A DNA stretch of 64,000 bases, from assembly GCF_022170785.1 (NCBI RefSeq), contig NZ_CP081870.1, positions 1,972,001 to 2,036,000 of the forward strand. Reading direction: 5' to 3'. The position numbers and the translations under genes are program-made. The stretch comes from Rossellomorea marisflavi. Lineage in GTDB: Bacteria > Bacillota > Bacilli > Bacillales > Bacillaceae_B. The stretch's first letter is position 1; every line of letters begins with the position of its first letter. Of this stretch, positions 1-64,000 are shown piece after piece. The notes below the pieces were generated by a model. The model was given only the letters and a program-made list of their open reading frames with translations, was not told the DNA's origin and did not search any database.

Positions 1-1
1 T

Positions 2-970
2 CAGCGTTGTGCCGCAGAACATGTGGCTGAAACGACAGTCAGCGTCGTGAACCTGCCTAACGATGAGATGAAAGGTCGTATCATCGGAAGGGAAGGAAGA
101 AACATCCGTACTCTGGAAACACTAACAGGAATTGATCTCATTATCGATGATACCCCAGAGGCGGTCATTCTTTCAGGATTCGACCCGATCCGCAGGGAGA
201 CTGCTCGAATCGCACTTGAGAAATTGGTCCAGGATGGTCGTATCCATCCGGCACGCATCGAAGAAATGGTCGACAAATCCCGTCGTGAAGTGGATGAGTA
301 CATCCGCGAGATCGGTGAGCAGACCACATTCGAAGTAGGTGTCCACGGATTGCATCCTGACCTCATCAAGATCCTCGGTCGCTTGAAGTACCGTACGAGC
401 TATGGACAGAACGTCTTGAAGCATTCCATCGAAGTAGCTCATCTATCCGGGCTATTGGCGGCAGAACTTGGTGAAGATGAACGTTTGGCAAAACGGGCAG
501 GCCTTCTTCACGATATCGGTAAGGCAATTGACCACGAAGTGGAAGGAAGTCACGTTGAAATCGGCGTTGAACTTGCCACCAAGTACAAGGAACATCCGGT
601 TGTCGTGAACAGTATCGCATCCCATCACGGGGATACTGAGCCAACGTCTATCATTGCAGTCCTCGTCGCTGCAGCAGATGCTCTTTCTGCAGCAAGACCG
701 GGCGCAAGAAGCGAAACCCTTGAGAACTATATCCGACGCCTTGAGAAACTTGAAGAGATCTCAGAGTCCTATGAAGGGGTCGAGAAGTCATTTGCCATCC
801 AGGCAGGGCGTGAAGTCCGGATCATGGTCCGGCCGGAAGCCATCGACGATCTGGAATCTCACAGACTTGCACGGGACATCCGAAAACGGATCGAAAGTGA
901 ATTGGATTATCCGGGACATATTAAAGTCACGGTGATTCGTGAGACAAGGGCAGTAGAATACGCGAAATAA
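2..970 (+). CDS. rny: Ribonuclease Y, C-terminal part (5' end outside window)
   Basis: Membrane-anchored endoribonuclease that starts mRNA decay. The frame is open from the first base, so the N-terminal membrane segment and most of the coiled coil lie upstream of the window. What is visible is a KH RNA-binding domain with [15 protein letters not shown] near the start, followed by an HD domain with the metal-binding [10 protein letters not shown] motif and a second conserved SHHGD. The C-terminus is complete and ends in VEYAK. It is followed by a Rho-independent terminator and then ymdB, the same order as in B. subtilis. RicA, a partner of RNase Y in the RicAFT complex, is encoded further along at 25367. 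Identification is secure. Confidence 0.96.
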
Positions 971-975
971 CAGGT

Positions 976-1013
976 TGACTCAGGAGGGCTCCCCTTTCTG
1001 AGTCAGCTTTTTT
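976..1013 (+). terminator. Rho-independent terminator after rny
   Basis: An 8-bp stem TGACTCAG/CTGAGTCA is followed by GC and a run of six T. It separates rny from ymdB. A possible ymdB promoter (TTGATT, then TACAAT with a long 19-base spacer) overlaps its downstream edge. Confidence 0.85.
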
Positions 1014-1077
1014 ATTGATTCAAATGCTTCCGGATGTGATACAATAACGTAATGAAGCAAACAGAAGGGATTTTTTT

Positions 1078-1881
1078 ATGAAATTATTATTTGTAGGAGA
1101 TGTCGTAGGCTCAATGGGCCGGGAAATGATCTCTGAATATTTACCTAAATTGAAGAAAAAACATCTTCCGGATTTTACGATTGTAAACGGGGAGAATGCA
1201 GCCTCAGGCCGGGGAATCACGGAAAAGATATACAAGCAGTTCATTCAGGATGGAGCCAACATGGTGACCCTTGGGAACCATGCATGGGATAACAGAGATG
1301 TTTTTGACTTCATCGACGGAGCAAAGCAGATTGTTCGTCCTGCGAATTTCCCTGAGGGTACACCTGGGCAAGGATTGGTATTTGCCCACGTACACGGCAA
1401 GGAAGTTGCGGTGATCAATGCACAGGGTAGGACATTCATGCCCCCACTCGATGATCCTTTTGCTGTTCTCGACGACTTGGTGACCGAAGCAAGGAAGCGG
1501 ACGCCGATCGTTTTCGTTGATTTTCATGCCGAAGCAACAAGTGAAAAACAGGCGGTGGGCTGGTTTCTCGATGGCAGGGTATCTGCCGTCATCGGAACAC
1601 ACACCCATGTGCAGACAGCAGACAACCGGATATTGCCGAACGGGACGGCATTCATGTGTGATGTCGGCATGACGGGTCCCTATGATGAAGTACTCGGAAT
1701 GAACAAAGACTCGGTGATCAAACGATTCCAGACGAGTCTTCCTGTGCGCTTCGAAGTACCTAAGACCGGTAGGAAAACCCTGAGTGCCTGCTTGATCGAT
1801 ATTGATCAAAAAACCGGAAAGGCATCGAAGATTGAACGCATCCTCATCAATCAAGATCATCCGTTCATGACTGAATACTAA
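1078..1881 (+). CDS. ymdB: YmdB-type metallophosphoesterase
   Basis: 267 residues, the full length of the YmdB/TIGR00282 family of calcineurin-like phosphodiesterases. In B. subtilis YmdB hydrolyses 2',3'-cyclic nucleotides and affects biofilm and motility decisions. Metal-binding motifs are in the expected order: GDVVGS at the N-terminus, NGENAASGRG, LGNHAWD, DFHAEATSEK and THTHVQTAD. The ATG lies behind an AGAAGGGAT ribosome site. It sits between rny and spoVS, the conserved Bacillus order. Function is inferred from the family. Confidence 0.95.
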   Translation: MKLLFVGDVVGSMGREMISEYLPKLKKKHLPDFTIVNGENAASGRGITEKIYKQFIQDGANMVTLGNHAWDNRDVFDFIDGAKQIVRPANFPEGTPGQGLVFAHVHGKEVAVINAQGRTFMPPLDDPFAVLDDLVTEARKRTPIVFVDFHAEATSEKQAVGWFLDGRVSAVIGTHTHVQTADNRILPNGTAFMCDVGMTGPYDEVLGMNKDSVIKRFQTSLPVRFEVPKTGRKTLSACLIDIDQKTGKASKIERILINQDHPFMTEY

Positions 1882-2014
1882 AATTCACTCCTTTTTCATC
1901 CATACCGGAATGATTTGTCCATTTCCTGAATATAGTAGCAGTGGAATTGTTTATACCAAGTTTGTTCTTTACCACAAGCATACGGTATAGGGGAAATGAC
2001 AAGGAGGAAAAGGA

Positions 2015-2275
2015 ATGGAAATATTAAAAGTTTCAGCAAAATCTAATCCTAATTCTGTAGCAGGTGCACTTGCCGGTGTTCTTCGTGAGAGAGGGGGAGC
2101 TGAAATCCAGGCAATCGGTGCCGGTGCACTGAACCAGGCTGTAAAGGCCGTTGCCATCGCCCGCGGATTTGTGGCTCCGAGTGGTTTAGATTTGATCTGT
2201 ATTCCGGCATTCACAGATATCCTGATCGACGGAGAAGAACGAACCGCGATCAAGTTGATTGTAGAACCAAGATAA
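2015..2275 (+). CDS. spoVS: Stage V sporulation protein S
   Basis: 86 residues, exactly the usual length, with the characteristic start MEILKVSAKSNPNSVAGALA. SpoVS is a small Alba-like, probably nucleic-acid-binding protein needed for normal progression through sporulation. A strong AAGGAGG ribosome site lies 8 bases before the ATG. In B. subtilis the gene is sigma-H dependent; I could not find a convincing sigma-H promoter in the 130-base upstream gap. A strong terminator follows, so it is probably transcribed alone. Confidence 0.97.
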   Translation: MEILKVSAKSNPNSVAGALAGVLRERGGAEIQAIGAGALNQAVKAVAIARGFVAPSGLDLICIPAFTDILIDGEERTAIKLIVEPR

Positions 2276-2283
2276 AGAACGTC

Positions 2284-2318
2284 AAGGGCTGTCCGCCAAG
2301 GTGGACAGCCCTTATTTC
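2284..2318 (+). terminator. Terminator after spoVS
   Basis: An 11-bp perfect stem AAGGGCTGTCC/GGACAGCCCTT with an 8-base loop, followed by a T-rich tail. Confidence 0.9.
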
Positions 2319-2356
2319 GTTGATTACGATAGATATAACTACCGGGAGGTGCTTGT

Positions 2357-3286
2357 ATGATCATCGATACACATTGTGACGTACTAATGAAACTGTACAT
2401 GGATCCGGGTCGACATTTATTCAATACAAAAAATGGATTGATGATCACGTACCCACAGCTGAAGCAGCAAAACAGTCGGGTACAGCTCTTCGCCATATTT
2501 GTACCTACCCATCTGAAGCCTGGCGAACGGTTTCAGGCTGCCCTGACGATGGTCAATCTCTTTCACCGTCAAGTGATTGCTCCTAATGAGAAGATGGTGA
2601 TGGTACGGTCAAGGAAGGACGTACTCGCCTTGCAAGAAGGTGAAATCGGTGCCATGCTGTCTCTGGAAGGCATTGAAGCAATCGAAGAGGATATGGAGAA
2701 ATTGGAGATTCTCTATCGCCTGGGGGTGGCGTCAGTCGGTCTGACCTGGAACTGGGCCAATGCCGCAGCAGACGGGGCTCTTGAACCGAGGGGGGCTGGC
2801 CTGACGAAGTTCGGGATGGAGATCATCACGTTCCTCAATGGTCATGGGATGTGGACGGACATGTCACATCTCAGTGAAAAAGCATTTTGGGATGCACTGT
2901 CTGTTGCCGAACATCCTATCGCTTCCCATTCAAACGCCTATACGATTTGTCAAAACCCACGAAATTTAAAGAATGATCAAATAGAGGGACTGATTGCAAA
3001 GGACGGATTCATCGGCATCACCTTCGTCCCTCCATTCTTGAATACAGCGAAAGAGGCCTCCATGTATGACGTGATCCGCCATGTCGATCATGTGTGCAGT
3101 CTAGGTGGCGAGGACCATATTGGTTTTGGCTCTGATTTTGACGGGATCGACCAAACGGTGAGCGGGTTAAGCAGCTTTTCTGATTATGGCTCGATGGTCG
3201 GTATGCTTCTTCGTTATTTTTCAGAAGCTCAAGTGCGAAAATTCATTGGTGGAAATGCGCTGAAAAGGCTTCCTGAAATCGTGTAA
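2357..3286 (+). CDS. Membrane-dipeptidase family (M19) peptidase
   Basis: 309 residues. A zinc dipeptidase of the renal-dipeptidase family M19 that would cleave dipeptides in the cytoplasm. The N-terminal DTHCDVL motif (HxD zinc ligands), the central SLEGIEAIEED segment with a bridging Glu, the MSHLSEKAFW and SHSNAYTICQNPRN segments carrying His ligands, and GFGSDFDGID near the C-terminus are all present. No signal peptide is seen. The ribosome site is GGGAGGTG. The substrate is not predictable. B. subtilis has tdh-kbl at this place, so this is a local difference. Confidence 0.9.
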   Translation: MIIDTHCDVLMKLYMDPGRHLFNTKNGLMITYPQLKQQNSRVQLFAIFVPTHLKPGERFQAALTMVNLFHRQVIAPNEKMVMVRSRKDVLALQEGEIGAMLSLEGIEAIEEDMEKLEILYRLGVASVGLTWNWANAAADGALEPRGAGLTKFGMEIITFLNGHGMWTDMSHLSEKAFWDALSVAEHPIASHSNAYTICQNPRNLKNDQIEGLIAKDGFIGITFVPPFLNTAKEASMYDVIRHVDHVCSLGGEDHIGFGSDFDGIDQTVSGLSSFSDYGSMVGMLLRYFSEAQVRKFIGGNALKRLPEIV

Positions 3287-3415
3287 TCCACAGTGGAATG
3301 GTGCGAATTGCAGGTAGTGATTTTTAGGTAAAAGTGATACACTGTTTAAGTGAGTAAGGTATAGGGGGAGACCGTTTTCCCATTTAATAGATTGCTATGG
3401 AAGGGATTGAATGGA

Positions 3416-5167
3416 ATGAAGCATCAGCTTTCCTGGAAGGTCGGCGGACAACAGGGAGAAGGGATCGAGAGTACAGGAGAAATCTTCTCCATGGCTTTGA
3501 ACCGCCTCGGTTATTATTTATATGGATATCGTCATTTCTCCTCTAGGATCAAGGGAGGACATACGAATAACAAGATTCGCGTCTCAACCACGCAGGTAAG
3601 GGCGATTGCCGATGATCTTGATATTCTCGTTGCATTCGATCAAGAGACGATCGATGTGAACTATAAGGAATTACATAATGAAGGCATCATCATTGCCGAT
3701 GCGAAGTTCAAACCGGTCAAGCCTGAGGATACAGCCGCAGAACTATATGTGGTGCCTTTCACGGAGCTTGCCACAGAGCTTGGGACTTCCCTGATGAAGA
3801 ATATGGTTGCGGTCGGCTCCACTTGCGCAGTGATGAACCTGGACCCATCTGTATTCAAAGAAGTGGTCGTTGAAATCTTCGGTCGTAAAGGGGATGCCGT
3901 GGTCGAGAAGAATATGGAGGCGATCAGGCAGGGGTTTGAGAAGATGAATGCCGATCTAGGTGACAAAGCCGGTTCCCTTCAGTTGGAAGCGGCAGATGGG
4001 AATAAGCGTATGTTCATGATCGGGAATGACGCCATTGCTCTCGGTGCCCTTGCAGGAGGAGTTCGCTTGATGGCTGCTTACCCCATCACGCCGGCCTCGG
4101 AGATCATGGAGTATCTGATCAAGAAGTTGCCACTCGTTGGCGGGACGGTGATTCAGACCGAGGATGAGATTGCTGCGGCGACGATGGCGATCGGTGCCAA
4201 CTATGGCGGAATCCGATCATTCACGGCATCTGCAGGACCTGGCCTTTCACTCATGATGGAGGCTATCGGATTATCCGGCATGACCGAACAGCCTCTAGTC
4301 GTGGTGGATACGCAAAGGGGAGGACCGTCCACCGGACTTCCTACAAAGCAGGAACAATCCGATCTGATGGCGATGATTTACGGGACGCACGGCGAAATTC
4401 CTAAAATCGTCCTCGCTCCAAGTACGGTGCAGGAAGCGTTTTATGATACGGTTGAAGCCTTCAATCTCGCCGAGGAGTATCAGTGCCCTGTCATCATCCT
4501 TTCTGACCTGCAGCTTTCATTAGGTAAACAGACCGTGGAGCCGCTTGATTATTCAAAAGTGGAGATCAAGAGGGGGAAGCTTGCGGACAAAGAGCTGGAT
4601 GAACTTGAGCCGAAGCACTACTTCAAGCGCTATGAAGTGACCGGAGATGGCGTGTCTCCAAGGGTAATCCCAGGAATGAAAAACGGCATTCATCATGTTA
4701 CCGGGGTGGAGCATGACGAAACGGGGAAACCGTCGGAATCGCCGGTGAACAGGCAGGCACAGATGGATAAGAGGATGCGCAAGCTGAATGATATCCGCTT
4801 TGACACACCGGTTCATATTCAGGCACGACATGAGGAGCCCGATCTCCTCCTCGTGGGATTCAATTCCACCAGGGGAGCGATCGAAGAAGCCATGGTGCGT
4901 TTGGAGAAAGAGGGGATCTCTGTCAACCATGCCCATATCCGCCTGATTCACCCTTTCCCTACGGAAGCCATACAGCCTCAGCTTGCAGCCGCGAAAAAAG
5001 TGGTTGTCATCGAGAATAATGCTACCGGACAGCTGGCGAATATCTTGAAGATGAATGCAGGATACGGCCAAAAGGTCGTCAATATGACCAAATATGACGG
5101 GACACCTTTCCTCCCGCATGAAATACATGAAAGATGTAAGGAGCTGACGCAAAATGGCAACATTTAA
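3416..5167 (+). CDS. korA: 2-oxoacid:ferredoxin oxidoreductase, alpha subunit
   Basis: Fused gamma-alpha subunit of a 2-oxoacid (2-oxoglutarate-type) ferredoxin oxidoreductase. About 190 N-terminal residues form the gamma domain (GGQQGEGIEST near the start), followed by the alpha domain with YPITPASEIMEYL and a pyrimidine-binding region. I chose ATG 3416, giving MKHQLSWKVGG, because AAGGGA lies 9 bases upstream; a longer reading from TTG 3392 has no well-placed ribosome site. 583 residues. It overlaps korB by 14 bases, so the two are translationally coupled and form one enzyme with ferredoxin as electron acceptor. Confidence 0.93.
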   Translation: MKHQLSWKVGGQQGEGIESTGEIFSMALNRLGYYLYGYRHFSSRIKGGHTNNKIRVSTTQVRAIADDLDILVAFDQETIDVNYKELHNEGIIIADAKFKPVKPEDTAAELYVVPFTELATELGTSLMKNMVAVGSTCAVMNLDPSVFKEVVVEIFGRKGDAVVEKNMEAIRQGFEKMNADLGDKAGSLQLEAADGNKRMFMIGNDAIALGALAGGVRLMAAYPITPASEIMEYLIKKLPLVGGTVIQTEDEIAAATMAIGANYGGIRSFTASAGPGLSLMMEAIGLSGMTEQPLVVVDTQRGGPSTGLPTKQEQSDLMAMIYGTHGEIPKIVLAPSTVQEAFYDTVEAFNLAEEYQCPVIILSDLQLSLGKQTVEPLDYSKVEIKRGKLADKELDELEPKHYFKRYEVTGDGVSPRVIPGMKNGIHHVTGVEHDETGKPSESPVNRQAQMDKRMRKLNDIRFDTPVHIQARHEEPDLLLVGFNSTRGAIEEAMVRLEKEGISVNHAHIRLIHPFPTEAIQPQLAAAKKVVVIENNATGQLANILKMNAGYGQKVVNMTKYDGTPFLPHEIHERCKELTQNGNI

Positions 5168-6020
5168 AGATTTCAGGAATAATGTCAAGCCGAACTGGTG
5201 TCCCGGATGCGGTGACTTCTCTGTCCAGGCCGCCATACAGCGTGCTTCTGCGAATGTAGGACTGGATCCGGAACAGCTGGCCGTCGTTTCAGGTATCGGT
5301 TGTTCCGGCAGGATTTCCGGCTATATCAATTCATACGGTTTCCACGGGATCCATGGTCGTTCCCTGCCTATAGCCCAGGGGCTGAAAATGGCAAATAGGG
5401 AGTTGACGGTAATTGCATCCGGAGGTGATGGCGATGGTTTTGCCATCGGGCTCGGTCATACGATCCATGCAATCCGGAGAAACGTCAACATTACGTATAT
5501 CGTCATGGATAACCAAATATACGGATTGACTAAAGGACAGACTTCCCCAAGGTCTTCTACCGGTTTTAAAACAAAATCCACTCCTCAAGGGAGCATCGAA
5601 CCTGCTCTTGCACCAATGGAGATGGCTTTGACCGCCGGTGCCACATTTGTCGCACAAAGCTTTTCTTCTGACCTGAAGGAACTGACTGCACTGATTGAAG
5701 CAGGGTTGAACCATGAAGGGTTTTCTCTGATCAACGTATTCAGTCCATGTGTGACCTATAATAAGATTAATACGTACGATTGGTTCAAGGAAAACCTCAC
5801 CAAGCTTTCCGATGTGGAAGGATATGATCCTTCAAATAAGGAAGAAGCCATGAGCCTCCTAATGGAGAAACAGGGACTCGTGACGGGTCTCATCTATCAG
5901 AATAGCTATCAACCTTCCTATCAGGAATTGATCCCCGACTACTCGGAAGAACCATTGAGTTCTCATGATATTCGTCTCGAAGAAGCTACGTTCGATCAAT
6001 TGGTGAAGGAATTTATGTAA
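5154..6020 (+). CDS. korB: 2-oxoacid:ferredoxin oxidoreductase, beta subunit
   Basis: 288 residues. This subunit binds thiamine diphosphate and the 4Fe-4S cluster: CPGCGDFSV near residue 20 supplies cysteines, IGCSGRI follows, and GDGDGFAIGLGH is the Mg/ThDP-binding motif. The ATG lies inside the 3' end of korA behind AAGGAG. Together with korA it would oxidatively decarboxylate a 2-oxoacid to its CoA ester. A terminator follows, closing a two-gene operon. Confidence 0.95.
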   Translation: MATFKDFRNNVKPNWCPGCGDFSVQAAIQRASANVGLDPEQLAVVSGIGCSGRISGYINSYGFHGIHGRSLPIAQGLKMANRELTVIASGGDGDGFAIGLGHTIHAIRRNVNITYIVMDNQIYGLTKGQTSPRSSTGFKTKSTPQGSIEPALAPMEMALTAGATFVAQSFSSDLKELTALIEAGLNHEGFSLINVFSPCVTYNKINTYDWFKENLTKLSDVEGYDPSNKEEAMSLLMEKQGLVTGLIYQNSYQPSYQELIPDYSEEPLSSHDIRLEEATFDQLVKEFM

Positions 6021-6023
6021 AAC

Positions 6024-6057
6024 AAACCGGGCTCTCACGGAAGAGTCCGGTTTCTTT
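6024..6057 (+). terminator. Terminator after korB
   Basis: Stem AAACCGGgCTCT/AGAGtCCGGTTT with one mismatch and a T-rich tail. It lies between korB and the convergent coiled-coil gene at 6088 and may act on both. Confidence 0.8.
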
Positions 6058-6087
6058 ATGTGCACAGAACGGAACATCCGGCTCTGC

Positions 6088-6603
6088 TCATCGCTGACCA
6101 CGTTGCATGCTTCTCATATAGCCCGCTTTTAGAACCAGGAATCTTTGCTTCAAGCGTTCCAGTGCCTCGGCTACTTCGTTTTGTCTTTTCTTTTCCTCGT
6201 TTATAGAGGTGATCAACTTCCTGATCTCTTCATTCTTCTCATCAATGATCTTTGTAAACTCTCCGTGTGTTGATTCCTTATGATGCCTTTCCTTCGCGAG
6301 TTCGGCCTCCAGTTGTAGGACTGTCTCTTTCAGCCTTTCGATCTCTTCCTTATCGATCTTCACGATGCCTTCATTATCCCTGATAAGGAAAGAAAGGCTG
6401 TGGCGTCCGATTTCTTCCTTGGCGATTCGTTCGGTCAGCTGCCTGTTTTCTTCCTTCAGCTCCTCGACTTGGCGCTTCAGTGTCAGGATTGCCTTTCTTG
6501 ATAAAGTGGACTCCAATGCCTCATATTCCTGTTTGAACCTTTGCATTTCCGATTTATAATGGATGATCAGCTGATTGAGCTGGATGGGATCGAGCCGATT
6601 CAT
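6088..6603 (-). CDS. Coiled-coil protein, function unknown
   Basis: 171 residues, strongly charged and heptad-like almost throughout (LKRQVEELKEENRQLTERI; EIERLKETVLQLEAELAKE; ALERLKQRFLVLKAGY). No signal peptide, membrane segment or catalytic motif is seen. ATG 6603 is preferred over the upstream GTG at 6612 because an AGAGGTG ribosome site lies 6 bases before it. It is the first of three coiled-coil genes in the accessory block (with 8352 and 22543). Position beside sporulation-type genes hints at a spore role, but nothing in the protein proves it. Confidence 0.75.
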   Translation of the reverse strand: MNRLDPIQLNQLIIHYKSEMQRFKQEYEALESTLSRKAILTLKRQVEELKEENRQLTERIAKEEIGRHSLSFLIRDNEGIVKIDKEEIERLKETVLQLEAELAKERHHKESTHGEFTKIIDEKNEEIRKLITSINEEKKRQNEVAEALERLKQRFLVLKAGYMRSMQRGQR

Positions 6604-7003
6604 GCGGGTCACCTCTCTTTCGCTGGTTTCTTTTACTTCTATATATATGTATGAACCGGGTCATTCGTCCATCCAATGAATAAAGCCAAGTAAACTTCCC
6701 AGCGTTTACTCGGCTTTCTTTCTGTATTTTTATCCGCACACGAATATTCATTCTAAGCGTAAACGTTTGATGTTTCTTATTTAATCTCATCATCTCTTTG
6801 AATGATGCGACCATTGTTATTCCCGATGCGGGCGCATGTATGGAATCCATTCATAAGAGGTTGTTCTTCACCTTCCTTTTACATCCTATGCACGTCCAAC
6901 GGAAAATTGTTGGATAGGTGTCAGGGGGGACTGCGCCTTTTTTTCACATGCTGAAAATCATGCCGTTTATATTTTTTTTTGGGAATCTAGGTGTTTTCTC
7001 TAT
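6604..7003. other. Non-coding gap between divergent genes
   Basis: About 470 bases separate the coiled-coil gene at 6603 and the gene at 7074. I see a hairpin at 6682-6720 and a sigma-K-like promoter at 7004-7029. The rest is AT-rich sequence with no supported gene. A reverse open frame over 6554-6850 has no ribosome site and no recognisable protein character. Confidence 0.5.
6682..6720 (+). terminator. Hairpin with T-rich tail in a divergent gap
   Basis: AAAGCCaAGTAAAC pairs with GTTTACTcGGCTTT (one mismatch, 8-base loop) and is followed by CTTTCTTTCTG. It looks like a terminator but lies between divergent genes, so it has no obvious gene to end. It may be the remnant of a lost gene. Confidence 0.45.
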
Positions 7004-7029
7004 ACCGATTCGCGATGCCCCCATAGGAT
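7004..7029 (+). promoter_or_regulatory. Sigma-K-like promoter
   Basis: AC at 7004-7005, exactly 16 bases, then CATAGGAT at 7022-7029. This matches the mother-cell sigma-K pattern AC-N16-CATAnnnT. It lies about 45 bases before the TTG start of the gene at 7074. Confidence 0.65.
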
Positions 7030-7073
7030 GTAGTGTTAAATAAATATTCATGTAGACGAAAGGAAGGATTTGT

Positions 7074-8255
7074 TTGAATAAGCGTAAACAACTTAGGGGT
7101 TCCCAGACTCCTACGCCAACACCATCACCATCTCCAATTCCATTGGATCCAAATGATCTGGCTCCAGAATGTATTCGTGTCGACAAAGTGTATGATTGGG
7201 TGTTTTATGCCAATCGATACGAAAACAAAAACTTCATCCCTGATGAAGACTGCCGTGCAGCCGTCAGTGCAGCACTAGCGGCCGGTCAACGTGTGGAAGT
7301 ACAGACAGCTCCGGTTGATCCTGCAAGCGTCAGTGTGACTGGTACCATCCTTGAAAATGGTAACCCTGGCCGCGTCCTGATCGTATGGACAGTTCCAGTA
7401 GAAGTCACCATCCTTATCGCAGGTGTACCAGCTTGTACGTTCACAGTCCGCACTCAATTCACTGATGAAATCATGCTTTGTGTGCCGACTGGCATCACGA
7501 ATGCCAACCTGAACATCCGTGCAACGCAAGTCATCGCCTCTTCCGGTGGCGTCCTTATGGGACCAGATCCATTCGGACCGATGATTCCGCTTCGTGTTGT
7601 CCTTTGTAAAGATGTTCAAGTGGAATTCCCTGTGAAGTTGGAAGTATTGGCTAAGTTCTGCTTCCCACGTCCAAATAACATTCCAGTACCAGAAGAGCAA
7701 CTTCAGTGTGACCTGAGCCTTCTTGAGTTCCCACGTCAATGCCCTGGCTTGTTCCCGGTTGCCAACTGTGAGTGTCAAGGTACAGCTCTTGCAAGAAATG
7801 AAGATACCGAAGCCACATTCGGTACCGGAGCAGCGGCAGAACTTGTTACAGGTCTATCCACTCTCAGAGCGGAAATCTGTCAAGAATGTTCCCTTGGGGA
7901 CAGCACATGGTCTTACTCCTTTGTTGATACTGAGGTCGGACCGACTCCTGCACCGACTGCAACTGGATTCCAACCGGACTTCAGCTTCAGCTTCAACCCG
8001 TCTTCCATCGACCGCGTAACTTGCGGAACAGATGCATTGACTGCAGTTGGAGAAGGGATCCGCTACTTCGATGGCGCCCCTGAGCAATTGTTCTACGAAC
8101 TTCAAATCTTCACAGGCCTGCTTGGACCGATTGCAGAAGGCTTCCGCCTGATCCTTCGTAACACTGCCAATGCCGTTATCTTCGACAGCGGAGTTGTAGA
8201 AGCCCTCGTTGAATTCAGCGAGTGTCAAACATTTAATGACCTATTGAACGGCTAA
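7074..8255 (+). CDS. Putative spore-surface protein, Cys-containing, Pro/Thr-rich N-terminus
   Basis: 393 residues with no signal peptide. A basic start is followed by a TPTPTPSPSP linker (about residues 13-22), then ECIRVDKVYDWVFYANRYE, a start typical of Bacillus spore-coat/exosporium-type proteins. VEFPVKLEVLAKFCFPRP follows near residue 200, then beta-rich sequence with scattered Cys and a second PTPAPTAT linker. The TTG start is chosen because AGGAAGGA lies just upstream. It stands alone between a sigma-K-like promoter and a strong terminator. The C-terminal part (FSFNPSSIDRVTCG, then LTAVGEG) loosely resembles the C-terminus of the large island protein at 51601. The spore role is inferred from promoter and composition; no enzyme motif is seen. 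Confidence 0.8.
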   Translation: MNKRKQLRGSQTPTPTPSPSPIPLDPNDLAPECIRVDKVYDWVFYANRYENKNFIPDEDCRAAVSAALAAGQRVEVQTAPVDPASVSVTGTILENGNPGRVLIVWTVPVEVTILIAGVPACTFTVRTQFTDEIMLCVPTGITNANLNIRATQVIASSGGVLMGPDPFGPMIPLRVVLCKDVQVEFPVKLEVLAKFCFPRPNNIPVPEEQLQCDLSLLEFPRQCPGLFPVANCECQGTALARNEDTEATFGTGAAAELVTGLSTLRAEICQECSLGDSTWSYSFVDTEVGPTPAPTATGFQPDFSFSFNPSSIDRVTCGTDALTAVGEGIRYFDGAPEQLFYELQIFTGLLGPIAEGFRLILRNTANAVIFDSGVVEALVEFSECQTFNDLLNG

Positions 8256-8260
8256 TGATT

Positions 8261-8293
8261 AGGGAGAGAGGGGAAACTCTCCCTCCTTTTTTT
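8261..8293 (+). terminator. Terminator
   Basis: Stem GGGAGAG/CTCTCCC with an 8-base loop and a run of seven T. Confidence 0.88.
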
Positions 8294-8294
8294 A

Positions 8295-8321
8295 ACATGG
8301 AAAGAATCTGTACATATGATA
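8295..8321 (+). promoter_or_regulatory. Sigma-K-like promoter
   Basis: AC at 8295-8296, 16 bases, CATATGATA at 8313-8321, a full match to AC-N16-CATAnnnTA. It starts immediately after the preceding terminator and about 30 bases before the next gene. Confidence 0.7.
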
Positions 8322-8351
8322 AAGGAAAGAGATTGATGGGGGTGTTTGCGG

Positions 8352-9407
8352 ATGGTGGATAAAGGTGAAGCATTGAAGGCACTTGATGATATTCGGGTCA
8401 TATCGGAAGAAGTGGAATCGTTGTTCGGGGAATTGGCAGAACGCGGTCCAGGCCGCATGGAGAAGGCAAGGATGCCGGAGGAAGCAGGTGGCCACCGTGG
8501 CGTTGAATCCCTACAGGCTCAATTGAGAGAATGGAAGACCCGGGAAAGGGAACAAGGTGAAGTGATCCTTACCCTGAAAAGAAAAATGGAGCAGCTAAAG
8601 GATACGATTCATCAGGAAAGAGTGAAAGGAGGAAGGCCATCTCCCCCTCCAGTGGAAGTCATCATGATCGAGACCAAGGGACCCGAAATGCTGAAAGCAG
8701 TGAAGGAGAGGGTGGTTAAACTCGTATGTGAAACTCCATCCAGTGGTGTTGTAAGGATTGACTGCGGTGGTATCCTCATGGGGTTGGAGACGAATAGAAA
8801 GATGGTGGAGCTGATTTATCAACAGCTGAAATCTCATTCGGAAAGGTGGAGATATACGATGTGGCATTTTTTATCCGGTAGGGAGCACGAAGAAATGAAT
8901 GCTGAGATCTTAAAGAGGCTGGAGGAAATCGATGGGCAGCTTCGAGAGTATTCAGCAAAGTTCACAGAAGTGAAGGGTGCGATAGCCGAGCAGCAAAGCA
9001 TAAACGAATCCGCTCAAAATCATCTCACCGAAGTGAAGAAGATACAGGAAGAAATCAATAAAATTGAAACCTATTATGAGGAAGAAATCCAAAGCCTCAA
9101 GCAACAGATCGACCACTTCAAGGAGCGGGAAGGGGAGCTGGAAAGGGAGATCACCCTTCTGCATGATCAGAAACAAAGGGCTCCTAAACAAAGTGCAAGG
9201 GAGCTTGAATTGGAATCTGAGGATGAAGCATTAAAAGGTAGAATCAAACAACAATCGAACAAAAAAAATGATCTGTATAAACATATGAAATCCCAGAAAA
9301 AAGCGGAAGTCCCGCAGGTGAACCCGGAATTTGATGAGTATGGAAACATTCCCCTGCCCTCCGATTCCAAGAAGACGATGTTCAATCCGCAAAAGTACTT
9401 TCGATGA
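8352..9407 (+). CDS. Coiled-coil protein, putative sporulation operon
   Basis: 351 residues, not assigned to a known family. An N-terminal helical segment precedes a short proline patch (GGRPSPPPVEV). A compact region near residues 100-170 has one Cys pair, WRYTMWHFLSGREHEE follows, then a long coiled coil (IEEINKIETYYEEEIQSLKQ-type heptads, about 180-300). The C-terminus DEYGNIPLP and MFNPQKYFR looks like a docking tail. ATG 8352 is chosen because GGGGTG lies 7 bases upstream. It heads a three-gene unit with the Cys-tailed peptide at 9431 and the JAMM protein at 9549, behind a sigma-K-like promoter. Confidence 0.75.
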   Translation: MVDKGEALKALDDIRVISEEVESLFGELAERGPGRMEKARMPEEAGGHRGVESLQAQLREWKTREREQGEVILTLKRKMEQLKDTIHQERVKGGRPSPPPVEVIMIETKGPEMLKAVKERVVKLVCETPSSGVVRIDCGGILMGLETNRKMVELIYQQLKSHSERWRYTMWHFLSGREHEEMNAEILKRLEEIDGQLREYSAKFTEVKGAIAEQQSINESAQNHLTEVKKIQEEINKIETYYEEEIQSLKQQIDHFKEREGELEREITLLHDQKQRAPKQSARELELESEDEALKGRIKQQSNKKNDLYKHMKSQKKAEVPQVNPEFDEYGNIPLPSDSKKTMFNPQKYFR

Positions 9408-9430
9408 CCCATGGAAGGGGGTGAACCACC

Positions 9431-9565
9431 ATGATGAAAAAAGATCAAAACCAAATATACAGACAGAAAAAAAGCATACCCATCGGCATCAAAAAAGAAC
9501 AAAGGGAAAAAATCGCAGCAGAGCGCACCAAGTTCAAGTTTAAAGGGTGTGGGTGCAACGCGTAA
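9431..9565 (+). CDS. Small basic peptide with a GCGC tail
   Basis: 44 residues, MMKKDQNQIYRQKKSIPIGI to a C-terminal FKGCGCNA. A ribosome site GGAAGGGGGTGA lies before ATG 9431. The last 17 bases overlap the start of the JAMM gene, suggesting translational coupling. The basic body and a terminal CxC make it either a small cross-linked structural peptide or a modified or cleaved partner of the neighbouring protease; neither is proven. It is too short for most gene finders. Confidence 0.65.
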   Translation: MMKKDQNQIYRQKKSIPIGIKKEQREKIAAERTKFKFKGCGCNA

Positions 9566-9959
9566 AGAGTCAGTCTTTCTTTCAAAGAATCTCTATAGCA
9601 GGTTGATCCTGGAGGCGAAATCTTCCATGCCGAATGAAGCATGCGGACTCTTATCAGGAAGCGGATCCAAATGCACAAGGGTATGGCCGATGAGAAATAC
9701 TGAACCGTCCCCGTTTTCCTTTGCCATTGATGAAGGGGAAAAGGAACGTGCGGTCAGGGAAATGCATGAACGCAATGAGGCATTTATCGGATTATACCAT
9801 TCTCATCCGAATGGACTGCCTGTCCCTTCTCAAGATGATATCGATCATGCACCAGATGTATTCTACTTCATCATTTCCGTTGGAGGAGCGGAAGAAGGGA
9901 TCCGCTGCTATAGAATCCGCGGAAGGCAGGTCATGCATTTGACCATCATTGTGGAATAA
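9549..9959 (+). CDS. JAMM/MPN+ zinc metallopeptidase (M67 type)
   Basis: 136 residues, a single Mov34/MPN+ domain. The full JAMM signature is visible: Glu30 in MPNEACGLLSG and H84-S-H86-P-x6-S94-x2-D97. Bacterial members act as isopeptidases or deconjugases of small modifiers, or as cysteine-releasing peptidases in sulfur transfer. No ThiS/MoaD-like protein is adjacent; the neighbours are the GCGC-tailed peptide, which overlaps it, and a coiled-coil protein. The GTG start at 9549 has a weak ribosome site, consistent with coupling to the upstream peptide. The link to sporulation rests on the operon promoter. Confidence 0.88.
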   Translation: MGATRKESVFLSKNLYSRLILEAKSSMPNEACGLLSGSGSKCTRVWPMRNTEPSPFSFAIDEGEKERAVREMHERNEAFIGLYHSHPNGLPVPSQDDIDHAPDVFYFIISVGGAEEGIRCYRIRGRQVMHLTIIVE

Positions 9960-9985
9960 GAGTGCATCGGCACTCTTATTCCCAT
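9954..9985 (+). terminator. Terminator after the JAMM gene
   Basis: A perfect 12-bp stem GAATAAGAGTGC/GCACTCTTATTC with a 4-base loop, overlapping the stop codon. The tail is only moderately T-rich. Confidence 0.7.
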
Positions 9986-10092
9986 TTGTCTTTTATTTGA
10001 AAGAGTAGATTACGAGAGACGGTGAAACGCACAAGCGGGTTAACCAATGAATGCATATAGTATAGGGAGACAAGCAGGAAAGAGGTGATTAT

Positions 10093-10791
10093 GTGAAAGT
10101 CTCAATCATCATCCCATTTTACAATTGTCCATATGTCGATCAGGCGATACGAAGTGCCATCCATCAAACCTATCCTGATATAGAAGTCATTGTAGTGGAC
10201 GATGGTTCTACCAAGTTCACCGAGAAGATCGCCCCTTACAGACACCGAATCAAATACATCCGGAAATCGAACGGAGGAACCGCCTCGGCACTTAATGAAG
10301 GATTGCGGCATGCAACAGGTCATTACTTCGCCTGGCTGAGCTCCGATGATCAATTTGTCGCCGATAAAGTACAAAAGCAAGTGACGTTTATGCAGAGGAA
10401 TGGATCAAGACTCTCCTATACGGCATTTAAAACGGTTGATTCAAACAATACGATTATTAGCGAAATACGTTCTGCCCCCATGAGGCATGGGACATTCAAA
10501 CAGCGGCTGCTTCAAGGGTGCCCGGTGAATGGGTGTACGGTCATGGCAGAAATTTCTCTCATGAAGCAGGCAGGCTGGTTTGATGAAGGATACAAATTTG
10601 CACAGGATTATGAAATGTGGTGCCGACTCAGTTTGTTTACGCCCATGCATTACTTTGATGAATCCCTCGTGTTATACCGTGTGCACCCGGGGATGGGAAC
10701 GGCCCGTTTTGCAGGCGGGATAGCAAATGAAGCACAACAGATTCAACAAACGTACAGCAAACTCTTTCAATCTCCCAGACGGAAAAAATAG
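10093..10791 (+). CDS. Family 2 glycosyltransferase
   Basis: 232 residues, GT-A fold. KVSIIIPFYNC opens the protein, VVDDGST is the nucleotide-binding motif and LSSDD supplies the DxD-like metal site. Soluble, with no membrane segment. The GTG start has AAAGAGGTGAT upstream. It is a close paralogue of the enzyme at 13167 (both have YVDQAI, SSDD and a YRxHP tail). A CATATAGTA -10 element at 10054-10062 precedes it, but no AC is found at the right spacing, so the promoter is uncertain. Likely transfers a sugar to a spore-surface glycan or glycoprotein; acceptor unknown. Confidence 0.88.
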   Translation: MKVSIIIPFYNCPYVDQAIRSAIHQTYPDIEVIVVDDGSTKFTEKIAPYRHRIKYIRKSNGGTASALNEGLRHATGHYFAWLSSDDQFVADKVQKQVTFMQRNGSRLSYTAFKTVDSNNTIISEIRSAPMRHGTFKQRLLQGCPVNGCTVMAEISLMKQAGWFDEGYKFAQDYEMWCRLSLFTPMHYFDESLVLYRVHPGMGTARFAGGIANEAQQIQQTYSKLFQSPRRKK

Positions 10792-10795
10792 AAAG

Positions 10796-10886
10796 AGGCT
10801 GGGACAAACATATTTTAGTCATAGTAAAACCCGAACTCCTTTTATCAGGCAAAGGAGTTCGGGTTTTTTCATTTCTGCTATGACTA
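10796..10886. repeat. Dispersed hairpin repeat, copy 1 (also bidirectional terminator)
   Basis: The head AGGCTGGGACAAAC...TTTTAGTCAT is followed by a long hairpin whose arms contain AAACCCGAACTCC / GGAGTTCGGGTTT with a T run. The outer bases TAGTCATAG (10816-10824) and CTATGACTA (10878-10886) also pair. It lies between convergent genes. Related copies are at 22269 and 25814. Confidence 0.75.
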
Positions 10887-10941
10887 TTAAGAATTACTTG
10901 TTCCTAGTGGGTAGTTGAAGTGGATGATCTCTGTCATTCCA

Positions 10942-11847
10942 TTAACGACAGACCGTTTCGGAAATGCCCATGTCCATGTTGAATCGGGGAGTCCAGCCGA
11001 GGACCCGGCTGATTAAAGCAGGATCCAGACAGCTGTGTTTAATATCCCCCGGCCGGTCCTGACCGTGGATATAGGGAATGGATTTCCCTGTGGTAGTCTC
11101 AAGAATCTTGATAACATCGAGCAGTGATGTGGGGATACCGGTCCCTACTACAAACGTTCCCACATCCGGTGCCTTACCAGCCGCGATGTTGGCAGATACG
11201 ATGTCTTGCACATATACATAGTCCCTTGTCTGCAATCCGTCTCCATTCACCTTTAACGATTCTCCTTTAGAGAGTTTGTCGGTAAAGACGGCGATGACAC
11301 CGCCTTCCCCTTTGGCCGTCTGTCTAGGACCATAAACATTTCCGTATCTCAAAATGGTGTAAGGGATAGAAAAGAGGTCGTGATAGAGGGTGATATATCG
11401 TTCAGCTGCTAGCTTGGAGAGGCCATAAAATGAAAGGGGAGAAGCAGGCACATCTTCGGTGAGCACAGACTCGGATGAATTTCCGTATACAGCAGAAGTG
11501 GAAGAAAAGACAAATTTCTTCAGGGACAAATTCCTGCATGCTTCCAAGATATTGATTGTGCCTCCCACATTCACCAACATATCCATGTGCGGATCATTCA
11601 ATGACCGGTTCACATCTGCCTGGGCTGCAAGGTGATAGATAACATCCGGTTTAATGGAAGTGATGAGTTCCCTTGCTTCTTGAGATCTTATATCCAACTG
11701 ATGAAACGAAGCGGAAGCAGGCAGATGCTTTACTTTTCCGCTGCTTAGATCATCGATGATATGAACGTCCAAGCCCTCTTTGATCAAATTGTCTGCCAGA
11801 TGAGAGCCGATGAAACCCGCTCCACCGGTAACAATAGCTTTTTCCAT
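10942..11847 (-). CDS. NAD-dependent sugar epimerase/dehydratase (GalE-like)
   Basis: 301 residues, extended short-chain dehydrogenase. The Rossmann motif VTGGAGFIGSHLADNL is at the N-terminus, with DDLSSG for NAD ribose binding, SSTSAVYG as the catalytic Ser/Thr region and YGLSKLAAERY as the YxxxK pair. Closest to UDP-glucose/UDP-GlcNAc 4-epimerases. ATG 11847 follows an AGAGGTGA ribosome site; the 11 extra upstream residues have none. A sigma-K-like promoter lies at 11870-11896. It probably supplies an epimerised UDP-sugar for the surrounding glycosyltransferases. Confidence 0.88.
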   Translation of the reverse strand: MEKAIVTGGAGFIGSHLADNLIKEGLDVHIIDDLSSGKVKHLPASASFHQLDIRSQEARELITSIKPDVIYHLAAQADVNRSLNDPHMDMLVNVGGTINILEACRNLSLKKFVFSSTSAVYGNSSESVLTEDVPASPLSFYGLSKLAAERYITLYHDLFSIPYTILRYGNVYGPRQTAKGEGGVIAVFTDKLSKGESLKVNGDGLQTRDYVYVQDIVSANIAAGKAPDVGTFVVGTGIPTSLLDVIKILETTTGKSIPYIHGQDRPGDIKHSCLDPALISRVLGWTPRFNMDMGISETVCR

Positions 11848-11869
11848 AGTATTCACCTCTGTTTTTAAT

Positions 11870-11896
11870 ACCCTATGCAAAAAAGATGATTCGGGT
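11870..11896 (-). promoter_or_regulatory. Sigma-K-like promoter (minus strand)
   Basis: Read on the minus strand: AC, 17 bases, CATAGGGTA. It ends about 22 bases before the start codon of the epimerase gene, leaving room for the ribosome site. Confidence 0.6.
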
Positions 11897-11923
11897 TGAA
11901 CAGCACGCCCATGTAAGGGTGTT

Positions 11924-12991
11924 TTAGATGCCTAAAGTTTTGAGCATGCCATAGAAGTGAATTCTATAAGCTTCGTGCCCAAACTGCGATTTGAGGTGGA
12001 GAAGGGCATTTTCGATGATGTACGAACGCAGCTGTCCATCATCCATCAGCTGCACCGCCTGCTCGACTGCTGTCTGGACGTTCCCGATTGAATAATATTT
12101 TCCCGTTTGGTTATGGAGCACGGCGCTTCTGATCCCGTCTGAATCTGATGTGAGGACGGGACATCTGCAACTCATCGCTTCCAAAGGGGAGTAAGGGGCT
12201 CCTTCGACCTTGGACGTGCAGCACAGGAATCCTCCGGAATCACCGATCCTCGAGAAATAATGAGGCATCTGGGAATGGGGGACATTCTGAAGGAGGTGAA
12301 GGTGGTCATCAAGTTTTAAAATCGATTTCAGCGTGTTGAAATCCTGACGTTCTTTTGGTGTGGAGAGACTTGGATCTTCGAACATATATAGCTGGACTCC
12401 AGGCTTCCTTTTGATCATCTCGTGCCCGATGTGCAGGAATTCCCTCCAGTTTTTATTATCCTCGAGCCTGCCGATCCATGCGATGATCGGGGATGGGTGC
12501 TTCGGGAGCGCTCTGTAGGCAAAGGCATCCGCATCAAAGCAGTTATTGAATCCGAATGTTGGGGTACCAGGGAAAAACTCATTGAATATAGCTCCGATAT
12601 GCGGTGTTTTCGGATAGAGCAACCCATCGCAGAATTGATTGACATAGGGAATGGCATTTTTCATCTCAGCCCGTGCTGTTGCCTGGGGACCATATCCTTG
12701 TATCTCCAATAGGATCTTCCCCTTGTAACCAAGTTTCCGGAATCGTTCCATGCCTCTGTAGTCGGATGTGATGATGATGGCATCGTACCGGCCTTTTTTT
12801 AGGATCCTCTGGATGTCTGCATCCTGATCAGCGATATACACATTGCTTTCTTCGTGGTTCAACAGATCCCTTTTCTTGCTGTAGTAGAGAAAGTCGCTCT
12901 GGATCCCTGCAGAACGCAAAGCGGCAGCCCTCTGTCGATTCAGCGTTTCTACGCCGCCACTTGGGACATAGAAGACAAATAAAACATTCAA
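11924..12991 (-). CDS. Glycosyltransferase, GT-B (family 4-like)
   Basis: 355 residues. The N-terminus MNVLFVFYVPSGGVETLNRQ contains the glycine-rich acceptor-side loop. IAWIGRLEDNKNW opens the C-terminal nucleotide-sugar domain, and EGAPYSPLEAMSCRCPVLTSDSDG is the family E-x7-E region. The TTG start at 12991 is supported by a perfect AAGGAGG 8 bases upstream; no ATG fits. It is divergent from the operon at 13167. Expected to be cytoplasmic or membrane-peripheral; donor and acceptor unknown. Confidence 0.85.
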   Translation of the reverse strand: MNVLFVFYVPSGGVETLNRQRAAALRSAGIQSDFLYYSKKRDLLNHEESNVYIADQDADIQRILKKGRYDAIIITSDYRGMERFRKLGYKGKILLEIQGYGPQATARAEMKNAIPYVNQFCDGLLYPKTPHIGAIFNEFFPGTPTFGFNNCFDADAFAYRALPKHPSPIIAWIGRLEDNKNWREFLHIGHEMIKRKPGVQLYMFEDPSLSTPKERQDFNTLKSILKLDDHLHLLQNVPHSQMPHYFSRIGDSGGFLCCTSKVEGAPYSPLEAMSCRCPVLTSDSDGIRSAVLHNQTGKYYSIGNVQTAVEQAVQLMDDGQLRSYIIENALLHLKSQFGHEAYRIHFYGMLKTLGI

Positions 12992-13038
12992 GATAGTATC
13001 CTCCTTTAACCGAATGGACTTGTAGGTCCTTATTATCA

Positions 13039-13064
13039 GGTATATGTAAGAGGCGGGAAGTTGT
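13039..13064 (-). promoter_or_regulatory. Sigma-K-like promoter (minus strand), one mismatch
   Basis: On the minus strand AC, exactly 16 bases, CATATACC. The eighth -10 base is C instead of T. It lies about 45 bases before the TTG start at 12991. Confidence 0.45.
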
Positions 13065-13166
13065 ACAGGACATTCAGGGAATAACCGCTGAAATTCCTGA
13101 TTTTACTGTCAACGGAAACAAGCATTACATAGTATGGAGAAGAAAAGCTTATGAGGGGGTGAAAGG

Positions 13167-13868
13167 ATGATTCCAAAAGTGTCTATTATTATTCCGTTCT
13201 ATAATTGTGCTTACGTGGATCAGGCAATCGAGAGCGCCCTCAATCAATCGTATCCGTCAATCGAAGTGATTGTGGTGGACGATGGCTCCACATTGCATCT
13301 GGAAAAGCTTGAACCTTATGCCGATCGGATTACGGTCCTCCACAAAGTCAACGGAGGAACGGCAACAGCATTGAACTGGGGGATGGATACTGCTACTGGG
13401 ACCTATACCGCCTGGCTCAGTTCAGATGATCTGTTCCTCCCGGAGAAGATATCCCTGCAAGTAGAGTATATGGAGCGGAACCGGATCGACCTTTGCTTCA
13501 GTGATTATCTTCTCATTACGGATACAGGAACAGAATGGATGTGGTCGGTCAATGAATCCTTCGAGGATATAAAAAGGCTGAAAGACGTTCTGGCGCATCG
13601 TAATCCCATTAACGGTTCTACGATGCTCATGAAGAGGAAGATCTTCAAGGAAGCAGGATTCTTCGAGCCGAAGTACCGTTTCACCCATGATTATGAGATG
13701 TGGATGCGGCTGATGATGAGGGGATACTCATTTGGTTATCTTCATTTGCCCCTCATCAAGTATCGCACCCATCCGGCATCGGGTAGTATGAACCATCAAG
13801 TCGATATCCGTCGGGAAATGAATGAACTGCAGTTGCTATATAGAGAGAAAAGGAGTGAAGAAGATTGA
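13167..13868 (+). CDS. Family 2 glycosyltransferase
   Basis: 233 residues, GT-A fold, with KVSIIIPFYNC, VVDDGST and LSSDDLF. About as long as, and clearly paralogous to, the enzyme at 10093, so the pair arose by duplication within the locus. ATG follows GAGGGGGTGAAAGG. It is the first gene of a unit continuing with 13865, 14844 and 15007, all overlapping or a few bases apart. A CATAGTAT element at 13128-13135 could be a -10, but no AC lies at 16-17 bases. Confidence 0.88.
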   Translation: MIPKVSIIIPFYNCAYVDQAIESALNQSYPSIEVIVVDDGSTLHLEKLEPYADRITVLHKVNGGTATALNWGMDTATGTYTAWLSSDDLFLPEKISLQVEYMERNRIDLCFSDYLLITDTGTEWMWSVNESFEDIKRLKDVLAHRNPINGSTMLMKRKIFKEAGFFEPKYRFTHDYEMWMRLMMRGYSFGYLHLPLIKYRTHPASGSMNHQVDIRREMNELQLLYREKRSEED

Positions 13869-14824
13869 GAGAACTCATACTTTCGGGTGCCACCCAGAAA
13901 GCCGGTCTGAAGAAGGATTGGGAACAATTTAAAAAAGGACTCGTCCTTTCGTTTCACACAAAATCGCAGCAGATTGAAAAAGTGATTGAATATATCTCAC
14001 CACCGGGCGTGTGTGCTGATGATGACCCCTCAATATCGTTTACGGCCGCTACGCTGAGGAAGAACAAGCTCTATGTTCCGACGCATACCGAAATATTGGT
14101 ATACGATTTGAACACCTATCAGCTCGAGAAGTATTTCACCTATCCTTCATTGAATGATGTTCATCACGTGTATCCAAGAAACAACGGGAATCTACTTATT
14201 TGTAACACAGGGCTTGATATGGTGATTGAAACGTCCCCTAAAGGTGTGATCTTGAACGAGTGGAATGTTGGCAGGGGAGGGCCGTGGAAAGCGTTTGATC
14301 CATCGATTGACTACCGGAAAGTCCCTACGACCAAACCCCATAAGCACCACCCGAACTTTGTGTTTGAACTGGAGGATGAAATATGGGTCACAAGATGCCT
14401 GCAGAAAGACGCGATCTGTTTGACCGATCCTTGGAAAGAAATCACGATCGGCAGACAGCTCATTCATGACGGAGTCCTTTATAAAAACCATTTGTATTTC
14501 ACGCAGGTGGACGGCCACATCATCAAAGTGAATGCAGGGAGCCTGCAGGTCGTTCAGGATATCGACCTCACAACCGTGGGCTCACATGAGAAAAAACTGG
14601 GTTGGTGCAGGGGCATCAAACCGCTTACTGAAGACATCATCCTGGTGGGATTCACACGGATCAGACCGTCAAGCAGGGTGAATGAAGACGGCTCTAGGGA
14701 GTATTACGGACAGCACGGAGTCCTTCCAACCCGTATAGCCTGTTATAACATCAAGGAGATGGCTTTGATGTGGGAGAAAGATCTTGAGCCCCATGGAATG
14801 AATGCCATCTATTCAATTAGCTGA
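13865..14824 (+). CDS. Putative beta-propeller protein of the glycan locus
   Basis: 319 residues, no signal peptide. Repeating beta-strand segments (LYVPTHTEILVYDLNTYQLEKYF; NLLICNTGLDMVIETSPKGVIL; LYFTQVDGHIIKVNAGSLQV) read like successive propeller blades. A His-rich loop TKPHKHHPNFVFE sits mid-protein. I do not recognise the exact family; similar propeller proteins occur in polysaccharide clusters. The TTG start overlaps the stop of the upstream glycosyltransferase (TTGA) and is preceded by AAAGGAGTGA. Possible roles are a glycan-binding or sulfotransferase-like enzyme or a scaffold; none is established. Confidence 0.7.
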   Translation: MRELILSGATQKAGLKKDWEQFKKGLVLSFHTKSQQIEKVIEYISPPGVCADDDPSISFTAATLRKNKLYVPTHTEILVYDLNTYQLEKYFTYPSLNDVHHVYPRNNGNLLICNTGLDMVIETSPKGVILNEWNVGRGGPWKAFDPSIDYRKVPTTKPHKHHPNFVFELEDEIWVTRCLQKDAICLTDPWKEITIGRQLIHDGVLYKNHLYFTQVDGHIIKVNAGSLQVVQDIDLTTVGSHEKKLGWCRGIKPLTEDIILVGFTRIRPSSRVNEDGSREYYGQHGVLPTRIACYNIKEMALMWEKDLEPHGMNAIYSIS

Positions 14825-14843
14825 TTAAAGGAGAGTGGAAGAG

Positions 14844-15002
14844 TTGTTGCCCAGAAAAAATACGTATCGCTTCCCTGTCAGGAGCACGCCCATTTCGGCT
14901 AAAAAACCGCTCCCGAGACCCCATTCGAATACACAGCCGAAGTATGCCATCCCAGATCCACGGCTGAGAGAACTGCTCGAACGGCATGCAGGGGGATGGT
15001 GA
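14844..15002 (+). CDS. Small Pro/Arg-rich protein
   Basis: 52 residues if read from TTG 14844 (a second TTG follows directly). The protein begins LPRKNTYRFPVRSTPIS and ends LRELLERHAGGW. AAAGGAG lies 10 bases upstream. It fills the only gap in an otherwise tightly packed operon, and its stop codon is 4 bases before the next start. No homologue is recognised. The tight spacing and ribosome site support a real gene; amino-acid content alone would not. Confidence 0.5.
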   Translation: MLPRKNTYRFPVRSTPISAKKPLPRPHSNTQPKYAIPDPRLRELLERHAGGW

Positions 15003-15006
15003 ACCG

Positions 15007-16215
15007 ATGAAAATCCTGATTGCTACCATCTTCCCATTACCCGGAGGCGGCATTTGGTCATTTGTCTCCAATCTTCATGATGGTCTTGTTGCAAAAGGGC
15101 ACTCTGTCGATATCATCTGCTCGAACTCTACAAACACTCAGGTATTGAACCTCTTAAAAGGGAATACGATCGAACTTTTACCCTTCCGGCCCATGATCGA
15201 GCGGAAACTCAGGAAGTCCATTCCGAGATTGATTGAGGATCCATGGGTGTATCATGCAGAAGTGAACAGATATCTTTTTGAACGTGGACTGGCAGAACAT
15301 GATTTGTCGCAATATGACCTTATCCACTGTCAGGATGTTCTGTCGGCGGTATCGATAAGCAGGATGAAACCTGCCCATATCCCCATGGTTACATCCATCC
15401 ATGGCTTTTTGTCCGGAGCGATCTTCCATCAAATCAAAGCGACTAATCCCGGCAAATCCGATGGTGACATCTGGAGCAGTTTCGTCCTTCAGTATTACGC
15501 CAGGTTGGAGAAAATCGGCTATGACAGCAGTACATCTCTCCATACGTCAAGCAGGTGGATGAGGGGCATCCTGCTGAATCAATACAGCGTACCTTCTTAT
15601 AAGATCATGACCTTCAACTATGGGGTTCCAATCGAACAATTCCCTGCCTATCCCGGAGAGCGTCCTTCAGGAAAGTGTACCATTGTGGCCATCAGCAGAT
15701 TAGTGTACCTGAAAGGCCTCCACCACCTTCTGGAGTCGCTCGAAATGCTTTCTCCCTCACTGGAATGGGAATGCCTGATCCTAGGAGAAGGTGAGATGCA
15801 GGAGAGACTGGTGGCTCAGGCAAGGCAGCTTGGGATTGAGTCCAAGGTAAGCTTCCTTGGTAACCGGAATGATGTTGTGCAGATTCTGCAGAAGGCAGAC
15901 GTTCTGGTCATTCCGAGCCTTCAGGAAAATCAGCCGTTCGCCGTCATCGAGGCGCAAATGATGGGGGTACCGGTCATTGCCTCCAACGCTGGAGGTCTTC
16001 CGGAAATGGTCGATCATCAGGGAACGGGTCTGATCGTGGAGAAAGGGAACAGCCTCCAGCTTTCCAATGCATTGGATCTTATCATCCGACACCCAGCGGA
16101 ACGGGATCGTATGGGGCAGCAAGCTTGGAAACGGAGCAGGGAAAAATGGGGTCTCCCATCCCTCATTGAGAATGCTGGGGCATTCTATCAATCAGCGATG
16201 AACCTGAATACCTGA
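15007..16215 (+). CDS. Glycosyltransferase, GT-B family 4
   Basis: 402 residues. MKILIATIFPLPGGGIWSFVSNL gives the N-terminal loop, VAISRLVYLKGLHHLLE opens the donor-binding domain, GEGEMQERLVAQARQLG follows, and PSLQENQPFAVIEAQMMGVPVIAS is the E-x7-E motif of retaining GT4 enzymes. ATG 15007 is preferred to 14986 because GGGATGGTGA sits just before it. It is the last gene of the 13167 unit. A soluble enzyme using a nucleotide sugar; specificity unknown. Confidence 0.88.
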   Translation: MKILIATIFPLPGGGIWSFVSNLHDGLVAKGHSVDIICSNSTNTQVLNLLKGNTIELLPFRPMIERKLRKSIPRLIEDPWVYHAEVNRYLFERGLAEHDLSQYDLIHCQDVLSAVSISRMKPAHIPMVTSIHGFLSGAIFHQIKATNPGKSDGDIWSSFVLQYYARLEKIGYDSSTSLHTSSRWMRGILLNQYSVPSYKIMTFNYGVPIEQFPAYPGERPSGKCTIVAISRLVYLKGLHHLLESLEMLSPSLEWECLILGEGEMQERLVAQARQLGIESKVSFLGNRNDVVQILQKADVLVIPSLQENQPFAVIEAQMMGVPVIASNAGGLPEMVDHQGTGLIVEKGNSLQLSNALDLIIRHPAERDRMGQQAWKRSREKWGLPSLIENAGAFYQSAMNLNT

Positions 16216-16255
16216 TGGATGCGCCTTTTTACCAAAACATGGTGATGAGTCTAGG

Positions 16256-16282
16256 ACAGCTCCCGCATTCTATCATAGAGTA
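16256..16282 (+). promoter_or_regulatory. Sigma-K-like promoter of the nucleotide-sugar operon
   Basis: AC at 16256-16257, 16 bases, CATAGAGTA at 16274-16282, a complete match to AC-N16-CATAnnnTA. It lies about 30 bases before the GTG at 16313, with AAAGGAGAGG in between. Confidence 0.7.
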
Positions 16283-16312
16283 TTAAGACGAAACAGAAAG
16301 GAGAGGTCACAG

Positions 16313-17407
16313 GTGAAAATCGTTACAGTACTGGGGACGAGGCCGGAGATCATCAGGCTGAGCCTCATCATGAAAAAGCTCGATCAGCTTGCGGATCGGC
16401 ATGTCATCGTGCATACAGGGCAGAACTTCACCCACTCATTGAACGGTGTGTTCTATCAGGAGCTTGGCCTGCGTGCACCCGACTACGTCCTGTCGGATAA
16501 GCAGCAGTCACTTGGCAAGCAGCTATCTGCCTTATATGAAGGACTTGAAGAGATACTGATCCGTGAGAAGCCGGATAAAGTGCTTGTGCTTGGCGACACG
16601 AATAGCGGGCTGAGTGCCATCCTGGCCGAACGGATGATGATTCCTGTCGTCCACATGGAAGCAGGGAACCGCTGCTTCGATTTGAATGTACCGGAAGAGA
16701 AGAATCGGAAGATCATCGATTCCGTCTCATCATTCAATCTCGTTTATACTCCGTATAGCAAAACCAATCTTCTCAATGAAGGGATGACACCAAGCAAAAT
16801 CATCACAACCGGCAATCCCATCTATGAAGTTCTGAAGCATTATGAAACGGACATTGATTCCAGCACCATACTTAAAGACCTTTCATTAGAAGAAAGGGAC
16901 TATTTCCTGGCTACGATCCACAGGGCAGAAAACGTAGACAACCCCCACCACCTTACCTCCATCATCCAAGCCATGAACACCATTGCGACCACCCACAAAA
17001 AAAGAATCATCTTCAGCGCACATCCGAGAACACGCTCCAAGTTATTGGCCATGCCTGATCTATCCATCGATCCAAGAATTGAATTCCATGAACCATTCGG
17101 ATTCTTTGACTTCATACAGCTCGAAAAAAAGGCGTATTGCGTATTGACCGATAGCGGAACGGTCCAGGAAGAGTGCTGCATCTTCCATGTGCCGGCCGTA
17201 ACAGTCAGGAAGACGACCGAAAGACCGGAAACGGTTGACTGTGGCAGTAACTTCATTTCCGGCCTGGTGGAAGCGAACATCGTGAACGGTGTGAACGTCA
17301 TGTGTTCCAAGGCTGCGAATTGGAAGTGTCCTGCAGAATACTTGGATGAACATGTGTCGGATAAAGTGATCAATATACTTTTAGGAGGGACAGAAATTGT
17401 TTACTAA
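16313..17407 (+). CDS. UDP-N-acetyl sugar 2-epimerase (WecB/FnlC-like)
   Basis: 364 residues, non-hydrolysing UDP-GlcNAc 2-epimerase family. VLGTRPEIIRL, HTGQNFTHSLN, GDTNSGLSA, HMEAGNRCFD, PEEKNR, HRAENVDNP and DSGTVQEE are the family landmarks. The GTG start follows AAAGGAGAGG. The next two genes encode a UDP-GlcNAc inverting dehydratase and a 4-keto reductase. The enzyme therefore probably inverts C2 of a 2-acetamido-2,6-dideoxy-L-hexose (the FnlC/WbvD role) rather than making UDP-ManNAc for teichoic acid. The stop overlaps the next start by 11 bases. Confidence 0.85.
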   Translation: MKIVTVLGTRPEIIRLSLIMKKLDQLADRHVIVHTGQNFTHSLNGVFYQELGLRAPDYVLSDKQQSLGKQLSALYEGLEEILIREKPDKVLVLGDTNSGLSAILAERMMIPVVHMEAGNRCFDLNVPEEKNRKIIDSVSSFNLVYTPYSKTNLLNEGMTPSKIITTGNPIYEVLKHYETDIDSSTILKDLSLEERDYFLATIHRAENVDNPHHLTSIIQAMNTIATTHKKRIIFSAHPRTRSKLLAMPDLSIDPRIEFHEPFGFFDFIQLEKKAYCVLTDSGTVQEECCIFHVPAVTVRKTTERPETVDCGSNFISGLVEANIVNGVNVMCSKAANWKCPAEYLDEHVSDKVINILLGGTEIVY

Positions 17408-18389
17408 TAAAACAATCTTAGTAACGGGAGGAACGGGATCATGGGGTAACGAACTCGTATCCCAGCTTCTTGAGAAAAATCCGAAGGAAATCAGGATCTT
17501 CTCCCGGAATGAAACAAGTCAGGTACTGACAAAGCAAAAATTCGAGAACGACCCGCGCCTGACGTTCCTGATCGGGGATGTGCGTGATAAGGAAGCGGTG
17601 ATGGAGGCGGCTCAGAAAGTCGATTATATCTTCCATCTTGCGGCACTTAAACATGTACCGGTATGTGAGCATCAGCCACTTGAAGCACTTAAAACGAATG
17701 TGATGGGTACCCAGAATATCATCGACGCCGCCATTGAAAATGAAGTGGAGAAGGTAATCAATATCTCCACTGACAAAGCGGCCAATCCGTCCAATTTCTA
17801 TGGATTCACGAAAGCCATGGGAGAAAAACTGATCATCAATGCCAATGTGCTGACTGATAAAACGAAATTTGTTTGTGTACGGGGCGGGAATGTACTGGGG
17901 ACAAATGGAAGCGTCATCCACGTCTTCAAGCATGGCATCAAGGAAAAGTCGAAAATCGGGATAACGGATAAAAACATGACCCGTTTCTTCCTCACCATCA
18001 AAGATGCCATCAAACTGTTGTTCAAAGCCACTTACGAAAGCCATGGGGGAGAAATCTTCGTCATGAAGATGCCGACGTGCAAGATCATGGATCTGGCTCA
18101 AGTTCTCATCGATCGATATTCCCCTGATCAAGAAGTCACAGTGGAGGAACTAGGGATCCGACCGGGGGAAAAATTGCATGAATTGCTTCTGACGGAGTTT
18201 GAAAGCCACAATACCATCGTGTATGACAACGAATACTTCGTCATTCTCCCGACGATTCACATCGAAGGATTAACAGAATTTTACAAAGACTTCCCGCAGG
18301 TTGATCTTGATACGTATTCCTCAAGTGATAATATCATCAATTACGATCAGATCAAGTCCATGCTGAAGGACGGGGGCTTTCTGGAATGA
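17397..18389 (+). CDS. UDP-GlcNAc 4,6-dehydratase/5-epimerase (FnlA/CapE-like)
   Basis: 330 residues, polysaccharide-biosynthesis SDR of the CapD/FlaA1-like short (cytoplasmic) type. VTGGTGSWGNELVSQLL is the NAD-binding motif, HLAALKHVPVCE and STDKAANPSNFYGFTKAMGEK hold the catalytic region, and GIRPGEKLHE is the conserved substrate-side segment. It would make UDP-2-acetamido-2,6-dideoxy-4-keto-L-hexoses. The TTG start has AGGAGGG 7 bases upstream. Translationally coupled on both sides. No transmembrane domain. Confidence 0.88.
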   Translation: MFTNKTILVTGGTGSWGNELVSQLLEKNPKEIRIFSRNETSQVLTKQKFENDPRLTFLIGDVRDKEAVMEAAQKVDYIFHLAALKHVPVCEHQPLEALKTNVMGTQNIIDAAIENEVEKVINISTDKAANPSNFYGFTKAMGEKLIINANVLTDKTKFVCVRGGNVLGTNGSVIHVFKHGIKEKSKIGITDKNMTRFFLTIKDAIKLLFKATYESHGGEIFVMKMPTCKIMDLAQVLIDRYSPDQEVTVEELGIRPGEKLHELLLTEFESHNTIVYDNEYFVILPTIHIEGLTEFYKDFPQVDLDTYSSSDNIINYDQIKSMLKDGGFLE

Positions 18390-19201
18390 GGATCCTCGTA
18401 TTGGGGGGCAGGGGCATGGCTGGCCATGTCATCACCTCCTATATGAAAAAGCAGGGACATGACGTCCTCTACACCACCAGGAATGAAGACGGGATCCAAC
18501 TTGATGTAACAAGCCTTGCCGGTGTAAGGAACGTCATCTTGCATCACAAGCCGGATGTGCTCATCAATGCCGTCGGACTCCTGAATGGGGATGCAGAGGC
18601 CAGACTCAAGGACGCCATCATCGTCAATGGCCTTCTGCCCCATTTTTTGACGGAAGTACTGGATGAATACGGTGGAAAACTTATCCATATCAGTACGGAT
18701 TGCGTCTTTTCAGGAGAAAAGGGAAGCTATGTAGAGAATGATGAGAAGGATGGCACCACTGCCTATTCCAAGACGAAGGCGATCGGTGAGGTGACCCGCT
18801 CACCTCATCTGACCATCAGGACTTCGATCATCGGACCTGAATTGAAGGAGAATGGAATCGGTCTCTTTCACTGGTTCTTAAAGCAACAAGGTGAAGTGAA
18901 AGGATATGCGAATGTATTTTGGAACGGTGTGACCACCCTCGAACTCGCCAAAGCCATCGATCACTTGATCCCCACTGGTGCAACAGGACTCTATCATCTG
19001 TGCACACCGGGAAGAATCAGTAAGTATGAGCTCCTTCAACTTTTCAAAGAAGTTCTCAAAAAAGATGACGTGACCATCACAGCGTCACTGACTCCGGTTC
19101 ATGATAAGACGCTCGTGCATACCCGGAAAGACGTTCATTATCCTGTTCAGGATTACAAAAACATGCTCATAGAAATGGTCGAATGGATGCGACAAAAATG
19201 A
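18386..19201 (+). CDS. 4-keto sugar reductase (RmlD-like)
   Basis: 271 residues, dTDP-4-dehydrorhamnose-reductase family. RILVLGGRGMAGHVITSYM binds NAD(P), HISTDCVFSGEKG is the catalytic Ser/Thr region, and AYSKTKAIGE the YxxxK pair. It lacks the extra cupin domain of the roughly 370-residue FnlB/CapF enzymes. In this operon it most likely reduces the 4-keto product of the dehydratase, giving UDP-L-RhaNAc, which the 2-epimerase could turn into UDP-L-QuiNAc. Start and previous stop overlap as ATGA. Confidence 0.85.
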   Translation: MRILVLGGRGMAGHVITSYMKKQGHDVLYTTRNEDGIQLDVTSLAGVRNVILHHKPDVLINAVGLLNGDAEARLKDAIIVNGLLPHFLTEVLDEYGGKLIHISTDCVFSGEKGSYVENDEKDGTTAYSKTKAIGEVTRSPHLTIRTSIIGPELKENGIGLFHWFLKQQGEVKGYANVFWNGVTTLELAKAIDHLIPTGATGLYHLCTPGRISKYELLQLFKEVLKKDDVTITASLTPVHDKTLVHTRKDVHYPVQDYKNMLIEMVEWMRQK

Positions 19202-20064
19202 AACGGGTCCTTGTGACCGGAGCCTCGGGATTCACGGGACGTCACGCTTGTGCCTTGTTTGCAGGCATGGGATACACAGTGTACGGTCTAGTGAGGAAAC
19301 CGACAATGATGAAAGATGTGACGCTTGTACCATGCGATATTATGGATGAACAGCAAGTCAAACGGGTGGTGCAAGAGGTGAATCCCGACATCACGCTTCA
19401 TCTTGCTGCTCAGAATCACGGTGGTGTTGCCTGGGAGAAGCCTGCTTTCACATTCCGCATAAATGTACTGGGAACCTTGAATCTGTTGGAAGCTTTGAGG
19501 ATCTGCGCACCGAAGTCTATCATATTGATCACGGGTTCGGTACTGGAATGGAACGCCGGCTATCAGCCGGCGCATCCATATGGCGTATCCAAGCTCATGC
19601 AGACGGGCCTTGCTTCCTCCTGGTGCACACTTTTCGGATTGGATGTTCGGATTGCCCGCTCCTCTAACTTATGCGGTCCGGGAGAATCAACAGGAATCTG
19701 TTCCCTTTTAGCAAGGAGCTGTGTGGAAGAGAAGGAAGCTTTTCACTTCGCCAATATACTCGATCAAAGGGATTTCCTAGACGTCAGGGATGCGGTTTGT
19801 GCCTATGAGAGGATTATTGCAAACGGAGAGCGCGGAGGGAATTATACAGTGGCCTCCGGTCGGAACCGGACCCTTCTGGAAGTAGCGAGGGCTATAAGGG
19901 ATATAGCTGGAAGCGGAATCACCTTCAGTACAGACCTCTTTCAGCGAACTGTCCAGGAGCTGTACCCTGCGGTAGAAACCCGGGGTCTGGGATGGGAACC
20001 GGCCATTCCGTTCACACAAACATTGGAAGATATCCATGACTATATGAAAACAACAAAAAGGTAA
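19198..20064 (+). CDS. NAD(P)-dependent sugar dehydratase/reductase (Gmd/Rmd-like)
   Basis: 288 residues. VLVTGASGFTGRHACALF is the Rossmann motif, HLAAQNHGGVAW follows, and AHPYGVSKLMQT carries YxxxK. The GSVLEW serine region and RSSNLCGPGE fit GDP-mannose 4,6-dehydratase and GDP-4-keto-6-deoxymannose reductase relatives. I use ATG 19198, which overlaps the previous stop as ATGA; ATG 19183 is also in frame. Last gene of the nucleotide-sugar operon. The exact substrate cannot be assigned. Confidence 0.82.
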   Translation: MKRVLVTGASGFTGRHACALFAGMGYTVYGLVRKPTMMKDVTLVPCDIMDEQQVKRVVQEVNPDITLHLAAQNHGGVAWEKPAFTFRINVLGTLNLLEALRICAPKSIILITGSVLEWNAGYQPAHPYGVSKLMQTGLASSWCTLFGLDVRIARSSNLCGPGESTGICSLLARSCVEEKEAFHFANILDQRDFLDVRDAVCAYERIIANGERGGNYTVASGRNRTLLEVARAIRDIAGSGITFSTDLFQRTVQELYPAVETRGLGWEPAIPFTQTLEDIHDYMKTTKR

Positions 20065-20090
20065 TCGGGATGATTACCTTTTTGTTGTTT
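20051..20090. terminator. Bidirectional terminator
   Basis: A perfect 16-bp stem CAACAAAAAGGTAATC/GATTACCTTTTTGTTG, spanning the stop codon of the plus-strand operon and lying just past the end of the minus-strand glycosyltransferase gene. Confidence 0.88.
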
Positions 20091-20098
20091 TCGCAAGG

Positions 20099-20980
20099 TC
20101 AGAAGTAAATCGAAAATTTCTTGAATAGTGTATCGATGCTGGTCTTCCTTTTTTTCATATACTCTGTTCTTTTTTGGAGCACCCCATCCTGGAGCACCTT
20201 TCGGTCAATCTTGATGGATGAACCATGCACAATCAGGGATTTGGCCCTTTCGATCCTGGCATCATCAAAATGAAGATAGGCCATCCTCATGAGATTGTAG
20301 TAGATCCCCTCGTAGTTCACACTGTACGGGTGGGCCGTCCTGAACAAATGAAGGATGGTCACCGTAGGATCGCAGTGGCATCGGTATCCGAAAAGCCAAA
20401 GTTTGATCGAAATTTCTACATCTTCGTGCCCCCACGAATAAAATCCAGGTTCAAAACCGCCGATATCATCGAATGTCTCTTTCTTCATGACAATGCATGC
20501 ACCGGGAAGAATAGCTGTTTCAAAAAGCCCCCTCCCTCTGGGGTTCCACTTAATCTTCAGTGAAGGAGTCAAGGATTGTCCGTATCCTACGATGGAGGGG
20601 TCTTCCAGTGAACCGATGGCTGGACAAACGGCATCTGTCACCCCGCTTGCCAGTGGATAGACAAGACGGTCCAACCAGAAATGTTCAAAGGTCATATGGG
20701 CATCACAAAAAGCGATATAAGGGTAGTGCGCAGCTTCCGCCCCCAGATTCCTGGCAACAGAGGGACCTACCCCTTCTGCCCGTACATAGATCACTTTTTG
20801 TTTATGTTCATAGGTTGAGAGAAAGGCGAAGCCGTCATCGGTGGACGCATCGTCCACAAGGATCGCCTCGACCTCGACATTCGTCTTGACGTTGAAAAGG
20901 GAATCCAACGTCATCTTAACATTCTTTCCTTCGTTCTTCACAGGGAATACAACGGAAACTTTGGGTATATGCCTGCTCAT
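20099..20980 (-). CDS. Glycosyltransferase resembling polypeptide GalNAc-transferases
   Basis: 293 residues, GT-A fold. VVFPVKNEGKNVKMTLDSL starts the domain, LVDDASTDDG is the donor site, FCDAHM is a DxH metal motif, and GFYSWGHEDVEISIKLWLFG matches the WGxE[ND]xE catalytic segment. These are hallmarks of the ppGalNAc-transferase-like group (GT27 and related GT2), which O-glycosylate proteins. ATG follows AAAGGAG. It has its own sigma-K-like promoter (21013-21038). It could glycosylate Thr/Pro-rich spore proteins such as the one at 7074; this is an inference. Confidence 0.85.
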   Translation of the reverse strand: MSRHIPKVSVVFPVKNEGKNVKMTLDSLFNVKTNVEVEAILVDDASTDDGFAFLSTYEHKQKVIYVRAEGVGPSVARNLGAEAAHYPYIAFCDAHMTFEHFWLDRLVYPLASGVTDAVCPAIGSLEDPSIVGYGQSLTPSLKIKWNPRGRGLFETAILPGACIVMKKETFDDIGGFEPGFYSWGHEDVEISIKLWLFGYRCHCDPTVTILHLFRTAHPYSVNYEGIYYNLMRMAYLHFDDARIERAKSLIVHGSSIKIDRKVLQDGVLQKRTEYMKKRKTSIDTLFKKFSIYF

Positions 20981-21012
20981 CTCGACGCTCCTTTACTACA
21001 TGCCTCTGAATC

Positions 21013-21038
21013 AGTGTATGTGGCTTCGGTCCGACCGT
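21013..21038 (-). promoter_or_regulatory. Sigma-K-like promoter (minus strand)
   Basis: On the minus strand AC, exactly 16 bases, CATACACT. The -10 also fits sigma-E (CATACAnT). It lies 33 bases before the glycosyltransferase start. Confidence 0.65.
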
Positions 21039-21099
21039 GAATCATGCAGATAACATAAGTCAGGGGATGAGTTCATAAGATGAGTATTGGGTGATGCAC

Positions 21100-22263
21100 A
21101 TGGTGAAATGGAAAGTGGACGGAAGAGAGATGGGGGAGCTTGCAGATCACCTCCTTCCGTATATTCAATGGTTTTGCGCAGAGTATAAGTTCGAGTATAA
21201 AAGGGATCCATCAGGAGAGATGGAGGTATTTTCACCATTGTTTGGAAAAAAAGTGGAGGTAGCTGTAACCGGGATCAAAGAAGAAGCTTTTTTTCGTGTG
21301 TTCAAATCCATTATGGAGTTTAATGGAATGAAAGTTCGCACAGCAAATAACAAGGAAGAGGAACCACCGGACAAATTCATAGATGTCCAATTTGCTCAGA
21401 CGGAAGATAAAGAACGATCACTCTCGTTCGGGTTTTCCAATGCTGTGGAGGCAGTCGATGTGAAAAGTCTTATTAAAATCTATCAAGGAGATATTAAATT
21501 CGGGAGCATCAACGTGCTGCCAGGAAGACCTTTTGACCATCGATATCGCTTTGTTTTCAAAGGCAGGGAGTGGGATGAATTCCTTTCTGTGGAAGCCCCG
21601 TCCATCGTGGCGAACTGCATGCTGAAATCCATCTTGAAGACGGATTTGATTCCATACCTGACCCTTTTGTCCATCGGAGGATCGCCTCCACCTATGAAGC
21701 CGAGCGACCCCCCGGTAAAAGAAGCAAGGGTGCAGGAAATCGAAGACAGGCAATATGAAGAAGCGAAGAGAAGGAAACAGCAACAGCGCACCGAGAAAAT
21801 CGTGAGCGCTCATTCTTACTTTGATTACAATGTTTTGCCGAATCGGAAGCTGGATAAGTATACGGTGAAAGCAGATTTCTTCATTAAAAATACAGGGACA
21901 GCCGTTCTCCAAAATCCAAAGCTCTGTTTTAGGGTCGATCCTCATGACCGGGTCGAAATCGGCGGTCAAATCCTGCCTCCTGAAATGAGTGAGCTTTTCT
22001 CCCTCCAAGGCCAGACCGGAGCGCAAGGATGGCAGTATGCAGGCAAGGATTGGCTTGAAAAGGCGTATGAAACAGGGGAATACTGGATTGAATCCATTCA
22101 ACCTCTTCAAATGGCTCCGGGGGAGACCATCAAGGTGGAAGGCGTGCAGTTTTCAATCGAATCTCTCGATGAACAAACTGCTGCCACGATCGTGGGGTTT
22201 GTATATGTGGAAGGGGAGAATCTACAGATCCAGTCACAAAACAAAATCCTCATTACATTTTAA
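21100..22263 (+). CDS. Protein of unknown function next to the spore-glycan locus
   Basis: 387 residues, no signal peptide or membrane segment. The first 190 residues are mixed alpha/beta. A charged linker (RQYEEAKRRKQQQR) around residue 220-235 joins a beta-rich C-terminal half with KNTGTAVLQNPKLCFRVDP and APGETIKVEGVQF, which reads like an Ig-/CARDB-type sandwich. No enzyme motif is recognised. The start is uncertain: GGGTGAT at 21089 could serve ATG 21100 or GTG 21103. It is divergent from the sigma-K-associated glycosyltransferase. Ends at a dispersed hairpin repeat that can act as terminator. Confidence 0.7.
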   Translation: MVKWKVDGREMGELADHLLPYIQWFCAEYKFEYKRDPSGEMEVFSPLFGKKVEVAVTGIKEEAFFRVFKSIMEFNGMKVRTANNKEEEPPDKFIDVQFAQTEDKERSLSFGFSNAVEAVDVKSLIKIYQGDIKFGSINVLPGRPFDHRYRFVFKGREWDEFLSVEAPSIVANCMLKSILKTDLIPYLTLLSIGGSPPPMKPSDPPVKEARVQEIEDRQYEEAKRRKQQQRTEKIVSAHSYFDYNVLPNRKLDKYTVKADFFIKNTGTAVLQNPKLCFRVDPHDRVEIGGQILPPEMSELFSLQGQTGAQGWQYAGKDWLEKAYETGEYWIESIQPLQMAPGETIKVEGVQFSIESLDEQTAATIVGFVYVEGENLQIQSQNKILITF

Positions 22264-22268
22264 TAGAT

Positions 22269-22353
22269 AGGCTGGGACAAACGAGTTTAAGTCATGGAAA
22301 GACCCGAATTCATTCACCAGAAATAAGGTGAATGAATTCGGGTCTTTCCTTTC
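22269..22353. repeat. Dispersed hairpin repeat, copy 2 (terminator)
   Basis: The head AGGCTGGGACAAAC is almost identical to copy 1, then comes a perfect 23-bp hairpin (22296-22318 with 22327-22349) containing GACCCGAATTC/GAATTCGGGTC and an 8-base loop, followed by a T-rich tail. It lies between convergent genes. Confidence 0.78.
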
Positions 22354-22387
22354 TTTAAGAACATCTACATTGCTTCTTGTGCATGAT

Positions 22388-22500
22388 TGGAGTGCAAGGC
22401 GAAGAATCCTGGGAAAAGGGTGACGCACCGTAGGATTGCAGAGGAGGCTCACAGGCTGAAAGGCAGGTCTTTCCCTGGGATTTTCAGGAATATAGGGATC
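22388..22500. repeat. Degenerate GC-rich Bacillaceae intergenic repeat
   Basis: TGGAGTGCAAGGCGAAGA, then GGGAAAAGGGTGACG, GAGGAGGCTCAC and GGTCTTTCCCTGGGA resemble the TGGAG...GGCGAAGACTCCTGCGGG...GAGGAGGCTCACC repeat seen between genes in many Bacillaceae. A related copy is at 25928. The bases 22354-22542 hold no gene. Confidence 0.5.
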
Positions 22501-22542
22501 GTAGGTGTTATTAAATGGTACCTAGTTCGACAGCCTCTTCTT

Positions 22543-23514
22543 TTATGATTCGGAATTGGAGGTCCGTATGGTACTGGGTTTGATCTGGCGCCTGCGATGA
22601 TGCTCGATCATCCCCCTCAGTTCTTGGACCTGAGAGGATAGGGAATGATTCGTTGAGCGGATGGACTGGATTTCGTCAAAGAATCGTCGATCCGTTTCTT
22701 CGATCAGCTCCTGCATGAATACATGCTGTCGCTGGATGCCGAGTATCTGGAGAGCTTCTATATCATCCAACCGCCCTTCCTGTTCTTTCCTATTTTGATC
22801 TATATCCCCGAATCTTGATTCCATGAGCCATTCGTAATCCTTCATTTCCTGCTGGATCCCTGCCATCATTTCTTTGATGAACGTCATCTTTTCGATTTCG
22901 GCTACTTTCAACTGTTCTTTTGCTCGTTCAAGGGAAGTTAGGGCGATGGTACGCTCCGATACCAACTCCTCGAACTGTTCCGTTTTGGTAATCAGGCTTT
23001 TGAAAAGGTCATTCTTGGAATCCTCCGAACGGCAGAGAGCTTTTCTCAAATCTTCGATATGGGCTTGTTGATTGAGCAATTTCTCATCCTTCTTCAACGC
23101 ATCGGTTTTGATGCGATCATACCATTCTCTCAATGTATCATTTTCATCAGTAAGAGCAGAGACTTCCTGCTCCCATGTTGAGATCGTTCCGTTCAGTTGA
23201 GCATTTTTCTCCTTCAGGATGTTGACTTCACTCTGAATGGTGAGGGATTTTTCCTTCCAATGATGCAGGGATGTTTCAGAGGCTGATAATTGCTCACGTA
23301 GATTGGCTGCTTCTGCGGTGATCTCCTCTGATATTTGGAGGAAATGATTCCGATCCCTGATTAATTCTTCCTCGATCGCCTGCTGAGATGCGATTTCGTC
23401 CAGAGAGGCTTCCCATTGTAACTGAACTTCTGATAGGCGCTTCTTATAAAAAGCTGCTTCTGCAAACAATACCCCCCGACTCAGACGGGCAATCTCTTGT
23501 TTCAATAGGTGCAA
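22543..23514 (-). CDS. Coiled-coil protein, putative mother-cell gene
   Basis: 323 residues from TTG 23514. It is helical heptad sequence from about residue 20 to 300 (for example LREQLSASETSLHHWKEKS and TEQFEELVSERTIALTSLER), with a basic C-terminus HHRRRQIKPSTIRTSN. The TTG has no ribosome site. The frame stays open upstream to 23607, and a very strong GGAGGAG lies 6 bases before an in-frame ATC at 23583, so the true protein may be about 23 residues longer. A sigma-E-like promoter lies at 23694-23722. Function unknown; possibly a coat or basement-layer scaffold. Confidence 0.72.
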   Translation of the reverse strand: MHLLKQEIARLSRGVLFAEAAFYKKRLSEVQLQWEASLDEIASQQAIEEELIRDRNHFLQISEEITAEAANLREQLSASETSLHHWKEKSLTIQSEVNILKEKNAQLNGTISTWEQEVSALTDENDTLREWYDRIKTDALKKDEKLLNQQAHIEDLRKALCRSEDSKNDLFKSLITKTEQFEELVSERTIALTSLERAKEQLKVAEIEKMTFIKEMMAGIQQEMKDYEWLMESRFGDIDQNRKEQEGRLDDIEALQILGIQRQHVFMQELIEETDRRFFDEIQSIRSTNHSLSSQVQELRGMIEHHRRRQIKPSTIRTSNSES

Positions 23515-23693
23515 CTGTGATTTTAAATAGACGGTTTCCCCGTTTTCGATATAATACGAGGGTTGTTTTTCTTCCTGTCTGATGACCTTCTCCTCCTCGA
23601 TCGTTCGTTAATTTTACCGTATGCACCCCTCCTCGCGGCGCAACCGGGGAGAATGCCCAATTTGTGCTGCATTGTTGATAGATGCAGGGGGCT

Positions 23694-23722
23694 ATTGTAT
23701 GATCTTCCAAAAACCGATATAC
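23694..23722 (-). promoter_or_regulatory. Sigma-E-like promoter (minus strand)
   Basis: On the minus strand GTATATC, 14 bases, CATACAAT. The -10 is a perfect match to CATACAnT and the -35 is close to kmATATT. It points at the coiled-coil gene ending at 22543. Confidence 0.5.
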
Positions 23723-23808
23723 TTAAACAAGCAGAATACCTTCTTATTGAAGCGGTTACAGTTCGGGGAGGTCGTTCTCTCGTTACAAAGCTTGAAAGGG
23801 GACTACTC

Positions 23809-25365
23809 ATGAATGAGGAACAGCGAAAACATGGACAGCAGGCTAATCCGACATCAGCTAAAAGCGAGAAGGATTACAGTCAATATTTTCAGAGCGTCTA
23901 TATTCCGCCTTCGTTGAAAGAAGCAAAAAAACGCGGGAAAGAGGAAGTCCAGTATCATAATGACTTCACCATTGATGATAAATTCAAAGGCCTTGGAACA
24001 GGAAGGAAATTCTACATACGTACATACGGTTGTCAGATGAACGAACACGATACCGAGGTCATGGCCGGGATCTTCATGGCCCTGGGCTATGAGGCAACGA
24101 ATAACACAAATGATGCGGATGTAATCCTTCTGAATACATGTGCCATCCGGGAGAATGCGGAGAACAAAGTGTTCGGGGAGCTCGGTCACCTTAAAGCGCT
24201 GAAACGGGAGAATCCGGGACTGCTCATCGGCGTATGCGGGTGCATGTCACAGGAAGAATCCGTCGTCAAAAAGATTTTGAAAACGTATCAGCAAGTCGAT
24301 ATGATCTTTGGTACCCATAATATCCACAGACTCCCTGAAATCCTTTCAGAGGCATATATGTCCAAGGCCATGGTCGTAGAGGTCTGGTCAAAGGAAGGGG
24401 ATGTGATCGAGAACCTTCCGAAGGTGCGCAGGGGAAACATCAAGGCTTGGGTGAATATCATGTATGGCTGCGATAAGTTTTGCACGTACTGCATCGTACC
24501 CTATACACGCGGGAAAGAACGGAGCAGAAGACCGGAAGAGATCATTCAGGAAGTACGGTCGCTGGCTGCTCAGGGGTATCAGGAAGTCACCCTTCTTGGC
24601 CAGAACGTCAATGCATACGGTAAGGATATTGAAGATATGGACTACGGACTCGGGGACCTGATGGACGAATTGAGGAAGATCGATATCCCTAGGATCCGCT
24701 TTACGACCAGTCATCCACGCGATTTTGATGATCATCTGATCGAAGTCCTTTCGAAGAAAGGGAATCTCGTCGAACACATCCATCTACCTGTTCAGTCCGG
24801 TTCCACTTCTGTCCTGAAGATCATGGCCAGAAAGTATTCACGTGAGGTCTTTCTTGACCTCGTGGCGAGGATCAAGACGGCCATGCCGGATGTTGCCCTG
24901 ACCACAGACATCATCGTCGGTTATCCGAATGAAACAGAAGAGCAATTCGAAGAGACCCTCTCCTTGTACAGGGAGGTGGGCTTCGAATCGGCCTACACGT
25001 ACATCTACTCCCCGCGGGAAGGGACCCCTGCGGCCAAAATGACGGATAATGTTCCTGACGATGTAAAAAAAGACCGTCTGCGCAGACTGAATGCAGTGGT
25101 CAATGAGTTTTCCGGGAAATCACTCCTGCCCTATAAAGGCGAAATCGTGGAAGTCCTTGTAGAAGGAGAGAGTAAGAAGAATCCGGAGGTGCTCGCCGGA
25201 TATACAAGAAGGAGCAAACTAGTGAATTTCAAGGCACCCAAGACGGCCATTGGCAAAATCGTGAAGGTGAAGATCACCGATACCAAAAGCTGGTCGCTCG
25301 ATGGGGAAATGATCGAAGAAGGTCTAATCGGATCTGAATTTCAAATACCGGCAGAGGTGAACTGA
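23809..25365 (+). CDS. miaB: tRNA-2-methylthio-N6-dimethylallyladenosine synthase
   Basis: 518 residues. A radical-SAM methylthiotransferase that adds the 2-methylthio group to i6A37 of tRNAs; MiaA, which makes the i6A precursor, is encoded at 43604. The N-terminal domain has cysteines in [19 protein letters not shown] and GVCGCMSQ. The radical-[11 protein letters not shown] (CxxxCxxC) is near residue 221-228, and the C-terminus is a TRAM domain. ATG 23809, with AAGGGGA 6 bases upstream, gives the family length; the open frame extending further 5' is not coding. It is followed by ricA two bases later. Confidence 0.96.
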
Positions 25366-25366
25366 T

Positions 25367-25798
25367 ATGGCGAAATATACAAAAGACGATATTATCAAGC
25401 ATGCAGGCGATCTTGCACAAATGATCGCAGATACAGAAGAAGTGGACTTCTTCAAACGTGCAGAGGCACAGATTCACGAAAATCAAAAAGTGAGAGAAAT
25501 GATTGCAAGCATCAAGAGCCTTCAAAAGCAGGCGGTCAACTTCCAACACTACGGCAAAAGTGAAGCACTGAAGATGGTTGAAGCAAAAATTGAGAACCTG
25601 GAAAATGAAATTGACGCTATTCCTATTGTCCAGCAGTTTAAAGAATCTCAAGAGGATGTGAATGATCTGCTTCAGATCGTAGCATCGGTCATCTCCAACA
25701 ATGTGACCGACCACATCATTGAAACGACCGGCGGGGACATCCTAAGGGGAGAAACCGGGTCTCAGGTCCGTAATTCCATGCCGGGCAGCTGCTCATAA
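25367..25798 (+). CDS. ricA: RicA (YmcA), RicAFT complex subunit
   Basis: 143 residues, YlbF/YmcA family, helical. In B. subtilis RicA, RicF and RicT form an Fe-S complex that directs RNase Y processing and influences biofilm formation, competence and sporulation. It starts two bases after miaB, behind GAGGTGA. The C-terminus ends GSQVRNSMPGSCS with the conserved Cys. RNase Y itself is at the left edge of the window. A hairpin repeat follows the stop. Confidence 0.95.
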   Translation: MAKYTKDDIIKHAGDLAQMIADTEEVDFFKRAEAQIHENQKVREMIASIKSLQKQAVNFQHYGKSEALKMVEAKIENLENEIDAIPIVQQFKESQEDVNDLLQIVASVISNNVTDHIIETTGGDILRGETGSQVRNSMPGSCS

Positions 25799-25813
25799 GT
25801 TTCCCATTAGATA

Positions 25814-25890
25814 AGGCTTAAACAAACCTGTTTTAGTCATCGAAAAACCCGAATTTTTGCCTGCTGCAAGGCAACAATTCGGGTTTTTCA
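25814..25890. repeat. Dispersed hairpin repeat, copy 3 (terminator)
   Basis: A diverged head AGGCTTAAACAAAC...TTTTAGTCAT, then GAAAAACCCGAATT (25842-25855) pairing with AATTCGGGTTTTTC (25876-25889). An inner TTGCCT/AAGGCA stem lies inside the loop. It lies between ricA and cotE. Confidence 0.72.
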
Positions 25891-25927
25891 TTTATTTAAT
25901 GAACATTTTCATGGTGTCTAACGGTGG

Positions 25928-26040
25928 ACTGGAGAGCAAGGAAAAGACAACTGCGGGAAGCATCGCCCCCTGAAGGCATGTGGGGTGGATCGCCAGCTCC
26001 CCGCAGAAAGCGAAAACTTGCAGAGAAATCGGTTTAAAGA
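25928..26040. repeat. Degenerate GC-rich Bacillaceae intergenic repeat, second copy
   Basis: GGACTGGAGAGCAAGGAAAA, then CTGCGGGAAGC, GCTCCCCGCAGAAAGCG and CTTGCAGAGAAATC. It lies about 40 bases after a hairpin repeat, the same arrangement as at 22269-22500. The rest of the 470-base gap before cotE holds the cotE promoters and no supported gene. Confidence 0.45.
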
Positions 26041-26159
26041 ACCTAAATGGATCGCGTGTCCGTCATTAGATTGTCCCTTTTTTGTTTTATCCCAACCCTC
26101 TTCTTCCATCGCTGCGCCTCGCATACGCTCTCCTTTTCGTAACATCCCTTGGGTATTCG

Positions 26160-26167
26160 CATACAAT
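26160..26167 (+). promoter_or_regulatory. Possible sigma-E -10 (cotE P1)
   Basis: CATACAAT matches the sigma-E -10 CATACAnT. Only a weak -35 candidate (GTAACATC) lies upstream. In B. subtilis cotE has a sigma-E promoter and a later sigma-K promoter. Confidence 0.4.
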
Positions 26168-26211
26168 ACAGTATCTCGCAACAATCCTTTCATGCAATCC
26201 AATTTACTCGC

Positions 26212-26238
26212 ACAAACACCTAAGTCATCGCATAAGAT
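26212..26238 (+). promoter_or_regulatory. Sigma-K-like promoter (cotE P2)
   Basis: AC at 26212-26213, 17 bases, CATAAGAT at 26231-26238, about 32 bases before the cotE ATG. Confidence 0.55.
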
Positions 26239-26269
26239 GAATTGAAAATGAATGAGGAGGTACGCTCGA

Positions 26270-26806
26270 ATGGCAGAATATAGAGAGATCATTACAAAAG
26301 CGGTCGTAGCGAAGGGACGCAAATTCACTCAGTCCCATCATACGATTTGCCCGCCGCATCACCCATCGAGCATTTTAGGCTGCTGGATCATCAATCACGA
26401 GTACAAGGCACACAAAGTAGGGAAAAAAGTAGAGATTCAGGGTTGTTATGATATCAACGTATGGTACTCCCACAGCGACAACACGAAGACATCCGTGGTC
26501 ACTGAGCGAGTCGAATATACAGACGTCATCAAATTGAAATACCGCGATCCTGATTGCTCGGATGATCTTGAAGTGTGCGCCCGCGTACTCCAACAGCCGA
26601 ACTGCTGCGAAGCGGTCATCTCACCGAATGGGAATAAAATCATCGTTCATGTAGAACGTGAATTCCTGGTGGAAGTGATCGGTGAAACAAAAGTATGTGT
26701 CCTGGTGAATCCTGACGGCTGTGATGATCATGATTGGGACTGCGACCTGGATGACGAAGAGTTTGAAGAACTGGATCCGGAATTCCTTGAAGGCATCGAA
26801 GAGTAA
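26270..26806 (+). CDS. cotE: Outer spore coat morphogenetic protein CotE
   Basis: 178 residues (B. subtilis 181). [20 protein letters not shown] and [20 protein letters not shown] are diagnostic, and the C-terminus is a very acidic tail ([11 protein letters not shown]). CotE is made in the mother cell and is required to assemble the outer coat; in exosporium-bearing species it also anchors the exosporium. ATG 26270 has AGGAGG 8 bases upstream. Between ricA and the topB/mutS region, as in Bacillus. Its product is the natural platform for the surface proteins encoded elsewhere in the window. Confidence 0.97.
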
Positions 26807-26812
26807 AGATTG

Positions 26813-26842
26813 CTAGGAAGACGGCCTCTTCCTAGTTTTTTT
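26813..26842 (+). terminator. Terminator after cotE
   Basis: A perfect 9-bp stem CTAGGAAGA/TCTTCCTAG and seven T. Confidence 0.92.
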
Positions 26843-26950
26843 ATGAAACCATCCGAACGGATGGTTTCTTCTTTGTGGCAAGCACCTGCCCGATTGCATG
26901 GAAGTATGCTAAAATGGGTGGGAAGACCGATCATGAAAGGATTTTTAAAC

Positions 26951-29113
26951 ATGAAAAAAACAGTGGTTCTGGCAGAAAAGCCTTCTGTCGGAAGAGATAT
27001 CGCACGGGTGCTTAACTGCACACAAAAAGGGAACGGATTCTTGGAAGGAAAAGAGTACATCGTAACCTGGGCCCTTGGGCATCTCGTTACCCTTGCAGAC
27101 CCCGAAACCTATGATGACAAGTATAAAACGTGGAAGATAGAAGACCTGCCGATGCTTCCGAAAGATCTTAAGCTGGTAGTGATCAAAAAAACAGGAAAAC
27201 AATTCAATGCCGTAAAAACCCAGATGAATCGGCCGGATGTAAAAGAAATCGTCATAGCAACGGATGCCGGGCGTGAAGGAGAACTCGTCGCAAGGTGGAT
27301 CCTGGAAAAGGCGAAGCCGCAAAAGCCGTTGAAGCGTTTATGGATTTCATCCGTAACCGACAAAGCCATTCAGCAAGGTTTCAGCCGTTTAAAAGATGGA
27401 AAAGCCTATGAAAATCTCTATAGGGCTGCAGAGGCAAGGTCAGAAGCGGATTGGTATGTCGGCATGAATGCCACAAGGGCTTTGACAACCAAACATAATG
27501 CCCAGCTTTCCTGTGGTCGTGTACAAACTCCGACGCTCAGTATCATCGCGCAGCGGGAAGAGGAAATCAGGAACTTCAAGCCCGTCCCGTACTATGAGAT
27601 CCAAGCGGTCACCTCAAAAGGGACCTTTACATGGCTTAAAGGTCAAGAATCAAGGTCGTTTTCAAAAGAAGAAGTGGAACGGGTAGAAGCTGCCTTGAAA
27701 GCGCAAAAAAAACCGCTTACGATCGATACGGTCAAAAAAGCAACGAAAAAGAATCCTGCACCTTCGTTTTATGATTTGACTGAGCTCCAGCGGGATGCCC
27801 ATAAAGTATATGGTTTTTCGGCAAAGGAAACGCTGTCGATCATGCAGAAGCTTTATGAACAGCATAAATTGGTCACATATCCCAGGACCGACAGCAGGCA
27901 TCTCTCGAGTGATATGATCGATACACTGAAAGATCGTCTGATGGCCGTCAATGTCCAAGAGTACAGGGGAATCGTGCATCATGCATTGAAAGGAAAGCTT
28001 ACCCTTTCAAAAGCGTATGTAGATGACACCAAGGTAAGTGATCACCATGCCATCATCCCAACGGAGGAAACACCTTTTCTTCAGAAGCTCCAGGACAGGG
28101 AACGGAAAATCTATGATCTGATCGTGAAGCGTTTCGTCGCTGCTTTCTACGCTCCGTATTCTTATGAGCAGACCACCGTCACGGCTAGGATCGATCAGAA
28201 CCGGTTCCAACTCAAGGGGAACAGGGTACTGGATCAAGGCTGGAAGGCCGTTTATGAGAATGAAATCGTTGAAGGGTTGAAGGCCGCGATAGCTGAAGGG
28301 GAGAGTCTGCCCCTGTTGTCGGTAAAGCATACGGAAGGCAGGACCACGCCGCCGGGAAGATTCAATGAAGGAACCCTTCTGACCGCCATGGAAAACCCAC
28401 GCAAGTACATGAAAGGCAGCGATCAGAATTTGTTGGAGGCCATATCGGAAACCGGGGGACTTGGTACCGTGGCGACTCGTGCCGACATCATTGAAAAGCT
28501 ATTCCACACGGCTCTCATCGAAGAGACGGGGAAAGAAATCACCATAACGTCTAAAGGGAAACAGCTGCTTGATCTGGCGCCCTCTGAGTTGAGGTCTCCA
28601 ACACTGACTGCAGAATGGGAAATGAAGCTGGAGCAGATTGCCGGTGGCAAACTGAGCAAACAAGAATTCATGAAGGAAATCAAGGAATATACGAAAAAGT
28701 CGGTCCATGAAATCAAGCAATCCACTAAAAAATTCTCCCATGACAATCTCACAGGAACGAGATGCCCGGATTGCGGGAATCTCATGCTTGAAATTAAGAA
28801 TCGCAATGGGAAAATGCTCGTTTGTCAGGATCGTGAGTGTGGACATCGCAAAAACGTCAGTAAAAAGACGAATGCACGCTGCCCGAACTGCCACAAGCGC
28901 CTTGAACTTAAGGGAGAAGGCGATGGACAACTGTTCGTATGCGTGTGCGGTCACAAAGAAAAGCTTTCTACCTTCAATCAGCGGAGGAAGAAGGAAAAGG
29001 GCGGTAAAGCAACAAAAAGGGATGTCAATCAGTACTTGAAAACCCAGCAGACGGACGAACCGGTCAATACGGCTCTTGCCGATGCACTTGCTAAATTAAA
29101 GCTTGATCAATAA
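26951..29113 (+). CDS. topB: DNA topoisomerase III
   Basis: 720 residues, type IA topoisomerase. The TOPRIM domain starts with VVLAEKPSVGRDIARVL, and TDAGREGELVARW supplies the acidic metal site. The catalytic tyrosine is Tyr310 in TYPRTDSRHLS. The C-terminus carries Cys4-like zinc ribbons (CPDCGNLM and CPNCHKRL with later Cys pairs) and a basic tail. ATG 26951 follows AAAGGA and matches family length; an open frame extends about 47 codons further upstream through the cotE terminator and is not coding. Confidence 0.95.
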   Translation: MKKTVVLAEKPSVGRDIARVLNCTQKGNGFLEGKEYIVTWALGHLVTLADPETYDDKYKTWKIEDLPMLPKDLKLVVIKKTGKQFNAVKTQMNRPDVKEIVIATDAGREGELVARWILEKAKPQKPLKRLWISSVTDKAIQQGFSRLKDGKAYENLYRAAEARSEADWYVGMNATRALTTKHNAQLSCGRVQTPTLSIIAQREEEIRNFKPVPYYEIQAVTSKGTFTWLKGQESRSFSKEEVERVEAALKAQKKPLTIDTVKKATKKNPAPSFYDLTELQRDAHKVYGFSAKETLSIMQKLYEQHKLVTYPRTDSRHLSSDMIDTLKDRLMAVNVQEYRGIVHHALKGKLTLSKAYVDDTKVSDHHAIIPTEETPFLQKLQDRERKIYDLIVKRFVAAFYAPYSYEQTTVTARIDQNRFQLKGNRVLDQGWKAVYENEIVEGLKAAIAEGESLPLLSVKHTEGRTTPPGRFNEGTLLTAMENPRKYMKGSDQNLLEAISETGGLGTVATRADIIEKLFHTALIEETGKEITITSKGKQLLDLAPSELRSPTLTAEWEMKLEQIAGGKLSKQEFMKEIKEYTKKSVHEIKQSTKKFSHDNLTGTRCPDCGNLMLEIKNRNGKMLVCQDRECGHRKNVSKKTNARCPNCHKRLELKGEGDGQLFVCVCGHKEKLSTFNQRRKKEKGGKATKRDVNQYLKTQQTDEPVNTALADALAKLKLDQ

Positions 29114-29118
29114 CTGTA

Positions 29119-29144
29119 AAGACGGCCTTTGGGCCGTCTTTTTC
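29119..29144 (+). terminator. Terminator after topB
   Basis: Stem AAGACGGCC/GGCCGTCTT with a 4-base loop and five T. Confidence 0.92.
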
Positions 29145-29186
29145 TATGGGTAAAAAGCAACAAGTTTAATTATTTTGAATATTTGG

Positions 29187-29215
29187 TTGATTTACTTGTC
29201 GAATCATATTAAGAT
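29187..29215 (+). promoter_or_regulatory. Possible sigma-A promoter of the CstA-type gene
   Basis: TTGATT, 17 bases, TAAGAT, located 35 bases before the start codon. Moderate match only. Confidence 0.35.
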
Positions 29216-29249
29216 TGCGGTTATATTCAATTAAAAGGGGGATCGGCAT

Positions 29250-30692
29250 ATGCTGACTTTCATCACGGCATTATTCATTCTGATTGCAGGCTACTTCGTT
29301 TATTCAAAGGTGGTCGAAAAGATTTTCGTCATCGACGACCGAACGATCACCCCGGCCTATTCAAAACGGGACGATTTGGATTATGTACCGATGAGCTGGT
29401 GGAAGGCAAGCCTCATCCAGCTTCTGAACATAGCGGGACTTGGACCGATCTTCGGTGCCATTATGGGTGCTCTGTACGGACCAGTTGCATTCATCTGGAT
29501 CGTCATCGGCTGTTTATTTGCAGGAGCTGTACATGATTACTTTTCAGGTATGTTGTCTTTGCGGCATGGAGGTGCTCAGTTCCCTGCCATCGTGGGGAAT
29601 TACCTTGGGAAACCGGTGAAGGTGGCGATGAATCTACTGTCCATAGTTCTCATGATCCTAGTAGCCGCAGCCTTTACGGCGGGACCTGCCCAACTGCTTA
29701 CCGAGCTGACTCCTTTATCATTCATGACATGTCTCATTCTCATATTCATTTACTTTGTGGTCGCTACGGTTCTTCCAGTCAACAAAATCATCGGAAGGAT
29801 CTATCCATTCTTCGGTGCTATCTTGATCTTCATGGCCGTATCTATCGGCATCGGTTTATTCTTTTTTGAACATCCGATCCCGAATCTTACGTTGGCAAAT
29901 TTACATCCCGGAGACCTCCCCATCTGGCCGTTGCTGATGGTAACCGTTTCATGCGGAGCAATTTCGGGGTTCCATTCCACACAGAGCCCGATCCTTTCAA
30001 GAACGTTGAAGAAAGAGAGCGAGGGGAGGAAGGTGTTTTACGGTGCCATGGTGGCTGAGGGCGTCATCGCTCTGATTTGGGCAGCTGCCGGGATGGCTTT
30101 CTTCAACGGTACGCCGGGTCTTCAAGAGGCCCTTGCCGCAGGAGGACCTGCAGGTGTGGTGAACGAGATCAGTACCACAACCCTTGGTACCGTTGGCGGC
30201 GTCTTTGCTGTATTGGGTGTCATCATCCTCCCGATAACAACAGGAGACACTGCCCTACGCTCATCAAGGATGATGCTGTCCGAATTGATCCGCGATATCC
30301 GAAAGCAGGATACGGACAATAAGTGGCTCCCTGTCCTGTTGGTGATCCCGGTAGCGCTCCCCACATTCCTCCTGACGCAGATCGACTACAGCTTCTTATG
30401 GCGATATGTGGGATGGTCCAACCAAGTGGTGGCGACGGTCATGCTGTGGACGGGTTCCATTTATTTACTGAGGAAGGCTGCATTCCACTGGATATGCACG
30501 ATTCCTGCCCTATTCATGACCGCGGTCGTGAGTGTGTATATCTTTTATGCGCCTGAAGGATTCGGACTCGATTATAAGCTGTCCATGATTCTTGGATCGG
30601 TGATTTGGGTGGCAGTCCTGATCTGGTTCCTCCGTCAATGGAAGATGAGCCGGCCGATCCGCTCCCTCAGCCCTGAAACACTTCATTCCTGA
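29250..30692 (+). CDS. CstA-family carbon starvation transporter
   Basis: 480 residues with about 13 hydrophobic segments. The N-terminal signature DDLDYVPMSWWKASLIQLLNIAGLGPI, then GAVHDYFSGMLSLRHGG and FHSTQSPILSRTL, are conserved in CstA/BtsT proteins, which import pyruvate or peptides. It is shorter than typical CstA proteins of about 600-700 residues and belongs to the short group. ATG follows AAAAGGGGGAT. A single-gene unit between two terminators. Confidence 0.9.
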   Translation: MLTFITALFILIAGYFVYSKVVEKIFVIDDRTITPAYSKRDDLDYVPMSWWKASLIQLLNIAGLGPIFGAIMGALYGPVAFIWIVIGCLFAGAVHDYFSGMLSLRHGGAQFPAIVGNYLGKPVKVAMNLLSIVLMILVAAAFTAGPAQLLTELTPLSFMTCLILIFIYFVVATVLPVNKIIGRIYPFFGAILIFMAVSIGIGLFFFEHPIPNLTLANLHPGDLPIWPLLMVTVSCGAISGFHSTQSPILSRTLKKESEGRKVFYGAMVAEGVIALIWAAAGMAFFNGTPGLQEALAAGGPAGVVNEISTTTLGTVGGVFAVLGVIILPITTGDTALRSSRMMLSELIRDIRKQDTDNKWLPVLLVIPVALPTFLLTQIDYSFLWRYVGWSNQVVATVMLWTGSIYLLRKAAFHWICTIPALFMTAVVSVYIFYAPEGFGLDYKLSMILGSVIWVAVLIWFLRQWKMSRPIRSLSPETLHS

Positions 30693-30710
30693 AGGGATTG
30701 GTCATAGAGT

Positions 30711-30740
30711 CGGACGGTTAGTCAAACCGTCCGGCTTCTT
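30711..30740 (+). terminator. Terminator after the CstA-type gene
   Basis: Stem CGGACGGTT/AACCGTCCG with a 5-base loop and a GCTTCTT tail. Confidence 0.78.
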
Positions 30741-30860
30741 AATGTGTCTCAGTTTATCCCCGAAGCCCGTCAACGGGAGAACCTGTTCGGAAACCACCGC
30801 TTCTAAAGGTGGACAGCCCCGAATAAAGATGAGTAGGGGAATACCAATCAGGAAGGAGCG

Positions 30861-32201
30861 ATGGTGGTGGATCAACACAAAGATTTGTTACAAGATGAGC
30901 GAAGGGTATGGCATTCCATGAAGCCATATAATCCAGATTCGACCATGGTGGTGACCAAAGCAGCCGGTGCGTGGGTGACCGATCATGAAGGGGCACGTTT
31001 CCTCGATGGAATGGCGGGGTTATGGTGTGTGAACATAGGATACGGAAGAGAGGAGCTTGCGGTTGCAGCTTATGAACAACTAAGGGAAATGCCCTATTAT
31101 CCCCTTACTCAAAGTCATCGGCCAGCAATCGAACTGGCGGAAAAGCTGACCGAGCTCATCGGGGATGATTATGTGTTCTTCTTTTCCAACAGCGGTTCAG
31201 AAGCAAATGAGACGGCATTCAAGATAGCCCGTCAGTATCATCAGCAAAAGGGTGAAGGGAATCGATATAAAATTGTGGCAAGATACAGGGGGTACCACGG
31301 GAATACCCTTGGGGCTTTATCTGCAACCGGTCAGGCCCAGAGGAAATATAAGTACGAACCACTGGCACCGGGATTCATCCATGTGAGACCGCCGGATGCT
31401 TACAGGGATGCAACCGGATCTACCGGAAAAAATCTCCCTGCCGTTCAGGCGCTGGACGAAACACTGACATGGGAGCTCAGTGAAACCATTGCAGCTGTCA
31501 TCATGGAACCGATCATCACAGGTGGTGGGATCGTCATGCCCCAGGATGACTATATGAAGGCAGCGAAAGAGGTATGTGAAGCCCACGGGGCACTGTTGAT
31601 CGTGGACGAAGTCATTACAGGATTCGGCCGCACTGGAAAGGCATTCGGATTCATGCATTACGGGATCAAGCCGGATATCATCACGATGGCGAAGGGAATC
31701 ACCTCAGCATATCTTCCACTTTCTGCGACGGCAGTCAGGAGAGAGGTGTACGAGGCCTTCAAGGGTAGTGAAGAATACGATTACTTCAGGCATATCAATA
31801 CATTCGGGGGAAGCCCGGCGTCATGTGCAGTGGCCGTGAAAAACATCGACATAATCCAAAAGGAAAAGCTTATTGACCGGTCTGCGAGGCTTGGAGAGAA
31901 GGCCTTAAACTACCTACGTAGAAAACTGGCCACTCATGCCCGGGTCGGTGATGTTAGGGGAAAAGGCTTGCTCCTTGGAATCGAGCTGGTGAAGGATAAG
32001 TCGACAAAAGAGCCCCTTGACGGGAAATCCGTAAGCAGCGTAGTGGATTATTGTAAACAAAAGGGTATCCTGATCGGTAAAAATGGAGCCACCGTAGCGG
32101 GATTCAATAACGTACTTGCCCTCTCGCCACCCCTTGTCATTGAAGAGAACGATCTTGAGCTGATGCTTGAAACCGTAGTGGAAGGGATCAGCCGTCTATA
32201 A
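30861..32201 (+). CDS. Class III (omega) aminotransferase, PLP-dependent
   Basis: 446 residues, aspartate-aminotransferase-fold class III family (beta-alanine/omega-amino acid:pyruvate type; B. subtilis YhxA-like). FFFSNSGSEANETAFKIARQY binds PLP phosphate, GYHGNT is conserved, LIVDEVITGFGRTG carries the PLP-binding Asp, and MAKGITSAYLPLSA contains the Schiff-base Lys. NTFGGSPASCAVAVKNI follows. ATG has AAGGAGCGA upstream. Substrate not predictable. Confidence 0.9.
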   Translation: MVVDQHKDLLQDERRVWHSMKPYNPDSTMVVTKAAGAWVTDHEGARFLDGMAGLWCVNIGYGREELAVAAYEQLREMPYYPLTQSHRPAIELAEKLTELIGDDYVFFFSNSGSEANETAFKIARQYHQQKGEGNRYKIVARYRGYHGNTLGALSATGQAQRKYKYEPLAPGFIHVRPPDAYRDATGSTGKNLPAVQALDETLTWELSETIAAVIMEPIITGGGIVMPQDDYMKAAKEVCEAHGALLIVDEVITGFGRTGKAFGFMHYGIKPDIITMAKGITSAYLPLSATAVRREVYEAFKGSEEYDYFRHINTFGGSPASCAVAVKNIDIIQKEKLIDRSARLGEKALNYLRRKLATHARVGDVRGKGLLLGIELVKDKSTKEPLDGKSVSSVVDYCKQKGILIGKNGATVAGFNNVLALSPPLVIEENDLELMLETVVEGISRL

Positions 32202-32205
32202 TACC

Positions 32206-32238
32206 GTAAAAGCCCTCGCGGTTGCGAGGGCTTTTACC
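32206..32238. terminator. Bidirectional terminator
   Basis: Perfect stem AAAAGCCCTCGC/GCGAGGGCTTTT between the convergent aminotransferase and VanW genes. Confidence 0.9.
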
Positions 32239-32245
32239 GTTACAA

Positions 32246-33139
32246 TCAAGGGCGCTCTTCCGATGGTTTGACAGGCGATGCGCCTGGAACGCTCCTCTTG
32301 TCGGCTTCCACTTGGTCGGATGAAAAAATGGTGACGATCATCTGACCCCCGATGACTTTTGAGCGGATCAGGATTGGCTGATGATAAGGGTTGCGGAACG
32401 CAAAATCTGGTCCATACCAGCTGACGGTCGCGTCTCTGCCTTTCGGGACATAGGGAACCCTTTTGGAATGGTGATAGCGCTCCACAATCTTCACCCCAGC
32501 ACGATCAACAGCATTGAACAGAGTAGATGAAACCTGGCAGATCCCTCCCCCGATATCTTCTGATAATTCTCCCTTGACGATGACGGGAGCCTTCATATAG
32601 CCCTTTCCTTTTGTACGTTTACCCACCGTTTTATTGAATGAAAACGTTTCGCCGGGAAAGATGACCGTATTGTTGATTTGATCGGAAGCAAGGATAATAT
32701 TGTTCGTTCGTTCTTCATTTCTTTTATTGAAATACGTTACATAGGAGCCAATGCGATTCGTTCGTATATGGGCGAGGATTTCGGTATCAACCTTCGGGTA
32801 GGTTTTCAGGGTTGGGACCTCTGTGGGAGTCACCCCTCTGTAAAGGTAGTTCATAACGGCTTCTTTGAATGCGGTGCTGTCAAGGATAAGGCCGGTTTGC
32901 CCGGGGATGATCCGGTTATGTTCGTCAATTTTGGCATTGACCGGGGCTTTATAAGCCTTTTCCTGAAGAAGTGAAACAAGATGATTAAAATGGTTTTCAT
33001 TAAGTATCGGTACATCCAGGTAGGGAAGTGTAAGCGATTCTTCCTTGACGGTAATGATTTCATTCCCCGTATCGAGTTCAAGGGGCTGCTGATTCGATAG
33101 TCCGATCATGGCAGCAAGGTAAAAAGTGGTCCATGCCAT
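32246..33139 (-). CDS. VanW family protein, likely exported and forespore-expressed
   Basis: 297 residues. MAWTTFYLAAMIGLSNQQPL gives a short hydrophobic N-terminus, then a beta-rich region. The VanW domain has FPGETFSFNKTVGKRT, GGGICQVSSTLFNA with the conserved Cys, and RDATVSWYGPDFAF. The biochemical role of VanW domains is unknown, though they occur with cell-wall enzymes. ATG 33139 follows GGGAAAGGGTGA; a longer reading from 33208 lacks support. A sigma-G-like promoter at 33160-33188 suggests expression in the forespore. Confidence 0.88.
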   Translation of the reverse strand: MAWTTFYLAAMIGLSNQQPLELDTGNEIITVKEESLTLPYLDVPILNENHFNHLVSLLQEKAYKAPVNAKIDEHNRIIPGQTGLILDSTAFKEAVMNYLYRGVTPTEVPTLKTYPKVDTEILAHIRTNRIGSYVTYFNKRNEERTNNIILASDQINNTVIFPGETFSFNKTVGKRTKGKGYMKAPVIVKGELSEDIGGGICQVSSTLFNAVDRAGVKIVERYHHSKRVPYVPKGRDATVSWYGPDFAFRNPYHQPILIRSKVIGGQMIVTIFSSDQVEADKRSVPGASPVKPSEERP

Positions 33140-33159
33140 CGTTATCACCCTTTCCCTTT

Positions 33160-33188
33160 TAGTATGGTCCCCACGTATACGGTCATGC
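33160..33188 (-). promoter_or_regulatory. Sigma-G-like promoter (minus strand)
   Basis: On the minus strand GCATG, 17 bases, CATACTA. This fits the forespore sigma-G pattern (gMATr, 17-18, CATwMTA). It lies 21 bases before the VanW ATG, overlapping little of the ribosome site. Confidence 0.5.
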
Positions 33189-33303
33189 GGGTGAAGGCTG
33201 ATTTCCAAAAATTAATGGTTATGGAACAGGTCAATTAACGAAAAAGTAGAAGGAAGAGTGCGGGCAAACATATGGATGTAATTAACAAAAAAGGAGGCCT
33301 CTG

Positions 33304-34095
33304 ATGGCATTGATGATGAAAGTACTCATAACCGCCACCATTATAGGGGTGGTACCCTTAAGAATGGACTATATGACCGACACGCTTCCTTGGAAAGAGA
33401 CGAACCTGCTTCTCCCCAAGTATTCTTATTTCGAGGTCATCGACGTGGAAACAGGCAAAAATTTTCAAGTCCAACGCCGTGCGGGGAATAAACATGCGGA
33501 TGTACAACCGGTGACAGAGGCGGACACGAAAGTGATGAAAGAAATCTACGGCGGACATTGGAGCTGGAACAGAAGAGCGATCCTGGTGAAGTCGGGCAAT
33601 CTCCTCATCCCTGCTTCCATGAACGGAATGCCCCACGGGGGAGGAGCTCTTCAAAATGGGTTCCCGGGTCATTTCTGCGTCCATTTCCTCGGAAGTACAA
33701 CCCATAAGACGCCTCGCCCGGATTTCGCTCATACCCTGATGATCCATAAAGCTGCCGGAGAACTTCCGGAATTCCTTGCGTCCTTGGAACCAGAGGGAGC
33801 CATGAAGGCCGTTGAGATGGCGGTGAAACAACGCGATGAAGAGCTGCTTGGGAAAATGCTCCTTGAAGGCAGGGGGATGGAGTCGGAGACCCTTCTGAAA
33901 AAAGTAAAAACGATGAAGATATCTTCATATGAAGCGAAAGAACTAAACCCGTTCCTGGCCAGTATCACAATCAAGTTGAAGTGGACGGATGGGAAACGTG
34001 GAGTTCATCATTCTGATTTGGATTTAACTCTCCATCAGCCGGAAGGAATATCAGGTTGGAAGGTTGACGGGAATGAACTGAACGGTTCATTTTGA
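33304..34095 (+). CDS. Putative exported protein of unknown function
   Basis: 263 residues. The N-terminus MALMMKVLITATIIGVVPL is hydrophobic and could be a signal sequence or anchor. LPKYSYFEVIDVETGKNFQVQRRAG is followed by a conserved-looking core with WSWNRRAILV, GGGALQNGFPGHFCVHFLGSTTH, where Cys, His and Ser cluster as if forming a catalytic or metal site. The C-terminal third is helical then beta. I do not recognise the family. ATG follows AAAGGAGGCC. It is divergent from the VanW gene. Confidence 0.78.
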   Translation: MALMMKVLITATIIGVVPLRMDYMTDTLPWKETNLLLPKYSYFEVIDVETGKNFQVQRRAGNKHADVQPVTEADTKVMKEIYGGHWSWNRRAILVKSGNLLIPASMNGMPHGGGALQNGFPGHFCVHFLGSTTHKTPRPDFAHTLMIHKAAGELPEFLASLEPEGAMKAVEMAVKQRDEELLGKMLLEGRGMESETLLKKVKTMKISSYEAKELNPFLASITIKLKWTDGKRGVHHSDLDLTLHQPEGISGWKVDGNELNGSF

Positions 34096-34109
34096 TCATG
34101 ACTGGCAGT

Positions 34110-34140
34110 AGGCGGATGATATACTCTCATCCGCCTGTTT
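34110..34140 (+). terminator. Probable terminator
   Basis: A perfect 10-bp stem AGGCGGATGA/TCATCCGCCT; the tail GTTTCC is T-poor, so efficiency is uncertain. Confidence 0.6.
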
Positions 34141-34223
34141 CCATTCTTTCCGGAATGAAACCACACGGTGGGATATGATATAATGAGACGTCTAGCAGAA
34201 TACGGAAAGGTTTGAATGAACCC

Positions 34224-36818
34224 ATGACTCAATACACGCCAATGATTAAACAATACTTACAGGTGAAGGCAGAATATCAAGATGCCTTTTTATTTTTTCG
34301 TTTAGGGGACTTTTATGAAATGTTCTTCGATGATGCCATTTCAGCTTCTCAGGAACTGGAAATCACCCTGACAAGCAGGGACGGTGGAGGGAAAGAACGG
34401 ATCCCGATGTGCGGAGTTCCATACCATTCTGCGCCCAATTACATAGAGCAACTGATCAATAAAGGATACAAGGTCGCCATTTGTGAACAAACAGAAGACC
34501 CGAAGCATGCCAAAGGGGTCGTTAAGCGTGAAGTCGTACAGCTCATCACCCCGGGTACCGTGATGGAAGGGAAAGGGTTGAGCGATAAAGAGAATAACTA
34601 TATCGCCGGAGTGGTTTCCTTTGAAGATGACACATACGGCCTTGCATACAGCGATCTATCGACGGGTGAAACCAACGTCACCCTTGTAGCCGATGGCGCG
34701 GGGCAGCTATTGAATGAACTGTCCACCATTGGGGCCAAGGAGGTAGTCATAACGCCGGATATGGAGGAGGAGCAACAGCTTAAGCTCAAAGAACGTCTTG
34801 ACGTGACTCTCTCATTCGAGGCAGGTCAAGGACCACGTGATGCATTCGAGCACTTACTCGAAGGGCTGGAACAGGAAAAATTAAAACAGACGGCAGCCCT
34901 TCTCATGCATTATCTGTTCAGGACTCAAAAGCGGAGCCTGGATCATCTGCAGAAAGTTGAGACTTATCAATTGAACCATTTCATGAAAATGGATTACTAT
35001 TCCAAACGAAATCTTGAGCTGACGGAAACCATTCGTTCCAAAGGCAAGAAAGGATCTCTCCTCTGGCTTCTGGATGAAACCATGACCGCAATGGGAGCGC
35101 GCCTTCTCAAGCAATGGATCGACCGGCCTCTCATCTCACGCGGGGAGATTGAAAAGAGGCAGATGGTCGTCGAAGTATTCCTTGAACGGTTCTTTGAAAG
35201 ACAGGATCTGAGGGAAAGGCTGAAAGAAGTCTATGATCTTGAAAGACTCGCAGGGCGAGTGGCATTTGGAAACGTGAACGCAAGGGATTTGATCCAGTTG
35301 AAGAAATCCCTCCAGCAGATTCCGATTTTGAAATCCCTCATCGCATCACTGGATCATCACTCCATCGATCGCTACAGTAAGGAACTTGATCCGTGTGAAG
35401 AACTGACGGATCTTCTGGAGCTTGCCCTCGTTGAAAATCCTCCGCTTTCCATCAAGGAAGGCAGCTTGATCCGGGATGGGTATCACGAGGAGCTGGATCA
35501 ATATCGTGATGCCAGCCGCAATGGAAAGTCGTGGATTGCCGCTCTTGAACGGGATGAACGCGAACGTACAGGGATTCGTTCCCTGAAAGTCGGCTTTAAC
35601 CGAGTGTTCGGCTATTACATCGAAGTAACAAGGGCAAACCTTCACCACCTTGAAGAAGGAAGGTATGAAAGGAAGCAGACGCTCACAAACGCTGAGCGTT
35701 TCATCACACCGGAGCTGAAAGAAAAAGAAGCGCTCATCCTGCAGGCAGACGAACGCAGCGTGGACCTTGAATATGAGTTATTCATCGGGATCAGGGAACA
35801 GGTGAAGGAATTCATCCCGCGCCTTCAACGACTGGCAAAAGTTGTGAGTGAACTCGATGTTCTTCAATGTTTTGCCACAGTCAGCGAAAAGCGGCACTAC
35901 AGCAAGCCTGCCTTCAATGATGAAAGACGGATCGCCGTCAAGGATGGCCGCCACCCGGTGGTTGAAAAGGTCATGGGGGCGGATGGGTATGTGCCCAATG
36001 ATTCTTATATGGACAGCGAGCGGGAAATCCTCCTGATAACCGGACCGAATATGTCTGGGAAAAGTACGTATATGAGGCAGCTTGCCCTTACAAGCATCCT
36101 GGCCCAGATTGGCTGCTATGTCCCGGCTGCTGAAGCAGATCTTCCGATATTCGATCAGATATTCACGAGGATCGGAGCGGCAGACGATCTGATATCAGGA
36201 CAGAGCACGTTCATGGTGGAAATGCTTGAAGCAAGGAATGCCATCATCAATGCGACGGAGGCAAGTCTGATCCTGTTTGACGAAATCGGACGCGGGACGT
36301 CCACTTACGATGGAATGGCCCTGGCTCAGGCGATCATCGAGTACATCCATGGGCATATCGGTGCCAAGACGTTGTTCTCGACTCACTATCATGAACTGAC
36401 GGTACTGGAAACCGAACTGCCTAAAGTCAAAAATGTTCACGTGAGTGCCATGGAGCAGAGTGGGAAATTGGTGTTCCTTCACAAAATCAAAGAAGGGGCG
36501 GCAGATCGAAGCTACGGGATCCATGTGGCGGAACTTGCCGAGCTTCCGGAGATCCTCATTACAAGAGCCAATGAGATCCTTTCGGCCTTAGAAAGCAAAA
36601 AAGGGATGGAAGAATCAGCAGCGACCATTGTAAAGGAGGATGAGCCTGGCCAGCTTTCTTTCTTCGAAGAAGGAAAGAAACAGAAGACCGTTTCAAAAGA
36701 GCTATCCACAAAGGAAACAAAAATTCTGGATGAGCTTAAGAAATTGGACATTCTTGATATGACTCCGATTGATGCCATGAACACCCTTTACGGAATCCAT
36801 AAGAAACTGAAGAAATAA
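34224..36818 (+). CDS. mutS: DNA mismatch repair protein MutS
   Basis: 864 residues, Mut[22 protein letters not shown] then [11 protein letters not shown] contains the mismatch-reading Phe-x-Glu. The Walker [10 protein letters not shown] is near residue 607, followed by [14 protein letters not shown] and FSTHYHELT. The C-terminus has the QLSFFEE beta-clamp-type motif and a dimerisation tail. ATG 34224 is chosen by homology to Bacillus MutS; TTG 34212 is too close to the AAAGG site. Co-transcribed with mutL, 12 bases downstream. Confidence 0.97.
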
Positions 36819-36830
36819 GGAGGCAGTATC

Positions 36831-38660
36831 GTGAAGATCTTTCAGCTCGATGACTCCCTATCAAATAAAATAGCAGCCGGGGAAGTGGTGGAGCGCCCTG
36901 CATCCGTGGTGAAGGAGCTCCTTGAAAATAGTATCGATGCAGGCGGCACCATCATCGAAGTCCATGTGGAGGAGGCAGGACTGAACTCCATCCGCATCAT
37001 TGATAACGGGGATGGGATTGATGAAGAAGATGTCAAAACGGCATTCAAGCGACATGCCACATCAAAGATCAAGGATGAGAACGATCTTTTCCGTATCCGC
37101 ACCCTCGGGTTCAGGGGAGAGGCCCTTCCAAGTATCGCCTCCGTCTCCTACTTCACAATGAAGACCTGCACGGGAAATGGGCCAGGAACCAAAATAGAAC
37201 TTGCAGGTGGTATTGAAGAAGCGTTTGAGAAGACTTCTTCTCGCAAAGGCACCGATATCACGGTGTCCCAACTGTTCTTCAATACGCCGGCAAGGTTGAA
37301 ATATATGAAGACGATTCACACGGAACTGGGCAATATCACCGATGTGGTCAACCGTATTGCTCTATCTCACCCTGAGATTTCCATCAAACTCCTCCATAAC
37401 GGAAAGTCGCTCCTCCATACGAATGGGAACGGAGATGTGAGGCAGGTCTTGGCATCGATCTACGGACTCGCCATTGCGAAGAATATGGTGCCGATTCACG
37501 TGCAGTCCCTGGATTTTAAGGTCACAGGCTATGTATCCATGCCTGAGATCACCAGAGCTTCACGCAACTATATTTCAACCATGATCAATGGACGATTCAT
37601 AAAAAATTATGCACTGGCTAAAGCGATCGGGGAAGGATATCACACCCTTCTGCCGATTGGCCGGCATCCCATTGTCCTGTTGAATATTGAAATGGATCCA
37701 GTCCTTGTCGATGTCAACGTCCATCCTTCCAAAATGGAGGTAAGGATCAGCAAGGAGCAGGAGCTTAACACCTTGATCAGTGAGGGGATCAAAGCCGTAT
37801 TCAAAAAGAAAGAGCTCATTCCGACCGGGTCTGTCGCACCAAAATCGATGGCCGCCAAGTCTGAGCAAACGTTCATGACCCTCGACCACGTTTCTCGCCC
37901 GAAGCCGACTATTCCTGATACGGTCAAGGAACAGCAGCCGGCGATGGTGGAGACTGTGACCAAGGAAGAGGCATACTCAAAGCCAGTCTCCATGGAAGTC
38001 CCTCATGAGGTGGAGAAATTCCTGAACACTGTTCCCGTCGAAACAGTTTTGGAACCGGATGAAAGAGAGGAACACTCAAGGATCCCGCCCCTTTATCCAG
38101 TCGGACAGATGCACGGCACCTATATCTTTGCACAAAATGACCAAGGTTTGTATATCATCGACCAGCATGCCGCTCAGGAGCGGATCAAATATGAATTCTT
38201 TAAAGAAAAAGTAGGCGAAGTTGCCAAGGAACTGCAGGAAATGCTTGTGCCCATGACCCTGGAGTTCTCCACTGATGAATTCATCAAGATCGATGAATGC
38301 AGGGGTATGCTCGAAGAGGTCGGGGTATTCCTTGAAGACTTCGGTCATAATAGCTTCATCGTCAGGTCCCACCCACAGTGGTTCCCTAAAGGTGAGGAGC
38401 AGGAAACGATCGAGGATATGATTGAACAGGTCCTGAAGATGAGCCGTGTCGATATCAAGAAGCTACGTGAAGAAGCGGCCATCATGATGAGTTGTAAGGG
38501 TTCCATCAAGGCAAACCATCATCTTCGGAATGACGAGATCCTTTCCCTCCTTGATGAGCTGAGAAGGACAACAGATCCATTCACCTGTCCCCACGGACGA
38601 CCGATCATCATTCACTACTCCGTCTATGAGATGGAAAAAATGTTTAAACGGATTATGTAA
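36831..38660 (+). CDS. mutL: DNA mismatch repair protein MutL
   Basis: 609 residues. The N-terminal GHKL ATPase has [28 protein letters not shown] and [12 protein letters not shown]. The C-terminal dimerisation and endonuclease domain has [12 protein letters not shown] (the DQHA-x2-E-x4-E metal site) and CPHGRP. It nicks the strand to be repaired after MutS binds a mismatch. The GTG start follows AAGGAGG. Confidence 0.97.
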
Positions 38661-38664
38661 TAGA

Positions 38665-38700
38665 AAAGCAGGGAGATGCGCCGCATCCCCCTGCTTTCTT
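38665..38700. terminator. Bidirectional terminator
   Basis: Long stem AAAGCAGGGaGATGCG/CGCATCcCCCTGCTTT between mutL and the convergent DUF4385 gene. Confidence 0.85.
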
Positions 38701-38701
38701 T

Positions 38702-39148
38702 TTATCCGTACTTTTTCTGATGCTGTTTTTTCCTCTTGAGGTAATCTTGATCCTCTCTTACTTGTATCCACTTTTCTTCGAAAATAGAAGCGGATTCTGC
38801 TTTTTCATCATCTATTTCCCTATCATTCACATTTCCATCTTTGTCGTATTTCTTACCACCAGGGTAGTTGGCATACCTCCTTGCCCTTGTATACCCCATC
38901 TGCAGGAACTTCCGGGCCATATCCATCCCCACAAAATCATCTTTCTTCTGATAGTCCAGGAACATAGCATGGATTTTCTCAGATGATTCCTGTGCAATCG
39001 CCGGCGTCTTGAACTTCCAATGAGGCAGGATCTCGCTTTTATAAGGTTCGACCATCAATACTCCTTGTTCTCCTCGCCCGACGCGGTACAGTTCAGGGGA
39101 CTCTCTGAAATCGATCTGTTTATAGTCTAACGAATAGTCAAAAGCCAT
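38702..39148 (-). CDS. DUF4385 family protein
   Basis: 148 residues. FDYSLDYKQIDFRESPELYR, GRGEQGVLMVEPYKSEILPH, DFVGMDMARKFLQMGYTRAR and RYANYPGGKKYD are the family signatures. Function unknown; homologues occur in bacteria and some phages. ATG 39148 with GGAGGTGGAG upstream is preferred over a 206-residue reading whose extra N-terminus is low-complexity. A lysine-rich C-terminus is present. Confidence 0.9.
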   Translation of the reverse strand: MAFDYSLDYKQIDFRESPELYRVGRGEQGVLMVEPYKSEILPHWKFKTPAIAQESSEKIHAMFLDYQKKDDFVGMDMARKFLQMGYTRARRYANYPGGKKYDKDGNVNDREIDDEKAESASIFEEKWIQVREDQDYLKRKKQHQKKYG

Positions 39149-39297
39149 CACTCCACCTCCTACGGCCCATTTACCCCATCCTCCCAGGTGGGAAACAGAT
39201 TCTTCTCTTTCTCCTTTGGAGGAATTTAGAGAATGAAAGGATAATAGTATATAGAAGGAATGAGAACGCTTTATTATGAGCGGGAGGGGTGTAGGAG

Positions 39298-40308
39298 ATG
39301 AATGGAAAGAACAAAGATACATATATGGAACCTTCTTATCGAGTGGACAAGCGCAGTTTTACAAAAAGGGAGCACAATCGTTTTGTGAAGCTGAAAGGAG
39401 TGAGGGATTGGTCAGGCGTCTCGTGGGATCAGGTGGGAAGACCGTTCGAGGTGACCCGGGTTTCCAAAGAGAAGAAAGAGTGGGAGCTGAGGGAAGGGAA
39501 AGCCTTGCCCGTCCATGCTTCATGGGAGATGTTCAATCGTTCCTTCCATGAGTGGTTCGTGAAAGATGTACCGGACAGTCTGAGTCACAACAGAAAGAAG
39601 ATTGTTGGGGATGCCCTAAAGCTTCATCTGACATCATCTGTGGAAGCGATGAACGATCATTTGCGCCTGCACTTATGGAATTATGTCCACCGGATCCAGG
39701 ATGGAATATGGGACCCCAGGGGGAAACGGGAGTTGTTCAAGGGATTGGATGTCAAGAAGCCAAAAATCTTATTTCTTGGTGCAGCAGAAGGGTATGAAGC
39801 GATGCAGTTGGCCGCCATGTACCCGGGAAGCAGCATCGTGATGGTAGATTATGATCCTTTTTGTAAGGACACCCGGTATGAGGATTTCCCTGAATCCTAT
39901 CCCTTTCTAGGAGAAAATCCCGATACCGGCGGGATGAAAGTCTACCATAAGAGCGATTTCCCTACAGACTATGTAATCAGTGATATCAGGGAGCTTTCCT
40001 ATGCTAAGGAGTTTGATATCGTCCTGAGTGTCGGGTTATTGGAGCATTTCCCTGATGAGCATAAGCCTGAAGTCGTCGATTGGCACCGGAAATTCCTTAA
40101 GCCTGGAGGGTACATGATCCTTACGACCCCAAGAGCCCAGTGGAAGTCGAAGGTGTATTACAATCTTATGGCAGATGTGATGAATCATACGTATCGTGAG
40201 CTCATGACGGTAGAACAGATGGGACTCTATTTGTATGAAAACGGGGCCGACATCCTCCAGCATGGATACATCAAAGTGCATAACGGAATTATTGCAAAGA
40301 CGAGATAG
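39298..40308 (+). CDS. Class I SAM-dependent methyltransferase
   Basis: 336 residues. A basic N-terminal 140 residues of unknown role precede a Rossmann methyltransferase domain: KILFLGAAEGYEAMQLAAMYP (motif I), VMVDYDPF, DIVLSVGLLEHFPDE (motif IV) and LKPGGYMILTTPRAQ. ATG follows GGGAGGGGTG. The next gene, a penicillin acylase, starts 12 bases later, so the two are probably co-transcribed. Substrate unknown. Confidence 0.85.
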   Translation: MNGKNKDTYMEPSYRVDKRSFTKREHNRFVKLKGVRDWSGVSWDQVGRPFEVTRVSKEKKEWELREGKALPVHASWEMFNRSFHEWFVKDVPDSLSHNRKKIVGDALKLHLTSSVEAMNDHLRLHLWNYVHRIQDGIWDPRGKRELFKGLDVKKPKILFLGAAEGYEAMQLAAMYPGSSIVMVDYDPFCKDTRYEDFPESYPFLGENPDTGGMKVYHKSDFPTDYVISDIRELSYAKEFDIVLSVGLLEHFPDEHKPEVVDWHRKFLKPGGYMILTTPRAQWKSKVYYNLMADVMNHTYRELMTVEQMGLYLYENGADILQHGYIKVHNGIIAKTR

Positions 40309-40320
40309 GGAGGGGTTAAG

Positions 40321-42696
40321 TTGGAAATAAAGCTTAAAAAGAATCGGAAAAGAACAATCATCATAGGAGGGATCGCCTTCCTGTTTCTATGCATGACTTC
40401 CCTCATCTTCTATGCCGACTCGTTCATCGGACGCTCGCTTCCTCAGCTTGAAGGGGAACTGGCTGTTCCCGGCCTCTCGGGTGATGTAGAGGTGGTGAGG
40501 GACAGCAAAGGGGTCCCCCATCTCTCTGCTTCGAGTGACCGGGACCTTTATATGGCCCAAGGGTATATTCAAGCGCAGGACCGATTGTTCCAAATGGACC
40601 TTAGTCGAAGGCAAGCGTCAGGCCGACTGAGCGAGGTAGTAGGAGAAAAGGCCGTTGACCGGGATAAGTTTTTCCGTACCCTCGGCCTCAGACGTGCTGC
40701 AGAAGCTTCTCTTGAAGGGTATTCACCTGAAGTCAAGGAAATCCTGGGATGGTTTGCAGATGGGGTGAATGCCTATATCCAAGATTCCAAGGTGACAAAA
40801 TCCTTGCCGGCCGAGTTCACCCTCTTGGGGTATGAGCCTGAGAAATGGACGGAAGTAGACTCATTGACAATCGGGAAGTATATGGCTTTTGATCTTGGTG
40901 GCCACTGGCAAGGTCAGGCTTTCAGGTATTGGGCTCTGCAATCATTACCGGAGGACAAGGCAATGAACCTTTTCCCTTCCTATCCCGAGGATGCCCCCAC
41001 GATCATACATGAAACCAAAGAGCTTTCCATGAAATGGGGAAACGCCATTTCCGAGCCTGTCATTCCACCTGAGATGAACGGAAGCAACAACTGGGTGGTG
41101 AGCGGTTCGAAATCGGAAAGTGGATATCCCATGCTTGCGGATGATCCCCATCTTTCGTTGGGGAGCCCGTCCATTTGGTATCAGATGCATCTTGAATCGC
41201 CAGACGTGAATGTGAGCGGGGTGATCTTTGCGGGGATCCCAGGCATCATACTCGGTCATAATGAAACGATTGCATGGGGTGTGACCAACACCGGTCCGGA
41301 TGTCCAAGACCTTTACATTGAAAAGCGCCACAAAGATAAGAAAAATCACTTCCTCTATGATGGGGAATGGGAAGAGGCCGAGGTGATTAAGGAGCCCATT
41401 GCTGTAAAAGACAGCGAGACGATTCCGTATGAGGTCACGGTTACACGCCACGGCCCGATCGTATCGGAATTCGCGAATCAGGATGATAGCGAAAACGCGC
41501 TATCCATGAGATGGACCGCCCTTGATCCGAGTCTCGAGTTGCAAGCCATCATCGACATGAATAAGGCGTCCAATTGGACCGAATTCGAAAAGGCAATGGA
41601 AGATTTTCATACGCCTACCCAGAACTTCGTATTCGCTGACAACGATGGGACGATCGCATACAAAGCAAACGGCAAAATACCCATCCGGAAGAAAGGGGAC
41701 GGACTCCTGCCGGTACCAGGATGGACATCGGATTATGAGTGGACGGGATTCATTCCGTATGAAGAACTGCCTAGGGTCGTGAACCCAGCCGAAGGATACA
41801 TCGCCACCGCTAACAATAAGGTAATCGGGGATGAGTATCCTTATCATATCAGTCATCATTGGGCGGGTCCTTATCGGTACATGAGGATAAGCGAGGTACT
41901 TGAATCAAAAGAGAAGCTGACGAAGCAGGATATGAAGGACCTGCAACATGATCATATGAATTTACAGGCAAGGGAGTTCGTTCCTCTCCTCTTGGATGCA
42001 CTGGAAGGAAAGGAGGTTTCTGTGCAATCCCGGGAAGCCCTTCAGCTGCTCGCGGATTGGGATTATGAGGATGATGCCGATGAAGCCGCTCCGCTTTTAT
42101 TCCATCATTGGATGGACCGGATGAGCAATGAGCTTTTTGATGACAGTATCCCGAACGATATGATGAAGCTGTTTGAAGGAAAACAGAACGTAGTGGACGA
42201 ACTGATCAGGAAGGCAGCGAAAGGGAAGGTTTCCCCATGGTTTACGGAACAGGGTGGATTCGAATCATTTCTTGTCGAAAGTCTGTCCGATACACTCGAG
42301 GATGGTTTTGATCGATACGGTTCAAATATGGACGAGTGGGCATGGGGAGATTATCACAGAGTCTACTTTGAAAATCCCCTTTCCTCGGTTTCATCCATCC
42401 TTGAATGGTTCCTGAACCGGAGAAGCCCTGAACCAGTCGGAGGTAGTCGGGTCACCGTGGGGGCTGCAAGCTATAATGATGAAGGGATCGTCAATCACGG
42501 GGGCTCGTGGCGATTCATCATTGATACAGTAGATATGTCTAAGGCCGACCATATCGTGGGACCTGGTCAGTCCGGTCATTTTAAAAGCCCTTGGTATGAT
42601 GATCAAATCGATGACTGGATAGAAGGAAAGTATCATGAAACGACACTTAAATCACCTGCGGACGGCAAACAGCTCCGTTTGGTACCGAAAACATAA
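40321..42696 (+). CDS. Penicillin acylase family protein (S45 Ntn-hydrolase)
   Basis: 791 residues, TTG start with GGGAGGGG upstream. A basic N-terminus and hydrophobic stretch (IIIGGIAFLFLCMTSLIFY) give a signal or anchor. GVPHLSASSDRDLYMAQGYIQAQDRLFQMD is typical of the alpha chain. The precursor cleaves itself before Ser255 in NGSNNW, which becomes the N-terminal nucleophile. HNETIAWGVTNTGPDVQDLY and NHGGSWRFIID follow. It hydrolyses amides, possibly acyl-homoserine lactones or beta-lactams. Confidence 0.92.
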   Translation: MEIKLKKNRKRTIIIGGIAFLFLCMTSLIFYADSFIGRSLPQLEGELAVPGLSGDVEVVRDSKGVPHLSASSDRDLYMAQGYIQAQDRLFQMDLSRRQASGRLSEVVGEKAVDRDKFFRTLGLRRAAEASLEGYSPEVKEILGWFADGVNAYIQDSKVTKSLPAEFTLLGYEPEKWTEVDSLTIGKYMAFDLGGHWQGQAFRYWALQSLPEDKAMNLFPSYPEDAPTIIHETKELSMKWGNAISEPVIPPEMNGSNNWVVSGSKSESGYPMLADDPHLSLGSPSIWYQMHLESPDVNVSGVIFAGIPGIILGHNETIAWGVTNTGPDVQDLYIEKRHKDKKNHFLYDGEWEEAEVIKEPIAVKDSETIPYEVTVTRHGPIVSEFANQDDSENALSMRWTALDPSLELQAIIDMNKASNWTEFEKAMEDFHTPTQNFVFADNDGTIAYKANGKIPIRKKGDGLLPVPGWTSDYEWTGFIPYEELPRVVNPAEGYIATANNKVIGDEYPYHISHHWAGPYRYMRISEVLESKEKLTKQDMKDLQHDHMNLQAREFVPLLLDALEGKEVSVQSREALQLLADWDYEDDADEAAPLLFHHWMDRMSNELFDDSIPNDMMKLFEGKQNVVDELIRKAAKGKVSPWFTEQGGFESFLVESLSDTLEDGFDRYGSNMDEWAWGDYHRVYFENPLSSVSSILEWFLNRRSPEPVGGSRVTVGAASYNDEGIVNHGGSWRFIIDTVDMSKADHIVGPGQSGHFKSPWYDDQIDDWIEGKYHETTLKSPADGKQLRLVPKT

Positions 42697-42741
42697 AGTG
42701 GGGCCGGAGAGTCCGGTCCCTGTCCAACGGGAGGAATGTTA

Positions 42742-43533
42742 ATGGAGGAGTATGCAACATCACTTGCAAAACGGATCAGTGGGCTGTTCGGGAATAAGCT
42801 GACGGGGGTCTATCTTCATGGCTCATTGGCCATGGACTGCTTCAATCCCAGAATCAGTGATGTCGATCTTCTCATCATCGTGGAGGATGGAATCAGTAAC
42901 GATGAAAAAAAGGCGCTCGATGACTTGTTCCTAAAGGAATACGTAGGCGATCGCCTTCCAGCAAAAGGGTTGGAAGCCAGCGTCTTGAGAAGGAGGAATG
43001 TCCGCCCATTGCTGTATCCGACACCTTTTGAGTATCACTTTTCAGATATGCATATAGACGCCATAAGACGGGGAGCGGCTACTTTCCCAGCAACAGACCC
43101 AGACATTGCCGCCCATATCGCCGTCATCCGCACACGGGGGAAGGCATTGATTGGTGAGCCGATCGAAGCGGTTTTTGCCCCAGTTCCATACAATTACTAT
43201 ATGAAGTCCATTTATTACGACATTCACGATGCGGAAGCGGATATTTTGAAACAGCCGACCTATATGATCCTTAACCTGTGCCGGGTGTATCAATTTTGTA
43301 TCAAACAGTCTGTCGCTTCAAAAAAAGAGGGAGGAGAGTGGGGACTCCAATCCCTACCGGTACGTTTTCATTCCATCATCCAAAAGGCACTGAAGGTGTA
43401 TGAAACGGGGAAAATGTGGCAAACAGCCGTTGAGGAAGAGGCTTCTTTGACGGATTTTGCTGTTTATATGACTTCTTCCATCAGGGAAAAGAGTATCAAT
43501 TTTCTCGATCATGACGATAATTTGAAGATATAA
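42742..43533 (+). CDS. Nucleotidyltransferase, aminoglycoside adenylyltransferase-like (DUF4111)
   Basis: 263 residues. The N-terminal NTase domain has LHGSLAMDCFNPRISDVDLL with the GS and the DxD metal-binding pair, as in AadA/ANT(9) enzymes. The C-terminal DUF4111 helical half has LNLCRVYQFCIKQ and KKEGGEWGLQ. ATG 42742 is 7 bases after GGGAGGA; ATG 42736 is too close. It could modify an aminoglycoside, but chromosomal homologues often confer no clear resistance. Confidence 0.82.
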   Translation: MEEYATSLAKRISGLFGNKLTGVYLHGSLAMDCFNPRISDVDLLIIVEDGISNDEKKALDDLFLKEYVGDRLPAKGLEASVLRRRNVRPLLYPTPFEYHFSDMHIDAIRRGAATFPATDPDIAAHIAVIRTRGKALIGEPIEAVFAPVPYNYYMKSIYYDIHDAEADILKQPTYMILNLCRVYQFCIKQSVASKKEGGEWGLQSLPVRFHSIIQKALKVYETGKMWQTAVEEEASLTDFAVYMTSSIREKSINFLDHDDNLKI

Positions 43534-43603
43534 TACATCTTTACGTATCATTATGGTACGATAGCGAATGAGGAATGACTACATAGAAGGCAGTGGATAG
43601 ACG

Positions 43604-44554
43604 TTGAACAAAGAAAAGCTAATCGTCTTGATCGGTCCGACGGCCGTAGGGAAGACGAAGACGAGCATCGAATTGGCCAAGGCATTCGATGGCGAAATCA
43701 TCAGTGGGGACTCCATGCAGATCTACAGGGGAATGGATATCGGCACGGCGAAAATCCGCCATGATGAGACGGAAGGAATCCTCCACCATCTGATCGATAT
43801 TAAAGATCCTGTTGAATCGTATTCGGCTGCTGAGTTTCAGCAGACGGTCAGGAAATTGATCACAGAGATCCATGCGAGGGGTAAAATGCCCATTATCGCC
43901 GGAGGGACCGGTCTTTACATACAATCGGTCCTCTATGACTACCGATTCACTGAAACGCCGGGAGACGAAGCGTTCAGGGAGCGCTTGGAGGCCGAATCAC
44001 GTGAGCTCGGTCATGAAGCCATGCATCGCAGATTGGCTGATGTGGACTCTGAAGCGGCCTCTCAGATCCATCCGAACAATATACGCCGGGTGATCCGTGC
44101 CCTGGAGATCCACCACACTACAGGAAAGACCATGACAGAGTATCAAAAGCAGCAATCCCGGGATCTCCAGTATGATGTGGCTCTCATCGGCTTGACAATG
44201 GATAGGGACAAGCTTTACGAGCGGATCAATCTCAGGGTGGACATGATGATGGCCGACGGGCTTTTACCCGAGGTGAGATCCCTGTATGAAGATGGGATCA
44301 GGGGTGTCCAATCGGTGCAGGCGATCGGGTACAAAGAGATCTACGACTACTTTGACGGTAAGGTGAGCCTTGAAGAGGCCGTGGAGAATCTGAAACAGAA
44401 CTCTCGAAGGTATGCAAAACGGCAGCTCACGTGGTTCCGGAACAAAATGGATGTCGACTGGTTCGATATGACTGCATCGGAGCACCGTGATGAAATAATC
44501 GCCGACATTTCGAAATTCATTGCAGGAAAGCTCGACTTAGAGTCGAATAATTAG
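43604..44554 (+). CDS. miaA: tRNA dimethylallyltransferase
   Basis: 316 residues. VLIGPTAVGKTKTSIELA is the P-loop, GDSMQIYRGMDIGTAK and GGTGLYIQSVLYDY are family motifs. It prenylates A37 of tRNAs reading UNN codons; MiaB then methylthiolates the product. The TTG start has only a weak ribosome site. hfq follows 28 bases later, the conserved Bacillus order. Confidence 0.95.
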   Translation: MNKEKLIVLIGPTAVGKTKTSIELAKAFDGEIISGDSMQIYRGMDIGTAKIRHDETEGILHHLIDIKDPVESYSAAEFQQTVRKLITEIHARGKMPIIAGGTGLYIQSVLYDYRFTETPGDEAFRERLEAESRELGHEAMHRRLADVDSEAASQIHPNNIRRVIRALEIHHTTGKTMTEYQKQQSRDLQYDVALIGLTMDRDKLYERINLRVDMMMADGLLPEVRSLYEDGIRGVQSVQAIGYKEIYDYFDGKVSLEEAVENLKQNSRRYAKRQLTWFRNKMDVDWFDMTASEHRDEIIADISKFIAGKLDLESNN

Positions 44555-44582
44555 TATATAGAGATATAGAGGAGGATGCTCG

Positions 44583-44819
44583 ATGAAACAATCCATTAAC
44601 ATTCAGGATCAATTCTTGAATCAACTGCGTAAAGATGGGTCACCAGTTACTGTTTTCCTATTGAATGGTTTCCAAATCCGAGGTCAGGTGAAAGGGTTTG
44701 ATAATTTCACCGTGTTATTTGAAACGGAAGGGAAGCAACAGCTTGTTTATAAGCATGCCATTTCCACTTTTGCACCTCAGCGAAATGTTCAACTGAATTT
44801 CGATGAGCAAAACGTGTGA
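44583..44819 (+). CDS. hfq: RNA-binding protein Hfq
   Basis: 78 residues, Sm-like fold. [40 protein letters not shown] and YKHAISTF are the Sm1 and Sm2 motifs. It has the short C-terminus typical of Gram-positive Hfq. ATG follows GAGGAGG. It is followed by a terminator. Confidence 0.97.
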
Positions 44820-44834
44820 TCATAGTTCAGGAAT

Positions 44835-44860
44835 GGGGGCCGCTAAGCGGTCCTTTTTTC
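44835..44860 (+). terminator. Terminator after hfq
   Basis: Short GC-rich hairpin around GGCCGCT/AGCGGTCC followed by six T. The gap to spoVK (44860-45138) shows no supported gene; a CATATAG element just before spoVK is a poor promoter match. Confidence 0.8.
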
Positions 44861-45138
44861 ATTTTTAAAAAATGGCGTGCCCAGCCTTATGTGTTCGTAC
44901 CGGCCGGTTGTACCCGTGGAAAATATAGTTCCTGATGAAAATAGGATTAATGAATCCTCATCTATTGAATAGAATGATATGAGGGGGATACGATAATTGC
45001 TGCCTTGACTCAAGAATGACGGACGATTTATTTCTCGGGAAAGCGCAGGAACTGACAAAAGAATGTTCCTTTGTCGAAGCGTACCGGGGGTGAAAATCCG
45101 CAGAATGTGTTTGCATATAGAATGGCGAGGTGAACCCT

Positions 45139-46095
45139 TTGGACCAACAACCGATGCGAATGAAGAACAACGGTCAGATCAGCATCGTCCTCAATTCACA
45201 AAAACGGAATCCGCTGCGGGATACGATGATACAGGAATCCATACCACAATCCATGCCTCAGGAGCATGCTGCTTTGAAGGAAATAGAAGAAGAATTGGGT
45301 ACGCTCATCGGAATGGACGAAATGAAGAAAATGGTGAAGGAAATCTATGCTTGGATATACGTGAATAAAAAACGGGAAATGATGGGGTTGAAAGCGGGCA
45401 AGCAAGCACTTCATATGATGTTCAAAGGAAATCCTGGAACAGGGAAGACAACCGTGGCACGGATCATAGGCAAGCTGTTCCTGAAGATGAACGTGCTGTC
45501 GAAGGGACATCTTATAGAAGCCGAGAGAGCGGATTTGGTAGGAGAATACATTGGTCATACTGCTCAGAAGACCCGTGATCTGGTCAAAAAAGCGCTGGGC
45601 GGGATTTTGTTTGTTGATGAAGCCTACTCACTTGGGCGCGGGGGAGAGAAGGATTTCGGGAAAGAAGCCATCGATACCCTGGTAAAGCATATGGAGGATA
45701 AACAGCATGAGTTCATCTTGATCCTAGCGGGCTATTCCAAGGAAATGGATCATTTCCTTACGCTGAATCCAGGTCTTCAGTCAAGGTTCCCCCTCGTGTT
45801 TCATTTTCCCGATTATTCCGTCGATCAGTTGATGGACATCAGCAAGCTCATGCTGAAGGAAAAGGAATATATGCTCAGCCATGATGCCGAACGGAAAATA
45901 CGGGAGCATCTTCACGGGGTGAAGAATGCCATTACCGCAAACGCATTTTCCAATGGCAGGTATGTACGGAATATCCTTGAGAAATCCATTCGTGCCCATG
46001 CCATGCGTCTTCTCATGGAAAATAATTATGATCGGCACGAGTTAATGACACTGAGGAGCAACGATCTTGTCTTCACACGGAAGGACAGCGATTAA
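45139..46095 (+). CDS. spoVK: Stage V sporulation protein K
   Basis: 318 residues from TTG 45139, CbxX/CfxQ-type AAA+ ATPase. FKGNPGTGKTTVARIIGKLF is Walker A, GGILFVDEAYSL Walker B, NPGLQSRFPLVFHF sensor/arginine-finger region. In B. subtilis SpoVK is made in the mother cell and needed for spore maturation. GAGGTGA is 5 bases before TTG 45139; GTG 45130 overlaps that site and is less likely. It matches B. subtilis SpoVK closely over the ATPase core. Confidence 0.95.
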   Translation: MDQQPMRMKNNGQISIVLNSQKRNPLRDTMIQESIPQSMPQEHAALKEIEEELGTLIGMDEMKKMVKEIYAWIYVNKKREMMGLKAGKQALHMMFKGNPGTGKTTVARIIGKLFLKMNVLSKGHLIEAERADLVGEYIGHTAQKTRDLVKKALGGILFVDEAYSLGRGGEKDFGKEAIDTLVKHMEDKQHEFILILAGYSKEMDHFLTLNPGLQSRFPLVFHFPDYSVDQLMDISKLMLKEKEYMLSHDAERKIREHLHGVKNAITANAFSNGRYVRNILEKSIRAHAMRLLMENNYDRHELMTLRSNDLVFTRKDSD

Positions 46096-46129
46096 AAAAA
46101 CATGCATTCGTGATGAATGCATGTTTTTT
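46095..46129. terminator. Bidirectional terminator
   Basis: A perfect 15-bp stem AAAAAACATGCATTC/GAATGCATGTTTTTT between the convergent spoVK and TRIC genes. Confidence 0.92.
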
Positions 46130-46737
46130 CAGGCTTCCGATTGGATCCTCTTATTCGGCAGTTTCCATTTATATAGATAGGAAAACACACGTAACGCCGT
46201 GGTAATGACGAAGAGAGCATATAATTCAATCGGTGATTCGGCCATCCCGAACCCGACAGCCACACCTGAGACGACGGCCCATACCGCGTAAATCTCAGAT
46301 CTGAATACAAGGGGTTTCCTGCCGGCAAGCAAATCTCTGACAATCCCGCCTCCCGTACCCGTCAGCACAGCGGCCACGATCACTGCGCTCATGGGATGAT
46401 CCATGTTGACGGCATACAAGGCACCCTGGATGGCGAAGGCAGACAAACCGATGGCATCAAAGAAGTTGCCCCACCGTTTCCAATGCTTCAATAGATTGTG
46501 GGGGAATAGAAAGACGGCGGTAATGGCAAGGAGGGCGATCTGAAAAAGCATGCCCTGCTCCCATAGGGCGGAAATGGGTACTCCGATCAATAAATTCCGG
46601 ATTGCTCCGCCACCGAAAGCCGTGACAATACCGAGTACGTATACACCCAATATGTCATATTCTTCTTCCATCGCTACAATCGCACCTGACACCGCGAAGG
46701 CAACAGTGCCGATGATACTCAATACTTCCCATGTCAT
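46129..46737 (-). CDS. Trimeric intracellular cation channel family protein (UPF0126)
   Basis: 202 residues with seven hydrophobic segments in two related halves. Each half has the family glycine motif: VTAFGGGAIRNLL and LTGTGGGIVRDLLAG. Prokaryotic TRIC channels conduct monovalent cations. ATG follows AGAGGAAG. A single-gene unit. Confidence 0.92.
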   Translation of the reverse strand: MTWEVLSIIGTVAFAVSGAIVAMEEEYDILGVYVLGIVTAFGGGAIRNLLIGVPISALWEQGMLFQIALLAITAVFLFPHNLLKHWKRWGNFFDAIGLSAFAIQGALYAVNMDHPMSAVIVAAVLTGTGGGIVRDLLAGRKPLVFRSEIYAVWAVVSGVAVGFGMAESPIELYALFVITTALRVFSYLYKWKLPNKRIQSEA

Positions 46738-46927
46738 ACCCTGGTCTTCCTCTCCTGCTCGTACTCTTTAAACCTATCTGATTGTATCATGGCAACATGG
46801 ATTTGCAACCATTTTTGCCATAGTGTTTGGAAGGAATATTTGATATGATTGGTCTGTTGGCCCGCAGCATTCAGATAGACTGTGAGCCGGCGCAAAGGAA
46901 TTTGAAAGCAGAAGGGATTTTATAGAC

Positions 46928-48205
46928 ATGTTTGATCAATTAAAACACGGAGAGGTCCTGCAGCCGCTAGCCCGATCCGTTGAACAATCCATAGCCCACA
47001 TCCATGCAGCCATCGATGAGCGGGCAGAACGAAATCAATTCAACGTACTAACTTCTTTTCAGAAGCATCGGGTGAGCGACTCCCATTTCAACCCTTCGAC
47101 AGGATATGGGTACGATGATGCAGGAAGGGATACGTTAGAGAGCATATACGCAGATGTGTTCGGCGGAGAGGCGGGACTCGTCCGTCCCCAGATCATTTCG
47201 GGCACACATGCGATATCCATCGCGCTCTTCGGCATCCTCCGTCCTGGAGATGAATTGGTATACATAACAGGAAAACCTTACGACACCCTTGAAGAAATCG
47301 TCGGGATCAGAGGGAAGGGTGCAGGCTCCCTGAAGGACTTCAATATCGACTACCGGAGCATCGACCTTACTTCCGACGGGAAAGTAGACTTCGAGGCAGT
47401 AAGATCTGCGCTGGGCACGAAAACGAAAATGGTGGGGATCCAGCGTTCGAAGGGATACGCCAACCGTCCCTCCTTCACAGTGGAAGAGATCAAAGCCATG
47501 ATTGATTTCGTCAAAGCGATCGATCCATCGATCGTCGTTTTCGTTGATAACTGCTACGGTGAATTTGTTGAAGACCGTGAACCATGCCATGTCGGTGCCG
47601 ATCTTATGGCGGGATCGCTCATTAAGAATCCCGGAGGCGGACTTGCCAAAACGGGAGGATATATCGTAGGAAAAAAAGAACTGGTCGAAGCGTGTTCGTA
47701 CAGGATGACCTCACCTGGTATCGGTGCTGAGGCGGGTGCTTCCCTCTATAGTCTCCAGGAAATGTATCAAGGATTTTTCCTCGCTCCCCACGTGGTGGCC
47801 CAATCCTTGAAAGGGGCCGTCTTCACCAGCGCATTCCTGACAGAGCTCGGGATGGATACGAATCCGGCACCCGATGCTCCACGGACCGATCTGATACAAT
47901 CTGTCCAATTCGGGGACAGAGACCGGATGGTCGCCTTCTGCCAGGCGATTCAATTCGCATCCCCGGTGAACTCTCATTTCACCCCTTATCCGAACTATAT
48001 GCCGGGTTATGTTGACGATGTCATCATGGCTGCAGGCACGTTCATACAGGGGGCGAGCATCGAATTATCGGCAGACGGACCATTGAGGCCACCATACGTT
48101 GCGTATGTACAGGGAGGACTAACCTACTCCCATGTGAAGATCGCGGTATGCACGGCCGTCGATGAATTGATCGAAAAAGGTTTTATGACCCATATAAAAG
48201 GTTAA
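46928..48205 (+). CDS. ynbB: YnbB-like PLP-dependent protein (methionine gamma-lyase family)
   Basis: 425 residues, the family once named aluminium-resistance protein. RVSDSHFNPSTGYGYDD near the N-terminus, GGEAGLVRPQIISGTHAI, VFVDNCYGEFVE with the PLP-binding Asp and SLIKNPGGGLAKTGGYIVG with the Schiff-base Lys are present. The start is ATG 46928. Enzymatic role not established. In B. subtilis it also precedes glnR. Confidence 0.92.
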   Translation: MFDQLKHGEVLQPLARSVEQSIAHIHAAIDERAERNQFNVLTSFQKHRVSDSHFNPSTGYGYDDAGRDTLESIYADVFGGEAGLVRPQIISGTHAISIALFGILRPGDELVYITGKPYDTLEEIVGIRGKGAGSLKDFNIDYRSIDLTSDGKVDFEAVRSALGTKTKMVGIQRSKGYANRPSFTVEEIKAMIDFVKAIDPSIVVFVDNCYGEFVEDREPCHVGADLMAGSLIKNPGGGLAKTGGYIVGKKELVEACSYRMTSPGIGAEAGASLYSLQEMYQGFFLAPHVVAQSLKGAVFTSAFLTELGMDTNPAPDAPRTDLIQSVQFGDRDRMVAFCQAIQFASPVNSHFTPYPNYMPGYVDDVIMAAGTFIQGASIELSADGPLRPPYVAYVQGGLTYSHVKIAVCTAVDELIEKGFMTHIKG

Positions 48206-48217
48206 TAAGATATGTAC

Positions 48218-48251
48218 AAAAGGATAGTCGATCAATGGCTATCCTTTTTGA
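48218..48251 (+). terminator. Terminator after ynbB
   Basis: AAAAGGATAG pairs with CTATCCTTTT, 11-base loop, T-rich tail. Confidence 0.82.
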
Positions 48252-48310
48252 TTGTTCAGCGGAGTGCAGGTGAAAGAATCGAACTATTCAAAAAGGACTC
48301 TCAAAAAATA

Positions 48311-48327
48311 TGTAAGGAAAGCTAACA
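48311..48327 (+). promoter_or_regulatory. GlnR/TnrA operator
   Basis: TGTAAGGAAAGCTAACA is an exact match to TGTNA-N7-TNACA. It ends 5 bases before the -35 element, the same geometry as at B. subtilis glnRA, and would mediate nitrogen-dependent repression. Confidence 0.9.
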
Positions 48328-48332
48328 TATTA

Positions 48333-48361
48333 TTGACAGAATTCCTGACATTGAATATAAT
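48333..48361 (+). promoter_or_regulatory. Sigma-A promoter of glnRA
   Basis: TTGACA, 17 bases, TATAAT: a perfect consensus promoter just downstream of the GlnR box. Confidence 0.93.
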
Positions 48362-48396
48362 GAACACATGAACGAACAACAAAAGGGGGAATCACG

Positions 48397-48813
48397 ATGA
48401 GCGGAAGTGAAATTCGTCGAACGATGGCATTGTTTCCAATCAGCATTGTCATGCAGCTCACGGACTTGACGGCTCGTCAGATTCGATACTATGAAGAGCA
48501 TGAATTGATCAATCCGGCTCGTACGGAAGGAAATCGCAGGCTCTTCTCCCTGAACGACATCGATAAACTCCTGGAGGTCAAAGATCTTTTGGAACAAGGG
48601 ATCAACATGGCCGGAATCAAAAGGATTTTCGCTGTCTCGGGTCAGGAAACGAAAGTAGCATCTGATGACGTTAATGGCAAGAAGGAAGAAAAAGCACGGC
48701 AGGATCTTTCTGACGATGATCTCCGCAAGCTGCTCCGGAATGAATTGATGCACTCCGGGCGCTTCAGTAAAACATCTCTTCGTCAAGGTGACATGTCACG
48801 CTTCTTTCATTAA
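48397..48813 (+). CDS. glnR: Transcriptional repressor GlnR
   Basis: 138 residues, MerR family. [20 protein letters not shown] is the N-terminal winged helix-turn-helix; the C-terminal tail (residues about 100-138) would sense feedback-inhibited glutamine synthetase. It represses glnRA through the box at 48311. ATG follows AAGGGGGA. glnA follows 39 bases later. Confidence 0.97.
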
Positions 48814-48852
48814 ATAAAAACCTTTACTAAACCTGAGGAGGAATTACGCAAA

Positions 48853-50187
48853 ATGGCAAAGTATACTCGTGAAGATGTACTAAGATTGGCGAATGAAGAA
48901 GGTGTAAAATTCATCCGTCTCCAGTTCACAGACATCCTGGGAACAATTAAAAACGTAGAAATCCCTTTCAGTCAGCTTGAAAAGGCGCTAGACAACAAAA
49001 TGATGTTCGATGGTTCTTCCATTGAAGGATTTGTACGTATCGAGGAATCGGATATGTATCTTTTCCCTGATCTTGATACGTGGTTGGTATTCCCTTGGAC
49101 AGCTGAAAAAGGGAAGGTTGCCCGTTTGATCTGTGACATCTATAACCCAGATGGGACTCCGTTTGAAGGAGATCCGCGTAATAACCTCAAACGTATTCTA
49201 AGCCAGATGGAAGAGCTTGGATTTACGGATTTCAACCTCGGGCCTGAACCGGAATTCTTCCTATTCAAGCTGGATGTGAATGGTGAACCTACTCTTGAAT
49301 TGAATGATAACGGAGGCTACTTCGATCTTGCACCTACGGATCTTGGAGAAAACTGCCGTCGTGATATTGCCCTTGAGCTTGAAGAAATGGGCTTTGAAAT
49401 CGAAGCTTCCCACCATGAGGTTGCTCCTGGTCAGCACGAGATCGATTTCAAATATGCCAATGCACTCAAGGCATGTGACGATATTCAAACATTCAAGCTG
49501 GTTGTTAAGACCATTGCCCGCAAACACGGTCTGCATGCTACCTTCATGCCAAAACCGTTGTTCGGAGTGAACGGTTCTGGAATGCACTGCAATATGTCAC
49601 TATTCAAAAGCGGAGTGAACTCATTCTTCGATGAAAAAGGCGATCTTCAATTGAGCGATACAGCGCGTCAATTCCTCGCCGGTATCATCAAGCATGCTAC
49701 GAGCTTCACGGCCATCACGAACCCTACGGTCAACTCTTATAAACGTCTTGTTCCTGGATATGAGGCACCATGTTACGTTGCGTGGTCAGCTCGCAACCGT
49801 AGCCCTCTAATTCGTATCCCAGCATCACGCGGACTCAGCACGCGCGTTGAAGTGCGAAGCGTCGATCCGGCTGCCAATCCATACCTTGCAATGAGTGTAC
49901 TGCTTGCCGCAGGTCTTGATGGAATCAAGAATAACCTGGAAGCGCCAAAGCCAATCGATCGTAACATCTACGTTATGGACAAAAAAGAGCGTGAAGAAGC
50001 AGGAATCACTGACCTTCCGGCAACCCTTCATGCTGCCCTTGAACAGTTGAAAACAAATGAAGTCATCGTCGGTGCTCTTGGTGAGCATATCTTCGAACAC
50101 TTTGTGGAAGCAAAGGAAATCGAGTGGGATATGTTCCGTACACAAGTTCATCCTTGGGAGCGCGAGCAATATATCCAAATGTATTAA
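48853..50187 (+). CDS. glnA: Glutamine synthetase type I-alpha
   Basis: 444 residues. [30 protein letters not shown], the ATP-binding [19 protein letters not shown] and [11 protein letters not shown] are canonical. It makes glutamine from glutamate and ammonia and, when feedback-inhibited, activates GlnR. The last nine codons lie within the 34-bp repeat that bounds an inserted island, so the 3' end was restored by the insertion without changing the protein frame. Confidence 0.98.
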
Positions 50188-50192
50188 TCTAT
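50159..50192 (+). repeat. Left attachment-type direct repeat (in glnA)
   Basis: 34 bases beginning AGCGCGAGCAATATATCC, covering the last glnA codons and the TAA. Identical to 54278-54311. Confidence 0.93.
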
Positions 50193-50193
50193 C

Positions 50194-50228
50194 AAACCCC
50201 TTGATACCACTGGTATTGAGGGGTTTTT
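50194..50228 (+). terminator. Terminator after glnA (island-borne)
   Basis: AAACCCCTTGATACC pairs with GGTATTGAGGGGTTT (one G-T pair), followed by T residues. It lies just inside the island and ends glnRA transcription. Confidence 0.88.
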
Positions 50229-50233
50229 AGTTT

Positions 50234-50285
50234 GTGGGTGAAAGTCGATTTTTTTTAACGATCCACAGAGCACCCACAAACACCC
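50234..50285. promoter_or_regulatory. Possible arm-type recombinase sites, left end
   Basis: GTGGGTG at 50234-50240 and CACCCAC at 50271-50277, with a further CACCC at 50281. The same heptamer occurs twice near the right end (54132, 54143). This layout is typical of integrase arm sites. No other feature explains it. Confidence 0.4.
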
Positions 50286-50498
50286 TGTTTGTCTGTAATG
50301 ATTAAAATAACTACCAAAATTCAGTAAAACTTAAAGATGTTGAACGATATTTCACCCTAAATTCTTATCCATATTCGTCCGAAAAAGGATTGCTTGTAAA
50401 TTATTCACTAATTGTAACGGATTGTTTAGAGAGTACCAGAATTCTGACCAGAAGAGTAAAAATAACATCCTTAATATTTGGATAGTAAATTCTTACAA

Positions 50499-50524
50499 AC
50501 AATTTTCATGAAGTCGCATAAAAT
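50499..50524 (+). promoter_or_regulatory. Sigma-K-like promoter before a possible small RNA
   Basis: AC at 50499-50500, 16 bases, CATAAAAT at 50517-50524. It lies upstream of two hairpins and a strong terminator with no gene between. Confidence 0.4.
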
Positions 50525-50530
50525 GTTTAA

Positions 50531-50627
50531 TGTAAGGATTGATTGGTCATCAATCCTTTTGCAAGTTTGCTAGGGATCGGCCAGATCTTTACTCTTTCTC
50601 TAATTATATTAGAGAAAGAGTTTTTTT
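50531..50627 (+). ncRNA. Candidate small RNA with intrinsic terminator
   Basis: About 97 bases: hairpin AAGGATTGAT/ATCAATCCTT (50534-50558), a short single-stranded stretch, then a perfect 14-bp terminator ACTCTTTCTCTAAT/ATTAGAGAAAGAGT with seven T (50591-50628). No open frame longer than 16 codons and no ribosome site. It could be a mother-cell regulatory RNA or the tail of a lost gene. The remaining gap (50228-50766) shows nothing else but AT-rich DNA. Confidence 0.35.
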
Positions 50628-50766
50628 CGTTCATTAACTATTATTTTGAATTTGTAAGTAGAAATTAAGACTATTCTATTAAGGTAATTGAGAGTAAATG
50701 GGGCAAGCGTACAAGCATAAAATATTTCACCACATATTCTATAGAAAAGAAAGGTGGTGAAATAAT

Positions 50767-51159
50767 ATGGATTGCTTCAGTAAACCTTTAGGAAAAGATG
50801 TTAAATGTCCTCAAAGGCCAAAAAGGGAATGTAAAGACGCTCATTTTGAGAACTGTGCTCCTATTTCTGGTAGTGGAAACAGGGACGTAAATGTAATTTT
50901 TGATGTTGACCCCAATAGTCTTCATGTAACGGCTGCGGGGACTATCGAAAATTTCAGTGATCAATCATTTAACGTTCGTTTTGAAAGAGAGAATAGTGCT
51001 CCAATAATTATTCTAGTAGCACCCCATAGTTCTATTACTTTTGTCTACGATAATCTAATTAGAATTACGACTACTGGTACTGCTCCTGAGAGAACCTATA
51101 ATGGTTCGTTAAAGATTCAATTGCACTATACCTTTGAAAGAGTTTGTAAAAAGTACTAA
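50767..51159 (+). CDS. Ena-like (DUF3992-type) spore appendage protein candidate
   Basis: 130 residues. The N-terminal 30 residues are Cys-rich (Cys3, 14, 22, 30), followed by a single beta-sandwich: VTAAGTIENFSDQSFNVRFE, APIIILVAPHSSITFVYDNL, IRITTTGTAPE, NGSLKIQLHYTF, and Cys127 at the end. The strand pattern and the closing [SG]xxxIxLxYT segment resemble DUF3992 endospore-appendage subunits, whose N-terminal cysteines cross-link stacked subunits. ATG has AAAGGTGGTGA upstream. CATATTCTA at 50733 could be a mother-cell -10, without a proper -35. The family call is by eye and should be tested. Confidence 0.6.
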   Translation: MDCFSKPLGKDVKCPQRPKRECKDAHFENCAPISGSGNRDVNVIFDVDPNSLHVTAAGTIENFSDQSFNVRFERENSAPIIILVAPHSSITFVYDNLIRITTTGTAPERTYNGSLKIQLHYTFERVCKKY

Positions 51160-51167
51160 TAAATTTG

Positions 51168-51193
51168 AGCCTCGAACTCTTTCGGGGCTTTTT
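51168..51193 (+). terminator. Terminator after the Ena-like gene
   Basis: AGCCTCGAA/TTCGGGGCT with one G-T pair and five T. Confidence 0.85.
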
Positions 51194-51351
51194 AATCTTG
51201 AATTTTTAATAGAAGGATTTCAGGAATAACAAAAGAGGGTTGGTAAGAAATAATAATTACATTATAATGTGATTGTTAACTAGGATATTGAAGTTAGTAT
51301 AGACTATAAAATGACATAAATGATTTCATTTGCTTAAATAGGTGAGTTAAG

Positions 51352-51540
51352 ATGCAATCATATTCAAAGGACTCGAAGGTCAAAGGACATTACAATTAGG
51401 GAATTAAGTGTAATGACAGGTATATCTCTCAATTACCTATCACAAATTGAAAATGGAAAAAAGAATCCCTCATTAAAGAAATTGACTATAATTTTTTTCA
51501 CTTACAAATTGGTTGGGAAGACTTGTTTGAGCGTATTTGA
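51352..51540 (+). pseudogene. Broken XRE/SinR-like HTH regulator
   Basis: Conceptual translation gives RRSKDITIRELSVMTGIS, then LNYLSQIENGKKNPSLKKLT, a clear Cro/CI-type helix-turn-helix, and in another frame LQIGWEDLFERI, the usual family ending. At least two frameshifts are needed: one between the ATG at 51352 and the HTH, one at the T-run near 51491. It was probably the regulator of the original mobile element. Confidence 0.75.
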
Positions 51541-51560
51541 TGAAATTTTAAATGTAAATA

Positions 51561-51598
51561 AAAGAGAATGCAATTAATTAGTTTGCATTCTCTTTCTT
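51561..51598. terminator. Bidirectional terminator
   Basis: A perfect 13-bp stem AAAGAGAATGCAA/TTGCATTCTCTTT between the HTH remnant and the end of the large minus-strand gene. Confidence 0.85.
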
Positions 51599-51600
51599 AT

Positions 51601-54003
51601 TTAAATTAAGTCGCAGTTTGTAATAAATGAGGTTGGACTGCCTTGCGATACAAACGGAACAAGGGTTTGGAAAGTAGTGGTTGTATTATCGGTAGCGAGG
51701 ATTTCCCAAGTAATCTGACCAGTTACTGTATTCAGAGTAGCGGTCACTTGCGCTTCGAATGTTCGTGAAGGACCATTATTTATCCGCCCGTTAATAACCC
51801 CCTCAACAGTAGCGATCGTTAACCCGGCCCCACAAGTAATTGAGGTGCGTCGTCCCTGTGTAAACTGAAAGTTCTCTCCGTTACCCGCGTTAAAGACGAA
51901 GTTGAAATTATCGACTGCTGGATTGCATATACCCTGTATTCCTTCTCCACACTCAACGACTGTAATGTTGAGTGTGCCGGTGTAATCGGTTGTGTTGCCA
52001 AATTGGGTAACACGGATTTGCGCACCCGGTTGAGCCCCGCCTTGTGTGTTTAACCTGAAACGACATGGACAATCTTCCGGAGGAAATGGACAATCAACCG
52101 ATACGTTTACAGGACCGGCAGTAACGTCTTGCCCACCGACTGTTGCAGAGGCTGTAATTGTCACCGTCTCCACAGCACCAACTGCAGGTTGAACGGTGGC
52201 GGTGTAAGACCCGTCAGCCTGAGTGATGGCTGGATTAGGATTAACAAAGACATTGTTGCCAGGGGAAGCGACCGTGAAGATTACCGGTATGCCAGCCACT
52301 GGAGAACCGTCACATAATAAAGTGCCGTTTATAGGAGCTCCGTCGCACCCCACTACGATACCTGGAGGAACTAGGGTTAAGGAAGGATTCGCACATTCAA
52401 GGCAACTGGCGCGGACGTAAGCTGTCGTGGAAATCGGGATATTATTGACTTCAGCACTGGCAGTGATCGGTACTCCCTCCTGCACATCTGTGCCAAATGG
52501 AACCGTAGCTAGACTTTGGAATTCTCCGTTTTGATCGGTTAAGACTTGAGATGGTGTAAACTCGACCAAGGAACTTGAAAGCGTTACTTCAACATTTGGA
52601 ACCGGTGTGCCTTCACATAACACTCGACCAGTGATTGGCTTGCTGCAACTGATTGGAGATGGGTTATCGAGCTGAATGATTGGATTCACGCATTCACAAT
52701 CGACTAGGACATTTCTTGTAGGGGATGAAGTCGGAATGCCACCTACTATTGTAGAGGCTTGGATGGTAATAAGCTCGCTAGCTCCGACACTTGGAAGGAT
52801 TGTAGCTGTATATGTTCCGTCAGCCCCGGTTATGACCGGATTTGGTGATATGATAACTTCGGCTTCAGGTGGGAAAATGGTGAATGAAATCGGTGCGCCT
52901 GAAATCGGCTGACCATCACAAGTAAGTTGGCCGGTGATTTGATCCCCCTCACATCCTACTGTCTCTGCCGGTACGTTTAACGTAAGAATTGGATTGGTGC
53001 AATTTTCACACCCAGCAATGACCGTGCCAGTAGCAGATACAGGAATACCAAAAGGGGTTGCAGTTGCCGTATACGAAACGGTTTGATTTGGGGTTCCTGG
53101 TGCAACCGTGACAACACTTGAAAATTCACCGTTTTGATTTGTCACAGAGGTCGGAGTCGTGAAGTTTAAGATAGGATTTCCGGAAAAAGTGACGGGTACA
53201 TTCGGTATTGGAGTGCCGTTGCATGTTAAGCGACCTGAAAGGGTACCATTACAGCTGATTTGCATAACCTCATCCAAATCAATGGTCGGATTATCACATG
53301 GTGGGCAGATGACTCGAATGGATTGGGGAGTGGTACTGACGACTATGCCACCTACAGTTGTTGTGGCTGTTAATATAATGGTTTCATCTACTCCCCTAAA
53401 TGGAAGGAGGGTGGCTGTATATTCCCCGTTAACTCCAGTGGTAGCTGGATTGGGATTGACAACGACCCTTCCCGAAGAGCTCTGAACAGTGAAGCTAATA
53501 GCTGCACTTGGTATAGATTGGCCATCACATGTCAATCTTCCACTGATTTGAGCTCCTTGACACGTAACTACTTCAGTAATGGCGTTAATCGTTAACGTAG
53601 GGTTTTGACATACTATACACCCGACCCTGGTGGTGATACTTGTCGTATCGGTTTGTCCATTTATTTCAGTGGAAGCCGTGATGATGACATTTGGAGTAAT
53701 GGGAGTACCTCTCGGAATGGTAACGGTTGTGGTGAATTGACCAAAACGATTAGTAACAGGTCGTGGATTAGCAAAAATCAACCCTGGAAAAGACGATGAC
53801 AACTCTACAATTTGTAAACTCAGAGGTCGCATATCACATAACACCCGTCCAGTAATGGTCCCAGTGCAGCTAATGGCTACGATTTGATCCAACTGAATCA
53901 TGGGGTTTATACAATCCGCAGGAAAAATGTCAGGACAGCCTTTTGGAGCTAACCTTTGAATACATAAATTTTCAACGTTATCTTTTTTTTCTTCATTAAA
54001 CAA
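51601..54003 (-). CDS. Large spore-surface-type protein with six Cys-linked Ig-like domains
   Basis: 800 residues from TTG 54003, chosen because AGAGGAG lies 8 bases upstream; TTG 54033 is less well placed. No signal peptide. Six Ig-like (Big-type) domains of about 100 residues alternate as A-B-A-B-A-B. Most linkers are CxxC-x-NP (CIVCQNP, CPPCDNP, CENCTNP, CLECANP), and each domain has a second Cys in a G[RQT]L[TL]C-[DN]G type strand. The C-terminal 140 residues (CPCRFRLNTQGG ... RRTSITCGAGLT) form a separate domain. A sigma-K-like promoter lies just upstream. Likely a mother-cell protein cross-linked by disulfides into a spore filament or outer layer; this is inference. Confidence 0.8.
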   Translation of the reverse strand: MFNEEKKDNVENLCIQRLAPKGCPDIFPADCINPMIQLDQIVAISCTGTITGRVLCDMRPLSLQIVELSSSFPGLIFANPRPVTNRFGQFTTTVTIPRGTPITPNVIITASTEINGQTDTTSITTRVGCIVCQNPTLTINAITEVVTCQGAQISGRLTCDGQSIPSAAISFTVQSSSGRVVVNPNPATTGVNGEYTATLLPFRGVDETIILTATTTVGGIVVSTTPQSIRVICPPCDNPTIDLDEVMQISCNGTLSGRLTCNGTPIPNVPVTFSGNPILNFTTPTSVTNQNGEFSSVVTVAPGTPNQTVSYTATATPFGIPVSATGTVIAGCENCTNPILTLNVPAETVGCEGDQITGQLTCDGQPISGAPISFTIFPPEAEVIISPNPVITGADGTYTATILPSVGASELITIQASTIVGGIPTSSPTRNVLVDCECVNPIIQLDNPSPISCSKPITGRVLCEGTPVPNVEVTLSSSLVEFTPSQVLTDQNGEFQSLATVPFGTDVQEGVPITASAEVNNIPISTTAYVRASCLECANPSLTLVPPGIVVGCDGAPINGTLLCDGSPVAGIPVIFTVASPGNNVFVNPNPAITQADGSYTATVQPAVGAVETVTITASATVGGQDVTAGPVNVSVDCPFPPEDCPCRFRLNTQGGAQPGAQIRVTQFGNTTDYTGTLNITVVECGEGIQGICNPAVDNFNFVFNAGNGENFQFTQGRRTSITCGAGLTIATVEGVINGRINNGPSRTFEAQVTATLNTVTGQITWEILATDNTTTTFQTLVPFVSQGSPTSFITNCDLI

Positions 54004-54045
54004 TTGCGTTTCTCCTCTCAGTAAATAAGTCAAATCTTCACCATC

Positions 54046-54072
54046 AACATATGAAGATAGAGAAACGTAGGT
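54046..54072 (-). promoter_or_regulatory. Sigma-K-like promoter (minus strand)
   Basis: On the minus strand AC, 17 bases, CATATGTT. It lies about 43 bases before the TTG at 54003, with the AGAGGAG site in between. Confidence 0.5.
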
Positions 54073-54110
54073 ACGCCCTTTTTATATGTTCCAATGCTAT
54101 AAGAAAAAAA

Positions 54111-54149
54111 GGGTGGAATTACGGGTGAATCCACCCACAAAACACCCAC
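54111..54149. promoter_or_regulatory. Possible arm-type recombinase sites, right end
   Basis: CACCCAC at 54132-54138 and 54143-54149, plus inverted GGGTG at 54111 and 54123. Counterpart of the left-end heptamers. Between here and the right repeat (54150-54277) no gene is visible. Confidence 0.4.
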
Positions 54150-54277
54150 ACTTTTAATAGAAGTTACTATATAATATCGAAAGATTTTTTTTGAAGCCCC
54201 ATTATATCAACAATTAATCAAAGTTATTATATGGAATTCTCCCAGGAAATCTAATCCGTACTCAAGTAACCCTTGGA

Positions 54278-54311
54278 AGCGCGAGCAATATATCCAAATG
54301 TATTAATCTAT
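54278..54311 (+). repeat. Right attachment-type direct repeat
   Basis: Identical 34 bases to 50159-50192, here not connected to an upstream glnA. It marks the right border of the island. Confidence 0.93.
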
Positions 54312-54313
54312 TG

Positions 54314-54356
54314 AAAAATCCCCCAGAAGGATCTCATCCTTCTGGGGGATTTTTGC
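54314..54356. terminator. Terminator, probably the original glnA terminator
   Basis: A perfect 19-bp stem (54314-54332 with 54336-54354) containing ATCCCCCAGAAGG/CCTTCTGGGGGAT and a 3-base loop. It directly follows the right repeat, where the chromosomal glnA downstream region would be. Confidence 0.88.
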
Positions 54357-54508
54357 AGTTTAGCCAAAATGAGTTTATCGCAAACTCCAGCTGCAACAGG
54401 TTGTGAATGCTCATTAGAGTATTTGAAATTGGAACGACTACTATATAACCAATGGTTTCGATGAGAGTAAAAGGAAATTGTCCGCTAATAAAAGGATGAT
54501 CATAGGGG

Positions 54509-54535
54509 AAACGGATGCCTGGGCATCCGTTTTGC
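54509..54535. terminator. Terminator of the SulP gene
   Basis: Perfect 11-bp stem AAACGGATGCC/GGCATCCGTTT, close to the 3' end of the minus-strand transporter gene. Confidence 0.8.
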
Positions 54536-54544
54536 ATTGATTCA

Positions 54545-56002
54545 TTAAGCTGTTAAAGTCGTTTTTTGGTCTATCAACAGTAAGGAGTCCTGAATCTTTT
54601 TACTTGATGAGCTAAGTCCGATCGTTTCTACTTCACACCCCTGGTCTTTGAACTTCGTCAAAACTTTGGCAAGGGCTGCCACAGCGGACTCATCCCAGAT
54701 CTGTGCACCGGTAAAATCGATTTTGACATGTTGTACCTCATCAGACAATTGGAATGCACCCACAAGCGTATCCACGGATGCAAAGAACAATTGACCCTCC
54801 ACTTTAAAATGACGATTCACACCCTCCACTTTTTCCGTCACCTTCAGCTTGGATATCTTGGCCACAAAGAACATGGCGCTGAGCAATACCCCTGCAATGA
54901 CCCCTTTTGAGAGGTCGTGAGTGGCAACCACGATGGCGACGGTGATGAGCATCACTGCGGCATCTGCTTTAGGGGCTTTCCTGATGTAACGGAATGATGA
55001 CCAGTCGAACGTACCGATAGAGACCATGATCATGATTCCGGCGAGAACCGCCATGGGGATCTTCACGACGAAATCCCCAAGTACGATGATTAGGAACATC
55101 AGGAAAGAGCCTGCAACAAAGGTGGATAATCGCCCCCGTCCACCTGATTTTACATTGATCACCGACTGACCGATCATCGCGCATCCGGCCATCCCACCGA
55201 AGAATCCATTGATAATATTGGCGATTCCCTGACCCCTTGCTTCCTGATTTTTATTGCTGTCCGTATCCGTCATGTCATCTACGATGGAAGCCGTCATAAG
55301 GGATTCGAGTAATCCTACAATCGCGAGGGCGAGTGAGTAGGGTAAAATGATACTCAATGTCTCAAGTGAGAACGGGATATCGGGAAGGAAGAACGATGGC
55401 AAGGTCTGACGTATCGTCCCGAGATCTCCCACGGTCCTCAAGTCTGCTTTTGAAATCAAGGCAATGGCAGTAAGCACCACAATAGCCACTAGGGGTGAGG
55501 GGATGGATTTTACGAATCGGGGGAGCACATACACAACCACCAATGTCACCGCCACAAATACATAGGTCATCCCATTAATGTTGAAAAAGTGAGGCACTTG
55601 AGCTGAAAAAATCAGAATGGCCAAAGCATTCACGAATCCGATCATCACAGCGCGTGGGATGAATTTCATGAGCCTTGCGATTTTACATACCCCGAACAGG
55701 AGTTGGATGACTCCTGTCAGGATAGTGGCTGCCAACAGATAGTTTAACCCATAATCTTTGACAAGAGGGACCATGACAAGGGCCATGGCACCGGTAGCAG
55801 CAGAAATCATGGCAGGTCTTCCGCCGACAAAGGAAATGATGACGGCAATACAAAAAGAAGCGTATAGCCCGACCATTGGATCGACACCGGCTATGATGGA
55901 AAAGGCAATGGCCTCAGGAATGAGCGCAAGGGCTACGACGATTCCCGAAAGGATGTCTCCCCTGACATTCGAAAACCATTGTTGTTTTATGGTATTCTTC
56001 AT
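54545..56002 (-). CDS. SulP family anion transporter with STAS domain
   Basis: 485 residues. [21 protein letters not shown] and VGLYASF are the SulP signature, about 12 membrane segments follow, and [20 protein letters not shown] is conserved. A short cytoplasmic STAS domain (about 390-485) has [19 protein letters not shown]. It may carry sulfate, bicarbonate or another anion. ATG follows AGAGGTGA. Confidence 0.92.
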
Positions 56003-56124
56003 ATTGTCACCTCTAAAAAATCATAAATTTTAATTCAATAGAAAACAGTTTATCACCGTTTTTCCCAAAAGTGAACCTTTTCGGGAAAAACAATTCCAAA
56101 CAGGAGAGGGGGAAGGAGATAGGT

Positions 56125-56667
56125 ATGATCATCGGATACTACAGACCGAGCAATGATGATCCTGAAGGACGGATTCAGGAGAAAAAACTGCTGGGAAAAA
56201 AATGTACGGTTCTATACAAGGAGGAACATTCTTCACCGAAGAGGAGAGTGAACTTGGAAGCACTGCTTGCAGAAGCAGGGCAGGGGGATACGGTCGTCGT
56301 GGCTTCTTTAATCGACTTTGCTGATTCCACCCGGCAGCTATTGGAACTGTTGAACGAGTTAGAAACGAAAGGGACACAGTTCATTTCCATATCTGAAGGG
56401 CTGTCGACCAGTCCTGGGAAGACGTACCGTTTTCAGGAGGTATTGGAGCATCTTATAAGCTTTCAAAGTGATGTGATCAGTGAAAGGACAAAAAAGGGCA
56501 TAGGAGAAGCGAAAGAAAAGGGAGTCAGTACGGGGCGACCGCGAAAGCCTGATGAAAACGTAAAAAAGGCCATAGCCATGTATGAATCAAAAACCTACAG
56601 CCTGGCAGAAATAAAAGAAAAAACGGGCATCAGTAAGTCCACTTTATACCGCTATCTTGAAAGATAG
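56125..56667 (+). CDS. Serine-recombinase-like protein with altered active site
   Basis: 180 residues. MIIGYYRPSNDDPEGRIQEK matches the resolvase N-terminus with its Ser, and TKKGIGEAKEKGVSTGRPRKP plus a C-terminal helix-turn-helix (SLAEIKEKTGISKSTLYRYL) complete a resolvase layout. The usual DRLGRS active-site arginines are replaced (LIDFADSTRQLL), so strand exchange is doubtful. ATG 56125 follows AAGGAGA; an upstream in-frame start at 56071 has no ribosome site. Possibly a DNA-binding protein derived from a resolvase. Divergent from the SulP gene and convergent with lexA. Confidence 0.8.
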   Translation: MIIGYYRPSNDDPEGRIQEKKLLGKKCTVLYKEEHSSPKRRVNLEALLAEAGQGDTVVVASLIDFADSTRQLLELLNELETKGTQFISISEGLSTSPGKTYRFQEVLEHLISFQSDVISERTKKGIGEAKEKGVSTGRPRKPDENVKKAIAMYESKTYSLAEIKEKTGISKSTLYRYLER

Positions 56668-56670
56668 AAG

Positions 56671-56710
56671 AAAAGGAGCTTCCGCCACATGTGACGGAAG
56701 CTCCTTTTAG
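56671..56710. terminator. Bidirectional terminator
   Basis: Perfect stem AAAAGGAGCTTCCG/CGGAAGCTCCTTTT between the resolvase-like gene and lexA. Confidence 0.9.
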
Positions 56711-56719
56711 CTTGTCATT

Positions 56720-57340
56720 TTAATGAACTTGACGGTAGACACCGACGACCTTGCCCAAAATGGATACATTGCGTAGGATGATCGGATCCATGGAGGAATT
56801 TTCAGGCTGAAGCCTCACGAAATCTCTTTCTTTGAAGAATCGTTTCACGGTCGCTTCATCTTCTTCCGTCATGGCGACTACGATCTCCCCATTGTTGGCG
56901 GTTTGCTGTTGCCTTACGATGACGAAATCCCCGTCGAGGATACCGGCTTCGATCATACTGTCACCCATGATTTCCAGCATGAAAGTATGCTCGTCAGCAG
57001 GAGCCATTCTTTCCGGGAGAGGAAAGTACTCTTCGACATTTTCAACCGCTGTGATCGGTTGACCGGCTGTGACTTTCCCGATGAGGGGAACATTCACAAC
57101 ATTATGGCGGGGGATCGAGTCTTCCACCAGGTCGAGGATCTCGATGGCTCTTGGCTTGGTCGGATCCCGGCGGATGAGGCCTTTGCTTTCGAGTCGGGCC
57201 AGATGGCCGTGGACAGTGGAGCTTGAGGCAAGTCCAACGGCTTCCCCGATCTCACGTACGGAAGGCGGATAGCCCTTTTCTTTTACGGAGCTTTTGATAT
57301 ATTCCAAGATATCCTGCTGCCGTTTGGATAGTTTTGTCAT
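56720..57340 (-). CDS. lexA: LexA repressor
   Basis: 206 residues. The N-terminal winged HTH reads [15 protein letters not shown] and [20 protein letters not shown]. The self-cleavage site is Ala-Gly in VTAGQP, with the catalytic Ser in [10 protein letters not shown] and the Lys in EATVKRFF. It represses the SOS regulon, including the divergent yneA operon. ATG 57340 with GAGGTG upstream is preferred over 57355. Confidence 0.97.
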
Positions 57341-57375
57341 AGTCACGCACCTCAATCTATCGATCTTATGTTCCC

Positions 57376-57404
57376 ATTATAACATGGGGATGGGAACGAT
57401 ACAA
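57376..57404 (-). promoter_or_regulatory. lexA promoter
   Basis: On the minus strand TTGTAT, 17 bases, TATAAT. Its -35 end overlaps an SOS box, consistent with autoregulation. Confidence 0.75.
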
Positions 57405-57415
57405 ACATAAGTTCG
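57402..57415. promoter_or_regulatory. SOS (LexA) box 1
   Basis: CAAACATAAGTTCG, one change from the Bacillus GAAC-N4-GTTC core. Confidence 0.75.
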
Positions 57416-57431
57416 AATTTTTGATTGACTC

Positions 57432-57445
57432 CAAACGGATGTTCG
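57432..57445. promoter_or_regulatory. SOS (LexA) box 2
   Basis: CAAACGGATGTTCG, one change from the core. It lies between a TTGACT -35 (57425) and a TATTAT/TATGAT -10 (57446-57454) that would drive yneA. Confidence 0.75.
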
Positions 57446-57467
57446 TATTATGATGGATACAACAAAC

Positions 57468-57481
57468 AGAACAAACATTCG
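57468..57481. promoter_or_regulatory. SOS (LexA) box 3
   Basis: AGAACAAACATTCG, one change from the core, just before the yneA ribosome site. Three boxes between lexA and yneA is the B. subtilis arrangement. Confidence 0.65.
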
Positions 57482-57497
57482 TATGGAGGGGAACATT

Positions 57498-58483
<986 letters not shown>

Positions 58484-58552
58484 CCCTTGTCATCACCCTT
58501 TATATTTAGTAACATGTCGTTATACGTTACCGAAATTAAAGGGGTTTTATAG

Positions 58553-58783
58553 ATGCTTTCAAAAGAAAAAATGAACCGGATCAATGAATTGTCCAAAAAA
58601 TCCAAGTCTACCGGGCTTTCAGCAGATGAAGCGAAGGAACAGACCAGGTTGAGGAAAGAATATCTTGAGACGTTCCGTCAATCCATGAAAGGGACCATAG
58701 AGAATACCAGAATCTTTGATCCTGATGGGAATGAAGTGACGCCCAAGAAAATACAAGATATTCAAAACAAAAAGAAACACTGA
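58553..58783 (+). CDS. ynzC: YnzC family protein (DUF896)
   Basis: 76 residues, helical hairpin. KMNRINELSKKSKSTGLSAD and EQTRLRKEYLETFR are the family signature. Third gene of the SOS operon; function unknown. ATG follows AAAGGGGT. Confidence 0.94.
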   Translation: MLSKEKMNRINELSKKSKSTGLSADEAKEQTRLRKEYLETFRQSMKGTIENTRIFDPDGNEVTPKKIQDIQNKKKH

Positions 58784-58798
58784 TTGTAAGTCCATACT

Positions 58799-58832
58799 GG
58801 ATCACGCTGCCTTTTAAGCGTGGTCCTTTTTA
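58799..58832 (+). terminator. Terminator of the yneA operon
   Basis: GGATCACGCT pairs with AGCGTGGTCC (one G-T pair), then five T. Confidence 0.82.
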
Positions 58833-58916
58833 TTACGTCGAATGAATGAGGCAGTGGTGAATTCAGAATGGATATCGGTTTTAACAAAAAGAGAGACGTG
58901 GTATCATTCAAGATAG

Positions 58917-58945
58917 TTGTATAAACAGCCAAAGAAGATTAATAT
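58917..58945 (+). promoter_or_regulatory. Probable sigma-A promoter of tkt
   Basis: TTGTAT, 17 bases, TAATAT, 33 bases before the tkt start. Confidence 0.55.
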
Positions 58946-58977
58946 TAAGTAGAGATTGAAAAGGAAGGATGTCTGAC

Positions 58978-60984
58978 ATGTTTGATAAAACAGATCAATT
59001 AGCAATTAACACAATCCGAACGTTATCGATCGACGCGATCGAAAAGGCAAACTCCGGTCATCCGGGAATGCCGATGGGTGCAGCCCCTATGGCGTATGCC
59101 TTATGGACACGTTTCATGAACCATAACCCCAAAAATCCTCATTGGTTTAACCGTGACCGTTTTGTTCTCTCTGCAGGGCATGGGTCAATGCTTTTATACA
59201 GCTTGCTTCACCTTTCAGGCTACGATGTTTCCATGGACGACTTGAAGAATTTCCGTCAGTGGGGAAGTAAAACACCTGGACACCCTGAGTATAAACATAC
59301 AGCAGGTGTAGAAGCTACAACAGGCCCGCTTGGACAAGGAATCGCGATGGCGGTTGGTATGGCTATGGCTGAGAGACATATGGCAGCTACTTATAACAAA
59401 GAGGGCCACGACATCATCGATCACTTTACATACTCCATCTGTGGAGACGGAGATTTGATGGAGGGCGTTTCAGCTGAAGCAGCATCACTTGCTGCTCACT
59501 TGAAATTGGGCCGATTGGTCGTTCTTTATGATTCAAATGATATTTCCCTTGATGGGGAACTTGACAAATCATTCTCTGAAAGCGTCAAAGGACGTTTCGA
59601 ATCTTACGGCTGGCAATATGTCCGCGTGGAAGATGGAAATGATCTTGAGGAAATCTCTAAAGCCATTGAAGAAGCACAGGGTGATACAAACCGCCCTACC
59701 ATGATCGAAGTTAAAACGGTCATCGGCTACGGTGCACCTAATAAATCAGGTAAGTCTGCTGTTCATGGTGCTCCACTAGGGGAAGACGAGATGAAACTCA
59801 CCAAGGATTACTATAAATGGACGTTCGATCAAGACTTCCATGTTCCAGATGAAGTCTACGCCCGTTTTGAAGAGAAAATCCAACAGGCTGGAAGTGAGAA
59901 AGAGGAAGCATGGGCGAAGAAATTCGTAGCATATCAAGATGCTCTTCCAGAACTTTCAGCGCAGCTTGAAACAGCCATCAGAGGCGAATTGGCGGAAGGA
60001 TGGGATAAAGAAATCCCTGTCTACGAAGAAGGCAGTTCATTGGCAAGTCGTGCTTCTTCAGGAGACGTACTGAATGCCATCGCTAAAAACCTGCCGACGT
60101 TCATCGGTGGATCTGCTGACCTTGCAGGTTCAAACAAAACGAACATCAAGGGTGAAGCAGACTTCTCTGCAGAATCGTATGATGGGCGAAACATCTGGTT
60201 CGGTGTCCGTGAATTTGCCATGGGTGCGGCTATGAACGGTATGGCCCTTCACGGCGGCCTGCAGGTGTTTGGCGGAACATTCTTTGTGTTCAGTGATTAT
60301 CTGCGTCCTGCCATCCGTTTGGCGGCTCTGATGGGACTACCGGTCACATACGTATTCACTCATGACAGTATCGCAGTTGGAGAAGATGGACCTACGCATG
60401 AGCCTGTAGAACAGCTTGCTTCACTTCGTGCACTTCCGAATCTATCTGTCATCAGACCGGCAGATGGCAACGAAGTAGCGGCTGCGTGGAGGCTTGCTGT
60501 TGAGTCCAAAGATCAGCCGACCATGCTTGTCCTTTCACGTCAGAATCTGCCGACCATGAAGTCTTCTGCTGATAAAGCGTATAACGGTGTAAGTAAGGGT
60601 GCGTATGTAGCATCTCCGGCTGGTAAGGAACAGCCTGATGCGATTTTGATTGCTACCGGTTCGGAAGTGGGTCTTGCCATGGACGCTCAAAAAGCACTTG
60701 AAAAAGACGGGATCAATGCATCGGTTGTCAGCATGCCTTCATGGGACCGTTTCGAAAAACAATCTGCGGAATACAAGGAATCCATCCTTCCGAAGAGCGT
60801 GAAGAAACGTCTTGCCATCGAAATGGGCTCTCCACTCGGATGGGACCGTTACGTCGGTGATGAAGGTGACATCCTCGCTATTGACGGATTCGGTGCCTCA
60901 GCGCCTGGAGAAAAAGTGATGGAAGAGTACGGATTTACAACAAATAATGTTGTGTCCCGTATTAAAGCCTTACTTCAAAAGTAA
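58978..60984 (+). CDS. tkt: Transketolase
   Basis: 668 residues. [20 protein letters not shown] and [10 protein letters not shown] start the ThDP-binding domain; [13 protein letters not shown] is the ThDP/Mg motif; [17 protein letters not shown] is the transketolase signature. It links the pentose phosphate pathway and glycolysis. ATG 58978 is 9 bases after AAGGAAGG; ATG 58969 directly abuts that site. Confidence 0.97.
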
Positions 60985-60993
60985 AACATCCTG

Positions 60994-61024
60994 AGCCGGC
61001 TCATCCATTGAGCCGGCTTTTTTT
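60994..61024 (+). terminator. Terminator after tkt
   Basis: Perfect stem AGCCGGCTCA/TGAGCCGGCT and seven T. Confidence 0.92.
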
Positions 61025-61038
61025 AGGTGGTGTACATG

Positions 61039-61494
61039 ATGGAGATCAAATGTGAACATCAAAAAGAGCGGAGTGCCTTCGTCCCCCTGTTGATGCTTGC
61101 CGATGAATCAGAAGCTGCAGTAAGAAGTTATCTTGAAGATGGGGAAGTATACAGCTTCTCATGCGATGGAGAAAACGTCGGGATCATGCTCTTAGTGGAA
61201 TTGGATTCAACCATGATCGAGATAAAAAACATGGCAGTCGTAGCCTCATTCCGTGGAAAGGGGATCGGCCGGCAGATGATCGAGTCGATAGAAAAGAAGG
61301 TCAGGAATTCAGGATATCGTACCATCCTTGTAGGGACATCCAATTCGTCCATCGGCAATCTGATGTTCTATCAAAAATGCGGTTTCCGATTCGAAGCCAT
61401 CAAAAAGGACTTCTTCCTCGACTATCCGCAGCCATTCTATGAAAATGGAATAAGAGGGTTGGACATGGTGATGCTGAAAAAAGAATTGGTATGA
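61039..61494 (+). CDS. GNAT family N-acetyltransferase
   Basis: 151 residues. IEIKNMAVVASFRGKGIGRQMIES carries the acetyl-CoA pyrophosphate loop RGKGIG, and NLMFYQKCGFRFE is the usual motif B. The substrate is unknown. AGGTGGTG lies 7 bases before ATG 61039 (ATG 61036 also possible). Confidence 0.88.
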   Translation: MEIKCEHQKERSAFVPLLMLADESEAAVRSYLEDGEVYSFSCDGENVGIMLLVELDSTMIEIKNMAVVASFRGKGIGRQMIESIEKKVRNSGYRTILVGTSNSSIGNLMFYQKCGFRFEAIKKDFFLDYPQPFYENGIRGLDMVMLKKELV

Positions 61495-61502
61495 AACGGC
61501 GA

Positions 61503-61509
61503 TTCGACA
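61503..61509. promoter_or_regulatory. Spo0A box before sirA
   Basis: TTCGACA, the reverse complement of the consensus 0A box TGTCGAA. A TATACT -10 candidate follows at 61563. sirA is a known Spo0A target in B. subtilis. Confidence 0.6.
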
Positions 61510-61596
61510 AAACTAGTCCATCTTCTCAACAAATTCTGACAACTCCCCTTTCTATGTTTGGGTATACTGAATAGTATAATGGGAGGGGGAGTAACT

Positions 61597-62034
61597 GTGC
61601 GACGCTATCAGGTCTATTGGATTGCAGAGGAGTTTGCCCAGCATTTTTACGGTAGGGAACGGATGTTTCACCAGCTTTTCAACGAAATGGAGAGTTCCAC
61701 CGGGGAACTGCACACCATCATTTCAAAACAAGTGGAGTATATTACAAGACCGATTCCATACCTCCCGACGAGACGCTTTATACAAAATGAATTACTATCG
61801 GTACAAGGTTCCGGTTGGGACGATGATAGAGCCATGATCCTACAGGAGTCATCCGGGGTCTCTCTCGAATTAAAAGAGAGAGCGTTGACGATTCATGCAT
61901 GGGGTCTGGATGAATCAGAGTATATTTTCTTTGAAATCCTAAGAAGACATATGGGATACTTATTGGCTGTAGACATCCAAAATGAACGTTTTGGATGGTT
62001 AAAGCCAATAAAACAAAGAAAATTTATATATTAA
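61597..62034 (+). CDS. sirA: Sporulation inhibitor of replication SirA
   Basis: 145 residues. RRYQVYWIAEEFAQHFYGRE, ISKQVEYITRPIP and a C-terminal FGWLKPIKQRKF match SirA/YneE. SirA binds DnaA and blocks new rounds of replication during sporulation. GTG 61597 with GGGAGGGGGAG upstream is preferred to the longer reading from 61558. Confidence 0.93.
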   Translation: MRRYQVYWIAEEFAQHFYGRERMFHQLFNEMESSTGELHTIISKQVEYITRPIPYLPTRRFIQNELLSVQGSGWDDDRAMILQESSGVSLELKERALTIHAWGLDESEYIFFEILRRHMGYLLAVDIQNERFGWLKPIKQRKFIY

Positions 62035-62119
62035 TTAAGAAATTATGACAGAAATATTGTATAATCTTCTTTGGTTTAGTACACTTTTATAAGGACAACA
62101 TGAAGGAGGAAGTAATCGT

Positions 62120-62341
62120 ATGTCAACGACCGCTATAGCTATTCTGGTCGGCGTGATCGCACTGCTTGCCGGAGTTGCGCTAGGGTTCTTCATCGCTCGT
62201 AAGTACATGATGAGCTATCTTAAGAAAAACCCGCCGATTAACGAACAAATGCTACGCATGATGATGATGCAAATGGGACAGAAACCATCTCAGAAAAAAA
62301 TCAATCAAATGATGAATGCTATGAACAAAAACATGAAATAA
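62120..62341 (+). CDS. yneF: YneF family membrane protein (UPF0154)
   Basis: 73 residues. One N-terminal transmembrane helix ([20 protein letters not shown]), then [21 protein letters not shown], the family signature. Function unknown. ATG follows AAGGAGG. After it the conserved gene order breaks off. Confidence 0.95.
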
Positions 62342-62522
62342 TCATCGCTGATATACCAAGGGTTGACTGCACTTCATTTGATGATTTTTATATAGATTGA
62401 AGATAATCTTTACAGAAAGGTTAAACCTTCTTCTATTTATTGCATTTGATATGGTTAATCTTTCGTATAATCCAAAAACAACCACTTTTCCTGTGAAAAA
62501 TTAAGCAGGGGGAGTGGTTTTT

Positions 62523-62990
62523 TTGTTGCTTTTAGAAGATGTGATTAATAAGTATCTCTATCACTGCCAAGCAAAGGGATATTGAAAGAAGACAATGAAA
62601 AATAAGCGTTTTGAATTGAAACAAGCTCAGTGTTACCTTCAAGACAAAAGAGGGATATTGAGCCTTGATAGTGTAACCGTGCATGATTTAAGGGCTTATG
62701 TAAGGTTCAAGGTTCAAATTGGTTTAAAACTGCAAAGTACTGTGACTCTGTTCAAGGTAATAAGGGCGTTTTTTTCTTGGTGTGAGAAAGAGGAATATAT
62801 TAGAGTAAACCCATCTATTAAAGTTGAGTTACCTAAAGTACCGAAAAGGATAGTTGAAGTACTTACTACTGATGAAGTTTATAGGATGATTAACGCTTTT
62901 TCTTATAGACCTATTTAGAGGCAAGAAACAGAGCAGTGTTATCTATGATGACTGATCTTGGATTAAGGGCTATGGAAATCGTTAAATCTC
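62523..62990 (+). pseudogene. Decayed tyrosine recombinase (phage-type integrase)
   Basis: From TTG 62523 the translation LEDVINKYLYHCQAKGY is stopped by TGA at 62583, then resumes in frame with MKNKRFELKQAQCYLQDKRG and the core-binding domain (TLFKVIRAFFSWCEKEEYIRVNPS). A second break at 62916 shifts to ARNRAVLSMMTDLGLRAMEI, which holds the first catalytic Arg. The rest of the catalytic domain is missing. Inactive. The adjacent 62342-62522 is AT-rich with a weak hairpin (AACCACT/AGTGGTT). Confidence 0.82.
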
Positions 62991-63289
62991 TATATCCATT
63001 CTTCACTCTAATCTTATGGATCCATTTCTGAATTTCACCTGGTAGCTTTTCTCGGGTAGTGTTGATATCCGTAAACTGAGTTACACCAAACCCAACGACT
63101 TCATACTTGAAATCCACTGTGAATCGAAAATTTTCACCCATTTCAAATTATTAAAACGTATAGTGTCATAAGTATTATCTCAAGTTTATCATTAAAATAT
63201 TCTTTTGCGACTATTTGGACAATTATCCCTTAAATAGTGTTAGTCTTACAATGTTACAAAATAATACAAAAAGAGGAGAGGATTGTAGA

Positions 63290-63739
63290 ATGGGAAAGAA
63301 GCTAGTCAAGTTTTTGTTTATCTTCGCTTTAGTAGGTAGTGGGTTCTTCGGCGTTGTTGGGAGCAAAGCCGAAGCAGCAAGCAGCAATGGAGGTTACATT
63401 AAGACAAATGGTGGTAAATGTACAGTCCGTTTATATTCGGATTACTACACTTATTCCAAAACAGCATCCACTGTTGACGCTTGGGCAACCGCATCAGGAA
63501 CATGTAACACTATGTATTATACAATGAGAATCAAATATGGCGATTCTGGACATAACGCAGGCACGCAGATCCATACGGGAAGCTTCAGCTTCCAATCCCC
63601 TGCAAAGGCATTCTCGATTAGTAGAATTGGTAAAGCAGAACCGTCCAATACTTACAGAGTATGGATCGATGTTTACTCTAACTCAGCTAAAACTAACAAG
63701 ATTGGTTCAACAGATACAAAAGTGATTATTAATCGCTAA
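63290..63739 (+). CDS. Small secreted protein of unknown function
   Basis: 149 residues. KKLVKFLFIFALVGSGFFGVV then SKAEAA is a clear signal peptide with an AxA cleavage site. The mature part is about 120 residues, with two Cys (GKCTVRLYSDYYT and GTCNTMYYTM) that may form a disulfide, beta-rich to VIINR. ATG follows AGAGGAGAGG. AT-rich surroundings suggest acquired DNA. No family recognised. Confidence 0.78.
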   Translation: MGKKLVKFLFIFALVGSGFFGVVGSKAEAASSNGGYIKTNGGKCTVRLYSDYYTYSKTASTVDAWATASGTCNTMYYTMRIKYGDSGHNAGTQIHTGSFSFQSPAKAFSISRIGKAEPSNTYRVWIDVYSNSAKTNKIGSTDTKVIINR

Positions 63740-63749
63740 ATAGATAGTA

Positions 63750-63779
63750 AATACCCTCAACCATGAGGGTATTTTTTTT
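63750..63779 (+). terminator. Terminator after the secreted protein
   Basis: ATACCCTCA/TGAGGGTAT with a run of eight T. The last 220 bases of the window are AT-rich with no supported feature. Confidence 0.9.
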
Positions 63780-64000
63780 GGACTTATTTAGTGGGAACCT
63801 TGAAATAGTAGTGATAATAATTTTTATCTATTTTTCATACAATTTTACGGAAATGTGTATAATGATTTATTTTAAGTAATTAAATTAACCTTTATATAAT
63901 AGCAATGGTGAGAGTGAGTATGGAAAAATCAGTCTAAATATTCATGCTGATTTATATTAGTTTATTTTTGATAATTAAAACATTTTGACTTCTTTATTAT

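Follow-up and report, generated by a model that had tools for sequence, protein, structure and literature searches.

An integrase-less island at the duplicated 3' end of glnA in Rossellomorea marisflavi, a probable remnant of a temperate phage or similar element

Introduction

A cis-mobilizable element (CIME), in the sections of PMC5704250 drawn on here, which cite Pavlovic et al. 2004, is a decayed ICE or IME that has both att sites and no integration gene. A cryptic or 'grounded' prophage, in the part of PMC6379469 that bears on the subject, is a remnant that has lost its recombinase and that can hold genes useful to the host.

The island described here lies downstream of glnA in a 64,000-nucleotide stretch of the R. 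marisflavi chromosome (the window). It resembles a CIME, as characterised in the excerpted part of PMC5704250, in having both att sites without an integration gene, at a site that is used by complete elements. It departs from that description in that a CIME derives from an ICE or IME, whereas its integrase-bearing relatives at glnA, so far as they were read, comprise phages and small elements. Both attL and attR are retained, and no integrase was found among the open reading frames or by profile, its former presence being presumed. The island is thus CIME-like as regards its att sites, while a conjugation origin, descent from an ICE or IME and mobilization in cis would be hypothetical. With the grounded prophages of PMC6379469 (again going by part of that text) it shares the loss, here presumed, of a recombinase and the possible carriage of useful genes, but in the island no recognisable phage gene is left.

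Closer counterparts are the prophages at glnA in Heyndrickxia ginsengihumi (G075), H. acidiproducens (G327) and Jeotgalibacillus salarius (G192) and the phage SPbetaL5, in all of which, as in the island, the att core lies in about the last 17 codons of glnA. The three prophages also have a terminator in the left att and a similar repeat layout, and the motif CACCCAC is common to the island and the prophage of G075. Unlike the island, they are 37-40 kb long and carry an integrase. SPbetaL5 differs similarly (127 kb, with integrase) and is known here as a phage record, its glnA-tail attP being read from its letters. Set against these elements, the island has a duplicated tail, an empty-site allele and repeats of arm type inside both ends, although its left end taken alone fails a three-copy test; the integrase that active members carry next to attL, convergent with glnA, was found neither among the open reading frames nor by profile. 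For this reason the island is called a relic rather than an active member.

The duplicated glnA end

A perfect 34-bp direct repeat (50159-50192 and 54278-54311) brackets a 4.1-kb insert at the 3' end of glnA (Table 1). Extended leftwards to 50152 and 54271, it holds 40 identities in 41 positions (50152-50192 versus 54271-54311), and looser homology reaches back to TCCGTAC (50135 and 54255), about 17 codons ahead of the glnA stop; over this length 53 of 58 aligned columns agree. The right copy differs from the left by four substitutions and a 1-bp deletion, all outside the 34-bp part. Alignment of both tail copies found no further glnA likeness upstream of 54255; the right copy therefore does not terminate a tandem pseudogene of glnA, a case that the sequence-only reading of this DNA had named as fatal to its proposal of an island.

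Each tail copy is followed by a stable hairpin (-21.9 kcal/mol on the left, -32.0 on the right), and for either hairpin 0 of 200 shuffles folded as well. GC content is 40.5% for 50193-54270 against 46.6% for the whole window. The letters, base composition and folding agree with the sequence-only reading, which had described a perfect 34-bp repeat of the glnA terminus around AT-rich DNA, with a terminator after each copy, one imported and one native; the empty alleles described below bear out the latter distinction. It is a distinction between the terminators; either of the two copies may be the native glnA tail.

Table 1. Features of the glnA 3' region and the island (window positions)
Feature	Positions	Strand	Basis or remarks
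glnA, glutamine synthetase, 444 aa, intact	48853..50187	+	protein 100% identical to that of G034; 3' end is attB or rebuilt end
Left glnA-tail copy (attL core)	50135..50192	+	50159-50192 is the perfect 34-bp part
Island-borne terminator hairpin	50194..50228	+	folding; missing from empty alleles; resembles terminator behind left tail of G075 prophage
Left repeat cluster, putative arm type	50234..50285	+	GTGGGTG 50234-50240, CACCCAC 50271-50277, CACCC 50281-50285
130-aa protein, endospore-appendage (Ena) family	50767..51159	+	PF13157, 27.4 bits against cut-off of 22
54-aa helix-turn-helix fragment	51413..51577	+	HTH_3 profile positions 18-43 of 55
810-aa Ig-like (Big_1) repeat protein	51601..54033	-	domain profile; relatives
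Right repeats, putative arm type	54132..54149	+	CACCCAC 54132-54138 and 54143-54149
Right glnA-tail copy (attR core)	54255..54311	+	54278-54311 is the perfect 34-bp part
Native glnA terminator, displaced by insertion	54314..54354	+	inverted repeat; folding; like sequence 3' of glnA in G027 and G034

The empty site in congeners

The surroundings of glnA were compared in 35 congeners, some of the stretches being short where a contig ended; the genomes read include only one of the island's own species. A lexA match lies at most 0.3 kb from the glnA end in 24 of the 35 and is absent from the stretch read in six. Two congeners, G027 and G034, lack the island and have glnA followed by TAATCTAT or TAATCTAC, a terminator like the right-hand one of the window, and then sulP. 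When the window flanks are joined at the repeat, they align with G034 in a single piece (3,129 columns, 94.2% identity, 12 gap openings) and with G027 in two, one of 1,419 columns at 92.9% that spans the junction and one of 1,536 at 85.9%. The two G027 pieces are separated by about 160 bases that do not align and that lie past the terminator. The comparison of glnA-lexA intervals proposed in the sequence-only reading had looked for just such a single-copy site, and together with the repeat these alleles uphold its claim of a precise insertion at the 3' end of glnA.

Because the empty alleles keep a terminator of the right-hand type, the left one came with the island. The segment running from the left terminator up to the right copy may have been gained in this lineage or lost in G027 and G034; gain is favoured, since 24 congeners have glnA next to lexA.

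Of the 35 congeners one, G004, shows a second glnA tail, defined by at least 31 matches in 45 positions. This genome has an island of its own, with the second tail 4.2 kb downstream and different open reading frames; the weak tblastn matches to integrase within it (E 0.07) found no support from the integrase profile. The 13-15 kb of other genes that separate glnA from lexA in G002 and G019 include no second glnA tail, and these inserts were not counted as islands.

The glnA tail as the attachment site of an integrase clade

A search for the glnA-end pattern over 397 genomes of the order gave matches in 72, eight of which (the present genome, G000, with G004, G074, G075, G192, G327, G345 and G383) have at least two copies. 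In G074, G075, G192, G327 and G383 a phage-type tyrosine integrase lies 67-116 bp past the stop of the glnA tail and points toward it; it is 379-395 aa long, except in G074, where the first start codon gives 422. G345 has a 377-aa integrase 112 bp past the tail, in a 9.2-kb element whose left att is away from glnA itself. These six integrases share 44-67% identity with one another. The 37-kb prophage on contig 36 of G327 has an att copy at either end, and the intervals between the copies in G075 (about 40 kb) and G192 (about 39 kb), read by eye from the starts of their open reading frames, hold largely phage-like genes. DNA between duplicated glnA ends, for which the sequence-only reading had suggested a search, is thus found in other genomes as prophages, as relics and as the island of G004.

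SPbetaL5 (OQ921345; L095), an isolated phage of the SPbeta group, has a tyrosine integrase with 52.8% identity to that of G327; directly behind the integrase the letters for 19 residues and a stop form a glnA-tail attP. SPbeta itself uses a serine recombinase; the SPbetaL5 record yielded no Resolvase-family domain. Kohm et al. have reportedly dealt with SPbeta integration loci.

A profile (A1) built from the six integrases and that of SPbetaL5 matches 146 of the 397 genomes at E<=1e-60, with at most four candidates scored per genome, and reaches at least 400 bits in 39 of them (41 entries). On the same terms, neither G000 nor G004 has a match at E<=1e-60. A scan of named genomes confirmed 128 integrase relatives, and among the best 80 of these a GlnA C-terminal tail lies beside the integrase in 75. 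The tail ends 70-192 bp from the integrase match in 73 of the 75 and at 1.5-1.6 kb in the other two (L114 and L163). By letters, it belongs to a full glnA end in 66 and stands as a tail only in nine, three of which (L096, L112 and L116) are truncated by the end of the locus. No GlnA tail was seen in five of the best 80 (L119, L136, L150, L154 and L169), L154 ending 0.2 kb past its integrase. Genera with such loci include Bacillus, Paenibacillus, Brevibacillus, Halobacillus, Domibacillus and Peribacillus. Among 80 loci kept from a viral collection, 15 show a glnA tail, and 65 stop less than 150 nt past the integrase match, so that their att is cut off.

The sequence-only reading had called glnA an unusual integration target. 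This view is not supported, given the figures of 39 genomes in 397 at 400 bits or more and of 75 tails among the best 80 loci. No description of a glnA attachment site was met in the open-licence literature searched, an earlier description being possible; the wide use of glnA as attB may be unreported. The island is in itself unremarkable, and of greater interest is how widespread this attB is. From a single repeat comes a rule that can be checked across the Bacilli, namely that phages recurrently use the end of a gene of central nitrogen metabolism as a docking site, whose core, terminator and repeats are legible from sequence. The rule helps to delimit prophages, to predict sites of lysogeny and to find relic islands along with their cargo.

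Two loci merit separate mention. In L169 (Priestia abyssalis) the integrase is 68% identical to the query and the adjoining gene 57% identical to the GlnA of the window, possibly reflecting a shift of target to a GlnA paralogue. Domibacillus sp. PGB-M46 (L069 and L162) carries a 9.2-kb element that encodes an integrase of glnA type and contains long open reading frames of predicted surface type; as the two glnA tails around it are away from glnA itself, tandem integration behind another element is suggested.

Repeats inside the ends

At many integrase loci, the terminator is followed by three copies of a short motif, of which one is inverted and two are direct, in the form GTGGGTG ... CACCCAC, CACCCAC or, elsewhere, with GCCCGA, TGACCA or TGCCCA as the motif. 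In a one-sided test, which asked for a 6-mer with at least three G+C in at least three copies within the 140 nt that follow the tail, 63 of 75 integrase loci passed; in 200 shuffles the mean was 1.95 of 75 and the highest count 8. Nine of 26 island-free congeners passed as well, and the left end of the window does not; as the one-sided test is not specific, reliance is placed on a test of both ends. The best 7-mer shared by the two ends in the window, CACCCAC, was equalled in 0 of 500 shuffles, as were the best motifs of G075, G192, G327, G127 and G140, while that of G004 was equalled in one of 500. No signal was obtained in G345, G328, G365, G093 or G408. The elements of G075 and G127 each have three copies of CACCCAC at either end. 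In further counts the patterns were chosen after the sites had been seen, and the zero chance counts obtained with them are descriptive. Going by their layout, the repeats may be arm-type sites of the integrase.

A relic series at glnA

Intervals between glnA tails range from prophages of about 40 kb down to a stub of 0.26 kb. The following small, worn-down pairs downstream of glnA were chosen among the matches listed and are examples, not a census. G140 has a 19-kb tail pair with an integrase match in pieces, and G127 a 9.4-kb pair with about half an integrase. Remnants of 67 and 35 integrase residues lie in the 2.6-kb pair of G408 and the 1.9-kb pair of G365, respectively. The 4.8-kb pair of G328, where the second tail has diverged, shows no clear integrase and the 2.8-kb pair of G093 none. 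In G351 (L258) just 259 bp separate the tails, with three CACCCAT repeats and no integrase; this interval is possibly no more than an att stub. In G288, the stretch read contains half an integrase and a single tail. The island of the window fits into this series.

Contents of the island

The genes that the sequence-only reading had taken for surface-protein genes are surface-type cargo, to judge from PF13157 and the Big_1 repeats. The Ena-like protein has relatives in three of 36 congeneric genomes, this one included, and in four protein clusters of a large search (six candidates scored); against solved structures no relative was found at E<=0.1. The 810-aa protein, which is probably surface-associated, has relatives of any length in 23 of the 36, with a second one in this genome, and its named relatives are mostly from Rossellomorea, P0006 being from R. 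vietnamensis. By their coordinates, neither the five near-full-length congeneric relatives of the 810-aa protein (G032, G010, G026, G022 and G031) nor the two of the Ena-like protein (G005 and G026) lie at glnA. The cargo might act on the spore or cell surface, and the helix-turn-helix fragment is probably a decayed regulator.

As the sequence-only reading had also held, the island contains no recombinase, whether sought among its open reading frames or by an integrase-profile search of six frames. Searches for an integrase remnant gave nothing significant by tblastn, and the best profile segment in the window (0.2 bits, i-E 1.3) was treated as chance. The cargo proteins have no match in PHROG, and no clear phage gene was found in the island. 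Elsewhere in the genome there are four genes with a phage-integrase domain, none of them near glnA, and no integrase of glnA type at E<=1e-60 among the four of 13 first-look candidates that were scored.

Origin of the island

The most probable explanation, to which we would give a chance of about four in five, is that the island is the decayed remnant of a temperate phage or similar element that integrated into the 3' end of glnA by means of a tyrosine integrase of the glnA-tail clade. It looks like an integrase-less cryptic-prophage or CIME-like remnant with an Ena-like gene and an Ig-repeat gene. The attP of such an element would carry about the last 17 codons of glnA and a terminator. Recombination of this attP into the 3' end of glnA by the integrase would rebuild an intact gene, while at the far end a second tail would remain, together with the native terminator. 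The integrase and phage genes would then have been lost, with the two surface-type cargo genes and the regulator fragment remaining. On its own, the island would be immobile; it could presumably move only if a phage of glnA type supplied an integrase or integrated in tandem alongside it. What counts against decay from such an element is that no significant integrase remnant and no clear phage gene were found in the island, that the left end fails the one-sided test, unspecific as this test is, and that in G345, G328, G365, G093 and G408 the test of both ends failed.

The sequence-only reading had left open whether the element lost its own enzyme or depends on another. These are not fully separable, but the repeats just inside either end of the island, together with the graded relics in other genomes, favour loss. 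A cargo cassette lacking an integrase from the outset, and inserted by that of a glnA phage acting in trans, would account for the retention of both att regions with no detectable trace of an integrase, and in G004 the same site holds an independent island that also lacks an integrase. We nonetheless consider such a cassette unlikely: the relic series shows integrases shrinking in place, so that loss alone suffices, the island contains a regulator fragment, and no co-resident glnA-type integrase was found among the four of 13 candidates scored. Also rather unlikely is the wider proposition that the 3' end of glnA is an order-wide, undescribed attB of a dedicated clade of phage tyrosine integrases, at which integrase-less islands, among them this one with its spore- and surface-protein cargo, are also cassettes moved by helper phages in trans or in tandem.

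The island could in principle have arrived already decayed, by homologous recombination of glnA and the downstream flanks from a relative. Congeners share glnA and the right flank, so that exchange is possible, and relatives of the cargo exist at 83-84% identity (P0029 in the Ena-like search, P0002 in that for the 810-aa protein). This route is nevertheless highly improbable, as no donor locus was found and an original site-specific insertion would still be required. Barely credible is an origin without mobility, whether from a tandem pseudogene of glnA or by chance duplication of its 3' end. The right copy is just 57 bp and imperfect, but phages in other genera are flanked by duplicates of this same part of glnA with a similar left edge, there are repeats at both ends and empty alleles, and alignment gave no longer stretch of glnA upstream of 54255.

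Neighbouring genes

Between glnA with its island and lexA lie sulP and a 198-aa small resolvase-like gene (54545-56667 together), at variance with the text of the sequence-only reading. Among the congeneric stretches read, this pair stands between glnA and lexA only in the present genome, G027 and G034, and is probably an older insertion in the same interval. The resolvase-like gene (56071-56667) was rejected as the island's enzyme, since it is present with sulP in both empty-site congeners. A serine recombinase gene at 57833-58483 was likewise rejected; it scores as a member of the YneB family, and the yneB-like gene occurs in all 29 congeners that have a lexA match. In a further congener, G035 (L065), glnA is matched in two overlapping pieces, residues 1-266 and 260-444, owing to a frameshift or an assembly error.
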